Origin: an uncultured Chryseobacterium sp.
Lineage (GTDB): Bacteria; Bacteroidota; Bacteroidia; Flavobacteriales; Weeksellaceae
Assembly: GCA_913777465.1 (NCBI GenBank)
Contig: CAJYRQ010000073.1
Location: 1 to 49,530, forward strand
Direction of reading: 5' to 3'
Length of the DNA: 49,530 nucleotides
In this document: piece by piece, positions 1 to 49,530 of the stretch
Layout of the letters: every line of letters starts with the position of its first letter
Numbering within the stretch: the stretch's first letter is position 1
Notes under the pieces: generated by a model
What the model was told of the DNA's origin: nothing
The model's database searches: none
The model's input: the letters and a program-made list of their open reading frames with translations, nothing else
Made by a program: the position numbers and the translations under genes

Positions 1-1
1 T

Positions 2-580
2 CAAGAAGCTTTTTTGGAAAAAATTTTTATTGACGGTCTCAATGAATCTTTTAAATATTCTGAAATTGATGGATCAGCTTATATTGATGATTCTTTTCAG
101 GATACTAAAGTTTCTGAAAATTATGGAATCATAGAGGCTAGATACAACACATATAAAGATGAAATTGAATTTAAAAAGGATAATTTAATATATGTATTAC
201 CAAAAGAAGAAAAGTTTTCCAAAATAGATTTTTTAAAATCTAAAGAAACTTTAGTATTGATTAAATTAAATGGGAAGGAAAGCTATTTATTTGAATTGTA
301 TTATAATGGCAACAAATCTCTACTAAAAAAAGTTAAAACAATATTGAATATTCCTAATAATACCAAAAATACATATTCAGATAATTCAGCACCTTCATTT
401 AAAACAACCACCATCTTATATGTTGGAATAAATAATGAGTTTTTAGAAGTTCCTTCTAAAAGAAAAAAGATTTATGATTTATTTCCTAATAAAAGAAAAG
501 AGCTAGAAACGAAAGTTAAAGATAATAATATTGATCTTTACACTGATAAAGGCCTTATAGAATTTATTAAATTACTTTAA
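2..580 (+). CDS. Hypothetical protein, 5'-truncated by the window edge
   Basis: I do not recognise this protein. The reading frame is open to the left edge of the window, so the gene probably begins upstream; the TTG at 14 is only the first start-like codon and not a convincing one. The visible part is about 190 residues, rich in Lys, Asn, Ile and Glu, with no signal peptide, membrane segment or metal motif in view. Its base composition is clearly more AT-rich than the genes that follow, and its third positions are nearly all A or T, which suggests recent acquisition. A weak hairpin (AGAAT/ATTCT) with a run of seven T follows the stop. Role unknown. Confidence 0.6.
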   Translation, partial: QEAFLEKIFIDGLNESFKYSEIDGSAYIDDSFQDTKVSENYGIIEARYNTYKDEIEFKKDNLIYVLPKEEKFSKIDFLKSKETLVLIKLNGKESYLFELYYNGNKSLLKKVKTILNIPNNTKNTYSDNSAPSFKTTTILYVGINNEFLEVPSKRKKIYDLFPNKRKELETKVKDNNIDLYTDKGLIEFIKLL

Positions 581-651
581 CAGAATAAAATTCTATTTTT
601 TTAGTATAATAAGTGTATTTTGTTTTTTATTTTACATCTATTTTTATTTCT

Positions 652-659
652 TATTTTTG
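652..659 (+). promoter_or_regulatory. Promoter -7 box for the porin-bshC pair
   Basis: TATTTTTG matches the Bacteroidota -7 consensus TAnnTTTG. It would start transcription near 665 and give a leader of roughly 43 nt before the ATG at 709. No well-spaced -33 TTG is evident. Confidence 0.5.
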
Positions 660-708
660 CTCTACAAAATCTGCCAACTAATGGTGAAGAAGATTTTGGG
701 TAAAATAT

Positions 709-2640
709 ATGAAATACATCTTTTTAATCATATTCTTTCTCAGCCTTCCCATTCAGGCGCAGGTGGTAAACAAGACCGATTCCAATCAGCTTCCCAAAGA
801 AGATACCTTGGTGGTGGATTCGGGAAAGAAGGACTCCCTGAAAATATTTAAGCCGACCATCAATGATTACCTGTACCAGAAGCAATTTTCAGAGAAAAAG
901 GTTTTTGATACGGTGATGACTTTTGATAAGACCTATATCTTTTCGCAGTATAACAACCGGGATAATTTCGGAAGGGCCCAGGTGGCTAACATTGGGGCGG
1001 GATTCAATCCGCTGACGTATGAAGTCATTCCAGAACAGAACCTGGCTTTACTCCCGACCAATAAATCCTATTGGATTCTTGGGGTTGACGATATCAATTA
1101 TTACGATGTCAAAACACCGACCGCCACCTTCATTTACCATAATGCAATGAAGAACGGAGCGGCTTTAAAATCCATGTATACCCAAAACATCGGCAAGCGT
1201 TTCAATTTTTCTCTGGAATACAGCGGACTGCGCTCGCAAGGGATGTACAGGAACTCGCTGGCTTCCAACAACAATACCTTATTTACGGGGCATTACGTTT
1301 CAAAAAAAGGAAACTATGAATTGTTTGCGCATTACCTGCACCAGAATGTCAACAATCAGGAAAACGGAGGGATTGCGGTAGACAGCCTTTTCCAGCAGGG
1401 AGATACCAACTCAAGGAACCGGCAGAACATGCAGGTCAACCTCGCGGCTTCAAGTTCGCAATTTTCTTACAGAAGATATTATCTGACGCATCAGTTTGCG
1501 CCGTTCAACTCAGAAAAAATTCCTTTCAAAATACGGCATACGATTTCTCATCAGGGAAACAAGTATTACTACAGCCAGAACGCACCGGAAGCCTATTGGT
1601 ATGATGCTCCGCAGCAGCTGGTGACCGACGGGCCGCTCAGTTCAAGAAAATATTCGGATAACCTAAGCAATACGGTAAGCCTGGTTTGGGATAATGAAAA
1701 ATTTAAGCTTGACGCAGGCGTCCGGTATCAGATGCTGAAATTCGGAACCACGGCAATCAATTTGCCATTGTTGCAGATTCCGACCGAGATCAAGGAAAGC
1801 CGGCTCGGAGCAGTCGGAAACTTACAGGTGAAGCTTTTCAATAAAATCCAGCTGAATTCGTTCCTGGAATTTTCAAACGGAAGCCAGTTCGGTACCTATC
1901 TGAAAACAACCAACAACTTAAAGTTCGAACCGGTGAAAGATTACTTCGTCAACGCGAAGGTGAATTTTCAGAGTGCGTACCCGTCATTCAACTACATCCT
2001 GAATACATCCGTTTACAACAATTACAATTATTACCTTCAGAATGCCCAGAATCAGACGGTTTCGGAAATCGGGGGAAGCTTGGGGTTAAAATGGTTCAGA
2101 ACGGAACTCTTTGCCAACTATTACAGAATCGACAATTATACCTACTTCGACTCCAATGCAATGCCGCAGCAGAGTGGAAACCCGGTGAATATTTCGCAGA
2201 TCGGAGGTGATGCCACATTCAGCTATGGCGATTTTCATCTCAATGTAAGACTGCAGTTCCAGAATGTTTTAACCAATAAAGACCTGTTGCCACTGCCTGG
2301 ATTCATCGGCCGTGCCAATTTCTTTTATCAGACCAAAGCATTTAAAAAAGCAGCGGAAATCCAAACCGGAATCAAGGTGTATTATTTCTCGAAGTTTGCC
2401 TCAAGAAGATATTTCCCGATCCTTAACGAATATATCCTGCCGGATGCCAATTCATTTTCAATCGGCGGGCAGCCCATTGCCGATATCTATTTCAATATGA
2501 AAGTAAAAAAAATGTTCTTCTTTATCGAGGGGCAGCAGGTCGGGACTTTCCTTTCACACAACAAAGCTTATGCATTTCCAAGTTATCCTGTGTACGACTT
2601 CAGGCTGAATCTCGGGATTGTATGGTATTTGTTCAACTAA
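709..2640 (+). CDS. Putative outer-membrane porin (PF14121-like family)
   Basis: This is a 643-residue predicted beta-barrel protein of the outer membrane. The N-terminus is a clear signal peptide: a hydrophobic stretch followed by IQAQ, so cleavage is likely near residue 18. The rest alternates short aromatic-rich strands with polar turns, carries many Tyr, Asn and Phe, and ends in an aromatic-rich segment (WYLFN), as beta-barrels often do. Length and composition fit the 'putative porin' family common in Flavobacteriia; what it transports is unknown. The next gene, bshC, starts 12 nt downstream, so the two are likely co-transcribed. The ATG at 709 is chosen because the signal peptide starts there. 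Confidence 0.8.
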   Translation: MKYIFLIIFFLSLPIQAQVVNKTDSNQLPKEDTLVVDSGKKDSLKIFKPTINDYLYQKQFSEKKVFDTVMTFDKTYIFSQYNNRDNFGRAQVANIGAGFNPLTYEVIPEQNLALLPTNKSYWILGVDDINYYDVKTPTATFIYHNAMKNGAALKSMYTQNIGKRFNFSLEYSGLRSQGMYRNSLASNNNTLFTGHYVSKKGNYELFAHYLHQNVNNQENGGIAVDSLFQQGDTNSRNRQNMQVNLAASSSQFSYRRYYLTHQFAPFNSEKIPFKIRHTISHQGNKYYYSQNAPEAYWYDAPQQLVTDGPLSSRKYSDNLSNTVSLVWDNEKFKLDAGVRYQMLKFGTTAINLPLLQIPTEIKESRLGAVGNLQVKLFNKIQLNSFLEFSNGSQFGTYLKTTNNLKFEPVKDYFVNAKVNFQSAYPSFNYILNTSVYNNYNYYLQNAQNQTVSEIGGSLGLKWFRTELFANYYRIDNYTYFDSNAMPQQSGNPVNISQIGGDATFSYGDFHLNVRLQFQNVLTNKDLLPLPGFIGRANFFYQTKAFKKAAEIQTGIKVYYFSKFASRRYFPILNEYILPDANSFSIGGQPIADIYFNMKVKKMFFFIEGQQVGTFLSHNKAYAFPSYPVYDFRLNLGIVWYLFN

Positions 2641-2652
2641 AATTTTACAGCG

Positions 2653-4239
2653 TTGAAAACGATTAATAAAATATCTTTTCAGAATATAGAAAGCATTCCT
2701 CAATTGATAAAGGATTTTCTGAATCATGATATTGAGGGTTTTGAAGAATCCACCTTTTCTTTGGATCATTTCAGAAAACAGATTCACAAAAAGCAAAATT
2801 CTTTTACGGAAGAGCAGAGACATATTTTAGCGGATGCCTTGGAAAAACAGTTAGCGCATCTTAACCTCTCGTCAAAACAGAAGGAAAATTTAAGTCATCT
2901 CAGACTTTCAAATACATTTACGATCACCACCGGGCATCAGCTCAACCTGTTTTCCGGGCCTGTTTTCTTTGTATATAAAATTTTACAGACCATTAAAACC
3001 GGCTCCTATTTAAAACAGAATTTTCCTGATTTTAATTTCGTTCCGGTTTACTGGATGGCTTCCGAGGACCATGATTTTGCGGAAATCAACCATTTCAAAA
3101 CGGAGTCCGGTTTTTATGAAACCAACGAAAAGTCGGGAGGAGCGGTAGGAAGAATCACTATTAACGATACCTTTTTTATTTCTGAATTTGAAAAGGAATT
3201 TAAAGACTATGTTTTCGGTACCGAACTGATCTTAATGCTGAAAGAAGCTTATAAACCCGGCAATACCTTAACGGAAGCCATCAGGATCTTAGTCAACAGA
3301 CTATTCTCAGAATTCGGATTGCTGATCCTGGATGGAGATTCAAAAGACCTGAAGACACAGATCAAAGAAACCTTTAAAGATGAGCTTCTCAATTTCAGTC
3401 TTCATGAAAATGCTCAAGATCAAGTCAACTTCCTTACGGAGAAATACGGGAAAGTTCAGGTCAACCCGCGTGAAATCAATTTATTCTACCTTTCCGATAC
3501 CCGGGACCGGATTGATTTCGATGGCAAAAAATACATCCTTGTAGATAAGAATATTTCCTTTACGGAAGATGAAATTATAAATGAACTGAACAATCACCCT
3601 GAAAGATTCAGCCCGAATGCATTGATGCGTCCGGTATACCAGGAAACTATTTTACCGAACCTGGCATACATCGGGGGAAATGCAGAAATCATGTACTGGC
3701 TGGAACTGAAAGACTACTTTTCAAAAATTAATGTTCCGTTTCCTGTCCTGATTCCCCGGAATTCCATGCTGTTTCTAAAGGAGAAAACAGTAGGGAAAAT
3801 CCAAAGGCTGGACCTGAAGATCGAGGACTTTTTCCGGAATTTTACGGCCGTTACCAACAATAAGATCCTCGAAAACAATGCTGTTCTTGAAGCATTGGAG
3901 CAAAAGGAAAACTTACTGACCAGGCAGTTCTCGGAATTAAAAGCCCTGGCAGAAACGACCGAAAAATCTTTCGGCAATATGGTGAAGGCGGAAGAAGTAC
4001 GGCAGCTGAAATCTTTTAAAAGAATGAAAAAGCGGCTGCTCCATGCCGAAAAAATAAAAAGAAGCGAACTGCTCGAAAGGCTGGAAAACTTATTTTTAGA
4101 AGTAAACCCATCGGGCAACTGGCAGGAAAGAGTCTATAACTTCAGTGTTTTCTTTGCAGACCACGGTTACTCGTGGCTGGAAACTTGTTTAGAAGAAATG
4201 CAAATTGAGGAGTCCAAACTAATAATAGTTGCCATTTAA
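2653..4239 (+). CDS. bshC: Bacillithiol biosynthesis cysteine-adding enzyme BshC
   Basis: BshC is believed to catalyse the last step of bacillithiol synthesis, adding cysteine to glucosaminyl-malate to make the low-molecular-weight thiol of many Bacillota and Bacteroidota. The 528-residue length is typical. Recognisable family segments are the TGHQLNLFSGP motif near residue 95 (the nucleotide-binding-like N-terminal core), the VYWMASEDHDFAEI segment near residue 135, and a C-terminal helical coiled-coil region (about residues 390-470). The start is a TTG at 2653, 12 nt after the porin stop; no ATG lies nearby. No other bacillithiol genes are in the window. Promoter elements for the next gene lie within its last codons. 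Confidence 0.93.
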   Translation: MKTINKISFQNIESIPQLIKDFLNHDIEGFEESTFSLDHFRKQIHKKQNSFTEEQRHILADALEKQLAHLNLSSKQKENLSHLRLSNTFTITTGHQLNLFSGPVFFVYKILQTIKTGSYLKQNFPDFNFVPVYWMASEDHDFAEINHFKTESGFYETNEKSGGAVGRITINDTFFISEFEKEFKDYVFGTELILMLKEAYKPGNTLTEAIRILVNRLFSEFGLLILDGDSKDLKTQIKETFKDELLNFSLHENAQDQVNFLTEKYGKVQVNPREINLFYLSDTRDRIDFDGKKYILVDKNISFTEDEIINELNNHPERFSPNALMRPVYQETILPNLAYIGGNAEIMYWLELKDYFSKINVPFPVLIPRNSMLFLKEKTVGKIQRLDLKIEDFFRNFTAVTNNKILENNAVLEALEQKENLLTRQFSELKALAETTEKSFGNMVKAEEVRQLKSFKRMKKRLLHAEKIKRSELLERLENLFLEVNPSGNWQERVYNFSVFFADHGYSWLETCLEEMQIEESKLIIVAI

Positions 4240-4258
4240 TTTTAAAGAAGTATTTTTG
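4229..4258 (+). promoter_or_regulatory. Promoter for the LysM protein gene
   Basis: A -33 TTG (4229-4231) is followed after exactly 19 nt by the -7 box TATTTTTG (4251-4258), a near-ideal Bacteroidota promoter. It overlaps the end of bshC and places the start of transcription near 4264, 13 nt before the ATG. Confidence 0.75.
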
Positions 4259-4276
4259 TACCTATAATCACCGAAT

Positions 4277-6220
4277 ATGATAAAGAGGTTTTTTATACTA
4301 TCCAGTTTATGTATGGTTTTGGGTGTCTCTGCCCAAAGATCGCATACCGTTGTAAAAGGCGATACCCCTTACAACATTGCAAAAAAATACGGACTTACGG
4401 TAGATGAACTATTGAAGATGAATCCGGCAGTGAAAGACGGAAAGCTGGCCCTGGGAGATGTTTTAACCGTTAAGAATGATAAAGGGGCTACGGCTGCTTC
4501 GAAAACGGCAGCTCCTTCAAAATCCGTGGGCACCGCCCGGACCGGCAGGATCATCCTTCAACCGAAACAGACCATCTACGGAATTACAAAACAATACAGG
4601 ATTTCGGAAACCGATCTTCGAAAACTGAATCCGGAGCTGGATTCCAACATGAAAATCGGGGATGAAATCATCCTTCCTCTTGAAAGCATAAAAAAATACG
4701 GCGGAACCCAGCAGAATACTGCCGTTGTTGTTTCGACACCGGCGAAGCCTGTGGAAACGGTCGCTGGAGCACCTGCCGCTGCTTCGGAAGACGGATATAC
4801 CGTTCAGCCGAAAGACAATTACTATAGAATTTCAAAGCAGTTCGATATTTCAAAAGAAGAATTGTTTGCTCTGAATCCGGGATTGGAAGAACGCGGATTA
4901 AAACCGGGCGAAACAATCAAAGTAAAAAAAGCGGGGAACAGAAGTGCCGGTGCTGATGTCTTTGAGGAAAATACCAATCCGAAGACAAGAGTTGATGCCG
5001 GAAACGAAAGATCGTCATCTGCAACAGTTACTGCGGAAGCTGATGATTACGTAACCTATACTGTTCAACAGGGAGACACCGTCTTCTCCATCGTCAACAA
5101 ATTCGGAATTACCATTGATGAGCTGATTGCACTGAATCCGGAACTTTCCAAAGGACTGAGATCAGGAATGGTCTTAAAAATAAAAAAGCTGGATCCTGCC
5201 TATGTAAAGAAAAGCGGTGACGCACTGAGTGTGGTCATGATGCTTCCTTTCGGGTACAGCACAGGCGAAACCCAGTACCGTGCTATGACGCTGGATTTCC
5301 TTACGGGAGCAAAGCTTGCTATTGAAAGAAATGCCACCAACGGGCAGAAACTGGATATTAAGATCGTCGATTCGGGAAATGAAGCGTCATTTAAGAACTC
5401 GCTTACCCAGATCAATCCAAATAATACGGATCTGATCATCGGCCCGTTCTTCAAATCGAACGTTGTGGATGTTCTGGAATTTACAAAAAACCAGAAAATC
5501 CCGATTGTCGCTCCGTTTGCCAACTCTCCGGAATTATATAATTACAGCAACCTGATCATCGTGGAAACCAACGATCAGACCTATGCCGATAAAATTGTGG
5601 ACGAAGTAAAATCTACTTTCTCCGATCAGAAAATATACATCGTTGCCGATGCCAAGAAGGAAAATGCCAACTACATCAAGGCAGGTCTCGAAAAAGCATT
5701 GAAAAACCCGAATATCACCATTGTCAATAGTCCTGCAGATATCCAGCTGGATAAAAACATGATGACAGGCCAGTCGGCTCCGGTCATTGCGGTTCTTGCC
5801 AACGATACCGATGCTGCCGCAGAAGGATTTGCCAACAGGGTGATTGCTTTATCCAGAGAAGTGCAAGGTGTAAAAGCATTCAGTATGTATTACGCACCGG
5901 TCTTCGAGAAAAAGGTAGATGATCTCAGCCAGGCACATCTGGTGTATCTTATGGACCGGAAGATCAATACCGAAGGCAGTTTTGAGAAGGAAATTCTTGC
6001 TGCTTATAAAAACAAATACTGCAAGACGCCTCCTAAGTTTGCCATCGTAGGCTTCGATATCGTCAACGATATGCTGACCCGGGAAAACAGGAAAGGTGAA
6101 ATCTTCAGGCAAATGAATAAAGTGCAGACTCAGCTGGCAACAAAGTTTGAGTTTGTAAAAGCCAAAGCAAACGGGGCCTATGTAAACACGGGCTACCGGG
6201 TGATCAGATTACTTCCGTAA
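4277..6220 (+). CDS. Four-LysM periplasmic-binding-fold protein
   Basis: This exported protein of 647 residues probably binds peptidoglycan. A signal peptide ending in VSAQ occupies residues 1-20. Four LysM repeats follow at about 22-65, 90-135, 173-218 and 260-305, each with the pattern 'YTV..GDT...I...(F/Y).I..DEL..LNP' and joined by Ala/Thr/Pro-rich linkers. The remainder (about 315-647) looks like a type-1 periplasmic-binding or receptor-ligand fold, with LSVVMMLPFG at its start and DLIIGPFFKSNV and IPIVAPFANSPE further on. Proteins of this architecture are widespread in Flavobacteriia, but I know of no settled function; envelope sensing or cell-wall anchoring is an inference. It has its own strong promoter, and fabD follows from a separate promoter. 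Confidence 0.82.
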   Translation: MIKRFFILSSLCMVLGVSAQRSHTVVKGDTPYNIAKKYGLTVDELLKMNPAVKDGKLALGDVLTVKNDKGATAASKTAAPSKSVGTARTGRIILQPKQTIYGITKQYRISETDLRKLNPELDSNMKIGDEIILPLESIKKYGGTQQNTAVVVSTPAKPVETVAGAPAAASEDGYTVQPKDNYYRISKQFDISKEELFALNPGLEERGLKPGETIKVKKAGNRSAGADVFEENTNPKTRVDAGNERSSSATVTAEADDYVTYTVQQGDTVFSIVNKFGITIDELIALNPELSKGLRSGMVLKIKKLDPAYVKKSGDALSVVMMLPFGYSTGETQYRAMTLDFLTGAKLAIERNATNGQKLDIKIVDSGNEASFKNSLTQINPNNTDLIIGPFFKSNVVDVLEFTKNQKIPIVAPFANSPELYNYSNLIIVETNDQTYADKIVDEVKSTFSDQKIYIVADAKKENANYIKAGLEKALKNPNITIVNSPADIQLDKNMMTGQSAPVIAVLANDTDAAAEGFANRVIALSREVQGVKAFSMYYAPVFEKKVDDLSQAHLVYLMDRKINTEGSFEKEILAAYKNKYCKTPPKFAIVGFDIVNDMLTRENRKGEIFRQMNKVQTQLATKFEFVKAKANGAYVNTGYRVIRLLP

Positions 6221-6266
6221 AATGATGATTAAAATCGCTTTTAACGAATATTTTTAACATTATATT

Positions 6267-6274
6267 TATATTTG
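6267..6274 (+). promoter_or_regulatory. Promoter -7 box for fabD (decides the start codon)
   Basis: TATATTTG is an exact TAnnTTTG box. Transcription would begin near 6280. That excludes the in-frame TTG at 6272, which overlaps the box, and supports the ATG at 6296 with a leader of about 16 nt. Confidence 0.65.
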
Positions 6275-6295
6275 CATAATATTTTAAATCAATAC

Positions 6296-7171
6296 ATGAA
6301 AGCACTTGTATTTCCAGGGCAGGGTTCTCAGTTCGTAGGAATGGGAAAGGAGTTGTATGATTCCAGAAAAGACATTAAGGATCTGATGGAATCGGCCAAT
6401 GAAATTTTAGGGTTTGATATCCTTTCGATCATGTTCAGCGGAGCGGACGAAGACCTTAAAAAAACCGAGGTTACCCAACCTTCAATTTTTATACACTCCG
6501 TAGCTGCATTAAAAGCGGTAAACGGTTTAGGCGCTGAAATGGTAGCGGGACATTCTCTGGGAGAATTTTCAGCATTGGTGGCCAACGGCGTCCTGTCTTT
6601 CAGCGACGGGCTGAAGCTGGTTGCCGAAAGAGCAAAAGCAATGCAGGCCGCTTGTGATGCCAATCCGAGCTCTATGGCCGCAATTTTAGGATTGGAAGAT
6701 GCTAAAGTTGAAGAAATATGTGCACAGATTAGCGGGATTGTGGTGCCTGCCAATTACAACTGTCCGGGACAGCTTGTAATTTCGGGTGAAACCTCCGCCG
6801 TAGAAGAGGCTTGTGCAAAACTAAAAGAAGCAGGTGCCAAAAGAGCTTTGGTACTGCCGGTAAACGGAGCATTCCATTCGCCTCTGATGCAGCCTGCACA
6901 GGAAAGACTGGCAGCTGCCATCGAGCAGACTAAATTCAGGAAGGCAATGATCCCGGTATATCAGAATATCACCACAACGGCAGTTTCCGACCCGGACGAA
7001 ATCAAGAAAAACCTTATTGCCCAGCTTACAGGACCTGTAAAATGGACACAATCGGTACAGAATATGATCAAAGACGGGGCTACAAAATTTGTAGAAGTAG
7101 GACCTGGAAAAACACTACAGGGACTAATCAAGAAAATTGATGCTTCCGTAGATATGGCCTCTGCCATTTAA
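6296..7171 (+). CDS. fabD: Malonyl-CoA:ACP transacylase
   Basis: FabD transfers malonate from malonyl-CoA to acyl carrier protein, supplying the extender unit of fatty-acid synthesis in the cytoplasm. The 291-residue protein has the N-terminal FPGQGSQ motif (residues 6-12), the nucleophile motif GHSLGE with Ser87, and the catalytic His in GAFHSPLM (His194). The C-terminal EVGPGKTLQGLI segment is also typical. The ATG at 6296 is used because a promoter box covers the upstream TTG and the family begins with the KALVFPGQG strand. The GHMP kinase gene starts 15 nt downstream, so the two are probably co-transcribed. Confidence 0.96.
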   Translation: MKALVFPGQGSQFVGMGKELYDSRKDIKDLMESANEILGFDILSIMFSGADEDLKKTEVTQPSIFIHSVAALKAVNGLGAEMVAGHSLGEFSALVANGVLSFSDGLKLVAERAKAMQAACDANPSSMAAILGLEDAKVEEICAQISGIVVPANYNCPGQLVISGETSAVEEACAKLKEAGAKRALVLPVNGAFHSPLMQPAQERLAAAIEQTKFRKAMIPVYQNITTTAVSDPDEIKKNLIAQLTGPVKWTQSVQNMIKDGATKFVEVGPGKTLQGLIKKIDASVDMASAI

Positions 7172-7186
7172 AATCAATTAAAAGTC

Positions 7187-8089
7187 ATGGGCGAGATATT
7201 TTCACCGGGAAAGCTGATGCTTACTTCAGAATATTTCGCAATGGATGGAGCTCTTGTCTTAGCCGTACCTACGCGGCTGGGACAAGAGTTTTCTTTTGAA
7301 GAAATGCAGGACGGGAAATCTTTTATTTTCTGGCAGGCCTTTCATCAGGGGAAACTATGGCTGAATGCAGTGATCTGTTACCAAAGCTGGCAGGTTTTGG
7401 AAACCAACCTCCCTTCAAGCGCTGAGTTTATTTTAAAAACCTTAAAAAATGTCCAGGCGCTGTCTTCGGTTAAATTTAAACATAATCTTACCTATCATTT
7501 AACAACCAATCTCCAGTTCCCGGCCGACTATGGCCTCGGCAGCAGCTCCACCCTGATGGCCAATCTTGCGGAATGGGCAGATATTGATCCGTTCCATTTA
7601 AATAAGATAAGCCTCGGAGGAAGCGGATACGATATTGCTGTTGCCAAAGAGAAATCGGCAGTCCTGTATCAAAGCGTTCCTGAGATTAAATATGAGAAGG
7701 TAAATTTCAATCCTTTCTTTAAAGATCAGCTCATCTTTATTCACCTCAATCAGAAGCAGGACAGCCGGGAAGGAATTGCCTTTTACCGCTCAAAAAATAA
7801 GTCCCAAAAACACGTCGATGAATTTTCGGATCTTACAAGAAATATTTTACTATGTAACGAATTGGAAAATTTTTCACGGTTAATGTTAATTCATGAGCAA
7901 AAAATATCGGATTTCCTTGAAATTCCTACAGTTAAAGCCCGGTTTTTCGACGATTGTCCTGTTTTTGTAAAAAGTCTGGGGGCATGGGGCGGAGATTTTG
8001 TAATGAGTGCAAAATTTGACGGCTTTAAGGACTATTTTTGGGGAAAAGGTTTTACTACAATTTTCGACTATTCCGATTTAGTTTACTGA
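7187..8089 (+). CDS. GYDIA-type GHMP kinase
   Basis: This is a 300-residue member of the GHMP small-molecule kinase superfamily. The N-terminus carries GKLMLTSEYFAMDGALVLAVP, typical of mevalonate-kinase-like proteins. The ATP-binding glycine/serine loop is DYGLGSSSTLMANLA (about residue 112). SGYDIAVA around residue 146 is the signature that gives this Bacteroidota subfamily its name. The real substrate is not established as far as I know; a mevalonate-pathway or isoprenoid role is suggested only by the superfamily. It follows fabD after 15 nt and probably shares its transcript. Confidence 0.85.
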   Translation: MGEIFSPGKLMLTSEYFAMDGALVLAVPTRLGQEFSFEEMQDGKSFIFWQAFHQGKLWLNAVICYQSWQVLETNLPSSAEFILKTLKNVQALSSVKFKHNLTYHLTTNLQFPADYGLGSSSTLMANLAEWADIDPFHLNKISLGGSGYDIAVAKEKSAVLYQSVPEIKYEKVNFNPFFKDQLIFIHLNQKQDSREGIAFYRSKNKSQKHVDEFSDLTRNILLCNELENFSRLMLIHEQKISDFLEIPTVKARFFDDCPVFVKSLGAWGGDFVMSAKFDGFKDYFWGKGFTTIFDYSDLVY

Positions 8090-8176
8090 TATTCAGTTTT
8101 TTATAAACTTGTTTTTTTATTTGTCATTCTGACTTATATCATTATATTTAAACCACTTTTAACAATTAATTAATAT

Positions 8177-8184
8177 TAATTTTG
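8177..8184 (+). promoter_or_regulatory. Promoter -7 box for pckA
   Basis: TAATTTTG is an exact TAnnTTTG box in the AT-rich gap before pckA. Transcription near 8190 would give a leader of about 30 nt. No clear -33 TTG is seen at the ideal spacing. Confidence 0.55.
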
Positions 8185-8219
8185 TTAGACTCCAAAAAAG
8201 AAATAGAAATATAAGTAAA

Positions 8220-9836
8220 ATGAAAAACACTAAAATCATCCGGGATTTAGAAAAATTAGGGATTAAAGGAAACTTTGAAGTTGTTTACAATCCGTCGTAC
8301 GAGGAATTGTATCAGGCTGAAATTTCTCCTGAAAACCAGGGCTTTGAGAAAGCTGAGCTTACGGAATCTGGTGCAGTATCAGTAAAAACAGGAATTTTCA
8401 CAGGTCGTTCGCCTAAAGACAGGTACATAGTTCAGGATGATGTTACAGGAGAAACCATTTTCTGGGACGGTAAAGTAAACCTGCCGACGACGCCGGAAAC
8501 CTTCAGCTCTTGTAAAGAATTAGTGCTGAACCAGCTTTCTGATGCTAAAAAAATCTATGTCGTCGATTCATTCTGCGGAACCAATGCCGATACGAGACTG
8601 AAAGTACGGTTCATCGTTGAAGTAGCCTGGCAGGCGCATTTTGTGACGAACATGTTCATCCGTCCTTCCCATTACGAGCTTGAAAACTTCGGCGAACCGG
8701 ATTTCACGGTAATCAACGGTTCCAAAACCACCAACCCGAACTGGAAAGAGCAGGAACTGAATTCCGAAAATTTCGTGATGTTCAACCTGACGGAAAAGCT
8801 TCAGATCATCGGAGGTACCTGGTACGGTGGAGAAATGAAAAAAGGAATGTTCGCGATGATGAACTACTACCTTCCGTTAAAAGGCATGGCTTCCATGCAC
8901 TGCTCCGCCAACGTAGGCGAAGAGGGGGACGTTGCCCTTTTCTTCGGTCTTTCAGGAACAGGAAAAACCACCTTATCCGCAGATCCGAAAAGATATCTGA
9001 TCGGTGACGATGAGCATGGTTGGGACAACAATGGCGTATTCAACTACGAAGGAGGATGCTACGCCAAAGTAATCGATCTTTCTGCAGAGAAAGAGCCGGA
9101 TATCTTCAGAGCCATCAAAAGAGATGCGCTTTTGGAGAATGTTGTCGTAAACGACGGGGTTTCCGATTATACCGACGGATCCATTACAGAAAATACAAGG
9201 GTTTCTTATCCGATTTACCATATCAACAAAATCGTATTGCCCTCAAAAGCGGGACATGCGAAAAAGATCGTTTACCTTTCTGCGGATGCATTCGGTGTAT
9301 TGCCTCCGGTTTCCATACTGGATGAAGATCAGGCGCAATACCATTTCCTTTGCGGCTATACTTCTAAATTAGCCGGAACGGAAAGGGGGATTACCGAGCC
9401 GGAACCGTCTTTCTCACCGGCGTTCGGAGAAGCTTTCCTTACCTTGCATCCGACCATGTATTCCAAAACCCTGATCGGAAAAATGAAAGAGCACGGCGCA
9501 AAAGCCTATCTGGTAAATACCGGCTGGAACGGTACCGGAAAAAGAATCTCTTTGAAAGACACCCGCGCCATCATTGATGCCATCATCGACGGTTCCATTG
9601 AAAATGCTCCGAAAACAAGAATCCCGATCATGAACCTGGAAGTTCCTACCGAATTGCCTAATGTTTCCGAAGGGATCCTGGATCCTAGGGATACTTACAG
9701 CAATGCCGGAGACTGGGAAGAGAAAGCAAGAGATCTTGCTGCCAAGTATATCAAAAACTTCGAGCAGTACTGCAACACCGAAGAAGGGAAAAAATTAATT
9801 CCTTCAGGCCCGCAGTTACAAACGCAGACCCACTAA
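8220..9836 (+). CDS. pckA: Phosphoenolpyruvate carboxykinase (ATP)
   Basis: PckA converts oxaloacetate and ATP to phosphoenolpyruvate, CO2 and ADP, the entry step of gluconeogenesis. At 538 residues it has the usual length of the ATP-dependent type. Visible landmarks are the substrate-binding TGRSPKDRY segment (about residue 60), the P-loop [11 protein letters not shown] (residues 243-253) with Lys249 and Thr250, the metal/nucleotide segment DDEHGWD just after it, and EGGCYAK at about 278. It stands alone between its own promoter and a strong terminator. Confidence 0.97.
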
Positions 9837-9847
9837 TTAAAATACAG

Positions 9848-9880
9848 AATCCCCGGCAAGCAAAATACCGGGGATTTTTT
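9848..9880 (+). terminator. Intrinsic terminator of pckA
   Basis: A perfect 9-bp stem (AATCCCCGG, 9848-9856, with CCGGGGATT, 9868-9876) and an 11-nt loop run straight into six T. It lies 11 nt after the pckA stop. Confidence 0.92.
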
Positions 9881-10190
9881 GATTCAAGAAGATCATCAGG
9901 TGGCTGTGCGGAACTGAAGCCACATCATCCGTGAAAATTTTTGGTTTACTTTTAACCGTGAAAATTTGCTGCAAACCGAAGGTTCGACAAAATCAAAAGT
10001 TACGAAAGTCTGTCCTGCTGCATAATAAAGTTTAATGCCGGATGTTTGATAAGCCTGCAAAAGTTTTAAAAATCTTTGATTTTTAATCTCATGTGATCTA
10101 AAATATTTTTAGCTATTCAAACTTTCTCTGTGACTCATGTGCTGGAAATACGTGCTATCATCTGTGAAAATCCGTGAAATCCGTGGAGAA
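9881..10190. other. Non-coding gap with degenerate repeat remnants
   Basis: No credible gene is seen between the pckA terminator and the end of aroQ. The stretch holds repeat-like text: 'ATCCGTGAAAAT' near 9928, and 'ATCTGTGAAAATCCGTG' near 10159, which reappears inverted near 24147. A block at about 10070-10142 is shared with about 24443-24523 (described separately). Confidence 0.5.
10070..10142 (+). repeat. Dispersed intergenic repeat, copy A
   Basis: The block contains, in order, AATCTTTGATTTTT, TGTGATCTAAAATAT and GACTCATGTG. The same three segments, in the same order and orientation and with small differences, occur at about 24443-24523. Both copies are intergenic. The alignment was made by eye, so the ends are approximate. 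Confidence 0.5.
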
Positions 10191-10598
10191 TTACACCAGG
10201 CTCAGCACTGCCAATCGGTACCCTTCCATCCCGAAGCCCGATAACACCGCATCCGTGTTGGTTGCCGTCACCGATTTCTGCCGGAACTCCTCCCTTTTGT
10301 AAATATTACTGATGTGAACTTCTACTTTAGGCTTGCTGATATTCTTTAAACAATCTGCAATCGCATACGAATAATGCGTATAGGCTCCGGGATTAATTAC
10401 CAAGGCATCAAAATCATTCATCTGCAACCTGTTGATTAGTTCTCCTTCGATATTGGATTGGTAATATTCCAGTTCCAGCGAAGTAAATTCGGATCTCAAA
10501 ACATCCAGATAATCTTCCATAGAAACAGTTCCGTAAATGTCAGGCTCTCTTATTCCCAACAGATTAAGGTTCGGGCCGTTGATGATTAAAATTTTCAT
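10191..10598 (-). CDS. aroQ: 3-dehydroquinate dehydratase, type II
   Basis: AroQ dehydrates 3-dehydroquinate to 3-dehydroshikimate in the shikimate pathway. The 135-residue protein carries the family signature GPNLNLLGIREPDIYG, with the active-site Arg17 and Tyr22, then NPGAYTHYSYAI (about 71-82) and the EVHISN segment (about 93-98). Length is at the short end for the family. It is a single gene on the minus strand facing pckA, and the ATG at 10598 is the only sensible start. A -7-like box lies five bases upstream, so the message may be leaderless. Confidence 0.95.
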   Translation of the reverse strand: MKILIINGPNLNLLGIREPDIYGTVSMEDYLDVLRSEFTSLELEYYQSNIEGELINRLQMNDFDALVINPGAYTHYSYAIADCLKNISKPKVEVHISNIYKREEFRQKSVTATNTDAVLSGFGMEGYRLAVLSLV

Positions 10599-10602
10599 CC
10601 TG

Positions 10603-10610
10603 TAAAATTA
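10603..10610 (-). promoter_or_regulatory. Possible -7 box for aroQ
   Basis: On the minus strand this reads TAATTTTA, seven of eight positions of TAnnTTTG. It ends only a few bases before the aroQ ATG, so transcription would begin at or next to the start codon. Confidence 0.35.
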
Positions 10611-10786
10611 GCAAGTTTTTTCAATCATCATCTTAAAATTTAATGCATATATTAATTTTCAGGATTGCATAATTTTTAATGATATTTCTCATATTTAAAA
10701 ATTTAACATTTTTTATAACGCTCTGTAGCTGTTATTTTTAAAATAAAATTACGTTAATTTTTCTAAAATTTATACTGTAAATTTAT

Positions 10787-10808
10787 AAGTCTACTTGTTT
10801 TGTAGACT
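10787..10808. promoter_or_regulatory. Palindrome over the -33 region of the riboswitch promoter
   Basis: An inverted repeat AAGTCTAC / GTAGACTT (8 bp, 7-nt spacer TTGTTTT) overlaps the -33 TTG of the promoter for the SAM-riboswitch transcript. Its position fits a repressor operator. A T-rich stretch follows, so a terminator hairpin is the alternative, but no gene on the plus strand ends upstream. Confidence 0.5.
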
Positions 10809-10825
10809 TTTTGTTTTTAGATTTG
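10795..10825 (+). promoter_or_regulatory. Promoter of the riboswitch-susCD transcript
   Basis: A -33 TTG (10795-10797) is followed after 20 nt by an exact -7 box TAGATTTG (10818-10825). Transcription would start at about 10831, just where the first stem of the riboswitch begins. Confidence 0.8.
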
Positions 10826-10830
10826 CACCG

Positions 10831-10926
10831 GCTTATAAAGAAAGATGGAGGGAACTGACCCGGTGAAATCTTAACAACCTGCATACGTAAGGTGTTACAT
10901 TCAGCCTTGAAAAAGGAGAGATAAGC
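10831..10926 (+). ncRNA. SAM-I (S-box) riboswitch aptamer
   Basis: The conserved S-box core is readable by eye. P1 is GCTTAT (10831-10836) paired with ATAAGC (10921-10926). GATGGAGGGAACTGACCC follows, then GGTGAAATCTTAACAACC, then AAGGTGTTACATTC, closing with GAGATAAGC. These match the canonical 'GAUGGAGGGAC-GGCCC-GAUGAA-CCCGGCAACC-GGUGCUAAUUC-GAGAUAAG' layout. The aptamer binds S-adenosylmethionine and normally turns expression off when SAM is plentiful. It lies directly downstream of a strong promoter and 85 nt upstream of the susC start, so it should control the SusC/SusD pair. A covariance-model scan would confirm the class. Confidence 0.9.
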
Positions 10927-10969
10927 AGTAGGATAATCATGATCCATGATCTTATTTGCTGTCTTTTTT
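10927..10969 (+). terminator. Expression-platform terminator of the SAM riboswitch
   Basis: A hairpin centred on ATCATG-ATC-CATGAT, extended imperfectly by AGCA with TTGCT, runs into GTC and six T (10964-10969). Its left side begins at the 3' strand of P1, which is the arrangement expected of a SAM-stabilised terminator with a competing antiterminator. Confidence 0.7.
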
Positions 10970-11010
10970 ATAAAAGCTAAAAATTAAATTAACAGTAAAG
11001 AAAATAGATT

Positions 11011-13920
11011 ATGATTAGCAAAAATTTAATCGGTCTTAAAACATTAATTCCTCCGGTAGCGGCATTTTTCTTTGGGATCGTGCATGTGCAGGGGCAGGAA
11101 ATCAAAAAGGACACCCTTCATGAGAAGGAGATTGATGAAGTGGTAGTGGTGGCTTACGGAAAAGCAAAAAAGAACAGTTATACCGGTTCGGTGGCAACCA
11201 TTTCCAGCGAAAAGATCAACAGCAGGCCGGTTACCAATATTACAAAAGCCCTGGAGGGCCAGGTGCCGGGACTTCAGGCAGTCAGCGCTTCGGGTCAGCC
11301 GGGTTCCACCGCTTCCATCAGGATCCGGGGAATCGGTTCGGTAAGTGCATCAAGCAATCCGTTGTTTGTAGTGGACGGAATCCCTTTCGACGGAAACATC
11401 AATTCCATCAGCCCGAACGATATTGAGTCCATCAGTGTTTTAAAAGATGCAACGGCAAGTTCATTGTATGGTTCCAGGGGAGCAAACGGAGTAATCATCG
11501 TTACCACAAAATCCGGCAAAAAAGGCGAAGCAAGGATAAACTTTAATATAAGCCAGGGGTTTTCAGGCAGAGCGGTAAAGGATTATGCACAGGTAACGAC
11601 GGATCAGTACTTCCAGCTGTATTGGGAAGCGTTGAGGAACGGCTATCAGTCCGGCCAGATCTCCGGCCAGCAGGCTGCGCAGATGGCCACGGACAATCTG
11701 GTGAATGCTTTGGGAATCAATCCGTACGGGACACAGTATGAGAAACCTGTGGGAACAGACGGCAGACTCCTGCCGGGTGCCACTGCTTTATGGAATGACA
11801 ACTGGAAGGATATCCTGCAAAGGGTAGCCTCAAGAAACCAGGCCGACCTGGATTTCAGCGGCGGAAATGAAAAGAGCAATTACTTTTTCTCACTGGGATA
11901 TCTGGATGATAAAGGAATTGCCATTGAATCCGGTTTCAGGAAATACAGTACACGGTTGAAAATCAATTCCGAAGTAAAGAAATGGCTGAACGTAGGGGCC
12001 AACCTGGCGTATACCAACAGTCTCCAGCAGGCGCCGCCATCCTCCGATTCCAGAACCGATAACGTTATTAATGCGGCCCGCATTATTCCTTCGTTCTATC
12101 CGTATTACGAAAGAAATGCCGACGGTAGCTACAGGCTGGATGATAACGGGAATTACCTTTACGACTTCGGAAAATACAGGCCGACCAGTGCCTTGCAGAA
12201 TGAAAATGCCGCCGCAACGCTTGCGTTGGATAAAAATGAAAACCGGGAAGACAACTTTTCCGGAAAAGGATTTGCGGAATTTACTTTCTTGCCTGAACTT
12301 AAATTCAGGTCTAACTTCTCCATTGATCTGGTGAACTACAACGGCCATTATTACACCAACCCATTGCTGGGCGAAGGTTCGGAAATCGGCGGTTCAGTTA
12401 CCAAAACCAATTCCAGGACTTTGTCTTACACCACCAGCAATATTCTTACCTATGATAAAAAATTCGGGCAGCATCACATCAATGTTTTGGGAGGCCAGGA
12501 ATTTTACCATTACGAGTACCAGACGATTTCGGGAAACAGGAGCCAGTTTTCACTGCCGTATTATTATGAGCCGGATGCTGCTGCTTTACTGGGAGGCTTT
12601 ACAGGAAACAGCGATCAGCTAGGACTGCTGAGTTTTCTGGGAAAGGCGGAATATGATTTTAAAAATAAATATTTCATATCCGGATCAGTAAGGGCAGATG
12701 GCTCATCAAGGTTCGCTCCTGAAAACAGGTGGGGAACTTTCTGGTCTGCCGGTGCCTCATGGAAAGCTTCCAATGAAGACTTCATCAGGAACCTCAACGT
12801 TTTCAACCAGCTGACCCTCCGGGCGAGCTATGGCGGGCAGGGAAATGACAAATTGAATACCTACTACGCTTACCAGAGCCTGTATACCTTTTACAACAAC
12901 CTGGGCGAAGGCGGAATCGTGGCCGGCAGACTGCCTACTCCGGACCTGAAATGGGAAACCAACCTCAACTTTAATGCAGGTCTTGAATTTTCAATTTTAA
13001 ACAACAGGATCAAAGGAAATGTTGAATATTTCCAGCGTAAAAGCAAGGACCTCCTGTTCGGGATGCCTTTGGCGCCGTCATTAGGCTTCAGCGAATACCA
13101 GGCAAATATAGGAGAACTTAAAAATACGGGTTTTGAATTTTCCTTATTTACGACACCCATGAAAACCAAAGATTTCGAATGGAATGTGGATGTCAACCTG
13201 AGTACCCTGAAAAATGAAATCACCAGGCTTCCGAAAGGATCGGTGGTTACCGGAACCAAATTGTTGCAGGTCGGAGGTTCCGTTTATGATTTCTTTATCC
13301 CGGAATGGGTGGGCGTAGATCCTTCAAACGGAAAACCTCTGTGGAAAACGATTACGACCGATGCGGGTGGCAACACCGTAGAAGGAACCACTTCGGAATA
13401 TGCAAAAGCTACAAAAACGCTGCAGGGTTCGTCCCTTCCTAAAGTTATAGGCGGATTCACAACCAGCCTGGCGTATAAAAACTTCGATTTTTCAACCTTG
13501 GTGTCATTTGCCATCGGCGGTAAAATCCTGGACACTGACTACACAATGCTGATGCATAACGGAAGCTCCGCAGGAAGGGCGTGGAGTGAAGAAATGCTCA
13601 ACCGCTGGACCCCTGATAATCGGTATACCGACGTTCCCGCTTTAAGCACCACGACCAATAACTGGACTTCAGCCTCCTCCCGGTTTTTATATTCAGGAAC
13701 TTATGCCAGAGTGAAAAATGTAAGCCTCGGATATACTTTGCCGTCGGATTATTTTGAAAAAATCGGATTGAAAAAATTCAGGATCTACATCCAGGCGGAA
13801 AATCTCCTGACTTTCTATAAACACAAAGGAATGGACCCTGAACAAACCCTGGATGGAACTACTTATTACCGATATCCGGCCATGAGAACGGTAACCTTCG
13901 GCCTGCAGGCCACCCTTTAA
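11011..13920 (+). CDS. SusC/RagA-family TonB-linked outer-membrane transporter
   Basis: This is a 969-residue TonB-dependent transporter that would import a ligand captured by the SusD partner. A signal peptide (about residues 1-29, ending VQGQ) is followed directly by a short TonB-box-like segment EVVVVAYG, so the N-terminal carboxypeptidase-regulatory-like domain of many SusC proteins is absent. The plug domain follows (LEGQVPGLQ, IRIRGIGS, PLFVVDGIP, DATASSLYGSRGANGVIIVTTK). The rest is a large barrel ending in TFGLQATL. The ligand cannot be read from sequence. Control by a SAM riboswitch argues for methionine or another sulfur- or methyl-related compound rather than a glycan. The susD gene starts 20 nt downstream. 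Confidence 0.92.
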   Translation: MISKNLIGLKTLIPPVAAFFFGIVHVQGQEIKKDTLHEKEIDEVVVVAYGKAKKNSYTGSVATISSEKINSRPVTNITKALEGQVPGLQAVSASGQPGSTASIRIRGIGSVSASSNPLFVVDGIPFDGNINSISPNDIESISVLKDATASSLYGSRGANGVIIVTTKSGKKGEARINFNISQGFSGRAVKDYAQVTTDQYFQLYWEALRNGYQSGQISGQQAAQMATDNLVNALGINPYGTQYEKPVGTDGRLLPGATALWNDNWKDILQRVASRNQADLDFSGGNEKSNYFFSLGYLDDKGIAIESGFRKYSTRLKINSEVKKWLNVGANLAYTNSLQQAPPSSDSRTDNVINAARIIPSFYPYYERNADGSYRLDDNGNYLYDFGKYRPTSALQNENAAATLALDKNENREDNFSGKGFAEFTFLPELKFRSNFSIDLVNYNGHYYTNPLLGEGSEIGGSVTKTNSRTLSYTTSNILTYDKKFGQHHINVLGGQEFYHYEYQTISGNRSQFSLPYYYEPDAAALLGGFTGNSDQLGLLSFLGKAEYDFKNKYFISGSVRADGSSRFAPENRWGTFWSAGASWKASNEDFIRNLNVFNQLTLRASYGGQGNDKLNTYYAYQSLYTFYNNLGEGGIVAGRLPTPDLKWETNLNFNAGLEFSILNNRIKGNVEYFQRKSKDLLFGMPLAPSLGFSEYQANIGELKNTGFEFSLFTTPMKTKDFEWNVDVNLSTLKNEITRLPKGSVVTGTKLLQVGGSVYDFFIPEWVGVDPSNGKPLWKTITTDAGGNTVEGTTSEYAKATKTLQGSSLPKVIGGFTTSLAYKNFDFSTLVSFAIGGKILDTDYTMLMHNGSSAGRAWSEEMLNRWTPDNRYTDVPALSTTTNNWTSASSRFLYSGTYARVKNVSLGYTLPSDYFEKIGLKKFRIYIQAENLLTFYKHKGMDPEQTLDGTTYYRYPAMRTVTFGLQATL

Positions 13921-13940
13921 CATTTAAAAAATTGAAAACA

Positions 13941-15434
13941 ATGAAAAAACTGAAATATCTGTCTTTACTGATCATCACGGCTTTGTTTTTTACAGGCTGT
14001 GAAAGCGAACTGGAAACGGCACCTACCAACCAGGCCAATGAGGAAGAAGTCTTCAAGACTGCGGAAAGCGCGGAAACGATCATCAACGGGACCTGGGCGA
14101 AATTTAATGATGATGGTCCGACCTATGCCAATATCGGGTATTCCACCGTGCTGAGGACCAGCGATGCCATGGGAAGCGATGTCGCCGTCTTAACCAACAA
14201 ATACGGTTTCCCGGGAGCGTATGCCTTTACCGATCTGGTGAATAATACCGGAAGCCGGCCGCTGTTCATCTGGAGCCTGTTATACTCCACGATCAATAAC
14301 ATGAATAATGTAATCGCCAAAATTGATGCAGCGGAAGGAAGCACAGAAAAGAAAAACCAGGTAAAAGGCCAGGCCAAGGCATTACGGGCTTTCTGTTACC
14401 TGAATCTGGCAAGCTTTTACCAGTTCAGCTACCTTAAGGATAAAACAGCCCTGACGGCTCCGGTGTATACCGAACCTACGACAACCGCATCCGTAGGAAA
14501 GAAAAGAGCCAGCCTGGAAGAAATCTATATGTTGATCAAAAGCGATTTAACCGATGCCGATCAGCTGCTTCAGCAGTATTCGAGGAATAATAAAGACAAG
14601 ATTGACCGGTCGGTAGTTAATGGTTTGCTGGCAAGGGCTTACCTCAACACGGGTGAATGGACAAAAGCCGCCGCTTCGGCAAGACAGGCAAGAAACGGAT
14701 ACGCCCTGATGACCGCTGAAAAATACAAACAGGGCTTCAATGACATCAGCAACGGGGAATGGATCTGGGGACACGGCCAGACCCAGGAACAATCGGGCGA
14801 AAGCTATGCTTTCCATTTTCTGGACGTTTCTTCATCAGGGAGCTATTACTACAGCTTTATGGCCGATCCGTATTTCAAAGACCTTTTTGATACCAATGAT
14901 ATCCGCTACTCCTTGTTTTCATGGGATGGAAATCCGGGGAGAGAAGGGCTCCTGAGATATACTAAATTTAAATTCAAAGCCAACCTGATTGCCGATATCG
15001 TTTACATGAGGGCAGCGGAGATGTATCTGATTGAAGCGGAGGCAGAAGCCCGGAACGGAAACATTACCAATGCAGTCACCGTGCTGAACCAGCTGAAAGC
15101 AGCCAGGAATGCAAATGTCTACAATGGATCTCTCGCCCAGAATGAAGTCATCAAAGAAGTTCTGATCGAAAGGAGGAAGGAACTCTTCGGGGAAGGATTC
15201 GCTTTGTCGGACATCATCCGAACTCAGGGAACCGTGGTGAGAAAACCTTATACCGATGCAACCGGCCAGGCCATTAAAGTGCAGGTAACGGCGCCGGACG
15301 GAACGGTGAAAACGGTTAACGGAAGAGGGCACACCATTTTTGCTTTCCCCGATCAATCGGCCTTTGTTCCCAACAGCAGGTATTATCTCTTCTCAATCCC
15401 ACAGAAAGAAATAGAGAACAATCCGAATCTGTAA
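13941..15434 (+). CDS. SusD/RagB-family outer-membrane lipoprotein
   Basis: SusD proteins are surface lipoproteins that cap the SusC channel and bind the substrate. This one has 497 residues, with a lipoprotein signal ending in FFTGC (lipidated Cys near residue 20). TPR-like SusD segments follow: YSTINNMNNVIAKID, KGQAKALRAFCYLNLASFYQF (about 140), and YMRAAEMYLIEAEAEARNG in the C-terminal half. The C-terminus has LIERRKELFGEGFALSDIIR. The ATG at 13941 is preferred to the in-frame TTG at 13932 because the lysine-rich signal peptide starts there. It forms an operon with susC and is followed by a terminator. Confidence 0.93.
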   Translation: MKKLKYLSLLIITALFFTGCESELETAPTNQANEEEVFKTAESAETIINGTWAKFNDDGPTYANIGYSTVLRTSDAMGSDVAVLTNKYGFPGAYAFTDLVNNTGSRPLFIWSLLYSTINNMNNVIAKIDAAEGSTEKKNQVKGQAKALRAFCYLNLASFYQFSYLKDKTALTAPVYTEPTTTASVGKKRASLEEIYMLIKSDLTDADQLLQQYSRNNKDKIDRSVVNGLLARAYLNTGEWTKAAASARQARNGYALMTAEKYKQGFNDISNGEWIWGHGQTQEQSGESYAFHFLDVSSSGSYYYSFMADPYFKDLFDTNDIRYSLFSWDGNPGREGLLRYTKFKFKANLIADIVYMRAAEMYLIEAEAEARNGNITNAVTVLNQLKAARNANVYNGSLAQNEVIKEVLIERRKELFGEGFALSDIIRTQGTVVRKPYTDATGQAIKVQVTAPDGTVKTVNGRGHTIFAFPDQSAFVPNSRYYLFSIPQKEIENNPNL

Positions 15435-15451
15435 CTTTTTAAAAACTGAAT

Positions 15452-15480
15452 AAAAGCCGTTGTGTATTGCAGCGGCTTTT
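15452..15480 (+). terminator. Intrinsic terminator of the susCD operon
   Basis: AAAAGCCGTTG pairs with CAGCGGCTTTT (11 bp with one G-U pair) around a 7-nt loop. It lies about 18 nt after the susD stop and ends in TTTT. Confidence 0.85.
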
Positions 15481-15524
15481 GTATTTACAGGAAGCAGATA
15501 TAAACACGGTAAAGGAAAATTAGC

Positions 15525-15532
15525 TACCTTTG
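15525..15532 (+). promoter_or_regulatory. -7 box in front of the small Cys/His-rich gene
   Basis: TACCTTTG is an exact TAnnTTTG match. It ends five bases before the ATG at 15538, which would make the transcript leaderless or nearly so. Confidence 0.5.
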
Positions 15533-15537
15533 TTGAA

Positions 15538-15861
15538 ATGAACCTCTTGCGATTCTTACTGGCATTCTATTTCATGGCATTATCACTGATGCCGTGTGAA
15601 GATGTGCATAAAGAATCCGGTTCTGCACAGACCCGGCTTTCTTTCATGGCTGATGATTCCCATTCGAAAGACAAAGGCGATATCTGTTCCCCGCTATGCA
15701 GCTGCAATTGTTGCCAGATCACAGTAGCCACTTTTAAAATGAATGCTTTACTGGAAGTCCCGGTGAAAGTTCAGTCTCATTTTTCAAAGAAAATCCTTTT
15801 CCGTACCAACGATTTTGCCTATCAGGTGTACGATCATATCTGGCAGCCGCCTAAGATTTAA
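15538..15861 (+). CDS. Small Cys/His-rich exported protein (DUF6660-like)
   Basis: This 107-residue protein has an N-terminal hydrophobic segment (about residues 3-18) that looks like a signal peptide. It is followed by a short Asp/His/Lys-rich stretch (DDSHSKDKGD) and a cysteine cluster (CSPLCSCNCC, about 54-63). Proteins of this kind, which I recall as DUF6660, commonly precede metal efflux pumps in Bacteroidota, and the Cys/His content suggests periplasmic metal binding. The ATG at 15538 is preferred to an upstream in-frame start because the promoter box lies between them and the hydrophobic segment starts here. The RND pump gene lies 206 nt downstream behind its own operator and promoter. 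Confidence 0.7.
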   Translation: MNLLRFLLAFYFMALSLMPCEDVHKESGSAQTRLSFMADDSHSKDKGDICSPLCSCNCCQITVATFKMNALLEVPVKVQSHFSKKILFRTNDFAYQVYDHIWQPPKI

Positions 15862-15889
15862 CCCTTCTCATTTTTAAAATTCCTGAAAC

Positions 15890-15927
15890 TTTGCAATTCC
15901 GTTGCAGGGTTCCAGAGGCTATTTTTA
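15890..15927 (+). promoter_or_regulatory. Operator and promoter of the metal-efflux pump gene
   Basis: TTTGCAAT-TCCG-TTGCA (15890-15906) is a palindrome-like element, and a -7-like box TATTTTTA (15920-15927, seven of eight) starts exactly 30 nt after its first base. The ATPase promoter at 22093 has the same element at the same distance. The layout fits repression by a metal-sensing regulator, plausibly the Fur-like protein encoded at 21683. The leader to the start at 16068 would be about 135 nt. Confidence 0.6.
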
Positions 15928-15983
15928 CATCTGTCATTTCGAATGTCAGCCTATCATTATTTTTTCAACTTATGACTGTCTTT

Positions 15984-16004
15984 TTTTTAGCATCATGCTA
16001 AAAA
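15984..16004. promoter_or_regulatory. Perfect 21-bp palindrome in the pump gene's leader
   Basis: TTTTTAGCAT and ATGCTAAAAA are exact inverted repeats around one central C. The palindrome lies between the predicted promoter (15920) and the pump start (16068), so it could be a second operator or an RNA hairpin in the leader. It lacks the downstream T-run of a terminator. Confidence 0.5.
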
Positions 16005-16067
16005 TGCCGGCTGTTTCTCAGATGCTGCATTCCAAGAAATGGCGGTCAACTATTAAAATCTTAATTT

Positions 16068-19000
16068 GTGTTAGATCAAATCATACAATTCAGTATCAGA
16101 AACAAAATCGTTGTTGGGATCATGACGTTGCTTCTGATCATCTGGGGCATCTGGAGTGCTTCCCGGTTACCCATTGATGCAGTACCGGATATTACCAACA
16201 ATCAGGTACAGATCATCACCTCCTGCCCCGCTCTGGCAGGACAGGAAGTCGAACAGCTTGTCACTTTCCCCATCGAACAGAGCATTGCCAACATCCCCGA
16301 TATCGAAGAAACCCGAAGCATTTCCAGGTTCGGGCTGTCGGTGGTAACCGTTGTTTTTAAAGAAAACGTCGATATCTATTTCGCCCGCCAGCTGATTAAT
16401 GAGAAATTGAAAGAAGCGGCAGAAGAAATTCCCAAAGGAACCGGAACACCGGAGCTGGCGCCGGTAAGCACCGGGTTGGGCGAAGTTTACCAATATATTC
16501 TGCATCCGAAAAAAGGAAGCGAAAAAAAGTACGATCCTAAAGAACTCCGCAGCATGCAGGACTGGATAGTCAGAAGGCAGCTGAACGGTACGCCCGGAGT
16601 GGCGGAGGTCAACAGCTTCGGAGGGCAGTTAAAACAATATGAAGTCGCGATAGATCCCAACCGGCTGAGAGCCATGGGCGTAAGCATCACGGATATTTTT
16701 ACGGCACTGGAAAAAAACAATGGGAATACCGGTGGTGCCTATATCGATAAAAAGCCAAATGCCTATTTCATCCGGGGGATCGGGATCGTAAAATCCCTGA
16801 AGGACATCAGTAATGTTCCGGTAAAAAATGAAACGGGCAGTGTCCCGATTTTTATCAAAGATGTCGCTGAGGTCCGCCTGGGAAGTGCCGTCCGGTATGG
16901 AGCCATGACGTATAACGGAAAGGTAGATGCCGTAGGAGGGGTCGTGATGATGCTGAAAGGCGCCAACAGCCATGAAGTCGTCAATAGCATCAAAGCTAAA
17001 ATTCCGGTCATCCGGAAATCCCTTCCCGAAGATGTGGTGATTGAGCCGTTTCTCGACCGGACGGATCTGGTAGGAAGAGCCATGAAAACTGTTGAGAAAA
17101 ACCTCATCGAAGGGGCTTTGATCGTCATTTTCGTGCTGGTGGTTTTCCTTGGAAACCTGAGGGCAGGACTCATCGTAGCTTCAGCCATTCCGCTTTCCTT
17201 ATTATTTGCTTTGGGGATGATGAACGTTTTCGGCGTAAGTGCTAATTTAATGAGCCTCGGCGCCATCGACTTCGGTTTGATTGTAGACGGCGCGGTCATC
17301 ATTGTGGAAGCCACCCTTCATAATTTGGGACTGAGAAAATCCACGCAGAAGCTTACCCAGACGGAAATGGATGAAGAGGTTTTCCTTTCTGCCTCAAAAA
17401 TAAGAAGCAGTGCGGCTTTCGGGGAAATCATCATCCTGATCGTCTATATTCCAATCCTTACACTGGTGGGCGTGGAAGGAAAGATGTTTACCCCGATGGC
17501 CAAAACCGTAGGCTTTGCGATTTTAGGAGCATTGATTTTATCATTGACTTATATTCCGATGATGAGCGCTTTGTTTTTATCTAAAAAAATACCGGTTAAA
17601 GAAACGTTTTCCGATAAAATGATGAAAAGGCTTCAACGGTTCTATCAGCCTTTACTCCGGAAAGCTATCAGGTTCAAATATGCTGTCGTTTCTGCAACGT
17701 TGGCCGTTTTTATCATTACGCTATTTGTTTTTAAAAACATGGGCGGCGAATTTATTCCGCAGCTTCAGGAAGGGGATTACGCCTTTCATTGTATTCTTCC
17801 GCAGGGGAGTTCTTTAAGCCAGAGCATCGAAACTTCCATGCAGGCCTCAAGGATCATCAAGCGCTTCGATGAGGTGAAAATGGTCATTGGGAAAACCGGT
17901 TCCGCAGAAGTACCCACCGACCCAATGCCGCCCGAAGCTTCAGATCTGATTATCGTCCTTAAACCACAGGATGAATGGAAATCCAAAAAATCATACGAAG
18001 ACCTGGCCGATGAAATAATGGAAAAGCTGGAGGTCATTCCCGGCGTGTTTTTTGAAAAGAACCAGCCAATCCAGATGCGGTTCAATGAGCTGATGACCGG
18101 CGTCCGTCAGGATGTGGCTGTGAAGATTTTCGGGGAAAATCTGGATTCCTTATCCGTATATGCGGATAAAGTCGCAAAAACAATTCAGACTGTAAAAGGA
18201 ACGACGGCTCCGCAGATCGAACGCATCAGTGGGCTTCCGCAGATCAATGTGGAATACGACCGGACACGCATGGCCAATTATGGGCTGAATATTGAAGAAG
18301 TTAACGATGTCTTAAGCATAGCTTTTGCCGGGAAAAGTGCCGGGCAGGTGTTTGAAAATGAAAGGCGTTTTGATCTGGTGGTCCGCCTCGACAGCCTCCA
18401 CCGGACGAATATTGACGATGTGAATAACCTGATGATTGCCACGGCTTCAGGAACCCAGATTCCGCTTTCCCAGGTTGCCGATATCAGTTATAAACTGGGT
18501 CCGGCACAGATCAGTCGGGAGGAAGGGAAGCGCAGGATCGTCATCGGGTTTAATGTAAAAGACCGGGACGTGGAAAGTGTAGTAAAGGATATCCAGGCGA
18601 AACTGGATCAGGTAAAATTGCCTTCGGGTTATTACTTTACCTATGGCGGGCAGTTTGAAAACCTGCAGGCAGCCAGCAAAAGACTGATGATTGCCGTTCC
18701 GGTTTCCCTGCTGCTGATTTTCATGCTGCTGTATTTTACCTTCCGTTCCTTTAAGCAGGCAGCTTTTATTTTCACTGCTATCCCGATGAGTGCCATCGGA
18801 GGGATTTTTGCACTAGTCATCAGAGATATGCCGTTCAGTATCAGTGCAGGAATCGGATTTATTGCCCTGTTCGGCGTAGCGGTGCTTAATGGCATTGTAT
18901 TGATCGGAACTTTTAATGAACTGGAAAAAGAAGGGGAAAAAGATATCCTGCAAAGGGTGCTTGAAGGAACGAAGATCAGACTGCGGCCGGTGCTGATGAC

Positions 19001-20426
19001 GGCTACCGTTGCTTCTCTGGGCTTTTTACCGATGGCTGTCTCTACGGGTGCCGGAGCGGAAGTTCAGAAACCGTTGGCGACTGTGGTAATCGGTGGTCTG
19101 GTGACAGCGACTTTCCTTACCCTGTTTGTGTTGCCTATGCTGTATCTTATTTTTAATAACGGAATTTCATGGAAGAAGCGGAAACCAAAACCAGTGACGA
19201 CGGTCTTTGTTCTGGCTTTTATATTTTCCGGTCAGGTGATGAATGCACAGGCAAGATCCGTTTCCATTGAACAGGCGATGGACCTGGCTGCCGGCAATCA
19301 TTTAAACATACAATCGAAAAACTTAAGCATCCAATCGGCGGAAGCTTTAAGAGGAACGGCGAAAGAACTTCCGAAACTTAATTTCGACGCCCAACTGGGG
19401 CAATATAACAGCCCGAAATTCGACCAGTCGTTTTCCGTTTCCCAGAGCATTCCTTTCCCGACATTATTTAAAGCAAGAAAAGAATTGATTGATGAAACCA
19501 TCAGGAGCCGGCAGATTGATAAAGAAATTACGTTGAATGAACTGATGAAGCAGGTTCGGACGTATTATTATCAGATTGAATATCTGCAATACAACCAATT
19601 GAAGCTGAAAAGCCTCGACAGCCTGTACCAGGATTTCATAAGAATTGCTACCGTAAGATTTAAGGCCGGAGACATTAAGAAAATTGAAATCAACACCGCA
19701 GAAACCCAAAAAGGCGAGATCGGTCTTTTGCTGAGGCAGAACGAAGTCTATCTGAAGAATGCCTACAACAGCTTACAGATCCTTTTAAATACTTCTGAAA
19801 ACGTTGAGGTTCCATTGAACAGAAACTATGAACCTCTGAAAGCGTTTAATGTATTGGACAGTACGGCAATTAAAAATAATCCTACCGTAAAATCCTTTTA
19901 TCAGGAAATGGAAATCGCGGAGAAAAGCAAAAACGTTGAAAAATCTCAGGGACTTCCGGAGTTCAGTATAGGCTATACGAACCAGTCGCTGATCGGCTTT
20001 CATACACGGAACGGACAGGAGCGGTTTTACAATTCGGGAGACCGGTTTCATTCCGTAACCTTAGGGGTTGCGATCCCGCTGACGTTCGGGGCTACAAAAG
20101 CAAGGATACAATCTTTGGAATATCAGAAGCAATCGGCAGAAGCCAATGCCCGGTTCCGGGAAAAACAGCTTTCCATTCAGCTTAAAAACGCATGGAGCCA
20201 GTATGAACAGGACGTCCTGCAATATAATTATTACATGAAACAGGCCATCCCGAATGCTGAAAAAATTGTAAAAGCGGCTCAGTTAGGCTACAAAACAGGC
20301 GAAATTTCCTATGTGGAATACCTTTTCGCTTTACGGACTGCCACCGACATCCAGCTGAAATATTTGGAGTCCATTCAGCAGGTCAATCAATCGGTTATTC
20401 TCATTAATTTAATCATCAACAAATAA
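16068..20426 (+). CDS. CzcA-type metal efflux RND pump fused to a TolC-like channel
   Basis: This 1452-residue fusion should expel divalent metal ions (Zn, Co, Cd class). Residues 1 to about 1035 are a complete heavy-metal RND pump. It has a first membrane helix after the N-terminus, porter segments (PDITNNQVQI, LINEKLKEA) and TM4 with DFGLIVDGAVIIVE, whose Asp401, Asp407 and Glu413 are the proton-relay residues of the CzcA subgroup. DPMPPEASD lies at about 625. After the last pump helices comes a hydrophobic, signal-peptide-like stretch ending in VMNAQA. Then, from about 1060 to 1452, a TolC-type outer-membrane efflux domain with long coiled-coil helices follows. The GTG at 16068 is used. 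The adaptor gene follows after one base. Confidence 0.9.
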   Translation: MLDQIIQFSIRNKIVVGIMTLLLIIWGIWSASRLPIDAVPDITNNQVQIITSCPALAGQEVEQLVTFPIEQSIANIPDIEETRSISRFGLSVVTVVFKENVDIYFARQLINEKLKEAAEEIPKGTGTPELAPVSTGLGEVYQYILHPKKGSEKKYDPKELRSMQDWIVRRQLNGTPGVAEVNSFGGQLKQYEVAIDPNRLRAMGVSITDIFTALEKNNGNTGGAYIDKKPNAYFIRGIGIVKSLKDISNVPVKNETGSVPIFIKDVAEVRLGSAVRYGAMTYNGKVDAVGGVVMMLKGANSHEVVNSIKAKIPVIRKSLPEDVVIEPFLDRTDLVGRAMKTVEKNLIEGALIVIFVLVVFLGNLRAGLIVASAIPLSLLFALGMMNVFGVSANLMSLGAIDFGLIVDGAVIIVEATLHNLGLRKSTQKLTQTEMDEEVFLSASKIRSSAAFGEIIILIVYIPILTLVGVEGKMFTPMAKTVGFAILGALILSLTYIPMMSALFLSKKIPVKETFSDKMMKRLQRFYQPLLRKAIRFKYAVVSATLAVFIITLFVFKNMGGEFIPQLQEGDYAFHCILPQGSSLSQSIETSMQASRIIKRFDEVKMVIGKTGSAEVPTDPMPPEASDLIIVLKPQDEWKSKKSYEDLADEIMEKLEVIPGVFFEKNQPIQMRFNELMTGVRQDVAVKIFGENLDSLSVYADKVAKTIQTVKGTTAPQIERISGLPQINVEYDRTRMANYGLNIEEVNDVLSIAFAGKSAGQVFENERRFDLVVRLDSLHRTNIDDVNNLMIATASGTQIPLSQVADISYKLGPAQISREEGKRRIVIGFNVKDRDVESVVKDIQAKLDQVKLPSGYYFTYGGQFENLQAASKRLMIAVPVSLLLIFMLLYFTFRSFKQAAFIFTAIPMSAIGGIFALVIRDMPFSISAGIGFIALFGVAVLNGIVLIGTFNELEKEGEKDILQRVLEGTKIRLRPVLMTATVASLGFLPMAVSTGAGAEVQKPLATVVIGGLVTATFLTLFVLPMLYLIFNNGISWKKRKPKPVTTVFVLAFIFSGQVMNAQARSVSIEQAMDLAAGNHLNIQSKNLSIQSAEALRGTAKELPKLNFDAQLGQYNSPKFDQSFSVSQSIPFPTLFKARKELIDETIRSRQIDKEITLNELMKQVRTYYYQIEYLQYNQLKLKSLDSLYQDFIRIATVRFKAGDIKKIEINTAETQKGEIGLLLRQNEVYLKNAYNSLQILLNTSENVEVPLNRNYEPLKAFNVLDSTAIKNNPTVKSFYQEMEIAEKSKNVEKSQGLPEFSIGYTNQSLIGFHTRNGQERFYNSGDRFHSVTLGVAIPLTFGATKARIQSLEYQKQSAEANARFREKQLSIQLKNAWSQYEQDVLQYNYYMKQAIPNAEKIVKAAQLGYKTGEISYVEYLFALRTATDIQLKYLESIQQVNQSVILINLIINK

Positions 20427-20427
20427 T

Positions 20428-21672
20428 ATGAAACCAAGATACAACATCATACCGCTTTTATTTTCAGTTGTCTTTATGTTCAGCTGCAGTAAAAAAGAAT
20501 CGGTGGAAAATGCAGAAGAGAAAACGGAACAGCCGGAAGAACAACATCAGGAATCACCTCAGACCATCGCTTCTTTAACGGAAGAACAGATGAAAGCGGT
20601 CGGGATCACTTTAGGCAGCATCGAAATGAAGGAACTCACGGCCACCATAAAAGCCAACGGCCAACTGCGGGTCCCGAACAATAATAAAGCGACGGTAACT
20701 TCCCTGTACGGCGGGATCATCAGGACCCTGAACATCCAGGTCGGAAGTGCCGTGAAGAAAGGGCAGGTGATCGCTACTATTGCCAATCCGGAATTCATCA
20801 GGCTGCAGGAAGACTATTTAACCACCAACAGCCGGATTACCTACGCCGAACAGGAATACCGCAGGCAGCGGGAATTGTTCGACAATGATGCCGGAGCCCG
20901 GAAAAACCTGCAGAGTGCCGATGCGGAACTGAAAACCTTACGCACCCGAAAAGCATCGCTTTTAAGGCAGCTCCAGATGATGGGAATCAGTCCGGGTAAG
21001 ATAAGCAACGGCAATATGAGATCCGGTCTGGTGATCACGGCACCGATCAGCGGAACGGTCAGCAGCATTGCTTCGCAGATCGGAAGCTATGTAGATGTCT
21101 CGTCGCCGGTTGCGGAGATTATCGACAACAATTCCATCCACCTCGATCTTCAGGTGTTTGAAAAGGACCTGCCGAAGATGAAAATAGGGCAGGTGGTGCA
21201 TTTTAAACTTACCAACAACCCCGAAACGGAATATGATGCGGAAATTTACAGCATCGGCTCTTCATTTGAAAACGACAGCAAGACGATTTCCGTCCATGCC
21301 AATGTCACCGGAAACAAAATGGGACTGATCGACGGAATGAACATCACCGGGATCGTAAGCCTTAATAAAACGGTAACGCCAGCCATTCCCAATGAAGCCA
21401 TCGTGGAAGCCGACGGGAAATTCTATGTATTTGTAAAGACTGATAAAAAGCCGGAAGCCCATGAAGATCATCAAAAAGAAGCCGGAAAACCCGTTGAAAC
21501 AAAACCGGAAAGCCTTAACTTTGAGAAAGTGGAGGTCGTAAAAGGGTCATCCGATATGGGTTATACAGCGGTTACTCCGGTAAAAGAAATTTCGCCTGAG
21601 GCAAAAATTGCGGTAAAAGGCGCTTATTTCATCAACGCAAAACAGACCAATTCAGGAGAACATGAACATTAG
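20428..21672 (+). CDS. Periplasmic adaptor of the metal efflux pump (CzcB/HlyD family)
   Basis: This 414-residue membrane-fusion protein would link the inner-membrane pump to the outer-membrane channel. A lipoprotein signal ends in FMFSC (Cys20). An acidic, Gln-rich linker follows. The barrel-sandwich (lipoyl-like) halves are visible as VTSLYGGIIRTLNIQVGSAVKKGQVIATI (starting at about 90) and LVITAPISGTVSSIASQIGSYVDVSSPVAEI (about 192), flanking a helical hairpin (about 128-180). The C-terminal part is rich in His, Glu and Lys (EAHEDHQKE; ends in EHEH), which suggests extra metal binding. It starts one base after the pump stop, so the two are clearly one operon. Confidence 0.9.
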   Translation: MKPRYNIIPLLFSVVFMFSCSKKESVENAEEKTEQPEEQHQESPQTIASLTEEQMKAVGITLGSIEMKELTATIKANGQLRVPNNNKATVTSLYGGIIRTLNIQVGSAVKKGQVIATIANPEFIRLQEDYLTTNSRITYAEQEYRRQRELFDNDAGARKNLQSADAELKTLRTRKASLLRQLQMMGISPGKISNGNMRSGLVITAPISGTVSSIASQIGSYVDVSSPVAEIIDNNSIHLDLQVFEKDLPKMKIGQVVHFKLTNNPETEYDAEIYSIGSSFENDSKTISVHANVTGNKMGLIDGMNITGIVSLNKTVTPAIPNEAIVEADGKFYVFVKTDKKPEAHEDHQKEAGKPVETKPESLNFEKVEVVKGSSDMGYTAVTPVKEISPEAKIAVKGAYFINAKQTNSGEHEH

Positions 21673-21682
21673 AAGCAGGAAT

Positions 21683-22102
21683 ATGAAAAAAGATACCGAA
21701 AGCAGATTACTTGATAAGAATACCAAACCGACGAGCATGAGGATCCTGGTGTATGATTTTCTAAGTTCCCAGGAAGCGGCCCTGTCCTTATCTGAAGTAG
21801 AGAACCATTTTGAAAATGCCGACCGTACTACGATTTACCGTACCCTGAAAACATTTGAGGAAAAAGGAATTGTCCACAGCATCCAGGAAAATACTACTAC
21901 GAAATACAAGCTTTGCCACGACGGCTGCAGCGAGAGCACCCATAAGGACCGGCATCTTCATTTCTACTGCAAAATCTGTAAGCAGACGACGTGCAAAGAG
22001 GAGATTTCCTTCCCGGAAACCCTGGATACGAATTTCAGGATTGATGAGATCAGGCTGTTTGCCAAAGGAATCTGTGAGCACTGCCTGGAAAGTTTGCAAT
22101 AG
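21683..22102 (+). CDS. Fur-family metal-responsive regulator
   Basis: This 139-residue protein has Fur-family architecture. An N-terminal winged helix includes the recognition segment ADRTTIYRTLKTFEEKGIVH (starting at about 48). A His/Cys-rich sensing domain follows: HDGCSES, DRHLHFYCKICKQTTC and, at the end, GICEHCLE, giving two CxxC pairs for a structural zinc. An alternative ATG at 21662 overlaps the end of the adaptor gene and would add seven residues; 21683 is preferred because it starts with the usual MKK and clears the stop. It sits between the efflux genes and the ATPase. That suggests it regulates them, although Fur-family proteins more often control uptake. Confidence 0.85.
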   Translation: MKKDTESRLLDKNTKPTSMRILVYDFLSSQEAALSLSEVENHFENADRTTIYRTLKTFEEKGIVHSIQENTTTKYKLCHDGCSESTHKDRHLHFYCKICKQTTCKEEISFPETLDTNFRIDEIRLFAKGICEHCLESLQ

Positions 22103-22130
22103 CATTGCATTTGCTTTTCCTCTACCTTTG
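22093..22130 (+). promoter_or_regulatory. Operator and promoter of the P-type ATPase gene
   Basis: TTTGCAAT-AGCA-TTGCA (22093-22109) overlaps the end of the Fur-like gene. An exact -7 box TACCTTTG (22123-22130) begins 30 nt after the first base of the element, the same geometry as upstream of the RND pump. Transcription near 22136 excludes any start upstream of the ATG at 22146. Confidence 0.72.
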
Positions 22131-22145
22131 ATTAAAATTACCGTT

Positions 22146-24101
22146 ATGGAAGAATGCTGCAGTACAAAACCGAAAAAAGAAAATAACCACCACGAAAGCC
22201 ATGATCATGACCATGGCCATTCTCATGATATCGAAGGAAAATCTGCATTTCAGATGTTTCTTCCGGCCATTGTATCTTTTGCCATTTTGTTGGGAGGGAT
22301 TTTATTGGATCATATTGTAAAGTCTGACTGGTTTGCCGGCTGGATCCGGTTGTGCTGGTATCTTATCGCCTACATTCCGGTAGGCTGGCCTGTACTGAAA
22401 GAAGCTTTTGAAAGCATTAAAAACGGTGATGTTTTCTCTGAGTTTTTCCTGATGGGAATCGCTACCGTCGGTGCTTTTGCCATCGGCGAATATCCGGAAG
22501 GAGTGGCGGTGATGCTCTTTTATTCGGTAGGGGAAGTGTTTCAGGCCATGGCCGTGACGAGAGCACAGACCAACATTAAGACCCTGCTGGACCAGCGTCC
22601 CGATGAGGTAACGGTTATCCGGGATGGAAAACCGCAAACCGTAAAAGCCGAAAAAGTGAGCATCGGTGATGTCATTCAGCTGAAATCCGGGGAGAAGCTT
22701 GGGCTGGACGGTGAACTGCTGTCGGAAACCGCTTCTTTCAATACGGCGGCACTGACCGGTGAAAGCAAGCCCGATACCAAAATGAAAGGAGCAGTTGTTC
22801 TCGCAGGAATGATTAACCTGAATACCGTAAGCCAGGTAAAGGTGACGGCCGCTTACAAAGACAGCAAGCTGAGCCGGATCCTGGAAATGGTTCAGAATGC
22901 TACTTCCCAAAAGGCACCGACCGAATTGTTCATCCGGAAGTTTGCCAAAGTCTATACTCCGATTGTCGTATTCCTCGCCATCGGAATTACCTTGCTGCCT
23001 TATCTTTTTGTTGAACATTATGAATTCCGCGACTGGCTGTATCGTGCTTTGGTATTTCTGGTGATCTCCTGTCCGTGTGCTTTGGTGATTTCTATTCCGT
23101 TGGGCTATTTTGGAGGTATTGGTGCCGGAAGCCGGAACGGGATTTTGTTTAAAGGGAGCAATTTCCTGGATGTCCTGGCCACGGTCCGGCAAGTGGTGAT
23201 GGACAAAACCGGGACCCTGACGGAAGGGGTTTTCAAAGTGCAGGAAGTGAATATCAATAACGGGTTTAATAAAGATGAACTGTTGAAATTAGTGAATGCT
23301 TTGGAAAGTAAAAGTTCACACCCCGTTGCAACCGCTATCCATGAATATGCAGGAGAGATTGATCATTCCGTAAAACTGGAAAATGTAGAGGAAGTTGCCG
23401 GACAGGGTCTGAAAGCAACCGCTAACGGGAAAGAACTGCTGGTCGGGAATTTCAGACTGATAGATGCGGCTGGTATCCGGTATGATTTCAATCCCGAAAA
23501 TATTGTTGATACAGTTATTGCCGTAGCTTATGATCAGAAGTTTGCGGGTTATCTTACCATTGATGATGAGGTAAAGCCGGATGCAAAGGTTACTATAGAT
23601 CAGTTAAAATCATTGGGCGTGACTGTTACGATGCTCAGCGGCGATAAATCTTCCGTGGTACAGCATGTTGCCGGTACGTTGGGACTTCAAAATGCATTCG
23701 GTGATCTGCTTCCTGAAGATAAAGTGAATAAAGTAAAAAAGATCAAGGCCAAAAACCAGACGGTGGCTTTTGTCGGAGACGGGGTCAATGATGCCCCGGT
23801 GGTTGCTCTGAGCGATGTGGGTATTGCGATGGGCGGGCTCGGAAGCGACGCGACGATCGAAACCGCTGATGTCGTGATCCAGGACGATAGGCCATCCAGA
23901 ATTCCAATGGCCATCCGGATCGGAAAACAGACCAAAAGGATCGTCTGGCAGAATATTGCTTTGGCGTTTGTGGTAAAGGCTGTTGTGCTGATTCTCGGAG
24001 CCGGAGGACTGGCCACGATGTGGGAAGCGGTCTTCGCTGATGTCGGGGTAGCACTGCTTGCGATTTTAAATGCGGTAAGGATTCAGCGGATGAAATTTTA
24101 A
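22146..24101 (+). CDS. zntA: P1B-2 type Zn/Cd/Pb-translocating ATPase
   Basis: This 651-residue P-type ATPase should pump Zn, Cd or Pb out of the cytoplasm. The N-terminus lacks the usual ferredoxin-like metal domain. Instead it has ECCS and a His/Asp-rich stretch (HHESHDHDHGHSHD). Membrane helix 6 carries the CPC motif (Cys309-Pro-Cys311). The phosphorylated Asp353 is in DKTGT, TGES lies near residue 216, and GDGVNDAP lies near 545. The last membrane helices contain VVKAVV and FADVGVALL, the Lys and DxG pair of the Zn/Cd subgroup. The frame stays open upstream through the Fur-like gene, but the promoter box and composition support the ATG at 22146. Confidence 0.93.
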   Translation: MEECCSTKPKKENNHHESHDHDHGHSHDIEGKSAFQMFLPAIVSFAILLGGILLDHIVKSDWFAGWIRLCWYLIAYIPVGWPVLKEAFESIKNGDVFSEFFLMGIATVGAFAIGEYPEGVAVMLFYSVGEVFQAMAVTRAQTNIKTLLDQRPDEVTVIRDGKPQTVKAEKVSIGDVIQLKSGEKLGLDGELLSETASFNTAALTGESKPDTKMKGAVVLAGMINLNTVSQVKVTAAYKDSKLSRILEMVQNATSQKAPTELFIRKFAKVYTPIVVFLAIGITLLPYLFVEHYEFRDWLYRALVFLVISCPCALVISIPLGYFGGIGAGSRNGILFKGSNFLDVLATVRQVVMDKTGTLTEGVFKVQEVNINNGFNKDELLKLVNALESKSSHPVATAIHEYAGEIDHSVKLENVEEVAGQGLKATANGKELLVGNFRLIDAAGIRYDFNPENIVDTVIAVAYDQKFAGYLTIDDEVKPDAKVTIDQLKSLGVTVTMLSGDKSSVVQHVAGTLGLQNAFGDLLPEDKVNKVKKIKAKNQTVAFVGDGVNDAPVVALSDVGIAMGGLGSDATIETADVVIQDDRPSRIPMAIRIGKQTKRIVWQNIALAFVVKAVVLILGAGGLATMWEAVFADVGVALLAILNAVRIQRMKF

Positions 24102-24208
24102 CAGGAGAATGGGTGTCGGAAATTGGAGTAAAATGCGGATTATTTAATCTCCCACGGATTTTCACTGATGGTTGCGTGTATCTTGCCATAAAACCTCTAC
24201 ACCATACT

Positions 24209-24286
24209 TGTCATTCCGCAAGGAATCTAAACATAGTATTAGAGAGCGGCAAATAATTCGCATTTAGATTCCGTGCCGGAATGACA
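24209..24286. repeat. Long inverted repeat (REP/MITE-like element)
   Basis: Two perfect 10-bp arms on each side pair with each other: TGTCATTCCG plus GGAATCTAAA on the left, TTTAGATTCC plus CGGAATGACA on the right. Each arm pair is interrupted by a small bulge (CAA versus GTGC), and the loop is 31 nt. No coding capacity. Confidence 0.8.
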
Positions 24287-24442
24287 ATGATGTTGGAAAA
24301 CAGCAGTTCAAAGCGCTATACACTTTTGTCATTGACTCTGTAGAAACTTTGGTCATGATGAAATTTTTTAAGGTTAAATGTAAACACAGATAATGAAGTG
24401 GTTTCGGCTCCGCTCAGCCACCATATGGTATTAAGAAATACC

Positions 24443-24523
24443 AAAAAAATCTTGATTTTTTCCTTCTGTGATCTGAAAATATGCACAAAGTTTTAAGCTT
24501 AAATCTTCTGTAACTCATGTGTC
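24443..24523 (+). repeat. Dispersed intergenic repeat, copy B
   Basis: It contains AATCTTGATTTTTT, TGTGATCTGAAAATAT and AACTCATGTG in the same order and orientation as the block at about 10070-10142. The ends are approximate. Confidence 0.5.
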
Positions 24524-24568
24524 ATAAATCTTTTGTGACTTTTGTGGTTAAATAGCTATTTCCCAAAA

Positions 24569-24617
24569 TGACTTTCATCATAAAGTCACCGTAAAACGAT
24601 TTTCAGTAGTATATTTG
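24569..24617 (+). promoter_or_regulatory. Operator-like palindrome and promoter
   Basis: TGACTTT and AAAGTCA (24569-24575 and 24582-24588) form a perfect 7-bp inverted repeat with a 6-nt spacer. An exact -7 box TATATTTG follows at 24610-24617. The palindrome sits at the -33 region, as expected for a repressor site. Transcription would start near 24623, 13 nt before the TTG start. Confidence 0.65.
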
Positions 24618-24635
24618 TGAGATTAAAATCGCCGG

Positions 24636-25004
24636 TTGAAGTTTTTTATTTCCATATTCATCATTTTTACCATCGCATTACGTCCGGTATTGCCGCTGAT
24701 CGATTATGCCGTGAACTATGAATATATTGTGGACAACCTTTGTGAAAACAGGAACATTCCGCAGTCTACCTGTCATGGGAAATGTTACCTGGAAAAGGAA
24801 CTTTCCAAAACGGAGAAACAGTCGAATAACGGGCAGAATATAAAACTTGCAGGACTGGATGTTTTTCTGTCTCATGACGTGCTTTCTTTTTCACTCGTGC
24901 AGTTTGACGTTGATGCTCAAAAAATTCAATCTGCTTTTAAACATTCTTATACTTCGGAATATCATTCCCGGATATTTCATCCTCCTTTGGCTGAATTCGT
25001 TTAA
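24636..25004 (+). CDS. Small Cys-rich membrane or exported protein
   Basis: This 122-residue protein has no function I can name. An N-terminal hydrophobic stretch (about residues 2-22) suggests a signal or membrane anchor. NLCENRN, followed by CHGKCYLEKEL (about 45-55), contains three cysteines, and similar small proteins occur beside copper- or metal-related genes in Flavobacteriia. The start is a TTG 19 nt after a perfect -7 box; no upstream ATG is possible given that promoter. A palindrome over the promoter suggests regulation. The YHS-domain lipoprotein and SCO1-like genes follow, so a metal-handling role is an inference from context. Confidence 0.65.
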   Translation: MKFFISIFIIFTIALRPVLPLIDYAVNYEYIVDNLCENRNIPQSTCHGKCYLEKELSKTEKQSNNGQNIKLAGLDVFLSHDVLSFSLVQFDVDAQKIQSAFKHSYTSEYHSRIFHPPLAEFV

Positions 25005-25163
25005 CTGAATTTACACCTACATGATTCGGAGACCTTATCTTCCTTTAATAAGAGGGTGTTTGGTAAAAACTGTTTCAGAGTCTTGTATTTGTGATACATA
25101 AAGTTAAATTCAGTTCCTGTTTAAATTTTTTCCTAACAATTATTAATTTCAATTTCAATAAAA

Positions 25164-25442
25164 ATGAAATCAAAACTTATTGTAATGTCATTCATGGCAG
25201 TTTCCCTCATGGCGTGTGCACAGGAAACCCCGAAAGTAAAGCATAAAAAAAAATCGACCTCTGCTTCAAAGTCGAATACCAAAAAGGTAAAATTTGCCAA
25301 TGCAGCAGATCCGATCTGCCATATGCCGACCGAACCGGATATGAAAGATACGGCAGTGTATAAAAATAAAACGTACGGTTTTTGCAGTGTGTACTGCAAA
25401 GATGAATTTAAAAAGAATCCGGAGAAATATGTCCAGAAATAA
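25164..25442 (+). CDS. YHS-domain lipoprotein
   Basis: This 92-residue lipoprotein has a signal peptide ending in LMAC, a Lys/Ser-rich linker (about residues 24-43), and a YHS-type metal-binding domain. The domain is visible as ADPICHMPTEPDMKDTAVYK and then TYGFCSVYCKDEFKKNPEKY. The cysteines of PICHM and FCSVYC are the probable ligands. The SCO1-like gene begins inside its last codons (14-nt overlap), so the two are translationally coupled and probably act together in periplasmic metal transfer. Confidence 0.85.
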   Translation: MKSKLIVMSFMAVSLMACAQETPKVKHKKKSTSASKSNTKKVKFANAADPICHMPTEPDMKDTAVYKNKTYGFCSVYCKDEFKKNPEKYVQK

Positions 25443-26109
25443 AAAGCCGAACCAATCAAAAAGCAGGATTATCATTCCTTTGGCGGTCATGGCATTGCTT
25501 TTTCTGGGAATAGGAATCGGGATGGGGTATTTCAAAAAGAATCTGTACACCGTGATGAAAGTTCCGGATTTTCAGCTGACCGACCAGAACAATAAAAAGA
25601 TTACCAATAAGGATATGCTTGGAAAAGTATACCTGGTGGAATTTTTTTTCAGCAGATGCCCGACCATCTGCCCGGTGATGAATACCAATATGAGGGCCAT
25701 TGAAGACGAGATCAGTGATCCTGGTTTCGGGATTGTCTCCATCAGCATCGATCCGGAAAATGATACGCCGGAATTGCTGAAGGAACATGCCCAAAGAATC
25801 GGTGTAAAATCCCCGAACTGGCATTTTCTTACCGGAGACAGGGATTATATCGGCAAACTGGCGGATCAGTTCAATATTTATGTAGGGGATAAAGAAGATG
25901 AAAGCGAAAGCCTGAACCACAGCGGAATGATCGCACTGGTAGACAAAGAAGGCAATATCAGGTGCCGGTATAATAAAGACCGTATGCCGATCCTGTATTA
26001 TTCCGGACTGAACTATGAAGATGCGGAAGGAAAAACGCCGAAGCTCACCGGGAAATACCATCCCGACCGGGAAATGCTGATCGAGGATATCAGGAAGCTG
26101 TTGAAATAG
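25429..26109 (+). CDS. SCO1/SenC-family protein
   Basis: SCO proteins are membrane-anchored thioredoxin-fold proteins that bind copper and help assemble cytochrome oxidase or handle redox stress. This 226-residue protein has one N-terminal membrane helix (about 16-34). The copper site is CPTIC (Cys77 and Cys81) with the distal His164 in LNHSG. ISIDPENDTPE is the conserved SCO strand. The ATG at 25429 is used; longer in-frame alternatives overlap the YHS gene further. An inverted repeat begins at its stop codon. Confidence 0.92.
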   Translation: MSRNKKPNQSKSRIIIPLAVMALLFLGIGIGMGYFKKNLYTVMKVPDFQLTDQNNKKITNKDMLGKVYLVEFFFSRCPTICPVMNTNMRAIEDEISDPGFGIVSISIDPENDTPELLKEHAQRIGVKSPNWHFLTGDRDYIGKLADQFNIYVGDKEDESESLNHSGMIALVDKEGNIRCRYNKDRMPILYYSGLNYEDAEGKTPKLTGKYHPDREMLIEDIRKLLK

Positions 26110-26243
26110 AAGATGGATGTCGGAAGTTAATTTAGTTTAATATTGAATTTTATATCAAACGGCTGATAAGCATTAAATTTGCTTAGAAGATCTTCGAAGA
26201 TGGAGAAGGGACCTGAAGCTTAAATCTTCCGGCTTCCATCTTC
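26109..26243. repeat. Imperfect inverted repeat pair downstream of the SCO1-like gene
   Basis: GAAGATGGATGTCGGAAG (26109-26126) is the inverse of CTTCCGGCTTCCATCTTC (26226-26243) at 16 of 18 positions. The arms bracket about 100 bp that also contain AGATCTTCGAAGATGGAGAAGG. The copies look like a mobile intergenic repeat or its remains. Confidence 0.6.
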
Positions 26244-26281
26244 CAATAAATAAAAATACAAACCACAAAAAACGAAACTTT

Positions 26282-26956
26282 ATGAAGATTATGAAAGTAG
26301 CTGCTCTAAGTGCAGTATTTGCGGCGCAGTTTGCGCTGGCCCAGTTTAAACAGTCGCCTTTGCCGTATGCTTATGATGCATTGGAAGGGAATATCGATGC
26401 CAAGACCATGGAAATCCATTATTCCAAGCATGCGGCGGCCTATGTAGCCAATTTAAATAAGGCGATTGCCGGAACACCGCAGGAAAAGCAGACCCTGTTT
26501 GAAATTATGTCGAATGCATCGAAACTGCCGATGGCGGTAAGAAATAATGCGGGAGGCCATTACAACCACGAATTGTTCTGGACCGTTCTGACGCCGGTAA
26601 AAAACACACAGCCGTCTGCAAAACTGGCAAAGGCCATTAATGATGCTTTCGGAAGCATGGATGCTTTTAAAGAAAAAATGGCGAAAGCCGGAGCCGACCG
26701 TTTCGGATCCGGATGGGCATGGCTTTCCGTTGATAAGAACGGGAAACTTTTTGTTTCGTCAACCCCTAACCAAGACAATCCTCTAATGGATGTGGTGGAA
26801 GAAAAGGGAACTCCGATTTTTGGAATCGATGTATGGGAACATGCCTATTACCTGAAATACCAGAATAAAAGAGCCGATTACCTGACTGCCATCTGGAATG
26901 TGACCAACTGGAAGGAGATCAGCAGAAGATATGAAGAAGCAATCAGCAAGAAATAA
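26282..26956 (+). CDS. Exported superoxide dismutase (Mn/Fe type)
   Basis: This enzyme dismutates superoxide to oxygen and hydrogen peroxide. It has 224 residues and begins with a signal peptide ending in FALAQ (about residue 21), so it acts in the periplasm or outside. The four metal ligands are readable: His46 (EIHYSKH), His96 ([10 protein letters not shown]), Asp183 and His187 (DVWEHAYY). [10 protein letters not shown] has the Gln typical of manganese-type enzymes; the metal cannot be fixed from sequence. The common second His of the HYxKHH motif is Ala here. A terminator follows. Confidence 0.94.
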
Positions 26957-26979
26957 GCAACCCATTAACCTTCACTTTG

Positions 26980-27019
26980 CGGCATATCCGGTTTATTCTG
27001 GGTATGCCGTAATTTTTTT
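26980..27019 (+). terminator. Intrinsic terminator of the superoxide dismutase gene
   Basis: CGGCATATCCGG pairs with CTGGGTATGCCG (about 12 bp with G-U pairs) around a 6-nt loop, followed by TAA and eight T. Confidence 0.8.
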
Positions 27020-27034
27020 TGTTCAGATCTATAA

Positions 27035-27210
27035 GCTGGAAAAGTGGGCAAGGGATAACGCCCTAGCCCGGATCGCAGCGGTTACCCCACAGCAGGGTTG
27101 GCGGGTTGGGAGCGGATGGATTGGCGATGGAGTGCATTGGAGTGTACCGGCGCGAGGAGTAGTAGCGGAGAGCCGGATCAAGCTCCTGAAAAATCGGTAC
27201 TTTTAGCCTT
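27035..27210 (+). other. GC-rich non-coding element, candidate structured RNA or dispersed repeat
   Basis: Between the superoxide dismutase terminator and the tRNA terminator lies a stretch richer in GC than its surroundings. It includes AGGGATAACGCCCT (a small hairpin), GGATCGCAGCGGTTACCCC, GAGGAGTAGTAGCGGAGAGC and AAGCTCCTGAAAAATCGGTA. Text like 'GCGGA(G/A)AGCC' recurs between genes in Flavobacteriia as I remember it. No gene is credible here. A structured RNA such as the Flavo-1 motif is possible but unproven. Confidence 0.35.
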
Positions 27211-27264
27211 TATGAAAGAATCTAAACCTAAAACCTATGAGGTTTCCTTTGAGGATAGAGCAAA

Positions 27265-27294
27265 AAAAAGAGATTCAAAACTGAATCTCTTTTT
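27265..27294 (-). terminator. Terminator of the rpsT-tRNA-Glu cluster
   Basis: A perfect 12-bp stem (AAAAAGAGATTC with GAATCTCTTTTT) has a 6-nt loop. On the minus strand it is followed by further T, and it lies just after the first tRNA-Glu gene. Confidence 0.85.
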
Positions 27295-27297
27295 AAG

Positions 27298-27369
27298 TAG
27301 CCCGTAGGGGAATCGAACCCCTCTTACCAGAATGAAAATCTGAGGTCCTAACCGATAGACGAACGGGCC
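27298..27369 (-). tRNA. tRNA-Glu (anticodon TTC)
   Basis: A 72-nt cloverleaf reads on the minus strand: acceptor GGCCCGT/ACGGGCT, an anticodon loop TTTTCAT giving TTC, and a T-arm GGGGTTCGATTCCCC. CCA is not encoded. The first acceptor pair appears to be G-U. It is identical to the copy at 27465. Confidence 0.95.
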
Positions 27370-27464
27370 ATCTGTCTTCCGCTGAATAAATAGCGTGTTA
27401 GTTTTTTGTTTTTATAAGTGTCAACTCTTATTAATTACCAGGTTAGAGTAGTAATTAAGTTTTG

Positions 27465-27536
27465 TAGCCCGTAGGGGAATCGAACCCCTCTTACCAGAAT
27501 GAAAATCTGAGGTCCTAACCGATAGACGAACGGGCC
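27465..27536 (-). tRNA. tRNA-Glu (anticodon TTC), second identical copy
   Basis: The sequence is identical to the tRNA at 27298-27369 and reads on the minus strand. Its 5' end is 11 nt after the rpsT stop codon, so it is probably processed from the rpsT transcript. Confidence 0.95.
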
Positions 27537-27547
27537 AACTATACTTA

Positions 27548-27802
27548 TTAAGCCAGTTTATTAACGTGCTTAGTTAATTTGCTTTTTAAGTTAGCTGCTT
27601 TGTTTTTGTGGATGATGTTTTTCTTCGCTAATCTGTCCAACAAAGAGATAACCTTTGGCAATTGTTCTGCAGCAGCAGCTTTATCTTCTTCATTTCTTAA
27701 CACCTTCATTGCTGTTCTAGCAGTCTTGTGGTAGTATCTGTTACGAAGTCTTCTTACTTCGTTTTGTCTAATTCTTTTTAATGCTGATTTATGATTTGCC
27801 AT
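27548..27802 (-). CDS. rpsT: 30S ribosomal protein S20
   Basis: S20 binds 16S rRNA in the small subunit. The 84-residue Lys/Arg/Ala-rich helical protein begins [15 protein letters not shown] and contains HKTARTAMK and [13 protein letters not shown], all typical of the family. The ATG at 27802 is chosen because the family starts there and the -7 box at 27821 lies upstream of it; an in-frame start at 27823 would overlap that box. Two tRNA-Glu genes follow. Confidence 0.97.
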
Positions 27803-27820
27803 ATCGTTCAAATGTGAGTG

Positions 27821-27852
27821 CAAAAGTAAAACCTTTTTTTTAATCCTCCAAA
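27821..27852 (-). promoter_or_regulatory. Promoter of rpsT
   Basis: On the minus strand a -33 TTTG (27849-27852) precedes the -7 box TACTTTTG (27821-27828) with 20 nt between them. Transcription would start about 12 nt before the rpsT ATG. Confidence 0.75.
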
Positions 27853-27869
27853 TTTATTTTAAAAAATTT

Positions 27870-28190
27870 TTAATTTTCTTCAGATAAATATTTTCGAAGT
27901 TTATCAATTGCCTGTTCTATTTTAATATTCTCTTCTTCTCTTTCTAATTTTTTGATGGTGCTTTTCAGCATAACCATCGCGTTGTTCCATTCTCCAGTGG
28001 TATTGGTGAAGGTAAGTCCGTCAATCGTTACTTCAAAATCGACCCTTTCTCCTTTCCGGTAAAGCCTGAAACTTATTTTATCATCACTGCCTGCAATCCC
28101 GTCTTCATTGATTTTTAAATCATAACTTTTTGGGTTAGAGTGGATTTTATTAAAAAGCAATTTCGCTTCCTGTATTTTTAAATCCGGCAT
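27870..28190 (-). CDS. Hypothetical protein, 106 residues
   Basis: I do not recognise the family. The protein is short, charged and without a signal peptide or membrane segment. The first two thirds look like a beta-rich fold (SYDLKINEDG, KISFRLYRKGERVDFEVTIDGLTF), and the C-terminal 45 residues are predominantly helical and Lys/Glu-rich. The ATG at 28190 is used because a longer frame would run into the tRNA-Glu gene at 28201-28275. It follows that tRNA closely and may share its transcript. Confidence 0.7.
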   Translation of the reverse strand: MPDLKIQEAKLLFNKIHSNPKSYDLKINEDGIAGSDDKISFRLYRKGERVDFEVTIDGLTFTNTTGEWNNAMVMLKSTIKKLEREEENIKIEQAIDKLRKYLSEEN

Positions 28191-28200
28191 GATATAAATT

Positions 28201-28275
28201 TGGTAGCCTATAGGAGAATCGAACTCCTGTTGCAAGGATGAAAACCTTGAGTCCTAACCACTAGACGAATAGGCC
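28201..28275 (-). tRNA. tRNA-Glu (anticodon TTC), divergent copy with encoded CCA
   Basis: A cloverleaf reads on the minus strand: acceptor GGCCTAT/ATAGGCT, an anticodon stem CAAGG/CCTTG with loop TTTTCAT (anticodon TTC), a T-arm AGGAGTTCGATTCTCCT, and a genomic CCA at 28201-28203. It differs from the two identical copies nearby in the acceptor, anticodon and T stems. Confidence 0.94.
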
Positions 28276-28289
28276 AAATTTTGAGGTTG

Positions 28290-28320
28290 CAAAAGTAACA
28301 ATTAACTTTTTAACTTCAAA
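28290..28320 (-). promoter_or_regulatory. Promoter of the divergent tRNA-Glu
   Basis: On the minus strand a -33 TTTG (28317-28320) and a -7 box TACTTTTG (28290-28297) are separated by 19 nt. Transcription would begin about 9 nt before the tRNA. Confidence 0.75.
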
Positions 28321-28331
28321 ATTATTTTTTG

Positions 28332-29618
28332 TTATTTGAAAACTTTTTGGATAATGGTATTCTTAATCCCTTTAGCTTCAATATCTTTCTGGAGCTTCAC
28401 GGCATCCTCCAATGTATAGACTTTTCCGTAGGTGTAATAGAAAACGCCGCTTTCCTTATTCCGCTCCACATCTTTCAGGGTCTGGAGAATCGGTGAATTT
28501 CCGTTCAGCTTATCGCCTACATATACTTCAATGGTGTAATAGCCTGAGTTCAGTTTCTGGTTCGGCATAAATCCGACCGCATAGGCATTCCGGAATCCGG
28601 CATCTTTAGCCGTCCTGATGTTGATGTCCCTTACGGAAGCCATGTTGGTAACGCCGTAATAGTATTTGTACTGTCCGTTTTCCTTGATCGGTAAAATATA
28701 GTTTAAGCCTTTCAGCGCAGGATCCCCGTCATTGAATTTTTGTGGAGAGCTTAGCAGAAGGATTCGGAAATCATTTTTCAGTGCGACTTCCGCCGGTTTC
28801 TCAGGTTCCGGTTTTTTTACGTTGGCTGAAATTCCGGATTTTCGGTCGATGGCTTTTTTATAATCGATGATTGCCTGGTAAATACTCTGCGAGATTTCTT
28901 CCTGCCCTTTTTCCGAAGCCAGGTAATGGCTTTCTTCCGGGTGGTTGATGAATCCGGTTTCAATAAGCACCGAAGGCATGGCATTCATCCGGAGCACGTG
29001 AAGGTTTTTCTGGAAAACCCCTCTGGAAAATCTTTTGTCTTTATTCACAAAATTATCTTCTACCAGTCCGCCCAGCAAAAGACTGGACTCAAGATATTTG
29101 CTCTGCTGGAGTTTCAGGGCAATCAGAGACTCCGGTGAACTGGCGTCATAGGATCCGAAGGTCTGCTTATCCTTTTCATCCAGAAAGATCACGTCGTTTT
29201 CCCTTTTGGCGACTTCCAGGTTGGTATCGTTCTGGTCGGGCCCCTGTACATAGGTTTCCGTTCCGTAGGCAGTCGGCCTCTTTGAGGAATTACAGTGGAT
29301 GGATACAAAAAGATCCGCTTTACTCCTGTTGGCCAGGTTCGTTCTGTCCGAGAGTGAAGGGTATTCGTCGATTTTGCGGGTGTAGATTACTTTGAAATCT
29401 TTATTTTTTTCAAGCATCGCCCCGACTTTCAGGGTAATGGTGAGCGTAACGTCCTTTTCGGCAACCCTTCCGATGTCGGCGTAGGACCGGTTTGCTCCGT
29501 GATCACTTCCCCCGTGTCCCGCGTCTAAAACAACGATGAATTTCTTTTGCGAAAAAATAAAGTTGGTAAGGAGTAGGAAGAGAAATGATAAAATTATTTT
29601 AAAATTTACTTTGTGCAT
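28332..29618 (-). CDS. N-acetylmuramoyl-L-alanine amidase (Amidase_3)
   Basis: This exported zinc amidase cuts the bond between N-acetylmuramic acid and the peptide stem, as in cell separation. It has 428 residues and a signal peptide ending in IFSQ (about residue 24). The zinc ligands are His35 (DAGHGG), Glu54 (VAEKD) and His108 (SIHCNS), and the catalytic Glu220 is in VLIETGFINH. The C-terminal part (about 285-428) looks like a SPOR-type or repeat domain that could bind septal peptidoglycan. It is divergent from lptD. Confidence 0.92.
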   Translation of the reverse strand: MHKVNFKIILSFLFLLLTNFIFSQKKFIVVLDAGHGGSDHGANRSYADIGRVAEKDVTLTITLKVGAMLEKNKDFKVIYTRKIDEYPSLSDRTNLANRSKADLFVSIHCNSSKRPTAYGTETYVQGPDQNDTNLEVAKRENDVIFLDEKDKQTFGSYDASSPESLIALKLQQSKYLESSLLLGGLVEDNFVNKDKRFSRGVFQKNLHVLRMNAMPSVLIETGFINHPEESHYLASEKGQEEISQSIYQAIIDYKKAIDRKSGISANVKKPEPEKPAEVALKNDFRILLLSSPQKFNDGDPALKGLNYILPIKENGQYKYYYGVTNMASVRDINIRTAKDAGFRNAYAVGFMPNQKLNSGYYTIEVYVGDKLNGNSPILQTLKDVERNKESGVFYYTYGKVYTLEDAVKLQKDIEAKGIKNTIIQKVFK

Positions 29619-29640
29619 CTTACAGTTTTAAAAATTATAT

Positions 29641-29648
29641 TAATTTTG
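29641..29648 (+). promoter_or_regulatory. Promoter -7 box for lptD (decides the start)
   Basis: TAATTTTG is an exact TAnnTTTG box. Transcription near 29655 excludes the in-frame GTG at 29613 and supports the TTG at 29685. Confidence 0.6.
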
Positions 29649-29684
29649 AGCCTTAGTATTATACCTATAAATATAACGAAAAAA

Positions 29685-32273
29685 TTGGTCAAAACCGTCT
29701 CCAAAAATATATTACAAATTTTAATTATCCTAATTTTTAACAGTTTTTTAGCACAGCAGACGCCTGAAAAATTGCCTGAAAATGCGGTAAATGATACCAT
29801 TTCCAGAAAGGACACTGTGGTGGTAAAAAAAGAATCCCTTGAAGATGTTCTCCGTACCAAAGCGGATGTGCAGCGCCGGGATTTCCAGAAGAAAATGATC
29901 TACCTGAACAGAAACGCGCAGGTGAAGTACCAGGATATGCAGATTGATGCCGATTATATCTCCATCGATGAGCAGAAAAACATCATGTATGCCCGTGGAA
30001 AGCAGGATTCTCTGGGAAGAATTATAGAACCTGTAATTACGACCCAGGCAGGGAAGGTGTACGAAACCACAGAGTTCCAGTACAACACAAAAACCAGACA
30101 GGCCATTGCTTTTAATGCGAGGACAGAAGAAAATGAAGGGGTAATTGTCGCCAATAAGACCAAAAAATACAACGATTCGGTCTTTGCGATGAAACGCGCC
30201 ATTTATACCACCGACGATTATTTTATTAAGAAAAAAGATACGGCAGCGGATTACTATCTGCGGGCTTCCAACATCAAGCTGGTAAAAACAAGGAATAAAT
30301 CCTCCATCATTTCAGGGCCGATCCAGATGTATATCGAAGAAGTGCCGACACCGCTGATTATGCCTTTTGCCATCCTTCCGTTTTCAGACAAAAGATCGGC
30401 CGGTATCCTGATCCCGAGCTTCGGGGAACGGCAGGACGTCGGGTTCTTCCTGAACGGACTGGGGTATTACCAACCGATCGGGGAACATTTCGATCTCAAG
30501 GTCCTTGCGGATATTTACACCAAAGGAAGCTGGAACCTGCGGCCGGAAATGAATTACATCAAGAAGTACCGCTACTCCGGAAATTTTTCCGCCGATATCG
30601 GAACCATGGTCCGCGGAATCAAAGGGTTGGATAATTACGGGAAAACAGGAACGTACCGGATCGCCTGGAGACACACCCAGGATACTAAAGCCAATCCTTT
30701 CCTTACCTTCTCCGCTTCGGTAGATGTCGTAAGTACAAGATTTTACAACAATACGCTGAACAACAATTATATTCTTAACCAAAATGTATTAAATACCCAG
30801 CAGAACTCTACGGTAACCCTTACCAAAAGATTCCTGAAGCTGCCGGTGACGATTACCGGTACGGCTTCCTATTCACAGAACTTTGCAACCGGCCTTTCGG
30901 ATCTCCGTCTGCCGCAGATGAACATTGCCATCAACCAGTTTTATCTGTTCGGTTCCAAAACAGGGGTAAGATCAGGACTGCTGGAAAACCTGACGGTGAA
31001 TACCGGGATCAACTTAACGAACTTTGTTCAGACCGAGGAAGGGGAGCTTTTCAAAGCGGCCATGTGGGATAAGCTGCAGACCGGTCTTAAAAACAATATT
31101 GCTTTAGGAACCAATACCACGGTGGCCAAATATTTTACGTTCAGTTTAGGAGCAAATATCGATAATGCCCTGACGACAAAAACGATTGATAAATTTTATG
31201 ATCCGATCCAGAATAAGGTCTTAACCGAAATCAATAAAGGTGTTTCCGGGTACTCTACTTTTTCCACCACGGCCAGTTTGCAGACGACTTTGTACGGAAT
31301 GCTGAACTTTAAAAAAGGGTCAGCGATTGAAGCCATCAGGCACATGATGACGCCGAGTATCGGGTTTACCTATTCTCCGGATTTCGGGGGCTCGGGATTC
31401 GGGTATTTCAGAAATTATTATGATGCCAACGGAGCCTTAACGCCTTACTCCATTTTTGAAGGCGGGATCATCGGGTCTCCTTCCAGCGGACTGGTGGGTG
31501 CTCTGGGTTTCAATATCGGAAACAATGTTGAAATGAAAGTACGGTCTAAAAAAGATTCTACCGGTGTAAAAAAAATAAAACTGTTTGAATCGTTGAACCT
31601 TGCCGGAAACTACAACTTTGCTGCAAAAGACCATCCATTTTCCATTATCACGATCAACGGACAGTCGTCTTTCTTTAACAACAAACTAAGTGTAAATACC
31701 AGCTTGTCTCTCGACCCTTACCGTATTATTTATATTCCGGGGCAGGAAGCCGGGATCAGGACGGAGAATTTCGGACACTTCAGTGTACAGGGATTCAATG
31801 TCCAGATGTCGTATCCTCTAAGCAGCGAAATATTCGGCGAGAAAACGGATTACGGCAAAAAGTACAGTAAAAAAGGAGAGATCCGGAATGAAAATTATTA
31901 TTTCGACGACGATAATTATGCCCATTTCGATCAGGCCTGGACTTTGAACGTCAATGCCAACTACGCTTACACCAGAACTTCGGCTTCCAGGACACCAACC
32001 AAATTAGCTTCCGTAGGGCTGGACGGAAGCATTAAACTGACCCCTTACTGGAACATCAACGGAAGTACGCATTACGATATGGTAACGCAACAGCTGGCCT
32101 ACACCAGAATAGGGTTCTCAAGGGATCAGAGGAGCTTTACCATCAATTTCAACTGGGTGCCTTTCGGGCAGTATAAGGTTTATGATTTCTTTATCGGGAT
32201 CAAAGCCAATATCCTGAGTGATGCGCTGAAGTACAAAGACCGAAGCTTTACCCAGCCTAATGCACCATTCTAG
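29685..32273 (+). CDS. lptD: LPS-assembly outer-membrane protein LptD
   Basis: LptD forms the outer-membrane barrel that inserts lipopolysaccharide into the outer leaflet. From the TTG at 29685 the protein has 862 residues and starts with a classic signal peptide ending in FLAQQ. The N-terminal OstA-like (LptA-like) beta-jellyroll is visible as AQVKYQDMQIDADYISID and NIMYARGKQDSLGR. The barrel follows with IMPFAILPFSDKRSAGILIPSFG, the conserved entry to the LptD_C domain, and many aromatic strands to the end. The TTG is preferred because a promoter box lies between it and the upstream GTG at 29613. Confidence 0.9.
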   Translation: MVKTVSKNILQILIILIFNSFLAQQTPEKLPENAVNDTISRKDTVVVKKESLEDVLRTKADVQRRDFQKKMIYLNRNAQVKYQDMQIDADYISIDEQKNIMYARGKQDSLGRIIEPVITTQAGKVYETTEFQYNTKTRQAIAFNARTEENEGVIVANKTKKYNDSVFAMKRAIYTTDDYFIKKKDTAADYYLRASNIKLVKTRNKSSIISGPIQMYIEEVPTPLIMPFAILPFSDKRSAGILIPSFGERQDVGFFLNGLGYYQPIGEHFDLKVLADIYTKGSWNLRPEMNYIKKYRYSGNFSADIGTMVRGIKGLDNYGKTGTYRIAWRHTQDTKANPFLTFSASVDVVSTRFYNNTLNNNYILNQNVLNTQQNSTVTLTKRFLKLPVTITGTASYSQNFATGLSDLRLPQMNIAINQFYLFGSKTGVRSGLLENLTVNTGINLTNFVQTEEGELFKAAMWDKLQTGLKNNIALGTNTTVAKYFTFSLGANIDNALTTKTIDKFYDPIQNKVLTEINKGVSGYSTFSTTASLQTTLYGMLNFKKGSAIEAIRHMMTPSIGFTYSPDFGGSGFGYFRNYYDANGALTPYSIFEGGIIGSPSSGLVGALGFNIGNNVEMKVRSKKDSTGVKKIKLFESLNLAGNYNFAAKDHPFSIITINGQSSFFNNKLSVNTSLSLDPYRIIYIPGQEAGIRTENFGHFSVQGFNVQMSYPLSSEIFGEKTDYGKKYSKKGEIRNENYYFDDDNYAHFDQAWTLNVNANYAYTRTSASRTPTKLASVGLDGSIKLTPYWNINGSTHYDMVTQQLAYTRIGFSRDQRSFTINFNWVPFGQYKVYDFFIGIKANILSDALKYKDRSFTQPNAPF

Positions 32274-32287
32274 CATCAGATTTGATA

Positions 32288-32317
32288 TTTGATTATAGAA
32301 TATAAATTTTATATTTG
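32288..32317 (+). promoter_or_regulatory. Promoter of ridA
   Basis: A -33 TTTG (32288-32291), an 18-nt spacer and an exact -7 box TATATTTG (32310-32317) are present. Transcription starts about 13 nt before the ATG. Confidence 0.8.
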
Positions 32318-32335
32318 CACCCAAAATAAATTCTA

Positions 32336-32716
32336 ATGAAAAAAATAATCAACACGGAAAATGCGCCTGCAGCAATCGGACCGTATTCACAGGCGAATAT
32401 GGCCAACGGGGTTCTGTATATCTCGGGTCAGATCCCGGTAGATCCTGCAACGGGCAAACTGGTAGAAGGAATCGAAAAAGAAACGCATCAGGTAATGAAA
32501 AATCTGGAAGCTGTTCTTACGGAAGCCGGAATGACTTTTAGAAATGTGGTGAAAGCAACGATTTTCCTTAAAAATATGGATGATTTTGCGGTAATGAATG
32601 ACATTTATGCCTCTTACCTGGATGCAGAAAGCTATCCTGCCCGTGAAACCGTACAGGTTTCCTGCCTGCCGAAAAATGTTGATATTGAAATTTCCATGAT
32701 CGCACACCAGGATTAA
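32336..32716 (+). CDS. ridA: RidA-family enamine/imine deaminase
   Basis: RidA hydrolyses reactive enamine/imine intermediates such as 2-aminoacrylate released by PLP enzymes. The 126-residue length is standard. The family motifs are present: GPYSQA (15-20), YISGQIPVDPATG, and the C-terminal YPARETVQV with the carboxylate-binding Arg103. The start of the next gene overlaps its stop by one base (TAATG), so the two genes are co-translated. Confidence 0.96.
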   Translation: MKKIINTENAPAAIGPYSQANMANGVLYISGQIPVDPATGKLVEGIEKETHQVMKNLEAVLTEAGMTFRNVVKATIFLKNMDDFAVMNDIYASYLDAESYPARETVQVSCLPKNVDIEISMIAHQD

Positions 32717-33168
32717 TGAATTTTATAAGAAATACAATTGCGGTTATCGTAGGTCTTGGCATTGCAGGGCTTATTATTACTCTTGGCATCAGGATGTTTC
32801 CGCAATGGGTAACTTTCGAGGCTTTTGCTCCGTTTGAGCACTGGCAAAAATTTCTTCAGAGTATGCAGAAAGACGGTGCCTTTTTCGGCTTCCTGCTATT
32901 TATTTCGGGGCTTGGGACTACCGTTGGCGGAGTGGCAACGGCAATTATCGTTAAATATGCCAAAGTAGCCTATGCCATCCTTATCGGTTTCATTATGCTT
33001 TTTCTGGCGATGCTGGACGTTATTGTTTTCCCTTATCACCCTACCTTCTATAAAGTATCTATTTTCCTTACGTTTTTTCCTTTCTCATGGATCGGAGGAA
33101 AAATAGTAGAAGTGATTTATGAAAGGAAAAAGAAAAGAAGAATTGCCGAAAAGATAAACAGGTTATAA
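32716..33168 (+). CDS. Small polytopic membrane protein
   Basis: I do not recognise a named family. The 150-residue protein has four predicted membrane helices (about 5-27, 55-80, 84-107, 112-130) and a basic cytoplasmic tail (ERKKKRRIAEKINRL). Its start codon overlaps the ridA stop by one base, so the genes are coupled, which may or may not imply shared function. A strong bidirectional terminator follows. Confidence 0.75.
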   Translation: MNFIRNTIAVIVGLGIAGLIITLGIRMFPQWVTFEAFAPFEHWQKFLQSMQKDGAFFGFLLFISGLGTTVGGVATAIIVKYAKVAYAILIGFIMLFLAMLDVIVFPYHPTFYKVSIFLTFFPFSWIGGKIVEVIYERKKKRRIAEKINRL

Positions 33169-33175
33169 AAAAATA

Positions 33176-33210
33176 AAAAACCGCTGCAAATCCAATTTGC
33201 AGCGGTTTTT
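33176..33210. terminator. Bidirectional terminator between the membrane protein and the HtrA protease
   Basis: A 16-bp perfect stem (AAAAACCGCTGCAAAT with ATTTGCAGCGGTTTTT) has a 3-nt loop. It ends in T on both strands and serves the plus-strand gene ending at 33168 and the minus-strand gene ending at 33244. Confidence 0.93.
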
Positions 33211-33243
33211 GTTAATATAGAAGTGAAAGTTTAGTTTCTTTGA

Positions 33244-34767
33244 TTAAGGCATTTTAAAGCCTCTCTGGTAGCCTCTTCCGTAGTCGTCCATGTATTTTAC
33301 CTGTACGGTTCCGGAAAATTTGTTCAGTATGTTTTCCACATCTTTTTGTGAATTCACCGGTTTGCCGTTGATCTCGGTAATGATATAGCCGTCTACGATT
33401 CCCGCTTTAGCCATTTCCCCGCCTTCGATTACGTTTTTGGCAATGATCCCGCTGTTCAGTCCGTAATAGGCTTTTGTTTTGTCATCAATGCTCTGGAAAT
33501 CGGCTCCTATTTTTTCAGTTACGCTAAGATCCGCTTTTGTTCTTGTGGAAGTACCTCCTTTCTGGTCTCTCAAAGTAACGGTAGTAGTGGAAGGTTTCCC
33601 GTTTCTTGTATAAGTTACGGTAACTTTATCTCCCGGGCGTTTGCTTCCTACCGCCACCGAAAGATCGGCAAAATCGGTAATAGGTACTGTATCGATCTGG
33701 GTGATGATGTCTCCTGTTTTCAGTCCGGCGTCTTCGGCACCGCTGTTTTCTCCGAACCCTGTTACCAATACTCCGGAACCGGCTTTATAATTTGTTTTCT
33801 TTTCCTCATTATAAGCTGAAACCAACCTGTCATTAGAAAGATCTAAAGATGTTATGCCCAGGAATCCTCTCTGTACGATTCCGAATTTCTTGATATCCTC
33901 AATAATTTTTCTTGCCAGATTGGAAGGAACGGCAAATCCATACCCCTGGTAATATCCTGTCGTAGACTGGATCGCCGAGTTGATTCCGATCAGGTCTCCG
34001 TTTGTATTCACCAACGCTCCTCCTGAGTTTCCTGGATTAATGGCCGCATCCGTCTGGATAAAGCTTTCAATCGGGTTGGCTGCTTTGCCCTGGGAGCTCA
34101 GAATTCCGATCCCTCTTCCCTTAGCCGAAACAATTCCGGCAGTTACGGTAGAATTAAGACCAAGCGGGTTTCCTACCGCCAGTACCCATTGTCCTACTTC
34201 AATATTATCGGAATTTGCAAAATTTAAGAAAGGCAAACCTTTTTCTTCGATTTTCAGTAATGAAATATCAGTATTCGGGTCTGTACCTACTAAGGTTGCG
34301 ATATAAGATTTTTTATTGCTTAAAACCACTTCAAGTTTGTTGGCTCCGGCTACGACGTGATTGTTGGAAATAATATATCCGTCAGGAGAAACAATTACCC
34401 CCGATCCCATTCCGGAAGGCATGTTGTCGGGGACCTGCTGCTTTTGTCTCTGCTGGCCTCTTCCTCCGAAAGGATCACCAAAGAAGAAATCGAACATATC
34501 CTGTTCCGAAGCCCTGCTGGTGGATCTGGATTGGTAATTTTTAATGGTAACTACAGCGGGAACGGTTGTTTTGGCTGCTTTTACAAAGTCATCACCCACT
34601 GCAGAAGAGTTCATCCCTGCAAACGATACATTGGAAGCTTTTGTAAAATAGGATTGGTCTGTGCTGTCGGAGTTATGATTCAGGTATTGTATTCCTCCAA
34701 CGGCAGTAGCTCCTGAAATAACACCCACCACAGCAAATGGCAATAGTTTTTTTAAAGTACTCTTCAT
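33244..34767 (-). CDS. DegP/HtrA-type periplasmic serine protease
   Basis: HtrA proteases degrade or refold damaged envelope proteins. This 507-residue protein has an N-terminal hydrophobic signal or anchor (about 8-25). A trypsin-like domain carries the triad His137 (SNNHVVAG), Asp167 (NTDISLLKI) and Ser248 (NPGNSGGALV). Two PDZ domains follow at about 300-395 and 415-500. A Gly/Gln/Arg-rich loop (about 100-113) matches the flexible LA loop region of DegP. It has its own promoter and is closed by the bidirectional terminator. Confidence 0.93.
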   Translation of the reverse strand: MKSTLKKLLPFAVVGVISGATAVGGIQYLNHNSDSTDQSYFTKASNVSFAGMNSSAVGDDFVKAAKTTVPAVVTIKNYQSRSTSRASEQDMFDFFFGDPFGGRGQQRQKQQVPDNMPSGMGSGVIVSPDGYIISNNHVVAGANKLEVVLSNKKSYIATLVGTDPNTDISLLKIEEKGLPFLNFANSDNIEVGQWVLAVGNPLGLNSTVTAGIVSAKGRGIGILSSQGKAANPIESFIQTDAAINPGNSGGALVNTNGDLIGINSAIQSTTGYYQGYGFAVPSNLARKIIEDIKKFGIVQRGFLGITSLDLSNDRLVSAYNEEKKTNYKAGSGVLVTGFGENSGAEDAGLKTGDIITQIDTVPITDFADLSVAVGSKRPGDKVTVTYTRNGKPSTTTVTLRDQKGGTSTRTKADLSVTEKIGADFQSIDDKTKAYYGLNSGIIAKNVIEGGEMAKAGIVDGYIITEINGKPVNSQKDVENILNKFSGTVQVKYMDDYGRGYQRGFKMP

Positions 34768-35085
34768 TGTATATCTTTCTTTATTTGATTAATTATTTTA
34801 TTCACTTTTTCGTTTTACTCTAAAACAAATTTAATGCTAAATACGTATGCAATTAATATACATTGTTTCAATTTTAACTAAAATTTAACGGGAATAGCAA
34901 TACTTTATGGATTATGTCGTAATTGTTAAAACCCGTATTAACGAATATTAAAAACTTATTAAAGACAAAATGTCATAAGTAAGATACAATTGTCATGCTA
35001 AAGGTTAAATCGTCTGTCTTTAAGAGAATGAGAGTGACAGTGCTTCCGGTTTAAAGTTTGCCGTTTAGTAAATCTAAAAAATGTT
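34768..35085. other. Divergent intergenic region between the HtrA protease and trhO
   Basis: The region is AT-rich and without a gene. It holds a minus-strand -7 box at 34826-34833 for the protease and leads to a plus-strand -7 box at 35086-35093 for trhO. I see no repeat or RNA in the middle. Confidence 0.6.
34826..34833 (-). promoter_or_regulatory. Promoter -7 box of the HtrA protease gene
   Basis: On the minus strand it reads TAAATTTG, an exact TAnnTTTG match. The leader would be about 52 nt. A -33 TTG is present only at a 16-nt spacing. Confidence 0.55.
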
Positions 35086-35093
35086 TATCTTTG
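35086..35093 (+). promoter_or_regulatory. Promoter -7 box of trhO
   Basis: TATCTTTG is an exact TAnnTTTG match, 34 nt before the ATG. Confidence 0.6.
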
Positions 35094-35127
35094 CGCTTTA
35101 ATTTTTCTCACTTAAAACGTTTATAGC

Positions 35128-36495
35128 ATGCAACTGTATAACACCTTAAGCGCAGAAGAAAGAGCTCGACTTATCGATGAGGCCGGAAAAGAGCGCCTTA
35201 CCCTGTCTTTCTATGCGTATGCCCGAATTGAAGATCCCAAAAAATTCCGTGACGATTTATTCATAGCCTGGAATGCCCTTGATGCATTAGGCCGTATTTA
35301 TGTAGCCCATGAGGGAATCAACGCCCAGATGAGTGTTCCGGCAGAAAATTTCGAGGCCTTCCGTGATACGCTGGAGGCGTACGATTTTATGAAGGGCATC
35401 CGGCTGAATGTTGCCGTGGAGCAGGACAATCATTCTTTTTTAAAATTAACGATCAAGGTCAGAAATAAAATTGTTGCCGACGGTCTGAATGATGAGACCT
35501 TTGACATTACTAACAAAGGGGTCCACTTAAGAGCAAAGGAATTCAATGAGCTGCTTGAGGATCCGAATACGATAGTAGTGGATTTCAGAAACCATTATGA
35601 AAGTGAAGTCGGCCATTTTGAAGGGGCCATTACCCCGGATGTGGAAAACTTCAGGGAAAGCCTTCCGATCATCAATAAGCAGCTTCAGAACCACAAAGAA
35701 GATAAAAACCTTCTGATGTACTGCACAGGCGGAATCCGTTGTGAGAAAGCCAGCGCTTATTTCAAGCATCAGGGTTTCAAAAATGTATTCCAGCTGGAAG
35801 GCGGAATTATCGAATATACCCGCCAGATCAAAGAGGAAGGAATTGACAGTAAATTTATAGGGAAAAATTTTGTATTCGACCACCGGTTGGGAGAGCGCAT
35901 CACGGATGATATCATCGCGCAGTGCCACCAGTGCGGAAAGCCTTGCGACAACCATACCAATTGCGCCAACGATGCGTGCCACCTGCTGTTTATCCAGTGC
36001 GACGATTGTAAAGCGGCTATGGAAAACTGCTGTTCTACGGAATGCCTGGAAACCATTCATCTGCCGTGGGACGAGCAGCTGAAGCTGAGAAAAGGCCTGC
36101 AGGTTGGAAATAAAGTGTTCCGGAAAGGGAAATCCGAAGCTTTGAAATTCAAAAAATCCGGAGACCTTCCCAATAAACCTCTGGCTAAAGCGGAAACAAA
36201 AGACATCCGTCAGAAAATAAAGATTAAGAAAACATTGATCGGAAAAGCGGAACATTATTTTACGAAGTCGAAAATTGCACAGTTCCTGATTGAAAATAAT
36301 GAACTTTCTGTAGGAGACAAGGTGCTGATCTCAGGACCAACTACCGGAGAACAGGAAATTACCATTACGGAGATCCATGCCAATGGAGGACCGGTAGAAA
36401 CTGCCGTAAAGGGTGACCAGATTACTTTTGAACTTCCGTTCCGGGTGCGTCTGTCTGATAAGCTTTATAAAATTTTACCTTCCGAAAACGCTTAA
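35128..36495 (+). CDS. trhO: tRNA uridine-34 hydroxylase TrhO with extra C-terminal domain
   Basis: TrhO (formerly YceA) uses oxygen to hydroxylate uridine 34 of some tRNAs, giving 5-hydroxyuridine. Residues 1 to about 340 match the family: an N-terminal acylphosphatase-like domain, then a rhodanese domain with the active-site loop CTGGIRCEKAS (Cys199, Cys205), and a Cys-rich zinc-like region (QCHQCGKPCDNHTNC, FIQCDDCK, CCSTEC; about 268-310). The usual length is about 330-350 residues; here about 100 more follow (about 360-455). These look like the small C-terminal barrel of U32 peptidases (VGDKVLISGPTTGEQEITITEI). The 5-FTHF ligase gene follows after two bases. Confidence 0.88.
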   Translation: MQLYNTLSAEERARLIDEAGKERLTLSFYAYARIEDPKKFRDDLFIAWNALDALGRIYVAHEGINAQMSVPAENFEAFRDTLEAYDFMKGIRLNVAVEQDNHSFLKLTIKVRNKIVADGLNDETFDITNKGVHLRAKEFNELLEDPNTIVVDFRNHYESEVGHFEGAITPDVENFRESLPIINKQLQNHKEDKNLLMYCTGGIRCEKASAYFKHQGFKNVFQLEGGIIEYTRQIKEEGIDSKFIGKNFVFDHRLGERITDDIIAQCHQCGKPCDNHTNCANDACHLLFIQCDDCKAAMENCCSTECLETIHLPWDEQLKLRKGLQVGNKVFRKGKSEALKFKKSGDLPNKPLAKAETKDIRQKIKIKKTLIGKAEHYFTKSKIAQFLIENNELSVGDKVLISGPTTGEQEITITEIHANGGPVETAVKGDQITFELPFRVRLSDKLYKILPSENA

Positions 36496-36497
36496 TC

Positions 36498-37073
36498 ATG
36501 TTGAAAGCTGAACTCAGAAAAGAATATATGCAAAAAAGAAAAGCCTTGTCTGATGATGAGGCTTTCTTCTTATCTGAAAAGATTTTCGGAAATTTCATCA
36601 ATTACTTTAAACCGCTTCCGGGTCAGAAGGTTCATCTTTTTATCCCGATTCAGAAATTCAGGGAAATTGATACCAGGCTTTTTATTGATTATTTCCTCAG
36701 CCGGAATATCCGTGTTTTTGTGCCCAAAGTGGTGCAGACCGAACTGATCTCCGTTGAGATTTTTAACGATACCCGATATGAAACAAATAACTGGGGCATT
36801 TCGGAGCCGGCTTCTGATAACGATTCGGGGATTTCGGACTTTGATTTTGTGATTACCCCATTGCTTTACTGCGATGCGAAAGGGAATAGGGTAGGCTACG
36901 GTAAAGGCTTTTATGACGGATTTTTCGAAAACGTTTCCGCAGACACAAAAAAAATCGGAGTTAATTATTTTAACCCCGATGAAAATATTGATAACGTTTG
37001 GGAAAACGACATTCCCCTGGACTATCTGGTTACTCCGGACACGGTACTGTCTTTTTCAGGCTCGTCCGAATAG
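36498..37073 (+). CDS. 5-formyltetrahydrofolate cyclo-ligase
   Basis: This enzyme converts 5-formyl-THF to 5,10-methenyl-THF using ATP. The 191-residue protein has the basic N-terminal ELRKEYMQKRKAL, a middle VFVPKVV strand, and the signature DFVITPLLYCDAKGNRVGYGKGFYDGF with the GYGKGFYD loop (about 135-142). It starts two bases after trhO, so they form one operon. Its last 17 codons overlap the end of the convergent lipoprotein gene on the other strand. Confidence 0.93.
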   Translation: MLKAELRKEYMQKRKALSDDEAFFLSEKIFGNFINYFKPLPGQKVHLFIPIQKFREIDTRLFIDYFLSRNIRVFVPKVVQTELISVEIFNDTRYETNNWGISEPASDNDSGISDFDFVITPLLYCDAKGNRVGYGKGFYDGFFENVSADTKKIGVNYFNPDENIDNVWENDIPLDYLVTPDTVLSFSGSSE

Positions 37074-37603
37074 AATTTTACAAAATAAAACTTGAATTCT
37101 TTGTTTTTCTGATCCGGTTTTGAAACCAGCGTGTATTGGGCATTCCTTTCGAAATTTCCGATTTTCCTGTTTTTATCACCGGTGTATTCCACGCTGAATT
37201 TGGCGAAATGCAGGGTGTCTTTTTCCTTTATTTTCTGGAATACATTGATGTTGCTGACTTTTACCTTTTTTACATTCAGGCTTTCCAGCTCTTTAAATAA
37301 ATCTTTAAAGGTGGTGGAATCCGATTTCTGGAAATATTTTTCAATTTTAGAATAAATGGCCGTGTCGATTTCGGTATTTTTCTGACCTGAAAGATATAAC
37401 GTTGAAAGGTCCAGTACATCCTGCACTTTCTGCTTAGTAATTGAATTAATCGCCTGGGCGCTGTCCATTTTTACCGTGATATTATTGGTGTTTCTGAGCT
37501 TTTCAAGATCGCTTGGTCCTGCAGTGTCGTCTTTTTTAATGCAGGAATTCATGATAATTCCGATAAGTATCGTAAAAAATAGGAGGTTACTTATTGTTTT
37601 CAT
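37022..37603 (-). CDS. Hypothetical lipoprotein paired with a membrane-anchored HTH-like protein
   Basis: I do not recognise this 193-residue protein. It has a lipoprotein signal ending in IMNSC and then a mostly charged, alternating helix/strand domain (e.g. KIEKYFQKSDSTTFKDLF, HFAKFSVEYTG, EFKFYFVKFYSD). Its start lies inside the end of the upstream minus-strand gene (17-nt overlap), so both are one translationally coupled unit. Its 3' end overlaps the convergent cyclo-ligase gene by 52 nt. A role as partner of the upstream membrane protein is only inferred from coupling. Confidence 0.72.
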   Translation of the reverse strand: MKTISNLLFFTILIGIIMNSCIKKDDTAGPSDLEKLRNTNNITVKMDSAQAINSITKQKVQDVLDLSTLYLSGQKNTEIDTAIYSKIEKYFQKSDSTTFKDLFKELESLNVKKVKVSNINVFQKIKEKDTLHFAKFSVEYTGDKNRKIGNFERNAQYTLVSKPDQKNKEFKFYFVKFYSDEPEKDSTVSGVTR

Positions 37604-38765
37604 TGGTCGAGATTTTAAACTTAATAGATACGATCTTTCCTTTTTTATCTTTCTTCATTTCGATTACGTTGAGGTTTTTAAGAGAGGTCGTCGGCGTCGT
37701 TACCAGAGTGATGTAGTCCTGCTTATCCAGGGTCTCAAGCCCATAGATATCACTGTCGTAGACCTGGGTAATGACGGCATTATCGCTGATCCTTCCTTCC
37801 AGCTGTTTTCTTTTCTGCCGGATGAGCTTCAGCTGTTCTTCTGGGTTACCTCCGTTGATGTCTTTGGTAGAGAAATAATACAGCGCCATTTTATAATCAT
37901 CCGGCTTCAGTTCGATGATTTCCTCTTCAGGGGCATTCTCCAGGTTTCTGCTGACTTCTAGGTATTCGTAGAAAGGAGAACTGATCTGCATTTTCAGTAT
38001 CTTGTCTTTGGTAGCATACCGGAAACATTCTCCGGGTTTGATGCGGTACAGAATAGGAGATTCGTTTTCCTTGATGACTTTGATTTCAATCTCACGCTGG
38101 ATGCTCATGTTCCGGTCGGCATCCGTGAAGCAATACACATACGTTTTCTGGAAGATCACATCCTTGAAGCCAAGAAGCCCTGTTGCTATGATCAGAATAG
38201 CCGTTACGAGTACCCAGGCATTCTTTCTGAAGAAATTTTTCTTAGGTTTTTCCGGCTCGGAGACCGTAATTTGAGATACAGTCTCTATTGTTTTAACCGG
38301 TTGATTATCAGTAATTGATTTTTGTAAATCGGTAATTTCAGTACTTTTATTTTCTGTTTTCACCGGAATAACATCTTCTTTCGGCAGATCAATGGATGCG
38401 GAAACCGTTTTTTCAAGCTCTTTTAAATCATCATCTTCAATTTCTTCACTTTCCTGCAGCAGTTCGCCGGCAAAAAGATGCTGTTTCTTAAATTCGTACC
38501 AGGACTCATAGCCCGCATAAATACTCAATAAGTTGAGCATGTCGATCCGGGGCAGTTTGGTTACCGGTGAATTTTTAAAATAGGTATAAAAAGATTTTTC
38601 ACTGATGTTTCCTTTTGCCTTTTTTCTGAGGTCTTCTTGAAAATATATAATATCGATGCCCTTCCATTTCGAAATATCGTCATAAGAAGGGGTGTGTTCT
38701 TTCAGATATTGAGCCTGCACATCCTTTTTCAGTTGCTCAAAATGTAATAAATCTAAATCCGTCAA
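37587..38765 (-). CDS. Membrane-anchored protein with HTH-like N-terminal domain
   Basis: I do not recognise a named family. The 392-residue protein has three parts. An N-terminal helical domain (about 1-97) contains ISKWKGIDIIYFQEDL, GNISEKSFYTYFKN and KLPRIDMLNLLSIYAGYESW and resembles a small HTH-like module. A low-complexity acidic and Thr/Ser/Lys-rich linker (about 103-175) follows. A single membrane helix (about 186-204) then leads to a C-terminal extracytoplasmic domain of about 190 residues. The layout suggests a one-protein transmembrane regulator, by inference. Its promoter is overlapped by a perfect palindrome, and a lipoprotein gene is coupled downstream. Confidence 0.65.
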   Translation of the reverse strand: MTDLDLLHFEQLKKDVQAQYLKEHTPSYDDISKWKGIDIIYFQEDLRKKAKGNISEKSFYTYFKNSPVTKLPRIDMLNLLSIYAGYESWYEFKKQHLFAGELLQESEEIEDDDLKELEKTVSASIDLPKEDVIPVKTENKSTEITDLQKSITDNQPVKTIETVSQITVSEPEKPKKNFFRKNAWVLVTAILIIATGLLGFKDVIFQKTYVYCFTDADRNMSIQREIEIKVIKENESPILYRIKPGECFRYATKDKILKMQISSPFYEYLEVSRNLENAPEEEIIELKPDDYKMALYYFSTKDINGGNPEEQLKLIRQKRKQLEGRISDNAVITQVYDSDIYGLETLDKQDYITLVTTPTTSLKNLNVIEMKKDKKGKIVSIKFKISTNENNK

Positions 38766-38809
38766 TGTATTTTGAAGTGATTAAATTATTGATTATCAGT
38801 TATGTTTAA

Positions 38810-38833
38810 TTGTAAAACGATTTTACAAAGGTA
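38810..38833 (-). promoter_or_regulatory. Palindromic operator over the -7 box of the HTH-like gene
   Basis: TTGTAAAA (38810-38817) and TTTTACAA (38821-38828) form a perfect 8-bp inverted repeat with CGA between. It overlaps the minus-strand -7 box TACCTTTG (38826-38833), so a bound protein would block this promoter. Autoregulation by the HTH-like product is plausible but unproven. Confidence 0.6.
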
Positions 38834-38871
38834 TTACAATTATTTTTCATAAACAAATTTTCTATCTGCTA

Positions 38872-38879
38872 TACCTTTG
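38872..38879 (+). promoter_or_regulatory. Promoter -7 box of the small repetitive lipoprotein gene
   Basis: TACCTTTG, an exact match and the same octamer as the divergent promoter at 38826-38833. The leader would be about 64 nt. Confidence 0.6.
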
Positions 38880-38949
38880 TCTTGTTCAAATAACGGAACA
38901 GAGAAAAGATTTTATAAAACAATATTAACAAAATTAAATTTAATTTATT

Positions 38950-39219
38950 ATGAAAAAGTCATTATTCGTAGCTGCTATCGCTGCAATCTCTCTAGTAGCT
39001 TGTAAAAAAGGTGAAACTACTTCTACAGAAGCTTCTAAAGATTCAGTTGCTGCTGTATCTGATTCAGCTACTACAGCTATCGATTCTACAGCTGATGCTG
39101 CTAAAGATTCAATCAACACTGCTACTGAAGTTGCTAAAGATTCAGTTAAGGCTGACGCTAAAGTAGCTAAAGAAGAAATCAAAGCTGAAGAGAAAAAAGC
39201 TGAGGCTGCTAAAAAATAA
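38950..39219 (+). CDS. Small Ala/Lys-rich repetitive lipoprotein
   Basis: This 89-residue protein has a lipoprotein signal ending in LVAC. It is followed by a low-complexity domain of Ala, Lys, Asp, Ser and Glu in which the unit 'AKDSV' or 'AKDSI' recurs (KDSVAAV, KDSINTA, KDSVKAD), ending in EEIKAEEKKAEAAKK. A continuous amphipathic helix is likely. Codon choice is strongly biased (GCT, AAA, GAA, TCT), and the gene has its own promoter and a good terminator, all signs of high expression. The function is unknown; an envelope role like the small lipoproteins that tether or space membranes is a guess. Confidence 0.75.
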   Translation: MKKSLFVAAIAAISLVACKKGETTSTEASKDSVAAVSDSATTAIDSTADAAKDSINTATEVAKDSVKADAKVAKEEIKAEEKKAEAAKK

Positions 39220-39244
39220 TTTTAGTTTAGCTAAAAAATAAAAG

Positions 39245-39272
39245 AACCGTTCACGTTGTGAGCGGTTTTTTT
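39245..39272 (+). terminator. Intrinsic terminator of the repetitive lipoprotein gene
   Basis: AACCGTTCAC pairs with GTGAGCGGTT (10 bp, one G-U pair) around a 3-nt loop, followed by seven T. Confidence 0.92.
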
Positions 39273-39301
39273 ATGTCTTTTAATTTGCTTTTAATCTGGT
39301 C

Positions 39302-40072
39302 TTATTTAGCTTTTTTCTGCTTTAAAGTTTCATAACAGGTAATGGCCACGGCATTGCTCAGGTTCAGCGAATCGATGCTTCCGGCCATTGGGATCAGCGT
39401 ATTTTTTCCTTTGCCGATCCAGAAATCACTCAGCCCGGAATGTTCGGTACCGAACAGTACAGCCGATCTCTGCTTAAAATCCCTTACGTAAAGATCCTCC
39501 GCAGTTTCATCCATGATGGTAGTATAAATGTTGAAACGGTTTTCCTGAAGGAATTCCAGGGTTTGCCGGTTTTCTGCCTGAAAGACTTCCATTCCGAAAA
39601 GGCAGCCGACACTTGAGCGGATCACGTTCGGGTTATAAAAATCGGTTTTACCGTCAGCAACAATCAGAGCATCGATGCCGAAAGCCTCACAGCTCCTTAG
39701 GATGGCGCCGAGGTTTCCCGGTTTTTCCACGCCTTCCACGATAATCACGGTAGCATCTTCCTTCGGTTTAAATGAGGATAAATCGGACTCTCGAGTCTTA
39801 TAAACCCCGATGATGCCCTCAGAAGTTCCGCGATAGGCTATTTTTCCATATATTTTATCGCTGACAAGATGGGTTTTCCCTTCCGGCAGTTGTTGCTGAA
39901 AAATACTTTCGCAGACAAAAAATTCCACAGGCTCAAAACCGTACAGCTGTGCCCTTTCGTTTTCCTGCTGTCCTTCCACTACAAAAACGCCGGATTTTTT
40001 ACGGAACCGGTTGTCGGTAAGGAGCTTGGTAATGTGTTTCACTTTTTCGTTCTGAAAGCTTTCTATAACCAT
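39302..40072 (-). CDS. TrmH/SpoU-family RNA 2'-O-methyltransferase
   Basis: This 256-residue SPOUT methyltransferase probably methylates a ribose in rRNA or tRNA using SAM. The N-terminal RNA-binding part (about 1-95) begins with IESFQNEKVKHITKLL. The SPOUT core shows its three motifs: EKPGNLGAILRSCEAFG (about 117), FGTEHSGLS (about 212) and the knot motif IPMAGSIDSLNLSNAVAI (about 230). Which RNA it modifies cannot be told from the window. It follows rmuC on the same strand but behind a terminator. Confidence 0.92.
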   Translation of the reverse strand: MVIESFQNEKVKHITKLLTDNRFRKKSGVFVVEGQQENERAQLYGFEPVEFFVCESIFQQQLPEGKTHLVSDKIYGKIAYRGTSEGIIGVYKTRESDLSSFKPKEDATVIIVEGVEKPGNLGAILRSCEAFGIDALIVADGKTDFYNPNVIRSSVGCLFGMEVFQAENRQTLEFLQENRFNIYTTIMDETAEDLYVRDFKQRSAVLFGTEHSGLSDFWIGKGKNTLIPMAGSIDSLNLSNAVAITCYETLKQKKAK

Positions 40073-40107
40073 TCTGCAAAATTAGTTAAAATTTGCAGTT
40101 AAATAAA

Positions 40108-40132
40108 AAACCTCAGCATTGATCTGAGGTTT
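40108..40132 (-). terminator. Terminator of rmuC
   Basis: AAACCTCAG and CTGAGGTTT (9 bp) with a 7-nt loop. On the minus strand the stem is followed by a T-run (TTTTTTATTT) just after the rmuC stop. Confidence 0.85.
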
Positions 40133-40138
40133 CATATG

Positions 40139-41647
40139 CTATTCTTCCGAAGTTTCCAGGGTAATCTGCGCGTTTTCTACCAGGCTTGGCGGCAGGTCTT
40201 TTTTGTTTTTAATTCCCAGGGATTTCAGCTTCTGGGTCTGGAGGATAAGATTATCGTTTCCTGTAGAAAGCTGTTTGTAAGCTTCATTATAAACGTTTTT
40301 AGCCTGATCCAGGTTTTTTCCCACTTTTTCCAGGTTTTCCATGAAGCCGACAAATTTATCATATAATTTGGCACCCCTGTCGGCAATCTCCATCGAATTC
40401 CGGTTCTGGTATTCCCTTTTCCAGAGGTCGGCAATCAGTTTTAAGGAAGTTATTAAATTGCTGGGATTCAATAACAGGATTCTCCGGTCATAGGCATAGT
40501 TCCAAAGATTCTGGTCGGCCTGCATGGCTGCAATGTAAGCCGGCTCGCTGGGAATAAACATCATTACAAAATCCAGGGATTTGCCATAATCGTCATAGGC
40601 TTTCTGGCTGAGCTGCGTGATGTGATTTTTAATGGAAGTTAAATGTTGGTTGAGCCTCATCAGGTAAATGTCCTGGTCCGTTTCATCTACCAAATCCGTA
40701 AAGGCAGTCAATGAAACCTTGGAATCGATGATTACATTTCTTTCATCCGGATATTTCACTACGGCATCAGGCCGCATTTTTTTGCCTGAAAATTCTGAAA
40801 ACAGGGCTTTGTTGTCTTCGTCCCGAAGCTCGTGCTCCAGGAAATATTCCCTTCCTTTTACCAGTCCGGATTTTTCCAGAATACTTTCCAGGATCATCTC
40901 GCCCCAGTTTCCCTGGGTTTTGCTTTCGCCTTTCAGGGCACGGGTCAGTTTTTTGGCGTCTTCGGAAATCTGCTGGTTGAGTTCGGCCAGTTCCTTTACT
41001 TTTTCGGCCAGGGAAAAACGTTCTTTGTTTTCTTTTTCATAAGCTTCATTCACCCGGTTTTTCAGGTCCGTTATTTTTTCCTGGAAAGGATCGAGGATGC
41101 TTTTTAAATTATTCTGATTCAAAGTCGTAAATCTTTCCGTCTTTTCTTCCAGGATCTTATTGGCCAGGTTCTCGAACTGCATTTTGGAATCCTCCTGAAT
41201 CCTGGAGATTTCTTCTTTCTGGGTTTGCAGGGATTTCTGCAGGCTTTCATTAACGGCCGAGAGCTCTGAATTTTTAGCGAACAGCGATTGTTTTTCATCC
41301 AGAAGAATATCCGTCTGGGTGTTTTGCCGGGCAATAAATTCCTTCTGTTCCGAAAACAGCTTCTGAAGGGAAGTGTATTCCGCTGAAATTCTGGCAAATT
41401 CATTTTTAAGATCATTGAAAAGATCCGTCTGCTGGATGGTGTATTCTTTTTCCCGCTCTATCTGCCGGGTCAGTTCCCCGATTTTAAGGCCGGCATTTTC
41501 CAGGTCGGAATTGTTTTTAATATATAAACGGTTCAGTTCGTCGTAAGAATTTCTCGATATGCTGGATGATCTCAGGGCGAAATACGCAATGGCCGCTCCG
41601 ATAAGCCCTCCGGCCAAACATCCGATCATTAAATAGGTTATCTCCAT
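40139..41647 (-). CDS. rmuC: DNA recombination protein RmuC
   Basis: RmuC limits recombination at inverted repeats, and its core domain is nuclease-like. The 502-residue protein has one N-terminal membrane helix (about 4-24), then a long coiled coil (about 35-190, many Glu, Lys, Gln and Leu heptads). The RmuC domain follows, with KTQGNWGEMILESILEKSGL (about 243), RPDAVVKYPDERNVIIDSKVSL (about 292) and FMMFIPSEPAYIAA. The ATG at 41647 lies only five bases from a perfect -7 box, so its message may be leaderless. Confidence 0.95.
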   Translation of the reverse strand: MEITYLMIGCLAGGLIGAAIAYFALRSSSISRNSYDELNRLYIKNNSDLENAGLKIGELTRQIEREKEYTIQQTDLFNDLKNEFARISAEYTSLQKLFSEQKEFIARQNTQTDILLDEKQSLFAKNSELSAVNESLQKSLQTQKEEISRIQEDSKMQFENLANKILEEKTERFTTLNQNNLKSILDPFQEKITDLKNRVNEAYEKENKERFSLAEKVKELAELNQQISEDAKKLTRALKGESKTQGNWGEMILESILEKSGLVKGREYFLEHELRDEDNKALFSEFSGKKMRPDAVVKYPDERNVIIDSKVSLTAFTDLVDETDQDIYLMRLNQHLTSIKNHITQLSQKAYDDYGKSLDFVMMFIPSEPAYIAAMQADQNLWNYAYDRRILLLNPSNLITSLKLIADLWKREYQNRNSMEIADRGAKLYDKFVGFMENLEKVGKNLDQAKNVYNEAYKQLSTGNDNLILQTQKLKSLGIKNKKDLPPSLVENAQITLETSEE

Positions 41648-41651
41648 ATTT

Positions 41652-41659
41652 CAAAATTA
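41652..41659 (-). promoter_or_regulatory. -7 box abutting the rmuC start
   Basis: On the minus strand it reads TAATTTTG, an exact TAnnTTTG match whose last base is five positions before the ATG. Confidence 0.5.
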
Positions 41660-41829
41660 CAAAAAGGAAAGGGTATTCTTTTTACGGAATCCCGTAATTT
41701 TTATTGAGGGTTAAAAATTGATTGTTCGCCTGGCTGAAATTTGTGATGATCCTCAAAATTTCAAAAGTGTATTTGGAAAATCAATTTGTTTTCCGTTATT
41801 TCATAAACTCAAATTGTAAAATTTAATCT

Positions 41830-42489
41830 ATGAAATTCTTAAGCATAGCCGCTATTCTTTTTTCAGCGGCCATATCGGGGCAGGACTTTGCCAATTATGC
41901 AAAATATGAAAAACAAAACCAGGAAGTTATCGCCGGAAAAATTGCGCCTAACTCCATTTTTATGGGCGATTCCATTACCGAAGGCTGGGTTTCCAAAGAT
42001 CCTTCGTTTTTCAAAAAGAATAATTTTGTCGGCAGGGGAATCAGCGGGCAGGTCACTTCACAGATGCTTCTGAGATTCCGGGAAGACGTTATCAACCTGA
42101 AACCGAAACGCGTCATTATTCTTGGCGGTACCAATGACATTGCTGAAAACCAGGGGCCAATTTCTTTAGACAAAGTTTTCGGGAATATTGTTTCGATGGC
42201 GGAACTGGCCAAAGCCAATAACATCAAGGTTGTTTTATGTTCCGTTCTTCCGGCTTATGATTTCGGCTGGAGAAAAGACATGCATCCCGCAGATAAAGTA
42301 ATTGCGCTTAATAAAATGATTGAAGCCTACGCCAAAAAAAACAACATTCCTTATGTGGATTACCATTCCCAGATGAAGGACTCACGGAACGGCCTGGATA
42401 AAATCTATACCGAAGATGAAATCCATCCTACTGAAAAAGGATATGAAAAAATGGAAGGCATCCTGATGAAAAAGCTGGGCAAAATCTAA
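41830..42489 (+). CDS. Exported SGNH/GDSL hydrolase
   Basis: This 219-residue esterase/lipase-like enzyme has a signal peptide ending in ISGQ (about residue 18). The SGNH blocks are present: block I FMGDSITEGW with the nucleophile Ser48, block II Gly in GRGISGQ, block III GGTNDI (about 99-104), and block V DEIHPTEKG with the catalytic Asp and His (about 196-199). The substrate could be an acetylated sugar, a phospholipid or another ester and cannot be told here. Confidence 0.92.
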   Translation: MKFLSIAAILFSAAISGQDFANYAKYEKQNQEVIAGKIAPNSIFMGDSITEGWVSKDPSFFKKNNFVGRGISGQVTSQMLLRFREDVINLKPKRVIILGGTNDIAENQGPISLDKVFGNIVSMAELAKANNIKVVLCSVLPAYDFGWRKDMHPADKVIALNKMIEAYAKKNNIPYVDYHSQMKDSRNGLDKIYTEDEIHPTEKGYEKMEGILMKKLGKI

Positions 42490-42504
42490 ATAAGCATCAT
42501 CAGG

Positions 42505-43260
42505 CTAAACATTTTTCGTGGAAGCCAGAATTTCGATATTTTTCCTGACATCGTTGCTCTCGCATTTCTTTAATTCTCTTAATAAGACGGGAGTAAGGAT
42601 GTTGGGATTTATAATCTGTGAAGCAACTTTCGCGGCAGCATAATCCACAATTCCGATCACGGATTCTTTCAGAAGGTTAGGGGTGTTGGAAGTCATCACG
42701 GCGGTTGCCCATGAAGTTTCCCTTGCTTTGGAAATGGCAAAATCCAGTACCGTGTTGTCTCTTCCATTGGAGATTTTGTCAATCAGTTCTACCGGATAGC
42801 AGATTTGGTTAAGGGAATCCTGTACTTTCTGATTAATGGAGGCAATAACGTTATTGATGTTTTCAAAGTCTTTTTTCAGGGGAGCGATCTTCCGGTTGGG
42901 CATGATGGAGGCAGCAGAGATCCCCAGATCAAGATTGATGTGGGCATTCATCCCCAGAAAAATATGCTGAAGGATCAGCAGGTTTTTATTTTTAGCCGCT
43001 TCAAAGGCAATGTACCAGGAATTGGTGCACCGCTGCCCTTTTGAATAGGCATCCCAGGCTTCGAGGTATCGGGTGGCAAAGGCGATGTCCAGCAGAGTCA
43101 TCCTCGGGTTATCTTCAAACTTTTTCTGCTGAATTCCTTTAAGGACCTGAGCGGTCATAATCCGGTAAGTGCAGGCAAAATAACCGGCCGGGCTTTGGTT
43201 TTCTTTAGCCCAGATAATAATCCCGTCTAATTTTTTAAGAACTTCTTCAATGGTTTTCAT
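42505..43260 (-). CDS. DUF5995-like protein
   Basis: This 251-residue, predominantly helical protein has no signal peptide. I recall the layout as the DUF5995 family of unknown function. Distinct segments are GYFACTYRIMTAQVLKGI, RYLEAWDAYSKGQ, and LQHIFLGMNAHINLDLGISAA (about 96-116), where the His and Asp residues in HIFLGMNAHINLDLG could bind a metal. It is separated from the bacteriocin-like gene upstream by the IS element and by a terminator. Confidence 0.75.
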   Translation of the reverse strand: MKTIEEVLKKLDGIIIWAKENQSPAGYFACTYRIMTAQVLKGIQQKKFEDNPRMTLLDIAFATRYLEAWDAYSKGQRCTNSWYIAFEAAKNKNLLILQHIFLGMNAHINLDLGISAASIMPNRKIAPLKKDFENINNVIASINQKVQDSLNQICYPVELIDKISNGRDNTVLDFAISKARETSWATAVMTSNTPNLLKESVIGIVDYAAAKVASQIINPNILTPVLLRELKKCESNDVRKNIEILASTKNV

Positions 43261-43328
43261 GGTGGTTTTTGTTTGGATAAATATAAGAAAAGCTTTTGTG
43301 AATGTTTAGGTGAATTTAGAAATTAAAA

Positions 43329-43352
43329 AAAGTGAGCCGGCAGACTCACTTT
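43329..43352 (-). terminator. Orphaned terminator of the bacteriocin-like gene
   Basis: AAAGTGAG and CTCACTTT (8 bp) with an 8-nt loop. On the minus strand it is followed by seven T. Without the IS it would lie 11 nt downstream of the stop codon of the peptide gene now ending at 44248. Confidence 0.8.
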
Positions 43353-43365
43353 ATTTTTTGATTAA

Positions 43366-44248
43366 GAGCTTGTTTAAAAAAGAAATTTAGAAATAAATTG
43401 TAAAATAAGCCAGTCAGTTGGAACTTTGTATTTCACCACAAAATCAGAGTTCATGACAAAGAAATATCTTCGCCTGACTGACCGGCAGTGGCAAGTTATG
43501 GAAAAATTTTTACCTGTTAAAACAAAAGGCCATTATGCTTTACGTGATTTGATTGATGCTATATTTTGGATTCTCCGTACAGGTTCCCAATGGCGTAATC
43601 TTCCTGAAAATTTCCCGAAATGGGAAAGTATTTATTATCATTTCCGTAAATGGGGTAAAGATAGTACTTTGGCCAGATTAAACGCGATGCTTAATAAAAT
43701 GGAAAGAAAGCGTCAGGGAAAACAACAGACTCCGAGCCTTCTTTCCATTGACAGCCAGAGTATTAAGTCGGGGCCCTTAACCAAGCTGGAAAAAGGGGTT
43801 GACGGTAACAAGAAAATTAATGGAAGGAAACGTCATGTGATCACCGATACCTTAGGGCTGATCTGGGGTGTAAAGGCAGGTCCGGCCCATCAGTCAGACG
43901 GACACATAGCAAAGGATGTTGTTGAACCTCTGCTGGGCTATCTTCACCGGATAAAAAAAATCCTGGGTGACCAAGCCTATAAAAAAGGATTTATTGATTG
44001 GGTTAAAGAGCATGTCATAGGACTGGAAGTTGAGATCTCTTCTGCTCCCCCATCAGAAAAAGGATTCGTTCCTTTAAAGTGGAGATGGGTTACGGAAAGG
44101 ACTTTTGGGACTTTCAATTTCTTCAGACGGCTGGATAAAGACTATGAAAAGACACCTGAAAGTCAGGAATATTGGATATTATGGCAGAATTGTCAAATTA
44201 TCCTCAATAAAATCGGATAAATAATACAAATCTTTTTTAAACATACTC
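43366..44248 (+). mobile_element. IS5-family insertion sequence, 883 bp
   Basis: The ends are visible. The left end GAGCTTGTTTAAAAAAGA (43366-43383) and the inverse of the right end, GAGTATGTTTAAAAAAGA (44231-44248), match at 16 of 18 positions. A 3-bp target duplication TAA flanks both ends (43363-43365 and 44249-44251), as in IS5-family groups that target TNA. One intact DDE transposase gene fills the element. Nothing suggests decay, so it looks recent and probably functional. Confidence 0.9.
43453..44220 (+). CDS. IS5-family DDE transposase
   Basis: This 255-residue transposase has the N-terminal helical domain of IS4/IS5 proteins (LTDRQWQVMEKFLPVKTKGH, then AIFWILRTGSQWRNLPENF). The catalytic domain has LLSIDSQSIKSGP (first Asp, about residue 99), a KRHVITDTLGL segment, LGDQAYKKGF (second Asp, about 175), and the terminal Glu in WRWVTERTFGTFNFFRRLDKDYE. 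The ATG at 43453 is preferred over an in-frame TTG at 43426. The frame is unbroken from the left to the right repeat. Confidence 0.93.
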   Translation: MTKKYLRLTDRQWQVMEKFLPVKTKGHYALRDLIDAIFWILRTGSQWRNLPENFPKWESIYYHFRKWGKDSTLARLNAMLNKMERKRQGKQQTPSLLSIDSQSIKSGPLTKLEKGVDGNKKINGRKRHVITDTLGLIWGVKAGPAHQSDGHIAKDVVEPLLGYLHRIKKILGDQAYKKGFIDWVKEHVIGLEVEISSAPPSEKGFVPLKWRWVTERTFGTFNFFRRLDKDYEKTPESQEYWILWQNCQIILNKIG

Positions 44249-44493
44249 TAAGGCTGTATTAAAGCAGGAGCTCCGATTTCCGTCGACGGGCAGACTCCTG
44301 TATTCATTATACATGTTCCTCCCATGCAGGTATAATTTGTCATTGAGGAAGTTCCGTCAGAGCACATGATTAATGCCTCTCCATAATGGGCACACTCACT
44401 GTTGGAATAGCATTCTAAGGCAGGATACAGTGTCCCGCCAAAAACATTTTTAAGATCTTCTCTTGAAAGTTTAATTGCGCTTGAATTTTTCAT
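44248..44493 (-). CDS. Bacteriocin-like six-Cys peptide with Gly-Gly leader, stop codon remade by the IS
   Basis: This 81-residue precursor begins with a leader, MKNSSAIKLSREDLKNVFGG, ending in the double glycine recognised by C39-type bacteriocin export peptidases. The core (residues 21-81) has six cysteines at 28, 34, 44, 56, 61 and 68 and is rich in Ser, Thr, Gly and Met. I recall this leader type as 'bacteriocin-like protein' genes of Chryseobacterium. The IS element ends in its stop: the last IS base plus TA now reads TAG, while the sequence without the IS would read TAA, so the protein is unchanged. Its old terminator lies beyond the IS. Activity and any modification are unknown. Confidence 0.78.
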   Translation of the reverse strand: MKNSSAIKLSREDLKNVFGGTLYPALECYSNSECAHYGEALIMCSDGTSSMTNYTCMGGTCIMNTGVCPSTEIGAPALIQP

Positions 44494-44765
44494 GGAAATA
44501 CATTTTATGATTTGGTTTATTGTTCAACATTCTTGTAATGTGGTGTTTAAACAGATGTCTAAGATAGTAAAATAATCATAAAGTGAACTTCCTGTTTACT
44601 ATTTTGCTTTTGTTGTTTTTTCTGCAGCTTTACCCACAGATTGTTTATAACCTGGTAGTACTTTTGTATTAAAATAATATGTATATTTAAATCTCCATTA
44701 ATGGAATTGAATAGAGGTGTCCGAAAATCTTAGAGAGTAGGAAAAACAAAACCAAACTAACCATT
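44494..44765. other. Divergent control region between the two peptide genes
   Basis: AT-rich and without a gene. A plus-strand -7 box lies at 44659-44666 and a weaker one, TATATTTA, at 44682-44689. No good minus-strand box is seen; the closest is TATCTTAG (44561-44568). No palindrome stands out. Confidence 0.5.
44659..44666 (+). promoter_or_regulatory. Promoter -7 box of the second peptide gene
   Basis: TACTTTTG is an exact TAnnTTTG box. Its -33 TTG (44641) is only 15 nt upstream of the box. The leader would be about 94 nt, long for this window. Confidence 0.5.
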
Positions 44766-44939
44766 ATGAAAAATTTAAAAACATTAAACAGGAAAGCCCT
44801 GAAAGAAATTGCAGGCGGCGCTTATGAAAACTGTGAAGTTCCTTTAGAGTACGGAGTTTGTAACCCTGGTTATACCTTCTGCAGCAATCCTTATTGTTGT
44901 GTGCTTGCCCGTAAACCGTATATCTGTATTGATTACTAA
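44766..44939 (+). CDS. Bacteriocin-like six-Cys peptide with Gly-Gly leader (57 residues)
   Basis: This gene is easily missed because it encodes only 57 residues. The leader MKNLKTLNRKALKEIAGG is of the same kind as in the neighbouring divergent gene (Lys-rich start, Leu spacing, double Gly at 17-18). The core of 39 residues starts AYENC and carries six cysteines at 23, 32, 39, 44, 45 and 54, with several Tyr and Pro. The core sequence itself is unrelated to the neighbour apart from the cysteine count. It has its own promoter and a strong terminator. No C39 transporter, immunity or maturation gene is visible nearby. A disulfide-rich exported peptide is the simplest reading. Confidence 0.75.
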   Translation: MKNLKTLNRKALKEIAGGAYENCEVPLEYGVCNPGYTFCSNPYCCVLARKPYICIDY

Positions 44940-44946
44940 AAAAGAT

Positions 44947-44978
44947 ACAGGCTGTCCCGAATTCTGACAGCCTGTTTT
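44947..44978. terminator. Bidirectional terminator after the second peptide gene
   Basis: ACAGGCTGTC and GACAGCCTGT form a perfect 10-bp stem with a 9-nt loop, ending in TTTT. On the minus strand it is followed by a T-rich run and so also serves the convergent lipoprotein gene. Confidence 0.9.
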
Positions 44979-45714
44979 ATTTCCGGTAATAAATTAATTC
45001 CATGTTATTATCTCTAATTTGTAATTTTCCGCTTCTTGGATTTTGAAAGTAGAGTATAATATTGTTATCTGCCTTCTTTACAATAATCGGTTCATTATAA
45101 AACAGTTTTTCGGGAAGTTCAGCGATTGTTTTAAACTTATGGTTTTCCAGTGCAGATACGGTTGTTTTCGAGCCGTCATTGTTTGAAAGAACAGAATATA
45201 GTTTCTGATGATAAACAAAACTTGCTGCGATGATCACACCTGAAGAATCAACTAATTTTTTTGTTCCCTGATGGGTCTGTGCTTCGTATTTTCTTGTGAT
45301 TACGCCCGGATAATTAGCCGGAATTTTATTGGTTAATTCCATTAATTCCGGATCTGAAATCTCCAAAATATCGGAGCTTCCAAACATATGATCCAGTGCA
45401 TTCGAAACATAATACTTTCCGTTTATTTTGTTCACGGAAACCGGACAGGTGGCTATGGCATAATGAATAATTCCGTTTTGCCTGTTCTTGAAATAAATCG
45501 TACCGCCCCATTCTCCCGAACAGCTTTTCCAGACTTCATATTTTTCATCTGTATACAGCAATCCATAGTACGTAGCGGCATCTTTGAATTTTAACTGTTT
45601 TAATTCATCAACAATATTTTTCTTAACAAAACGCGTTTTAATTTCAAATACAGAATGCTCTTTTTTACATCCGCTCAAGATAAACAGGAATGCAAGAAGA
45701 GGAATGCTTTTCAT
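44977..45714 (-). CDS. Hypothetical lipoprotein, 245 residues
   Basis: I do not recognise a family. The lipoprotein signal ends in ILSGC. The domain is beta-rich with some aromatic residues (VWKSCSGEWGGTIYFKNRQ, IHYAIATCPVSVNK, YYVSNALDHMFGS); the two Cys, in KSCSG and ATCPV, could pair. Many repeated 'YSVLSNNDG', 'IVKKADNNIILYF' like strands suggest a sandwich or propeller fragment. It ends at the bidirectional terminator it shares with the second peptide gene. An immunity function for the peptides is conceivable by position but nothing in the sequence shows it. Confidence 0.7.
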   Translation of the reverse strand: MKSIPLLAFLFILSGCKKEHSVFEIKTRFVKKNIVDELKQLKFKDAATYYGLLYTDEKYEVWKSCSGEWGGTIYFKNRQNGIIHYAIATCPVSVNKINGKYYVSNALDHMFGSSDILEISDPELMELTNKIPANYPGVITRKYEAQTHQGTKKLVDSSGVIIAASFVYHQKLYSVLSNNDGSKTTVSALENHKFKTIAELPEKLFYNEPIIVKKADNNIILYFQNPRSGKLQIRDNNMELIYYRK

Positions 45715-45752
45715 TCGGATTAAAGTTAAAGATGGTTATTATGAAAACAAAA

Positions 45753-45878
45753 TTATTTACTGCTATGATTGCTTACGCCTGAACTTCCCGGTTTTCCCGG
45801 AACGCCGTCTTTTCCTCTTACGACGACACACGAGGTCAGCAGGCTGCCGGCAATAAACATACAAATTATTTTTCTCAT
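45753..45878 (-). CDS. Tiny collagen-like lipoprotein coupled to pncB
   Basis: This 41-residue gene is easily missed. It starts inside the pncB stop (ATGA overlap), so it is translated together with pncB. A lipoprotein signal ends in LLTSC, followed by VVVRGKDGVPGKPGSSG and a short Ser/His tail. The Gly-x-y pattern (GKDGVPGKPG) is collagen-like, though far too short for a triple helix of normal stability. The function is unknown. Confidence 0.65.
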   Translation of the reverse strand: MRKIICMFIAGSLLTSCVVVRGKDGVPGKPGSSGVSNHSSK

Positions 45879-47053
45879 TCTTTAATTCTTAAAAACTCTT
45901 TCGCCAGTTCAATCATCTTCGGATCGCCGGTGTATTTTCCATGCTCGTCGGAAAGCTTTACGGTAGGGATGAGTTCTTTGTTCGGAGCCTGAACACCAAT
46001 CAGCTTCATTACGATATTCATTGGTTTTAAGCCGACATCATTGGTAAGGTTGGTTCCGATACCGAAAGAAATCCCGATTTTTCCGCTGCAATAATTGGTA
46101 ATTTCTTCCACTTTCTCAAGATTGAGGCCATCGGAAAAGATGATGTATTTAAATAAAGGATTGATGCCGTGTTTCTGGTAATGGGCAATGGTCTTGTCTG
46201 CAAATTCCAGTGGATCTCCGCTGTCGTGACGGACACCGTCGAAAAGCTTCGCAAACTTTTTATCGAACTGCTGAAAGAAAACATCAGTAGTATAAGTGTC
46301 TGAAAGGGCGACGCCCAGATCACCGCGGTAAACATCTACCCAATGTTCAAGGGCCAGCTCATTGGCCATTTTGAAACCGTATTCCGCGGCGTGGAACATA
46401 AACCATTCGTGGGCGTGGGTACCAATGGGTTTTACGCCGTACTTCATCGCGAAATGCACATTGGATGTCCCGATAAAGGTAGAATCTTTTTTCTGCATCA
46501 GGGCCTCCATCACCAGGTTCTGGACTTTGTGGGAGTGTCTTCTTCTGGTCCCGAATTCCGCGAAGTTTACGCCAAGCTTTGCAAGGGCATCTGCTTTTTC
46601 AAGGGTTTTGCTCATGACCACTTCATTGGAATCTCTTTCCATGTGGTTCATTTCATAATGCAGTTCGCTGATGAGGGCCAGCAAAGGAACTTCCCAAAGG
46701 ATGGTCCGGTACCAGAGCCCTTCCACCGTAACGGAAAGGTCACTGCCTTCCTGATTGATCTTTACTTCAGACGGATCGTAATGGTAGCCTTCCAGAAAAT
46801 CCAGGTAAGGAAGATCAATATAAGGGCAGGTCCTGGCCATGAACTTCTTTTCCTCTTTTGTCAGTTTAAGCTCTGCCATTTTATTCACGGCTTCCCGCAA
46901 GGCGGCATCGAAACCTTCGGGGAACTGGTGCTTTCCTCTGTTGATGAATTCATATTTTACAACAGAGCCGGGAAATAATTTCACCACGGCATTCTGCATG
47001 GTTATTTTATAGAAATCGTTATCCAGAATAGAGTTCAAACGTACGTTGTGCAT
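45875..47053 (-). CDS. pncB: Nicotinate phosphoribosyltransferase
   Basis: PncB converts nicotinate and phosphoribosyl pyrophosphate to nicotinate mononucleotide in NAD salvage, coupled to ATP hydrolysis. The 392-residue protein has the family N-terminus (LDNDFYKITMQNAV), EFGTRRRHS (about 166-174), the phosphorylatable His motif GTHAHEW (211-217), and FDGVRHDSGDP (PRPP and metal site, about 266). The ATG at 47053 is chosen because the -7 box at 47072 excludes the in-frame start at 47074. The tiny lipoprotein gene overlaps its stop. Confidence 0.95.
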   Translation of the reverse strand: MHNVRLNSILDNDFYKITMQNAVVKLFPGSVVKYEFINRGKHQFPEGFDAALREAVNKMAELKLTKEEKKFMARTCPYIDLPYLDFLEGYHYDPSEVKINQEGSDLSVTVEGLWYRTILWEVPLLALISELHYEMNHMERDSNEVVMSKTLEKADALAKLGVNFAEFGTRRRHSHKVQNLVMEALMQKKDSTFIGTSNVHFAMKYGVKPIGTHAHEWFMFHAAEYGFKMANELALEHWVDVYRGDLGVALSDTYTTDVFFQQFDKKFAKLFDGVRHDSGDPLEFADKTIAHYQKHGINPLFKYIIFSDGLNLEKVEEITNYCSGKIGISFGIGTNLTNDVGLKPMNIVMKLIGVQAPNKELIPTVKLSDEHGKYTGDPKMIELAKEFLRIKE

Positions 47054-47071
47054 AATTGTGTAATTTATACG

Positions 47072-47079
47072 CAAATTTA
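47072..47079 (-). promoter_or_regulatory. Promoter -7 box of pncB
   Basis: On the minus strand it reads TAAATTTG, an exact match. Transcription near 47066 gives a leader of about 13 nt to the ATG at 47053. Confidence 0.65.
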
Positions 47080-47091
47080 GTAATTAAAAAT

Positions 47092-47118
47092 AAAATCACC
47101 TAAATGTAAGGTGATTTT
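47092..47118. terminator. Terminator of dps
   Basis: AAAATCACC and GGTGATTTT (9 bp) with a 9-nt loop, T-rich on both strands. It lies after the dps stop and ahead of the pncB promoter. Confidence 0.85.
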
Positions 47119-47145
47119 TTTGATTTTTCGTGATAATATTTTAGG

Positions 47146-47622
47146 TTACTTCCCAAGGTAAGAGTTGTACATCCAGACTTCTTTCTCCTGTTCGGTAATA
47201 TAGTCGCTCATCTGCGAGTTGGTTCCTTCATCTCCGGCTTTGTCGGTAATGTCCAGCAATTCTCTCTGAAGATCGATTACCACTTTAAAAGAATTCAGGA
47301 TGTTTTCCACACTTTTGGTACCGTCGCTCACCTCCTGGCTTTCCTTAATGGTAGCCACTTGCAGGTAATCTGAATAATTGTGTGCCGGGGTAGCACCCAG
47401 CGTAAGAATTCTTTCTGCAATTTCGTCGATTTTCAGGACCAGGCTGTTGTACAATTCTTCAAACTTCGGGTGAAGCGTGAAGAACTGGTCTCCTTTAATA
47501 TTCCAGTGAGAGCCTCTTGTATTTTGGTAGAATACGGAATAATTGGCTAAAAGAACATTTAGTTTTTCTGCGATTTTTGTACAGTCCTCTTCCTGAAGAC
47601 CGATAATATTGGCATTTTTCAT
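47146..47622 (-). CDS. dps: Dps-family DNA protection / mini-ferritin protein
   Basis: Dps proteins form dodecamers that oxidise and store iron and protect DNA under oxidative stress or starvation. The 158-residue length is typical. The inter-subunit ferroxidase site is readable: TRGSHWNIKGDQFFTLHPKFEELY supplies the His (about 36), the Asp and the Glu. The ATG at 47622 is chosen because the family core starts near it and the -7 box at 47653-47660 overlaps the longer in-frame start at 47655. Confidence 0.94.
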   Translation of the reverse strand: MKNANIIGLQEEDCTKIAEKLNVLLANYSVFYQNTRGSHWNIKGDQFFTLHPKFEELYNSLVLKIDEIAERILTLGATPAHNYSDYLQVATIKESQEVSDGTKSVENILNSFKVVIDLQRELLDITDKAGDEGTNSQMSDYITEQEKEVWMYNSYLGK

Positions 47623-47652
47623 ATGAGTAAGCAGTTTATTATTTTCTAAAAG

Positions 47653-47660
47653 CAAAATTA
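47653..47660 (-). promoter_or_regulatory. Promoter -7 box of dps
   Basis: On the minus strand it reads TAATTTTG, an exact match, giving a leader of about 25 nt. Confidence 0.65.
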
Positions 47661-47704
47661 AGTAAATATTGTGCCGAAAAGATGGTTGGGTGATTGATGA
47701 TACT

Positions 47705-47712
47705 TATCTTTG
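47705..47712 (+). promoter_or_regulatory. Promoter -7 box of the polytopic membrane protein gene
   Basis: TATCTTTG is an exact TAnnTTTG box. A -33 TTG lies at 47686 (16-nt spacing). Transcription near 47718 excludes the in-frame start at 47694. Confidence 0.6.
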
Positions 47713-47723
47713 AGATTTTTAGA

Positions 47724-49325
47724 ATGAATGTAAATATGAGATATTCTCCGGGTATGGGTTCGAAAAGTTTTTGGATTTCATTAGTCGTATTCTTTACAGT
47801 TTGTGCCCTCTATTATATGGTCTCAATTACAAAGACCGATGGACATTATGTATATCCTATTGATGATGCTTACATTCATCTGGCAATGGCGAAAAATTTT
47901 GCCCTTCATGAAGTATGGGGTGTTACCCGGTATGAATTTTCTTCCACCTCTTCGTCGCCTATGTTTACGGTATTATTAAGCTTTTTAATTAAAATTTTCG
48001 GAAACAATGACCAGATCCCGTTGTACGTAAATCTGATTTTCGGAGCAGGCACCGTTTATATTCTGAACCTTTATTTCAGCAGCGTATTCAATAAGATTAA
48101 ATCAGTTGTTCTTTCTGTACTTTTTACGTTGTTCATTTCCGTGCTGCATCTTCAGGTTTTATCCGGAATGGAGCATGTGCTGCATGTTTTTTTATTCGCT
48201 TTAAATATTTTCTGTCTTACCCGTCCGGAAAATAAACGGGCTGTATTGGGATTTTACCTTTCTTTAATATTGATGGGTCTGGTCCGTTTTGAAAGCATGT
48301 TTTACTTTGCCGTGCTGGCTTTTATTTTTATGGTGCTTAATAAGTGGAAGAGGGCAGCGCTTATTTTAATGGCCGGTTTTATTCCGATTGCTGTTTTTTG
48401 CTATATCAACTATCGGCATGATGGGTATCTCTTTCCTAATTCGGTGGTGGTAAAAGGGACCAAGCTCGCATTCGACAGCCGCCTTCCGCATCAGCTGAAA
48501 CAGATTTTCCTGGATAATTTTCTTTTCAACATAAGCTTTTATAAAATCGGGTTCTTTCCGGTACTGATCTGCCTGGTTTTAACATTCAGGGATTTTAAGC
48601 GTAAAAAGTTTCAAAATGCCGTTCAGGATCATTTTCTGCTGATCGTTATGTCAATGGTGATGATCTGCCATTCGATGTTTGCAGACCTGAAAGGGCTGTT
48701 CCGGTATGAAGCTTATCTAATGGCAGGTTTTTCTATGGCCATTATTCCCGAAGTGAAAGGCTTTGTCGAAAGTTTCGGATCTTATCTAAAAAAGGAAAAA
48801 GCGCTTTCCGTATTTATTATGATGAATGTGGTCTTATTATTCTATAAATCTTTCATCGCGCATCCGATGTTATCTGAAGGGGGGAAGAATATTTATGAAC
48901 AGCAGATCCAGTCGGCAAAATTCCTGCATGCTTATTATAATGAATCAAAGGTGGTGGCCAATGACATCGGTGCCGTTACTTATTTTACGGATATCCATCT
49001 CCTGGATACTGCGGGACTGGGTTCTATAGAAACCATTCCTTTTAATGAAAATAAAAGAAAGCCCGATCCTGCATTTGAATATTTCCTTACCCGGTACACG
49101 ACCGAGCGTAACTATGATATTGCCGTCATCTATGATGCATGGCTGAAGCCTTACATCCCTAAAAACTGGAAGAAGGCAGCCGTCCTGAAGATAAAAAATC
49201 CCGTTACGGTTGCAAGAGACGAAGTATCCATCTATTCTGTAGACAATACTGCTTTGGCTGAACTGAAAGAGAATATCCGGAAATTTAAATGGAACCGGAA
49301 TGTTCAGGTTACCGTGGTGGATTAA
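47724..49325 (+). CDS. Polytopic membrane protein, GT-C glycosyltransferase-like
   Basis: This 533-residue protein has about ten hydrophobic helices in its first 370 residues and a soluble C-terminal domain. After the first helix comes YPIDDAYIHLAMAKN, a periplasmic-loop Asp-Asp motif like that of GT-C enzymes (mannosyltransferase- or ArnT-like) that use polyprenyl-phosphate sugars. The C-terminal domain (KVVANDIGAVTYFTDIHLLDTAGLGS) resembles that of bacterial GT-C-like proteins as I remember them. The donor and acceptor are unknown. The ATG at 47724 follows the promoter by 12 nt; the ATG at 47736 is nearly as likely. Confidence 0.65.
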   Translation: MNVNMRYSPGMGSKSFWISLVVFFTVCALYYMVSITKTDGHYVYPIDDAYIHLAMAKNFALHEVWGVTRYEFSSTSSSPMFTVLLSFLIKIFGNNDQIPLYVNLIFGAGTVYILNLYFSSVFNKIKSVVLSVLFTLFISVLHLQVLSGMEHVLHVFLFALNIFCLTRPENKRAVLGFYLSLILMGLVRFESMFYFAVLAFIFMVLNKWKRAALILMAGFIPIAVFCYINYRHDGYLFPNSVVVKGTKLAFDSRLPHQLKQIFLDNFLFNISFYKIGFFPVLICLVLTFRDFKRKKFQNAVQDHFLLIVMSMVMICHSMFADLKGLFRYEAYLMAGFSMAIIPEVKGFVESFGSYLKKEKALSVFIMMNVVLLFYKSFIAHPMLSEGGKNIYEQQIQSAKFLHAYYNESKVVANDIGAVTYFTDIHLLDTAGLGSIETIPFNENKRKPDPAFEYFLTRYTTERNYDIAVIYDAWLKPYIPKNWKKAAVLKIKNPVTVARDEVSIYSVDNTALAELKENIRKFKWNRNVQVTVVD

Positions 49326-49381
49326 AGCGTAAGTGGCTGTTAATTAATTTTTAAATAAAAATATTATTTCTCCATAACTGC

Positions 49382-49411
49382 TTGTTAATTAAAAAAATAT
49401 TATTATTTTTG
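49382..49411 (+). promoter_or_regulatory. Promoter of rpsL
   Basis: A -33 TTG (49382-49384), a 19-nt spacer and an exact -7 box TATTTTTG (49404-49411): an ideal Bacteroidota promoter for a strongly expressed ribosomal operon. Confidence 0.85.
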
Positions 49412-49435
49412 CACCCTAAAATAAAAAGCAATTAA

Positions 49436-49530
49436 ATGCCTACTATTCAACAATTAGTAAGAAAAGGAAGAGCCACGCTTGCCAAGAAGAGCAAATCGGC
49501 TGCCCTTGATTCTTGTCCACAAAGACGAGG
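49436..49530 (+). CDS. rpsL: 30S ribosomal protein S12, 3'-truncated by the window edge
   Basis: S12 is the decoding-centre protein of the small ribosomal subunit. The first 31-32 residues are present ([12 protein letters not shown], then [13 protein letters not shown]), matching the family start; the streptomycin-target loop lies beyond the window. The gene usually heads the str operon (rpsL-rpsG-fusA), and the strong promoter upstream fits that. Confidence 0.97.

Follow-up and report, generated by a model that had tools for sequence, protein, structure and literature searches.

Two divergent six-cysteine Gly-Gly leader peptide genes of Chryseobacterium belong to a dispersed precursor set probably served by a distant C39 transporter and VKOR-DsbA hub

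Organization of the locus

The window, a 49,530-nucleotide stretch of Chryseobacterium DNA, contains in the interval 43329 to 44978 two divergent genes for small precursors with Gly-Gly leaders, here called pep1 and pep2. The features of this interval are as follows.

43329..43352, no strand assigned: terminator-like hairpin, found directly 3' of the pep1 stop codon in three relatives
43366..44248, plus strand: IS5-family insertion element with a transposase ORF at 43426-44220, taking up most of the interval
44248..44493, minus strand: pep1, an 81-residue precursor with a 20-residue Gly-Gly leader (44434-44493) and a 61-residue core with six cysteines
44494..44765, 272 bp: divergent intergenic region between pep1 and pep2, its pep2-proximal part being the most conserved in a 14-sequence alignment
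44711..44743, plus strand: DUF805b-type RNA (Rfam RF02914, typed as cis-regulatory), with its 3' end 22 nt upstream of the pep2 ATG
44766..44939, plus strand: pep2, a 57-residue precursor with an 18-residue Gly-Gly leader (44766-44819) and a 39-residue core with six cysteines
44947..44975, no strand assigned: 10-bp hairpin with a T tail, seen by direct reading between pep2 and the lipoprotein gene

The two reading frames, of 81 and 57 residues and on opposite strands, lie exactly where the original prediction had put them, and the Gly-Gly leaders and six cysteines per core that it described are confirmed. The leader of pep1 is MKNSSAIKLSREDLKNVFGG (20 residues) and that of pep2 is MKNLKTLNRKALKEIAGG (18 residues). 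Both are matched by the NCBIfam model NF047798 (leader_Chryseo), pep2 with 26.7 bits (E 4.6e-6), above the 23.5-bit cut-off, and pep1 with 20.1 bits (E 5.3e-4), below it; pep1 appears to be a relative of this family and is not filed as a member. The model carries the name "bacteriocin-like protein" and spans 18 leader positions only, so that the core, export, oxidation, and regulation lie outside it. Since it exists and matches pep2, the leader type was already known to annotators. The threshold of NF047792, the CCPGW putative bacteriocin, was not reached by the two window proteins listed against it (16.7 and 12.7 bits versus 80). A search for relatives of solved structure gave nothing credible, with one match at E 0.5 for the pep2 profile and none for the pep1 profile.

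The insertion element and the RNA upstream of pep2 had gone unmentioned in the original prediction. By direct reading, the ends of the element, starting at 43366 and 44248, are alike in 15 of their first 17 bases, and TAA flanks it on both outer sides (43363-43365 and 44249-44251). The element stops at the pep1 stop codon, leaving the 81-residue protein whole, and sits between pep1 and its terminator-like hairpin. A match to its transposase was found in none of the loci of 20 relatives.

The lipoprotein gene at 44977 had been suggested as a partner of the peptides. We rejected this candidate: a homologue was found in only 5 of 20 relatives' loci, all chosen for carrying at least one of pep1 and pep2, and in one of the five it is in two short pieces. 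The hairpin at 44947-44975 separates pep2 from this gene; its loop of 9 places it outside our hairpin scan, whose loop limit was 8. A sigma-70 scan returned 8 sites compared with 5.7 expected and is uninformative here.

Conservation of the pair

A match to pep1 was found in 88 of 148 genomes of the genus (E<=1e-3), the weakest of them, in genome G131, containing an internal stop. For pep2 the count is 39 of 148 (E<=1e-6), with an internal stop in two genomes, G055 and G032. In 30 of the 39 genomes with pep2, pep1 is on the same contig, and the orientation is divergent in all 30. The gap between the genes is 135-272 bp in 28 of these genomes and about 1.9 kb in the other two.

A failure to find conserved leaders or cysteines among relatives had been set beforehand as one outcome that would overturn the original prediction, and it did not arise. 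Across 35 loci, six cysteines are retained in every intact ORF, both for pep1 (29/29) and for pep2 (21/21). Among 24 named loci, six cysteines are present in 19/19 pep1 ORFs and in 23/24 pep2 ORFs; the exception, locus L193, is frame-broken, and locus L175 yielded no intact 57-residue ORF. The dN/dS ratios, calculated by the NG86 method, are 0.06-0.29 for pep1 (11 pairs) and 0.03-0.09 for pep2 in seven of eight pairs, dS being saturated in the eighth. Judged from these ratios, both genes appear to be under strong purifying selection. In 20 relatives' loci, chosen for carrying one or both genes, pncB was matched in all 20 and DUF5995 in 16. The pair keeps its surroundings, its divergent order, and its cysteines across relatives. 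Strong purifying selection and a fixed address are as compatible with a housekeeping product as with a weapon.

These data bear on the possibility that pep1 and pep2 are a relic with little or no expression, while other peptides of the hub described below are active, the insertion element having parted pep1 from its terminator. The position of the element at the pep1 stop codon would fit such decay, as would the lack of pep1 or pep2 in many relatives and the broken pep2 copies in some. Against this, the reading frames, six cysteines, and leaders in the window are intact, dN/dS is low in relatives, and the RNA element is kept, and we regard a relic as improbable.

A dispersed set of precursors

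When the genome from which the window derives was searched with the leader model NF047798, 47 places matched at E<=10, 34 at E<=1e-3, and 32 over the cut-off. Eight of 14 control genomes also had matches at E<=10, none of them over the cut-off, and no control matched at E<=1e-3. A precursor could be read at 45 of the 47 places, the remaining two having E values above 1. Thus pep1 and pep2 are two of about 45 precursors dispersed over the genome, and the self-contained "peptide locus" of the original prediction is replaced by membership in this larger set.

Among the 45 readable precursors, 30 contain six cysteines, 10 contain four, three contain eight, and two contain five, giving an even number (4, 6, or 8) in 43. 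By reading, one of the odd precursors has a cysteine within its leader, so that 44 of 45 cores are even. Six being the commonest state, three disulfides are suggested. The 288 distinct precursors from all fetched loci fall into 49 clusters, 48 of which have an even core cysteine count; because many of the loci were fetched for carrying such peptides, this count serves as a consistency check. The even-cysteine statistics point to disulfides, and we infer that both window peptides are exported and stabilized by three disulfides each.

A probable export and oxidation hub on another contig

No peptidase-containing ABC transporter (PCAT), TM protein, or thiol oxidoreductase is present among the six window proteins scanned. 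The earlier expectation that maturation is encoded elsewhere agrees with the content of the genome (109 contigs, 95% complete), in which one C39 domain was detected. It belongs to a 730-residue PCAT on the contig designated C99, whose C39, ABC membrane, and ABC ATPase domains score 121, 104.9, and 103 bits, respectively, over the Pfam cut-offs. The genes of this hub lie on one strand in the order HlyD adaptor, two leader peptides, transporter, five leader peptides, and 509-residue VKOR-DsbA protein, followed by a pair of thioredoxin-like proteins and one further leader peptide; the transporter is flanked by seven leader peptides and by the HlyD and VKOR-DsbA genes.

The 509-residue protein matches VKOR (39.2 bits) and a thioredoxin-fold/DsbA-like domain (39.5 bits), both over the Pfam cut-offs. 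In the 18 rows longer than 450 residues, out of 26 aligned, the cysteines C174, C186, C253/C256, and C365/C368 are kept in 18/18, as is the CGFC motif of the DsbA part, and the first 128 residues are free of cysteine in every row. When the profile of this N-terminal part was compared with the C39 domain of the transporter in a single hhalign comparison, a probability of 89.8% (E 1.8e-6) was obtained over VKOR residues 26-114, from shallow alignments with Neff of about 2. The controls HlyD and TlpA gave 0.3% and 1.3%. From this similarity the N terminus of the fusion is predicted to be a catalytically dead C39 domain that may bind leaders.

In 21 hub stretches, one from this genome and 20 from selected relatives, the transporter and HlyD occur together in all 21, the VKOR fusion (at least 44% identity) in 19, and at least one leader peptide recognized by pattern in 16. 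Throughout the genus, leader matches (E<=1e-3) are present in 136 of 148 genomes, with numbers per genome from at least 1 to at least 48 and a median of at least 24, up to 56 candidates having been scored in each. The transporter query matched 145 of 148 genomes at E<=1e-100, paralogs included, and the VKOR query matched 139 of 148 at E<=1e-20.

All 136 leader-positive genomes have a VKOR match, the weakest at 7.7e-97, and the match is partial or split in three of them (G038, G062, and G087). The VKOR ortholog is missing from 10 of the 12 leader-negative genomes, nine of which give no match and one of which (G052) gives a distant match at 1.4e-36. The other two, G029 and G089, keep the PCAT and VKOR; no leader peptide was recognized in their hub stretches, that of G089 being a 5-kb contig. 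In G052 and G142 the transporter and HlyD are kept and the VKOR ortholog is missing. The co-retention of leaders and VKOR has a Fisher p value of 6e-14, which ignores shared ancestry.

A DUF805b-type RNA upstream of pep2

The alignment of 14 intergenic sequences contains a nearly invariant stretch before pep2. The RNA in the window resembles the DUF805b RNA of RF02914, with a stem, the loop CCGAAAA, and a AGAGUAGG tail. It scores 35.5 bits (E 2.1e-8), 0.1 bit short of the gathering score of 35.6, and the copies before the 57-residue orthologs in genomes G020 and G030 score 48.4 bits. The motif precedes pep2 in 24/24 named loci. On the pep1 side, neither half of it was found in the 120 nt upstream of any of 19 pep1 genes.

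The window copy can form a 4-bp stem, whose outermost pair is non-standard, and a 3-bp pseudoknot, supported by covariation, in which xCC pairs with GGx'. In a set of 40 copies, 36 of them distinct, stem pairs 2-4 are formed in 40/40 and pair 1 in 32/40. The base before the loop CC and the base after the tail GG make a standard pair in 40/40 copies, using six pair types, compared with 25.6 on average in shuffles. Such covariation is evidence that a 3-bp pseudoknot forms over the stem. The printed structure of RF02914 consists of the stem only, whereas the copies here covary at the additional pseudoknot pair. DUF805b RNA was reportedly described by Weinberg et al. in 2017, and our literature search found nothing on its function.

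A covariance search of the own genome gave 18 matches at E<=1, of which 11 have E<1e-6 and eight exceed the cut-off; all 14 control genomes also match at E<=1, none over the cut-off. Nine of the 11 strong copies, including two in the hub, are upstream of a leader peptide gene, about 17-22 nt from its ATG, and the other two precede a tail-collar-like protein and a 132-residue protein. Upstream of the 45 readable precursors, the motif was found in seven regions with a regular expression and in nine with the covariance model. Copies at E<=1e-6 are present in 58 of 59 genus genomes, and genomes with more leader matches tend to hold more copies (Spearman 0.77, without control for ancestry or genome size). 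The 29 top-scoring loci in relatives, several of them mutually orthologous, place the RNA before leader-type peptides in 17 cases, other Gly-Gly precursors in three (loci L288, L291, and L294), and other genes in nine; the DUF805b counts were classed by reading 42 translations.

The presence of the RNA before other types of Gly-Gly precursor could be taken as a sign that a RiPP-modifying enzyme, whether radical SAM, ATP-grasp, or MNIO, acts on the peptides and that they are not simply disulfide-bonded. Graspetide loci are reported in Chryseobacterium (PMC8939145), and pep1 very weakly resembles the radical SAM-modified RiPP family TIGR04149 at E 0.56. The score behind this resemblance is 10.1 bits, below the cut-off of 25 bits, and pep2 is not listed at E<=1. 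No such enzyme is encoded among the six window and six hub proteins scanned, and the even-cysteine statistics favor disulfides. An enzymatic modification of this kind is, in our estimate, very unlikely.

Comparison with known systems and proposed pathway

Bacteroidetocins, proposed as class IIf bacteriocins of Bacteroidetes (Coyne et al. 2019; PMC6671954), are the closest experimentally tested system. According to that report, bacteroidetocins A and B have a 15-residue leader and a 42-residue core with four cysteines, and deletion of the thiol oxidoreductase or TM gene attenuates toxin activity. They share with our pair a Gly-Gly leader, a short cysteine-containing core, and a C39 peptidase-transporter. 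A thiol oxidoreductase is also encoded in both, and in bacteroidetocins a TM protein is needed for full activity. An obvious immunity gene is reported to be absent from the bacteroidetocin loci; at 17 loci of the own genome, nothing recurrent was found within about 900 bp of the precursors, judged by eye on ORF lists and with a simple hydrophobicity count.

There are also differences. The bacteroidetocin peptide is encoded within a four-gene region, whereas pep1 and pep2 are on a different contig from a machinery that goes with many precursors, and their cores have six cysteines instead of the four of bacteroidetocins A and B. Unlike in bacteroidetocins, VKOR, DsbA, and C39-like parts are fused here in one protein, and the killing of Bacteroidales that marks bacteroidetocins would be a conjecture for our pair. 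Since the sole C39 domain detected sits on contig C99 beside VKOR-DsbA, the one-region arrangement of bacteroidetocins is absent here; this arrangement being their defining one, the pair, although broadly similar to them, is not filed as bacteroidetocins. No paper was found in our literature search that joins VKOR, bacteriocin, C39, and disulfide, nor these together with thioredoxin, and none on a Chryseobacterium bacteriocin-like protein with a leader peptide.

The pair probably encodes exported three-disulfide peptides and relies, like the rest of the roughly 45 precursors, on the hub on contig C99 acting in trans; antagonism is the most likely role. In the proposed pathway, the lysine-rich Gly-Gly leader would dock on the C39 domain of the hub peptidase-transporter, which would cleave after Gly-Gly while the ABC part of the transporter, together with the HlyD adaptor, would export the core. 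The membrane VKOR-DsbA fusion, recruited through its putative dead C39-like N terminus, would then oxidize the cysteines in the periplasm, after which the folded peptide would be released. Expression of pep2 may additionally be controlled by the DUF805b-type pseudoknot RNA that it has in common with other peptide genes. The product would act against competing bacteria, as bacteroidetocins do; a competition toxin is our first guess.

The same hub might instead export the peptides for the benefit of the producer, in biofilm or matrix assembly, surface behavior, or signaling. A precedent is provided by the EbfG1-4/PteB system of Synechococcus elongatus, in which four Gly-Gly proteins, EbfG1-4, depend on one C39 transporter for secretion and enable biofilm formation (PMC4997328). 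They resemble our pair in that several small Gly-Gly proteins share one C39 transporter. They differ in their biofilm role, and the abstract of that paper mentions no disulfide-forming partner. Because Gly-Gly proteins with a common exporter can serve biofilm, as EbfG1-4 do, our confidence in antagonism is only moderate. A function for the producer would also agree with the constant surroundings in relatives, the purifying selection, the lack of a recurrent immunity-like neighbor at the 17 loci, and the co-regulation suggested by the common RNA element. The very diverse cores, the varying number of leader matches per genome (1 to 48), and the absence of pep1 or pep2 from many genomes argue otherwise, since they suggest that the products are individually dispensable. 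We consider such a function possible, although its chances are clearly below even. The automatic label "bacteriocin-like protein" becomes a testable pathway with one exporter, one fused oxidase, and about 45 products in a single strain.

A wider reading, which we advance tentatively and hold to fall slightly short of an even chance, is that the hub acts as one station for dozens of unlinked and diverse disulfide peptides. The dead-C39/VKOR/DsbA fusion would be a leader-guided folding partner, and DUF805b, as a 35-nt H-type pseudoknot RNA before 9 of the 45 precursors including pep2, would switch part of the set together. The predicted dead C39 domain makes leader binding measurable, and the set could serve as a natural library in which many disulfide-rich peptides share one maturation machine. 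DUF805b gains a gene context, and its pseudoknot is amenable to compensatory mutation.

The scope of this reading would be Chryseobacterium and its kin, with DUF805b in the genus mainly controlling a regulon of secreted peptides. In a family-wide draw, leader matches at E<=1e-4 were present in 104 of 246 genomes and in 7 of 33 genera, 13 of the 104 genomes being outside the genus. The 24 named carriers of pep2 are all titled Chryseobacterium, except for one Weeksellaceae MAG.

Genes downstream of DUF805b RNAs

Copies of the DUF805b RNA (Rfam RF02914, with a probable pseudoknot), one of which lies upstream of the 57-residue precursor gene, also precede other genes in the genome stretches listed here. 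The downstream genes were named by reading their translations.

DUF805b RNAs and the products of the genes downstream, by genome stretch
L252, 1472–1506: tail-collar-like protein
L295, near 1501: tail-collar-like protein
L259, near 1501: 132-residue protein
L270, L276, L278 and L289, near 1501: 197-residue proteins
L271, near 1501: caspase-like protein
L280, L287 and L290, near 1501: exported-type proteins of 86–90 residues
L288, L291 and L294, near 1501: other Gly-Gly precursors

In two named Chryseobacterium genomes, the upstream DUF805b motif is kept despite the state of the 57-residue gene, which is frame-broken in one (stretch L193, 6001–6159) and was not recovered as an intact ORF in the other (stretch L175).

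Insertion at the 81-residue precursor gene

An IS5-family element (window 43366–44248) sits at the stop codon of the 81-residue precursor gene, with TAA flanking both ends, and now parts the gene from its terminator-like hairpin. None of the 20 relatives' loci has a match to the transposase of this element.

Additional observations

The C39 peptidase-transporter, HlyD adaptor and VKOR-DsbA fusion genes are all retained in genomes G029 and G089. No match to the Gly-Gly leader model NF047798 was found in either genome at E ≤ 1e-3, and no leader peptide was recognised in their transporter-bearing stretches (L139 and L140, respectively) as far as these were covered. On the plus strand of stretch L082 (372–479), a sub-threshold match to the Flavo-1 RNA (35.4 bits versus 42) lies 3′ of the HlyD gene of the export hub.

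Two places in this genome, one on contig C101 and one on C5, encode runs of very short six-cysteine peptides with the pattern C..C..CC..C..C.

Positions of the peptide runs and their neighbouring gene
L017, 1124–1650 with 1849–3054
L026, near 1501

Both runs adjoin an apparent magnesium transporter gene, which we take to be mgtE.

Elsewhere in the window, a 1452-residue ORF (16068–20426, plus strand) looks, from a reading of its translation, like an RND heavy-metal pump fused to a TolC-type tail.
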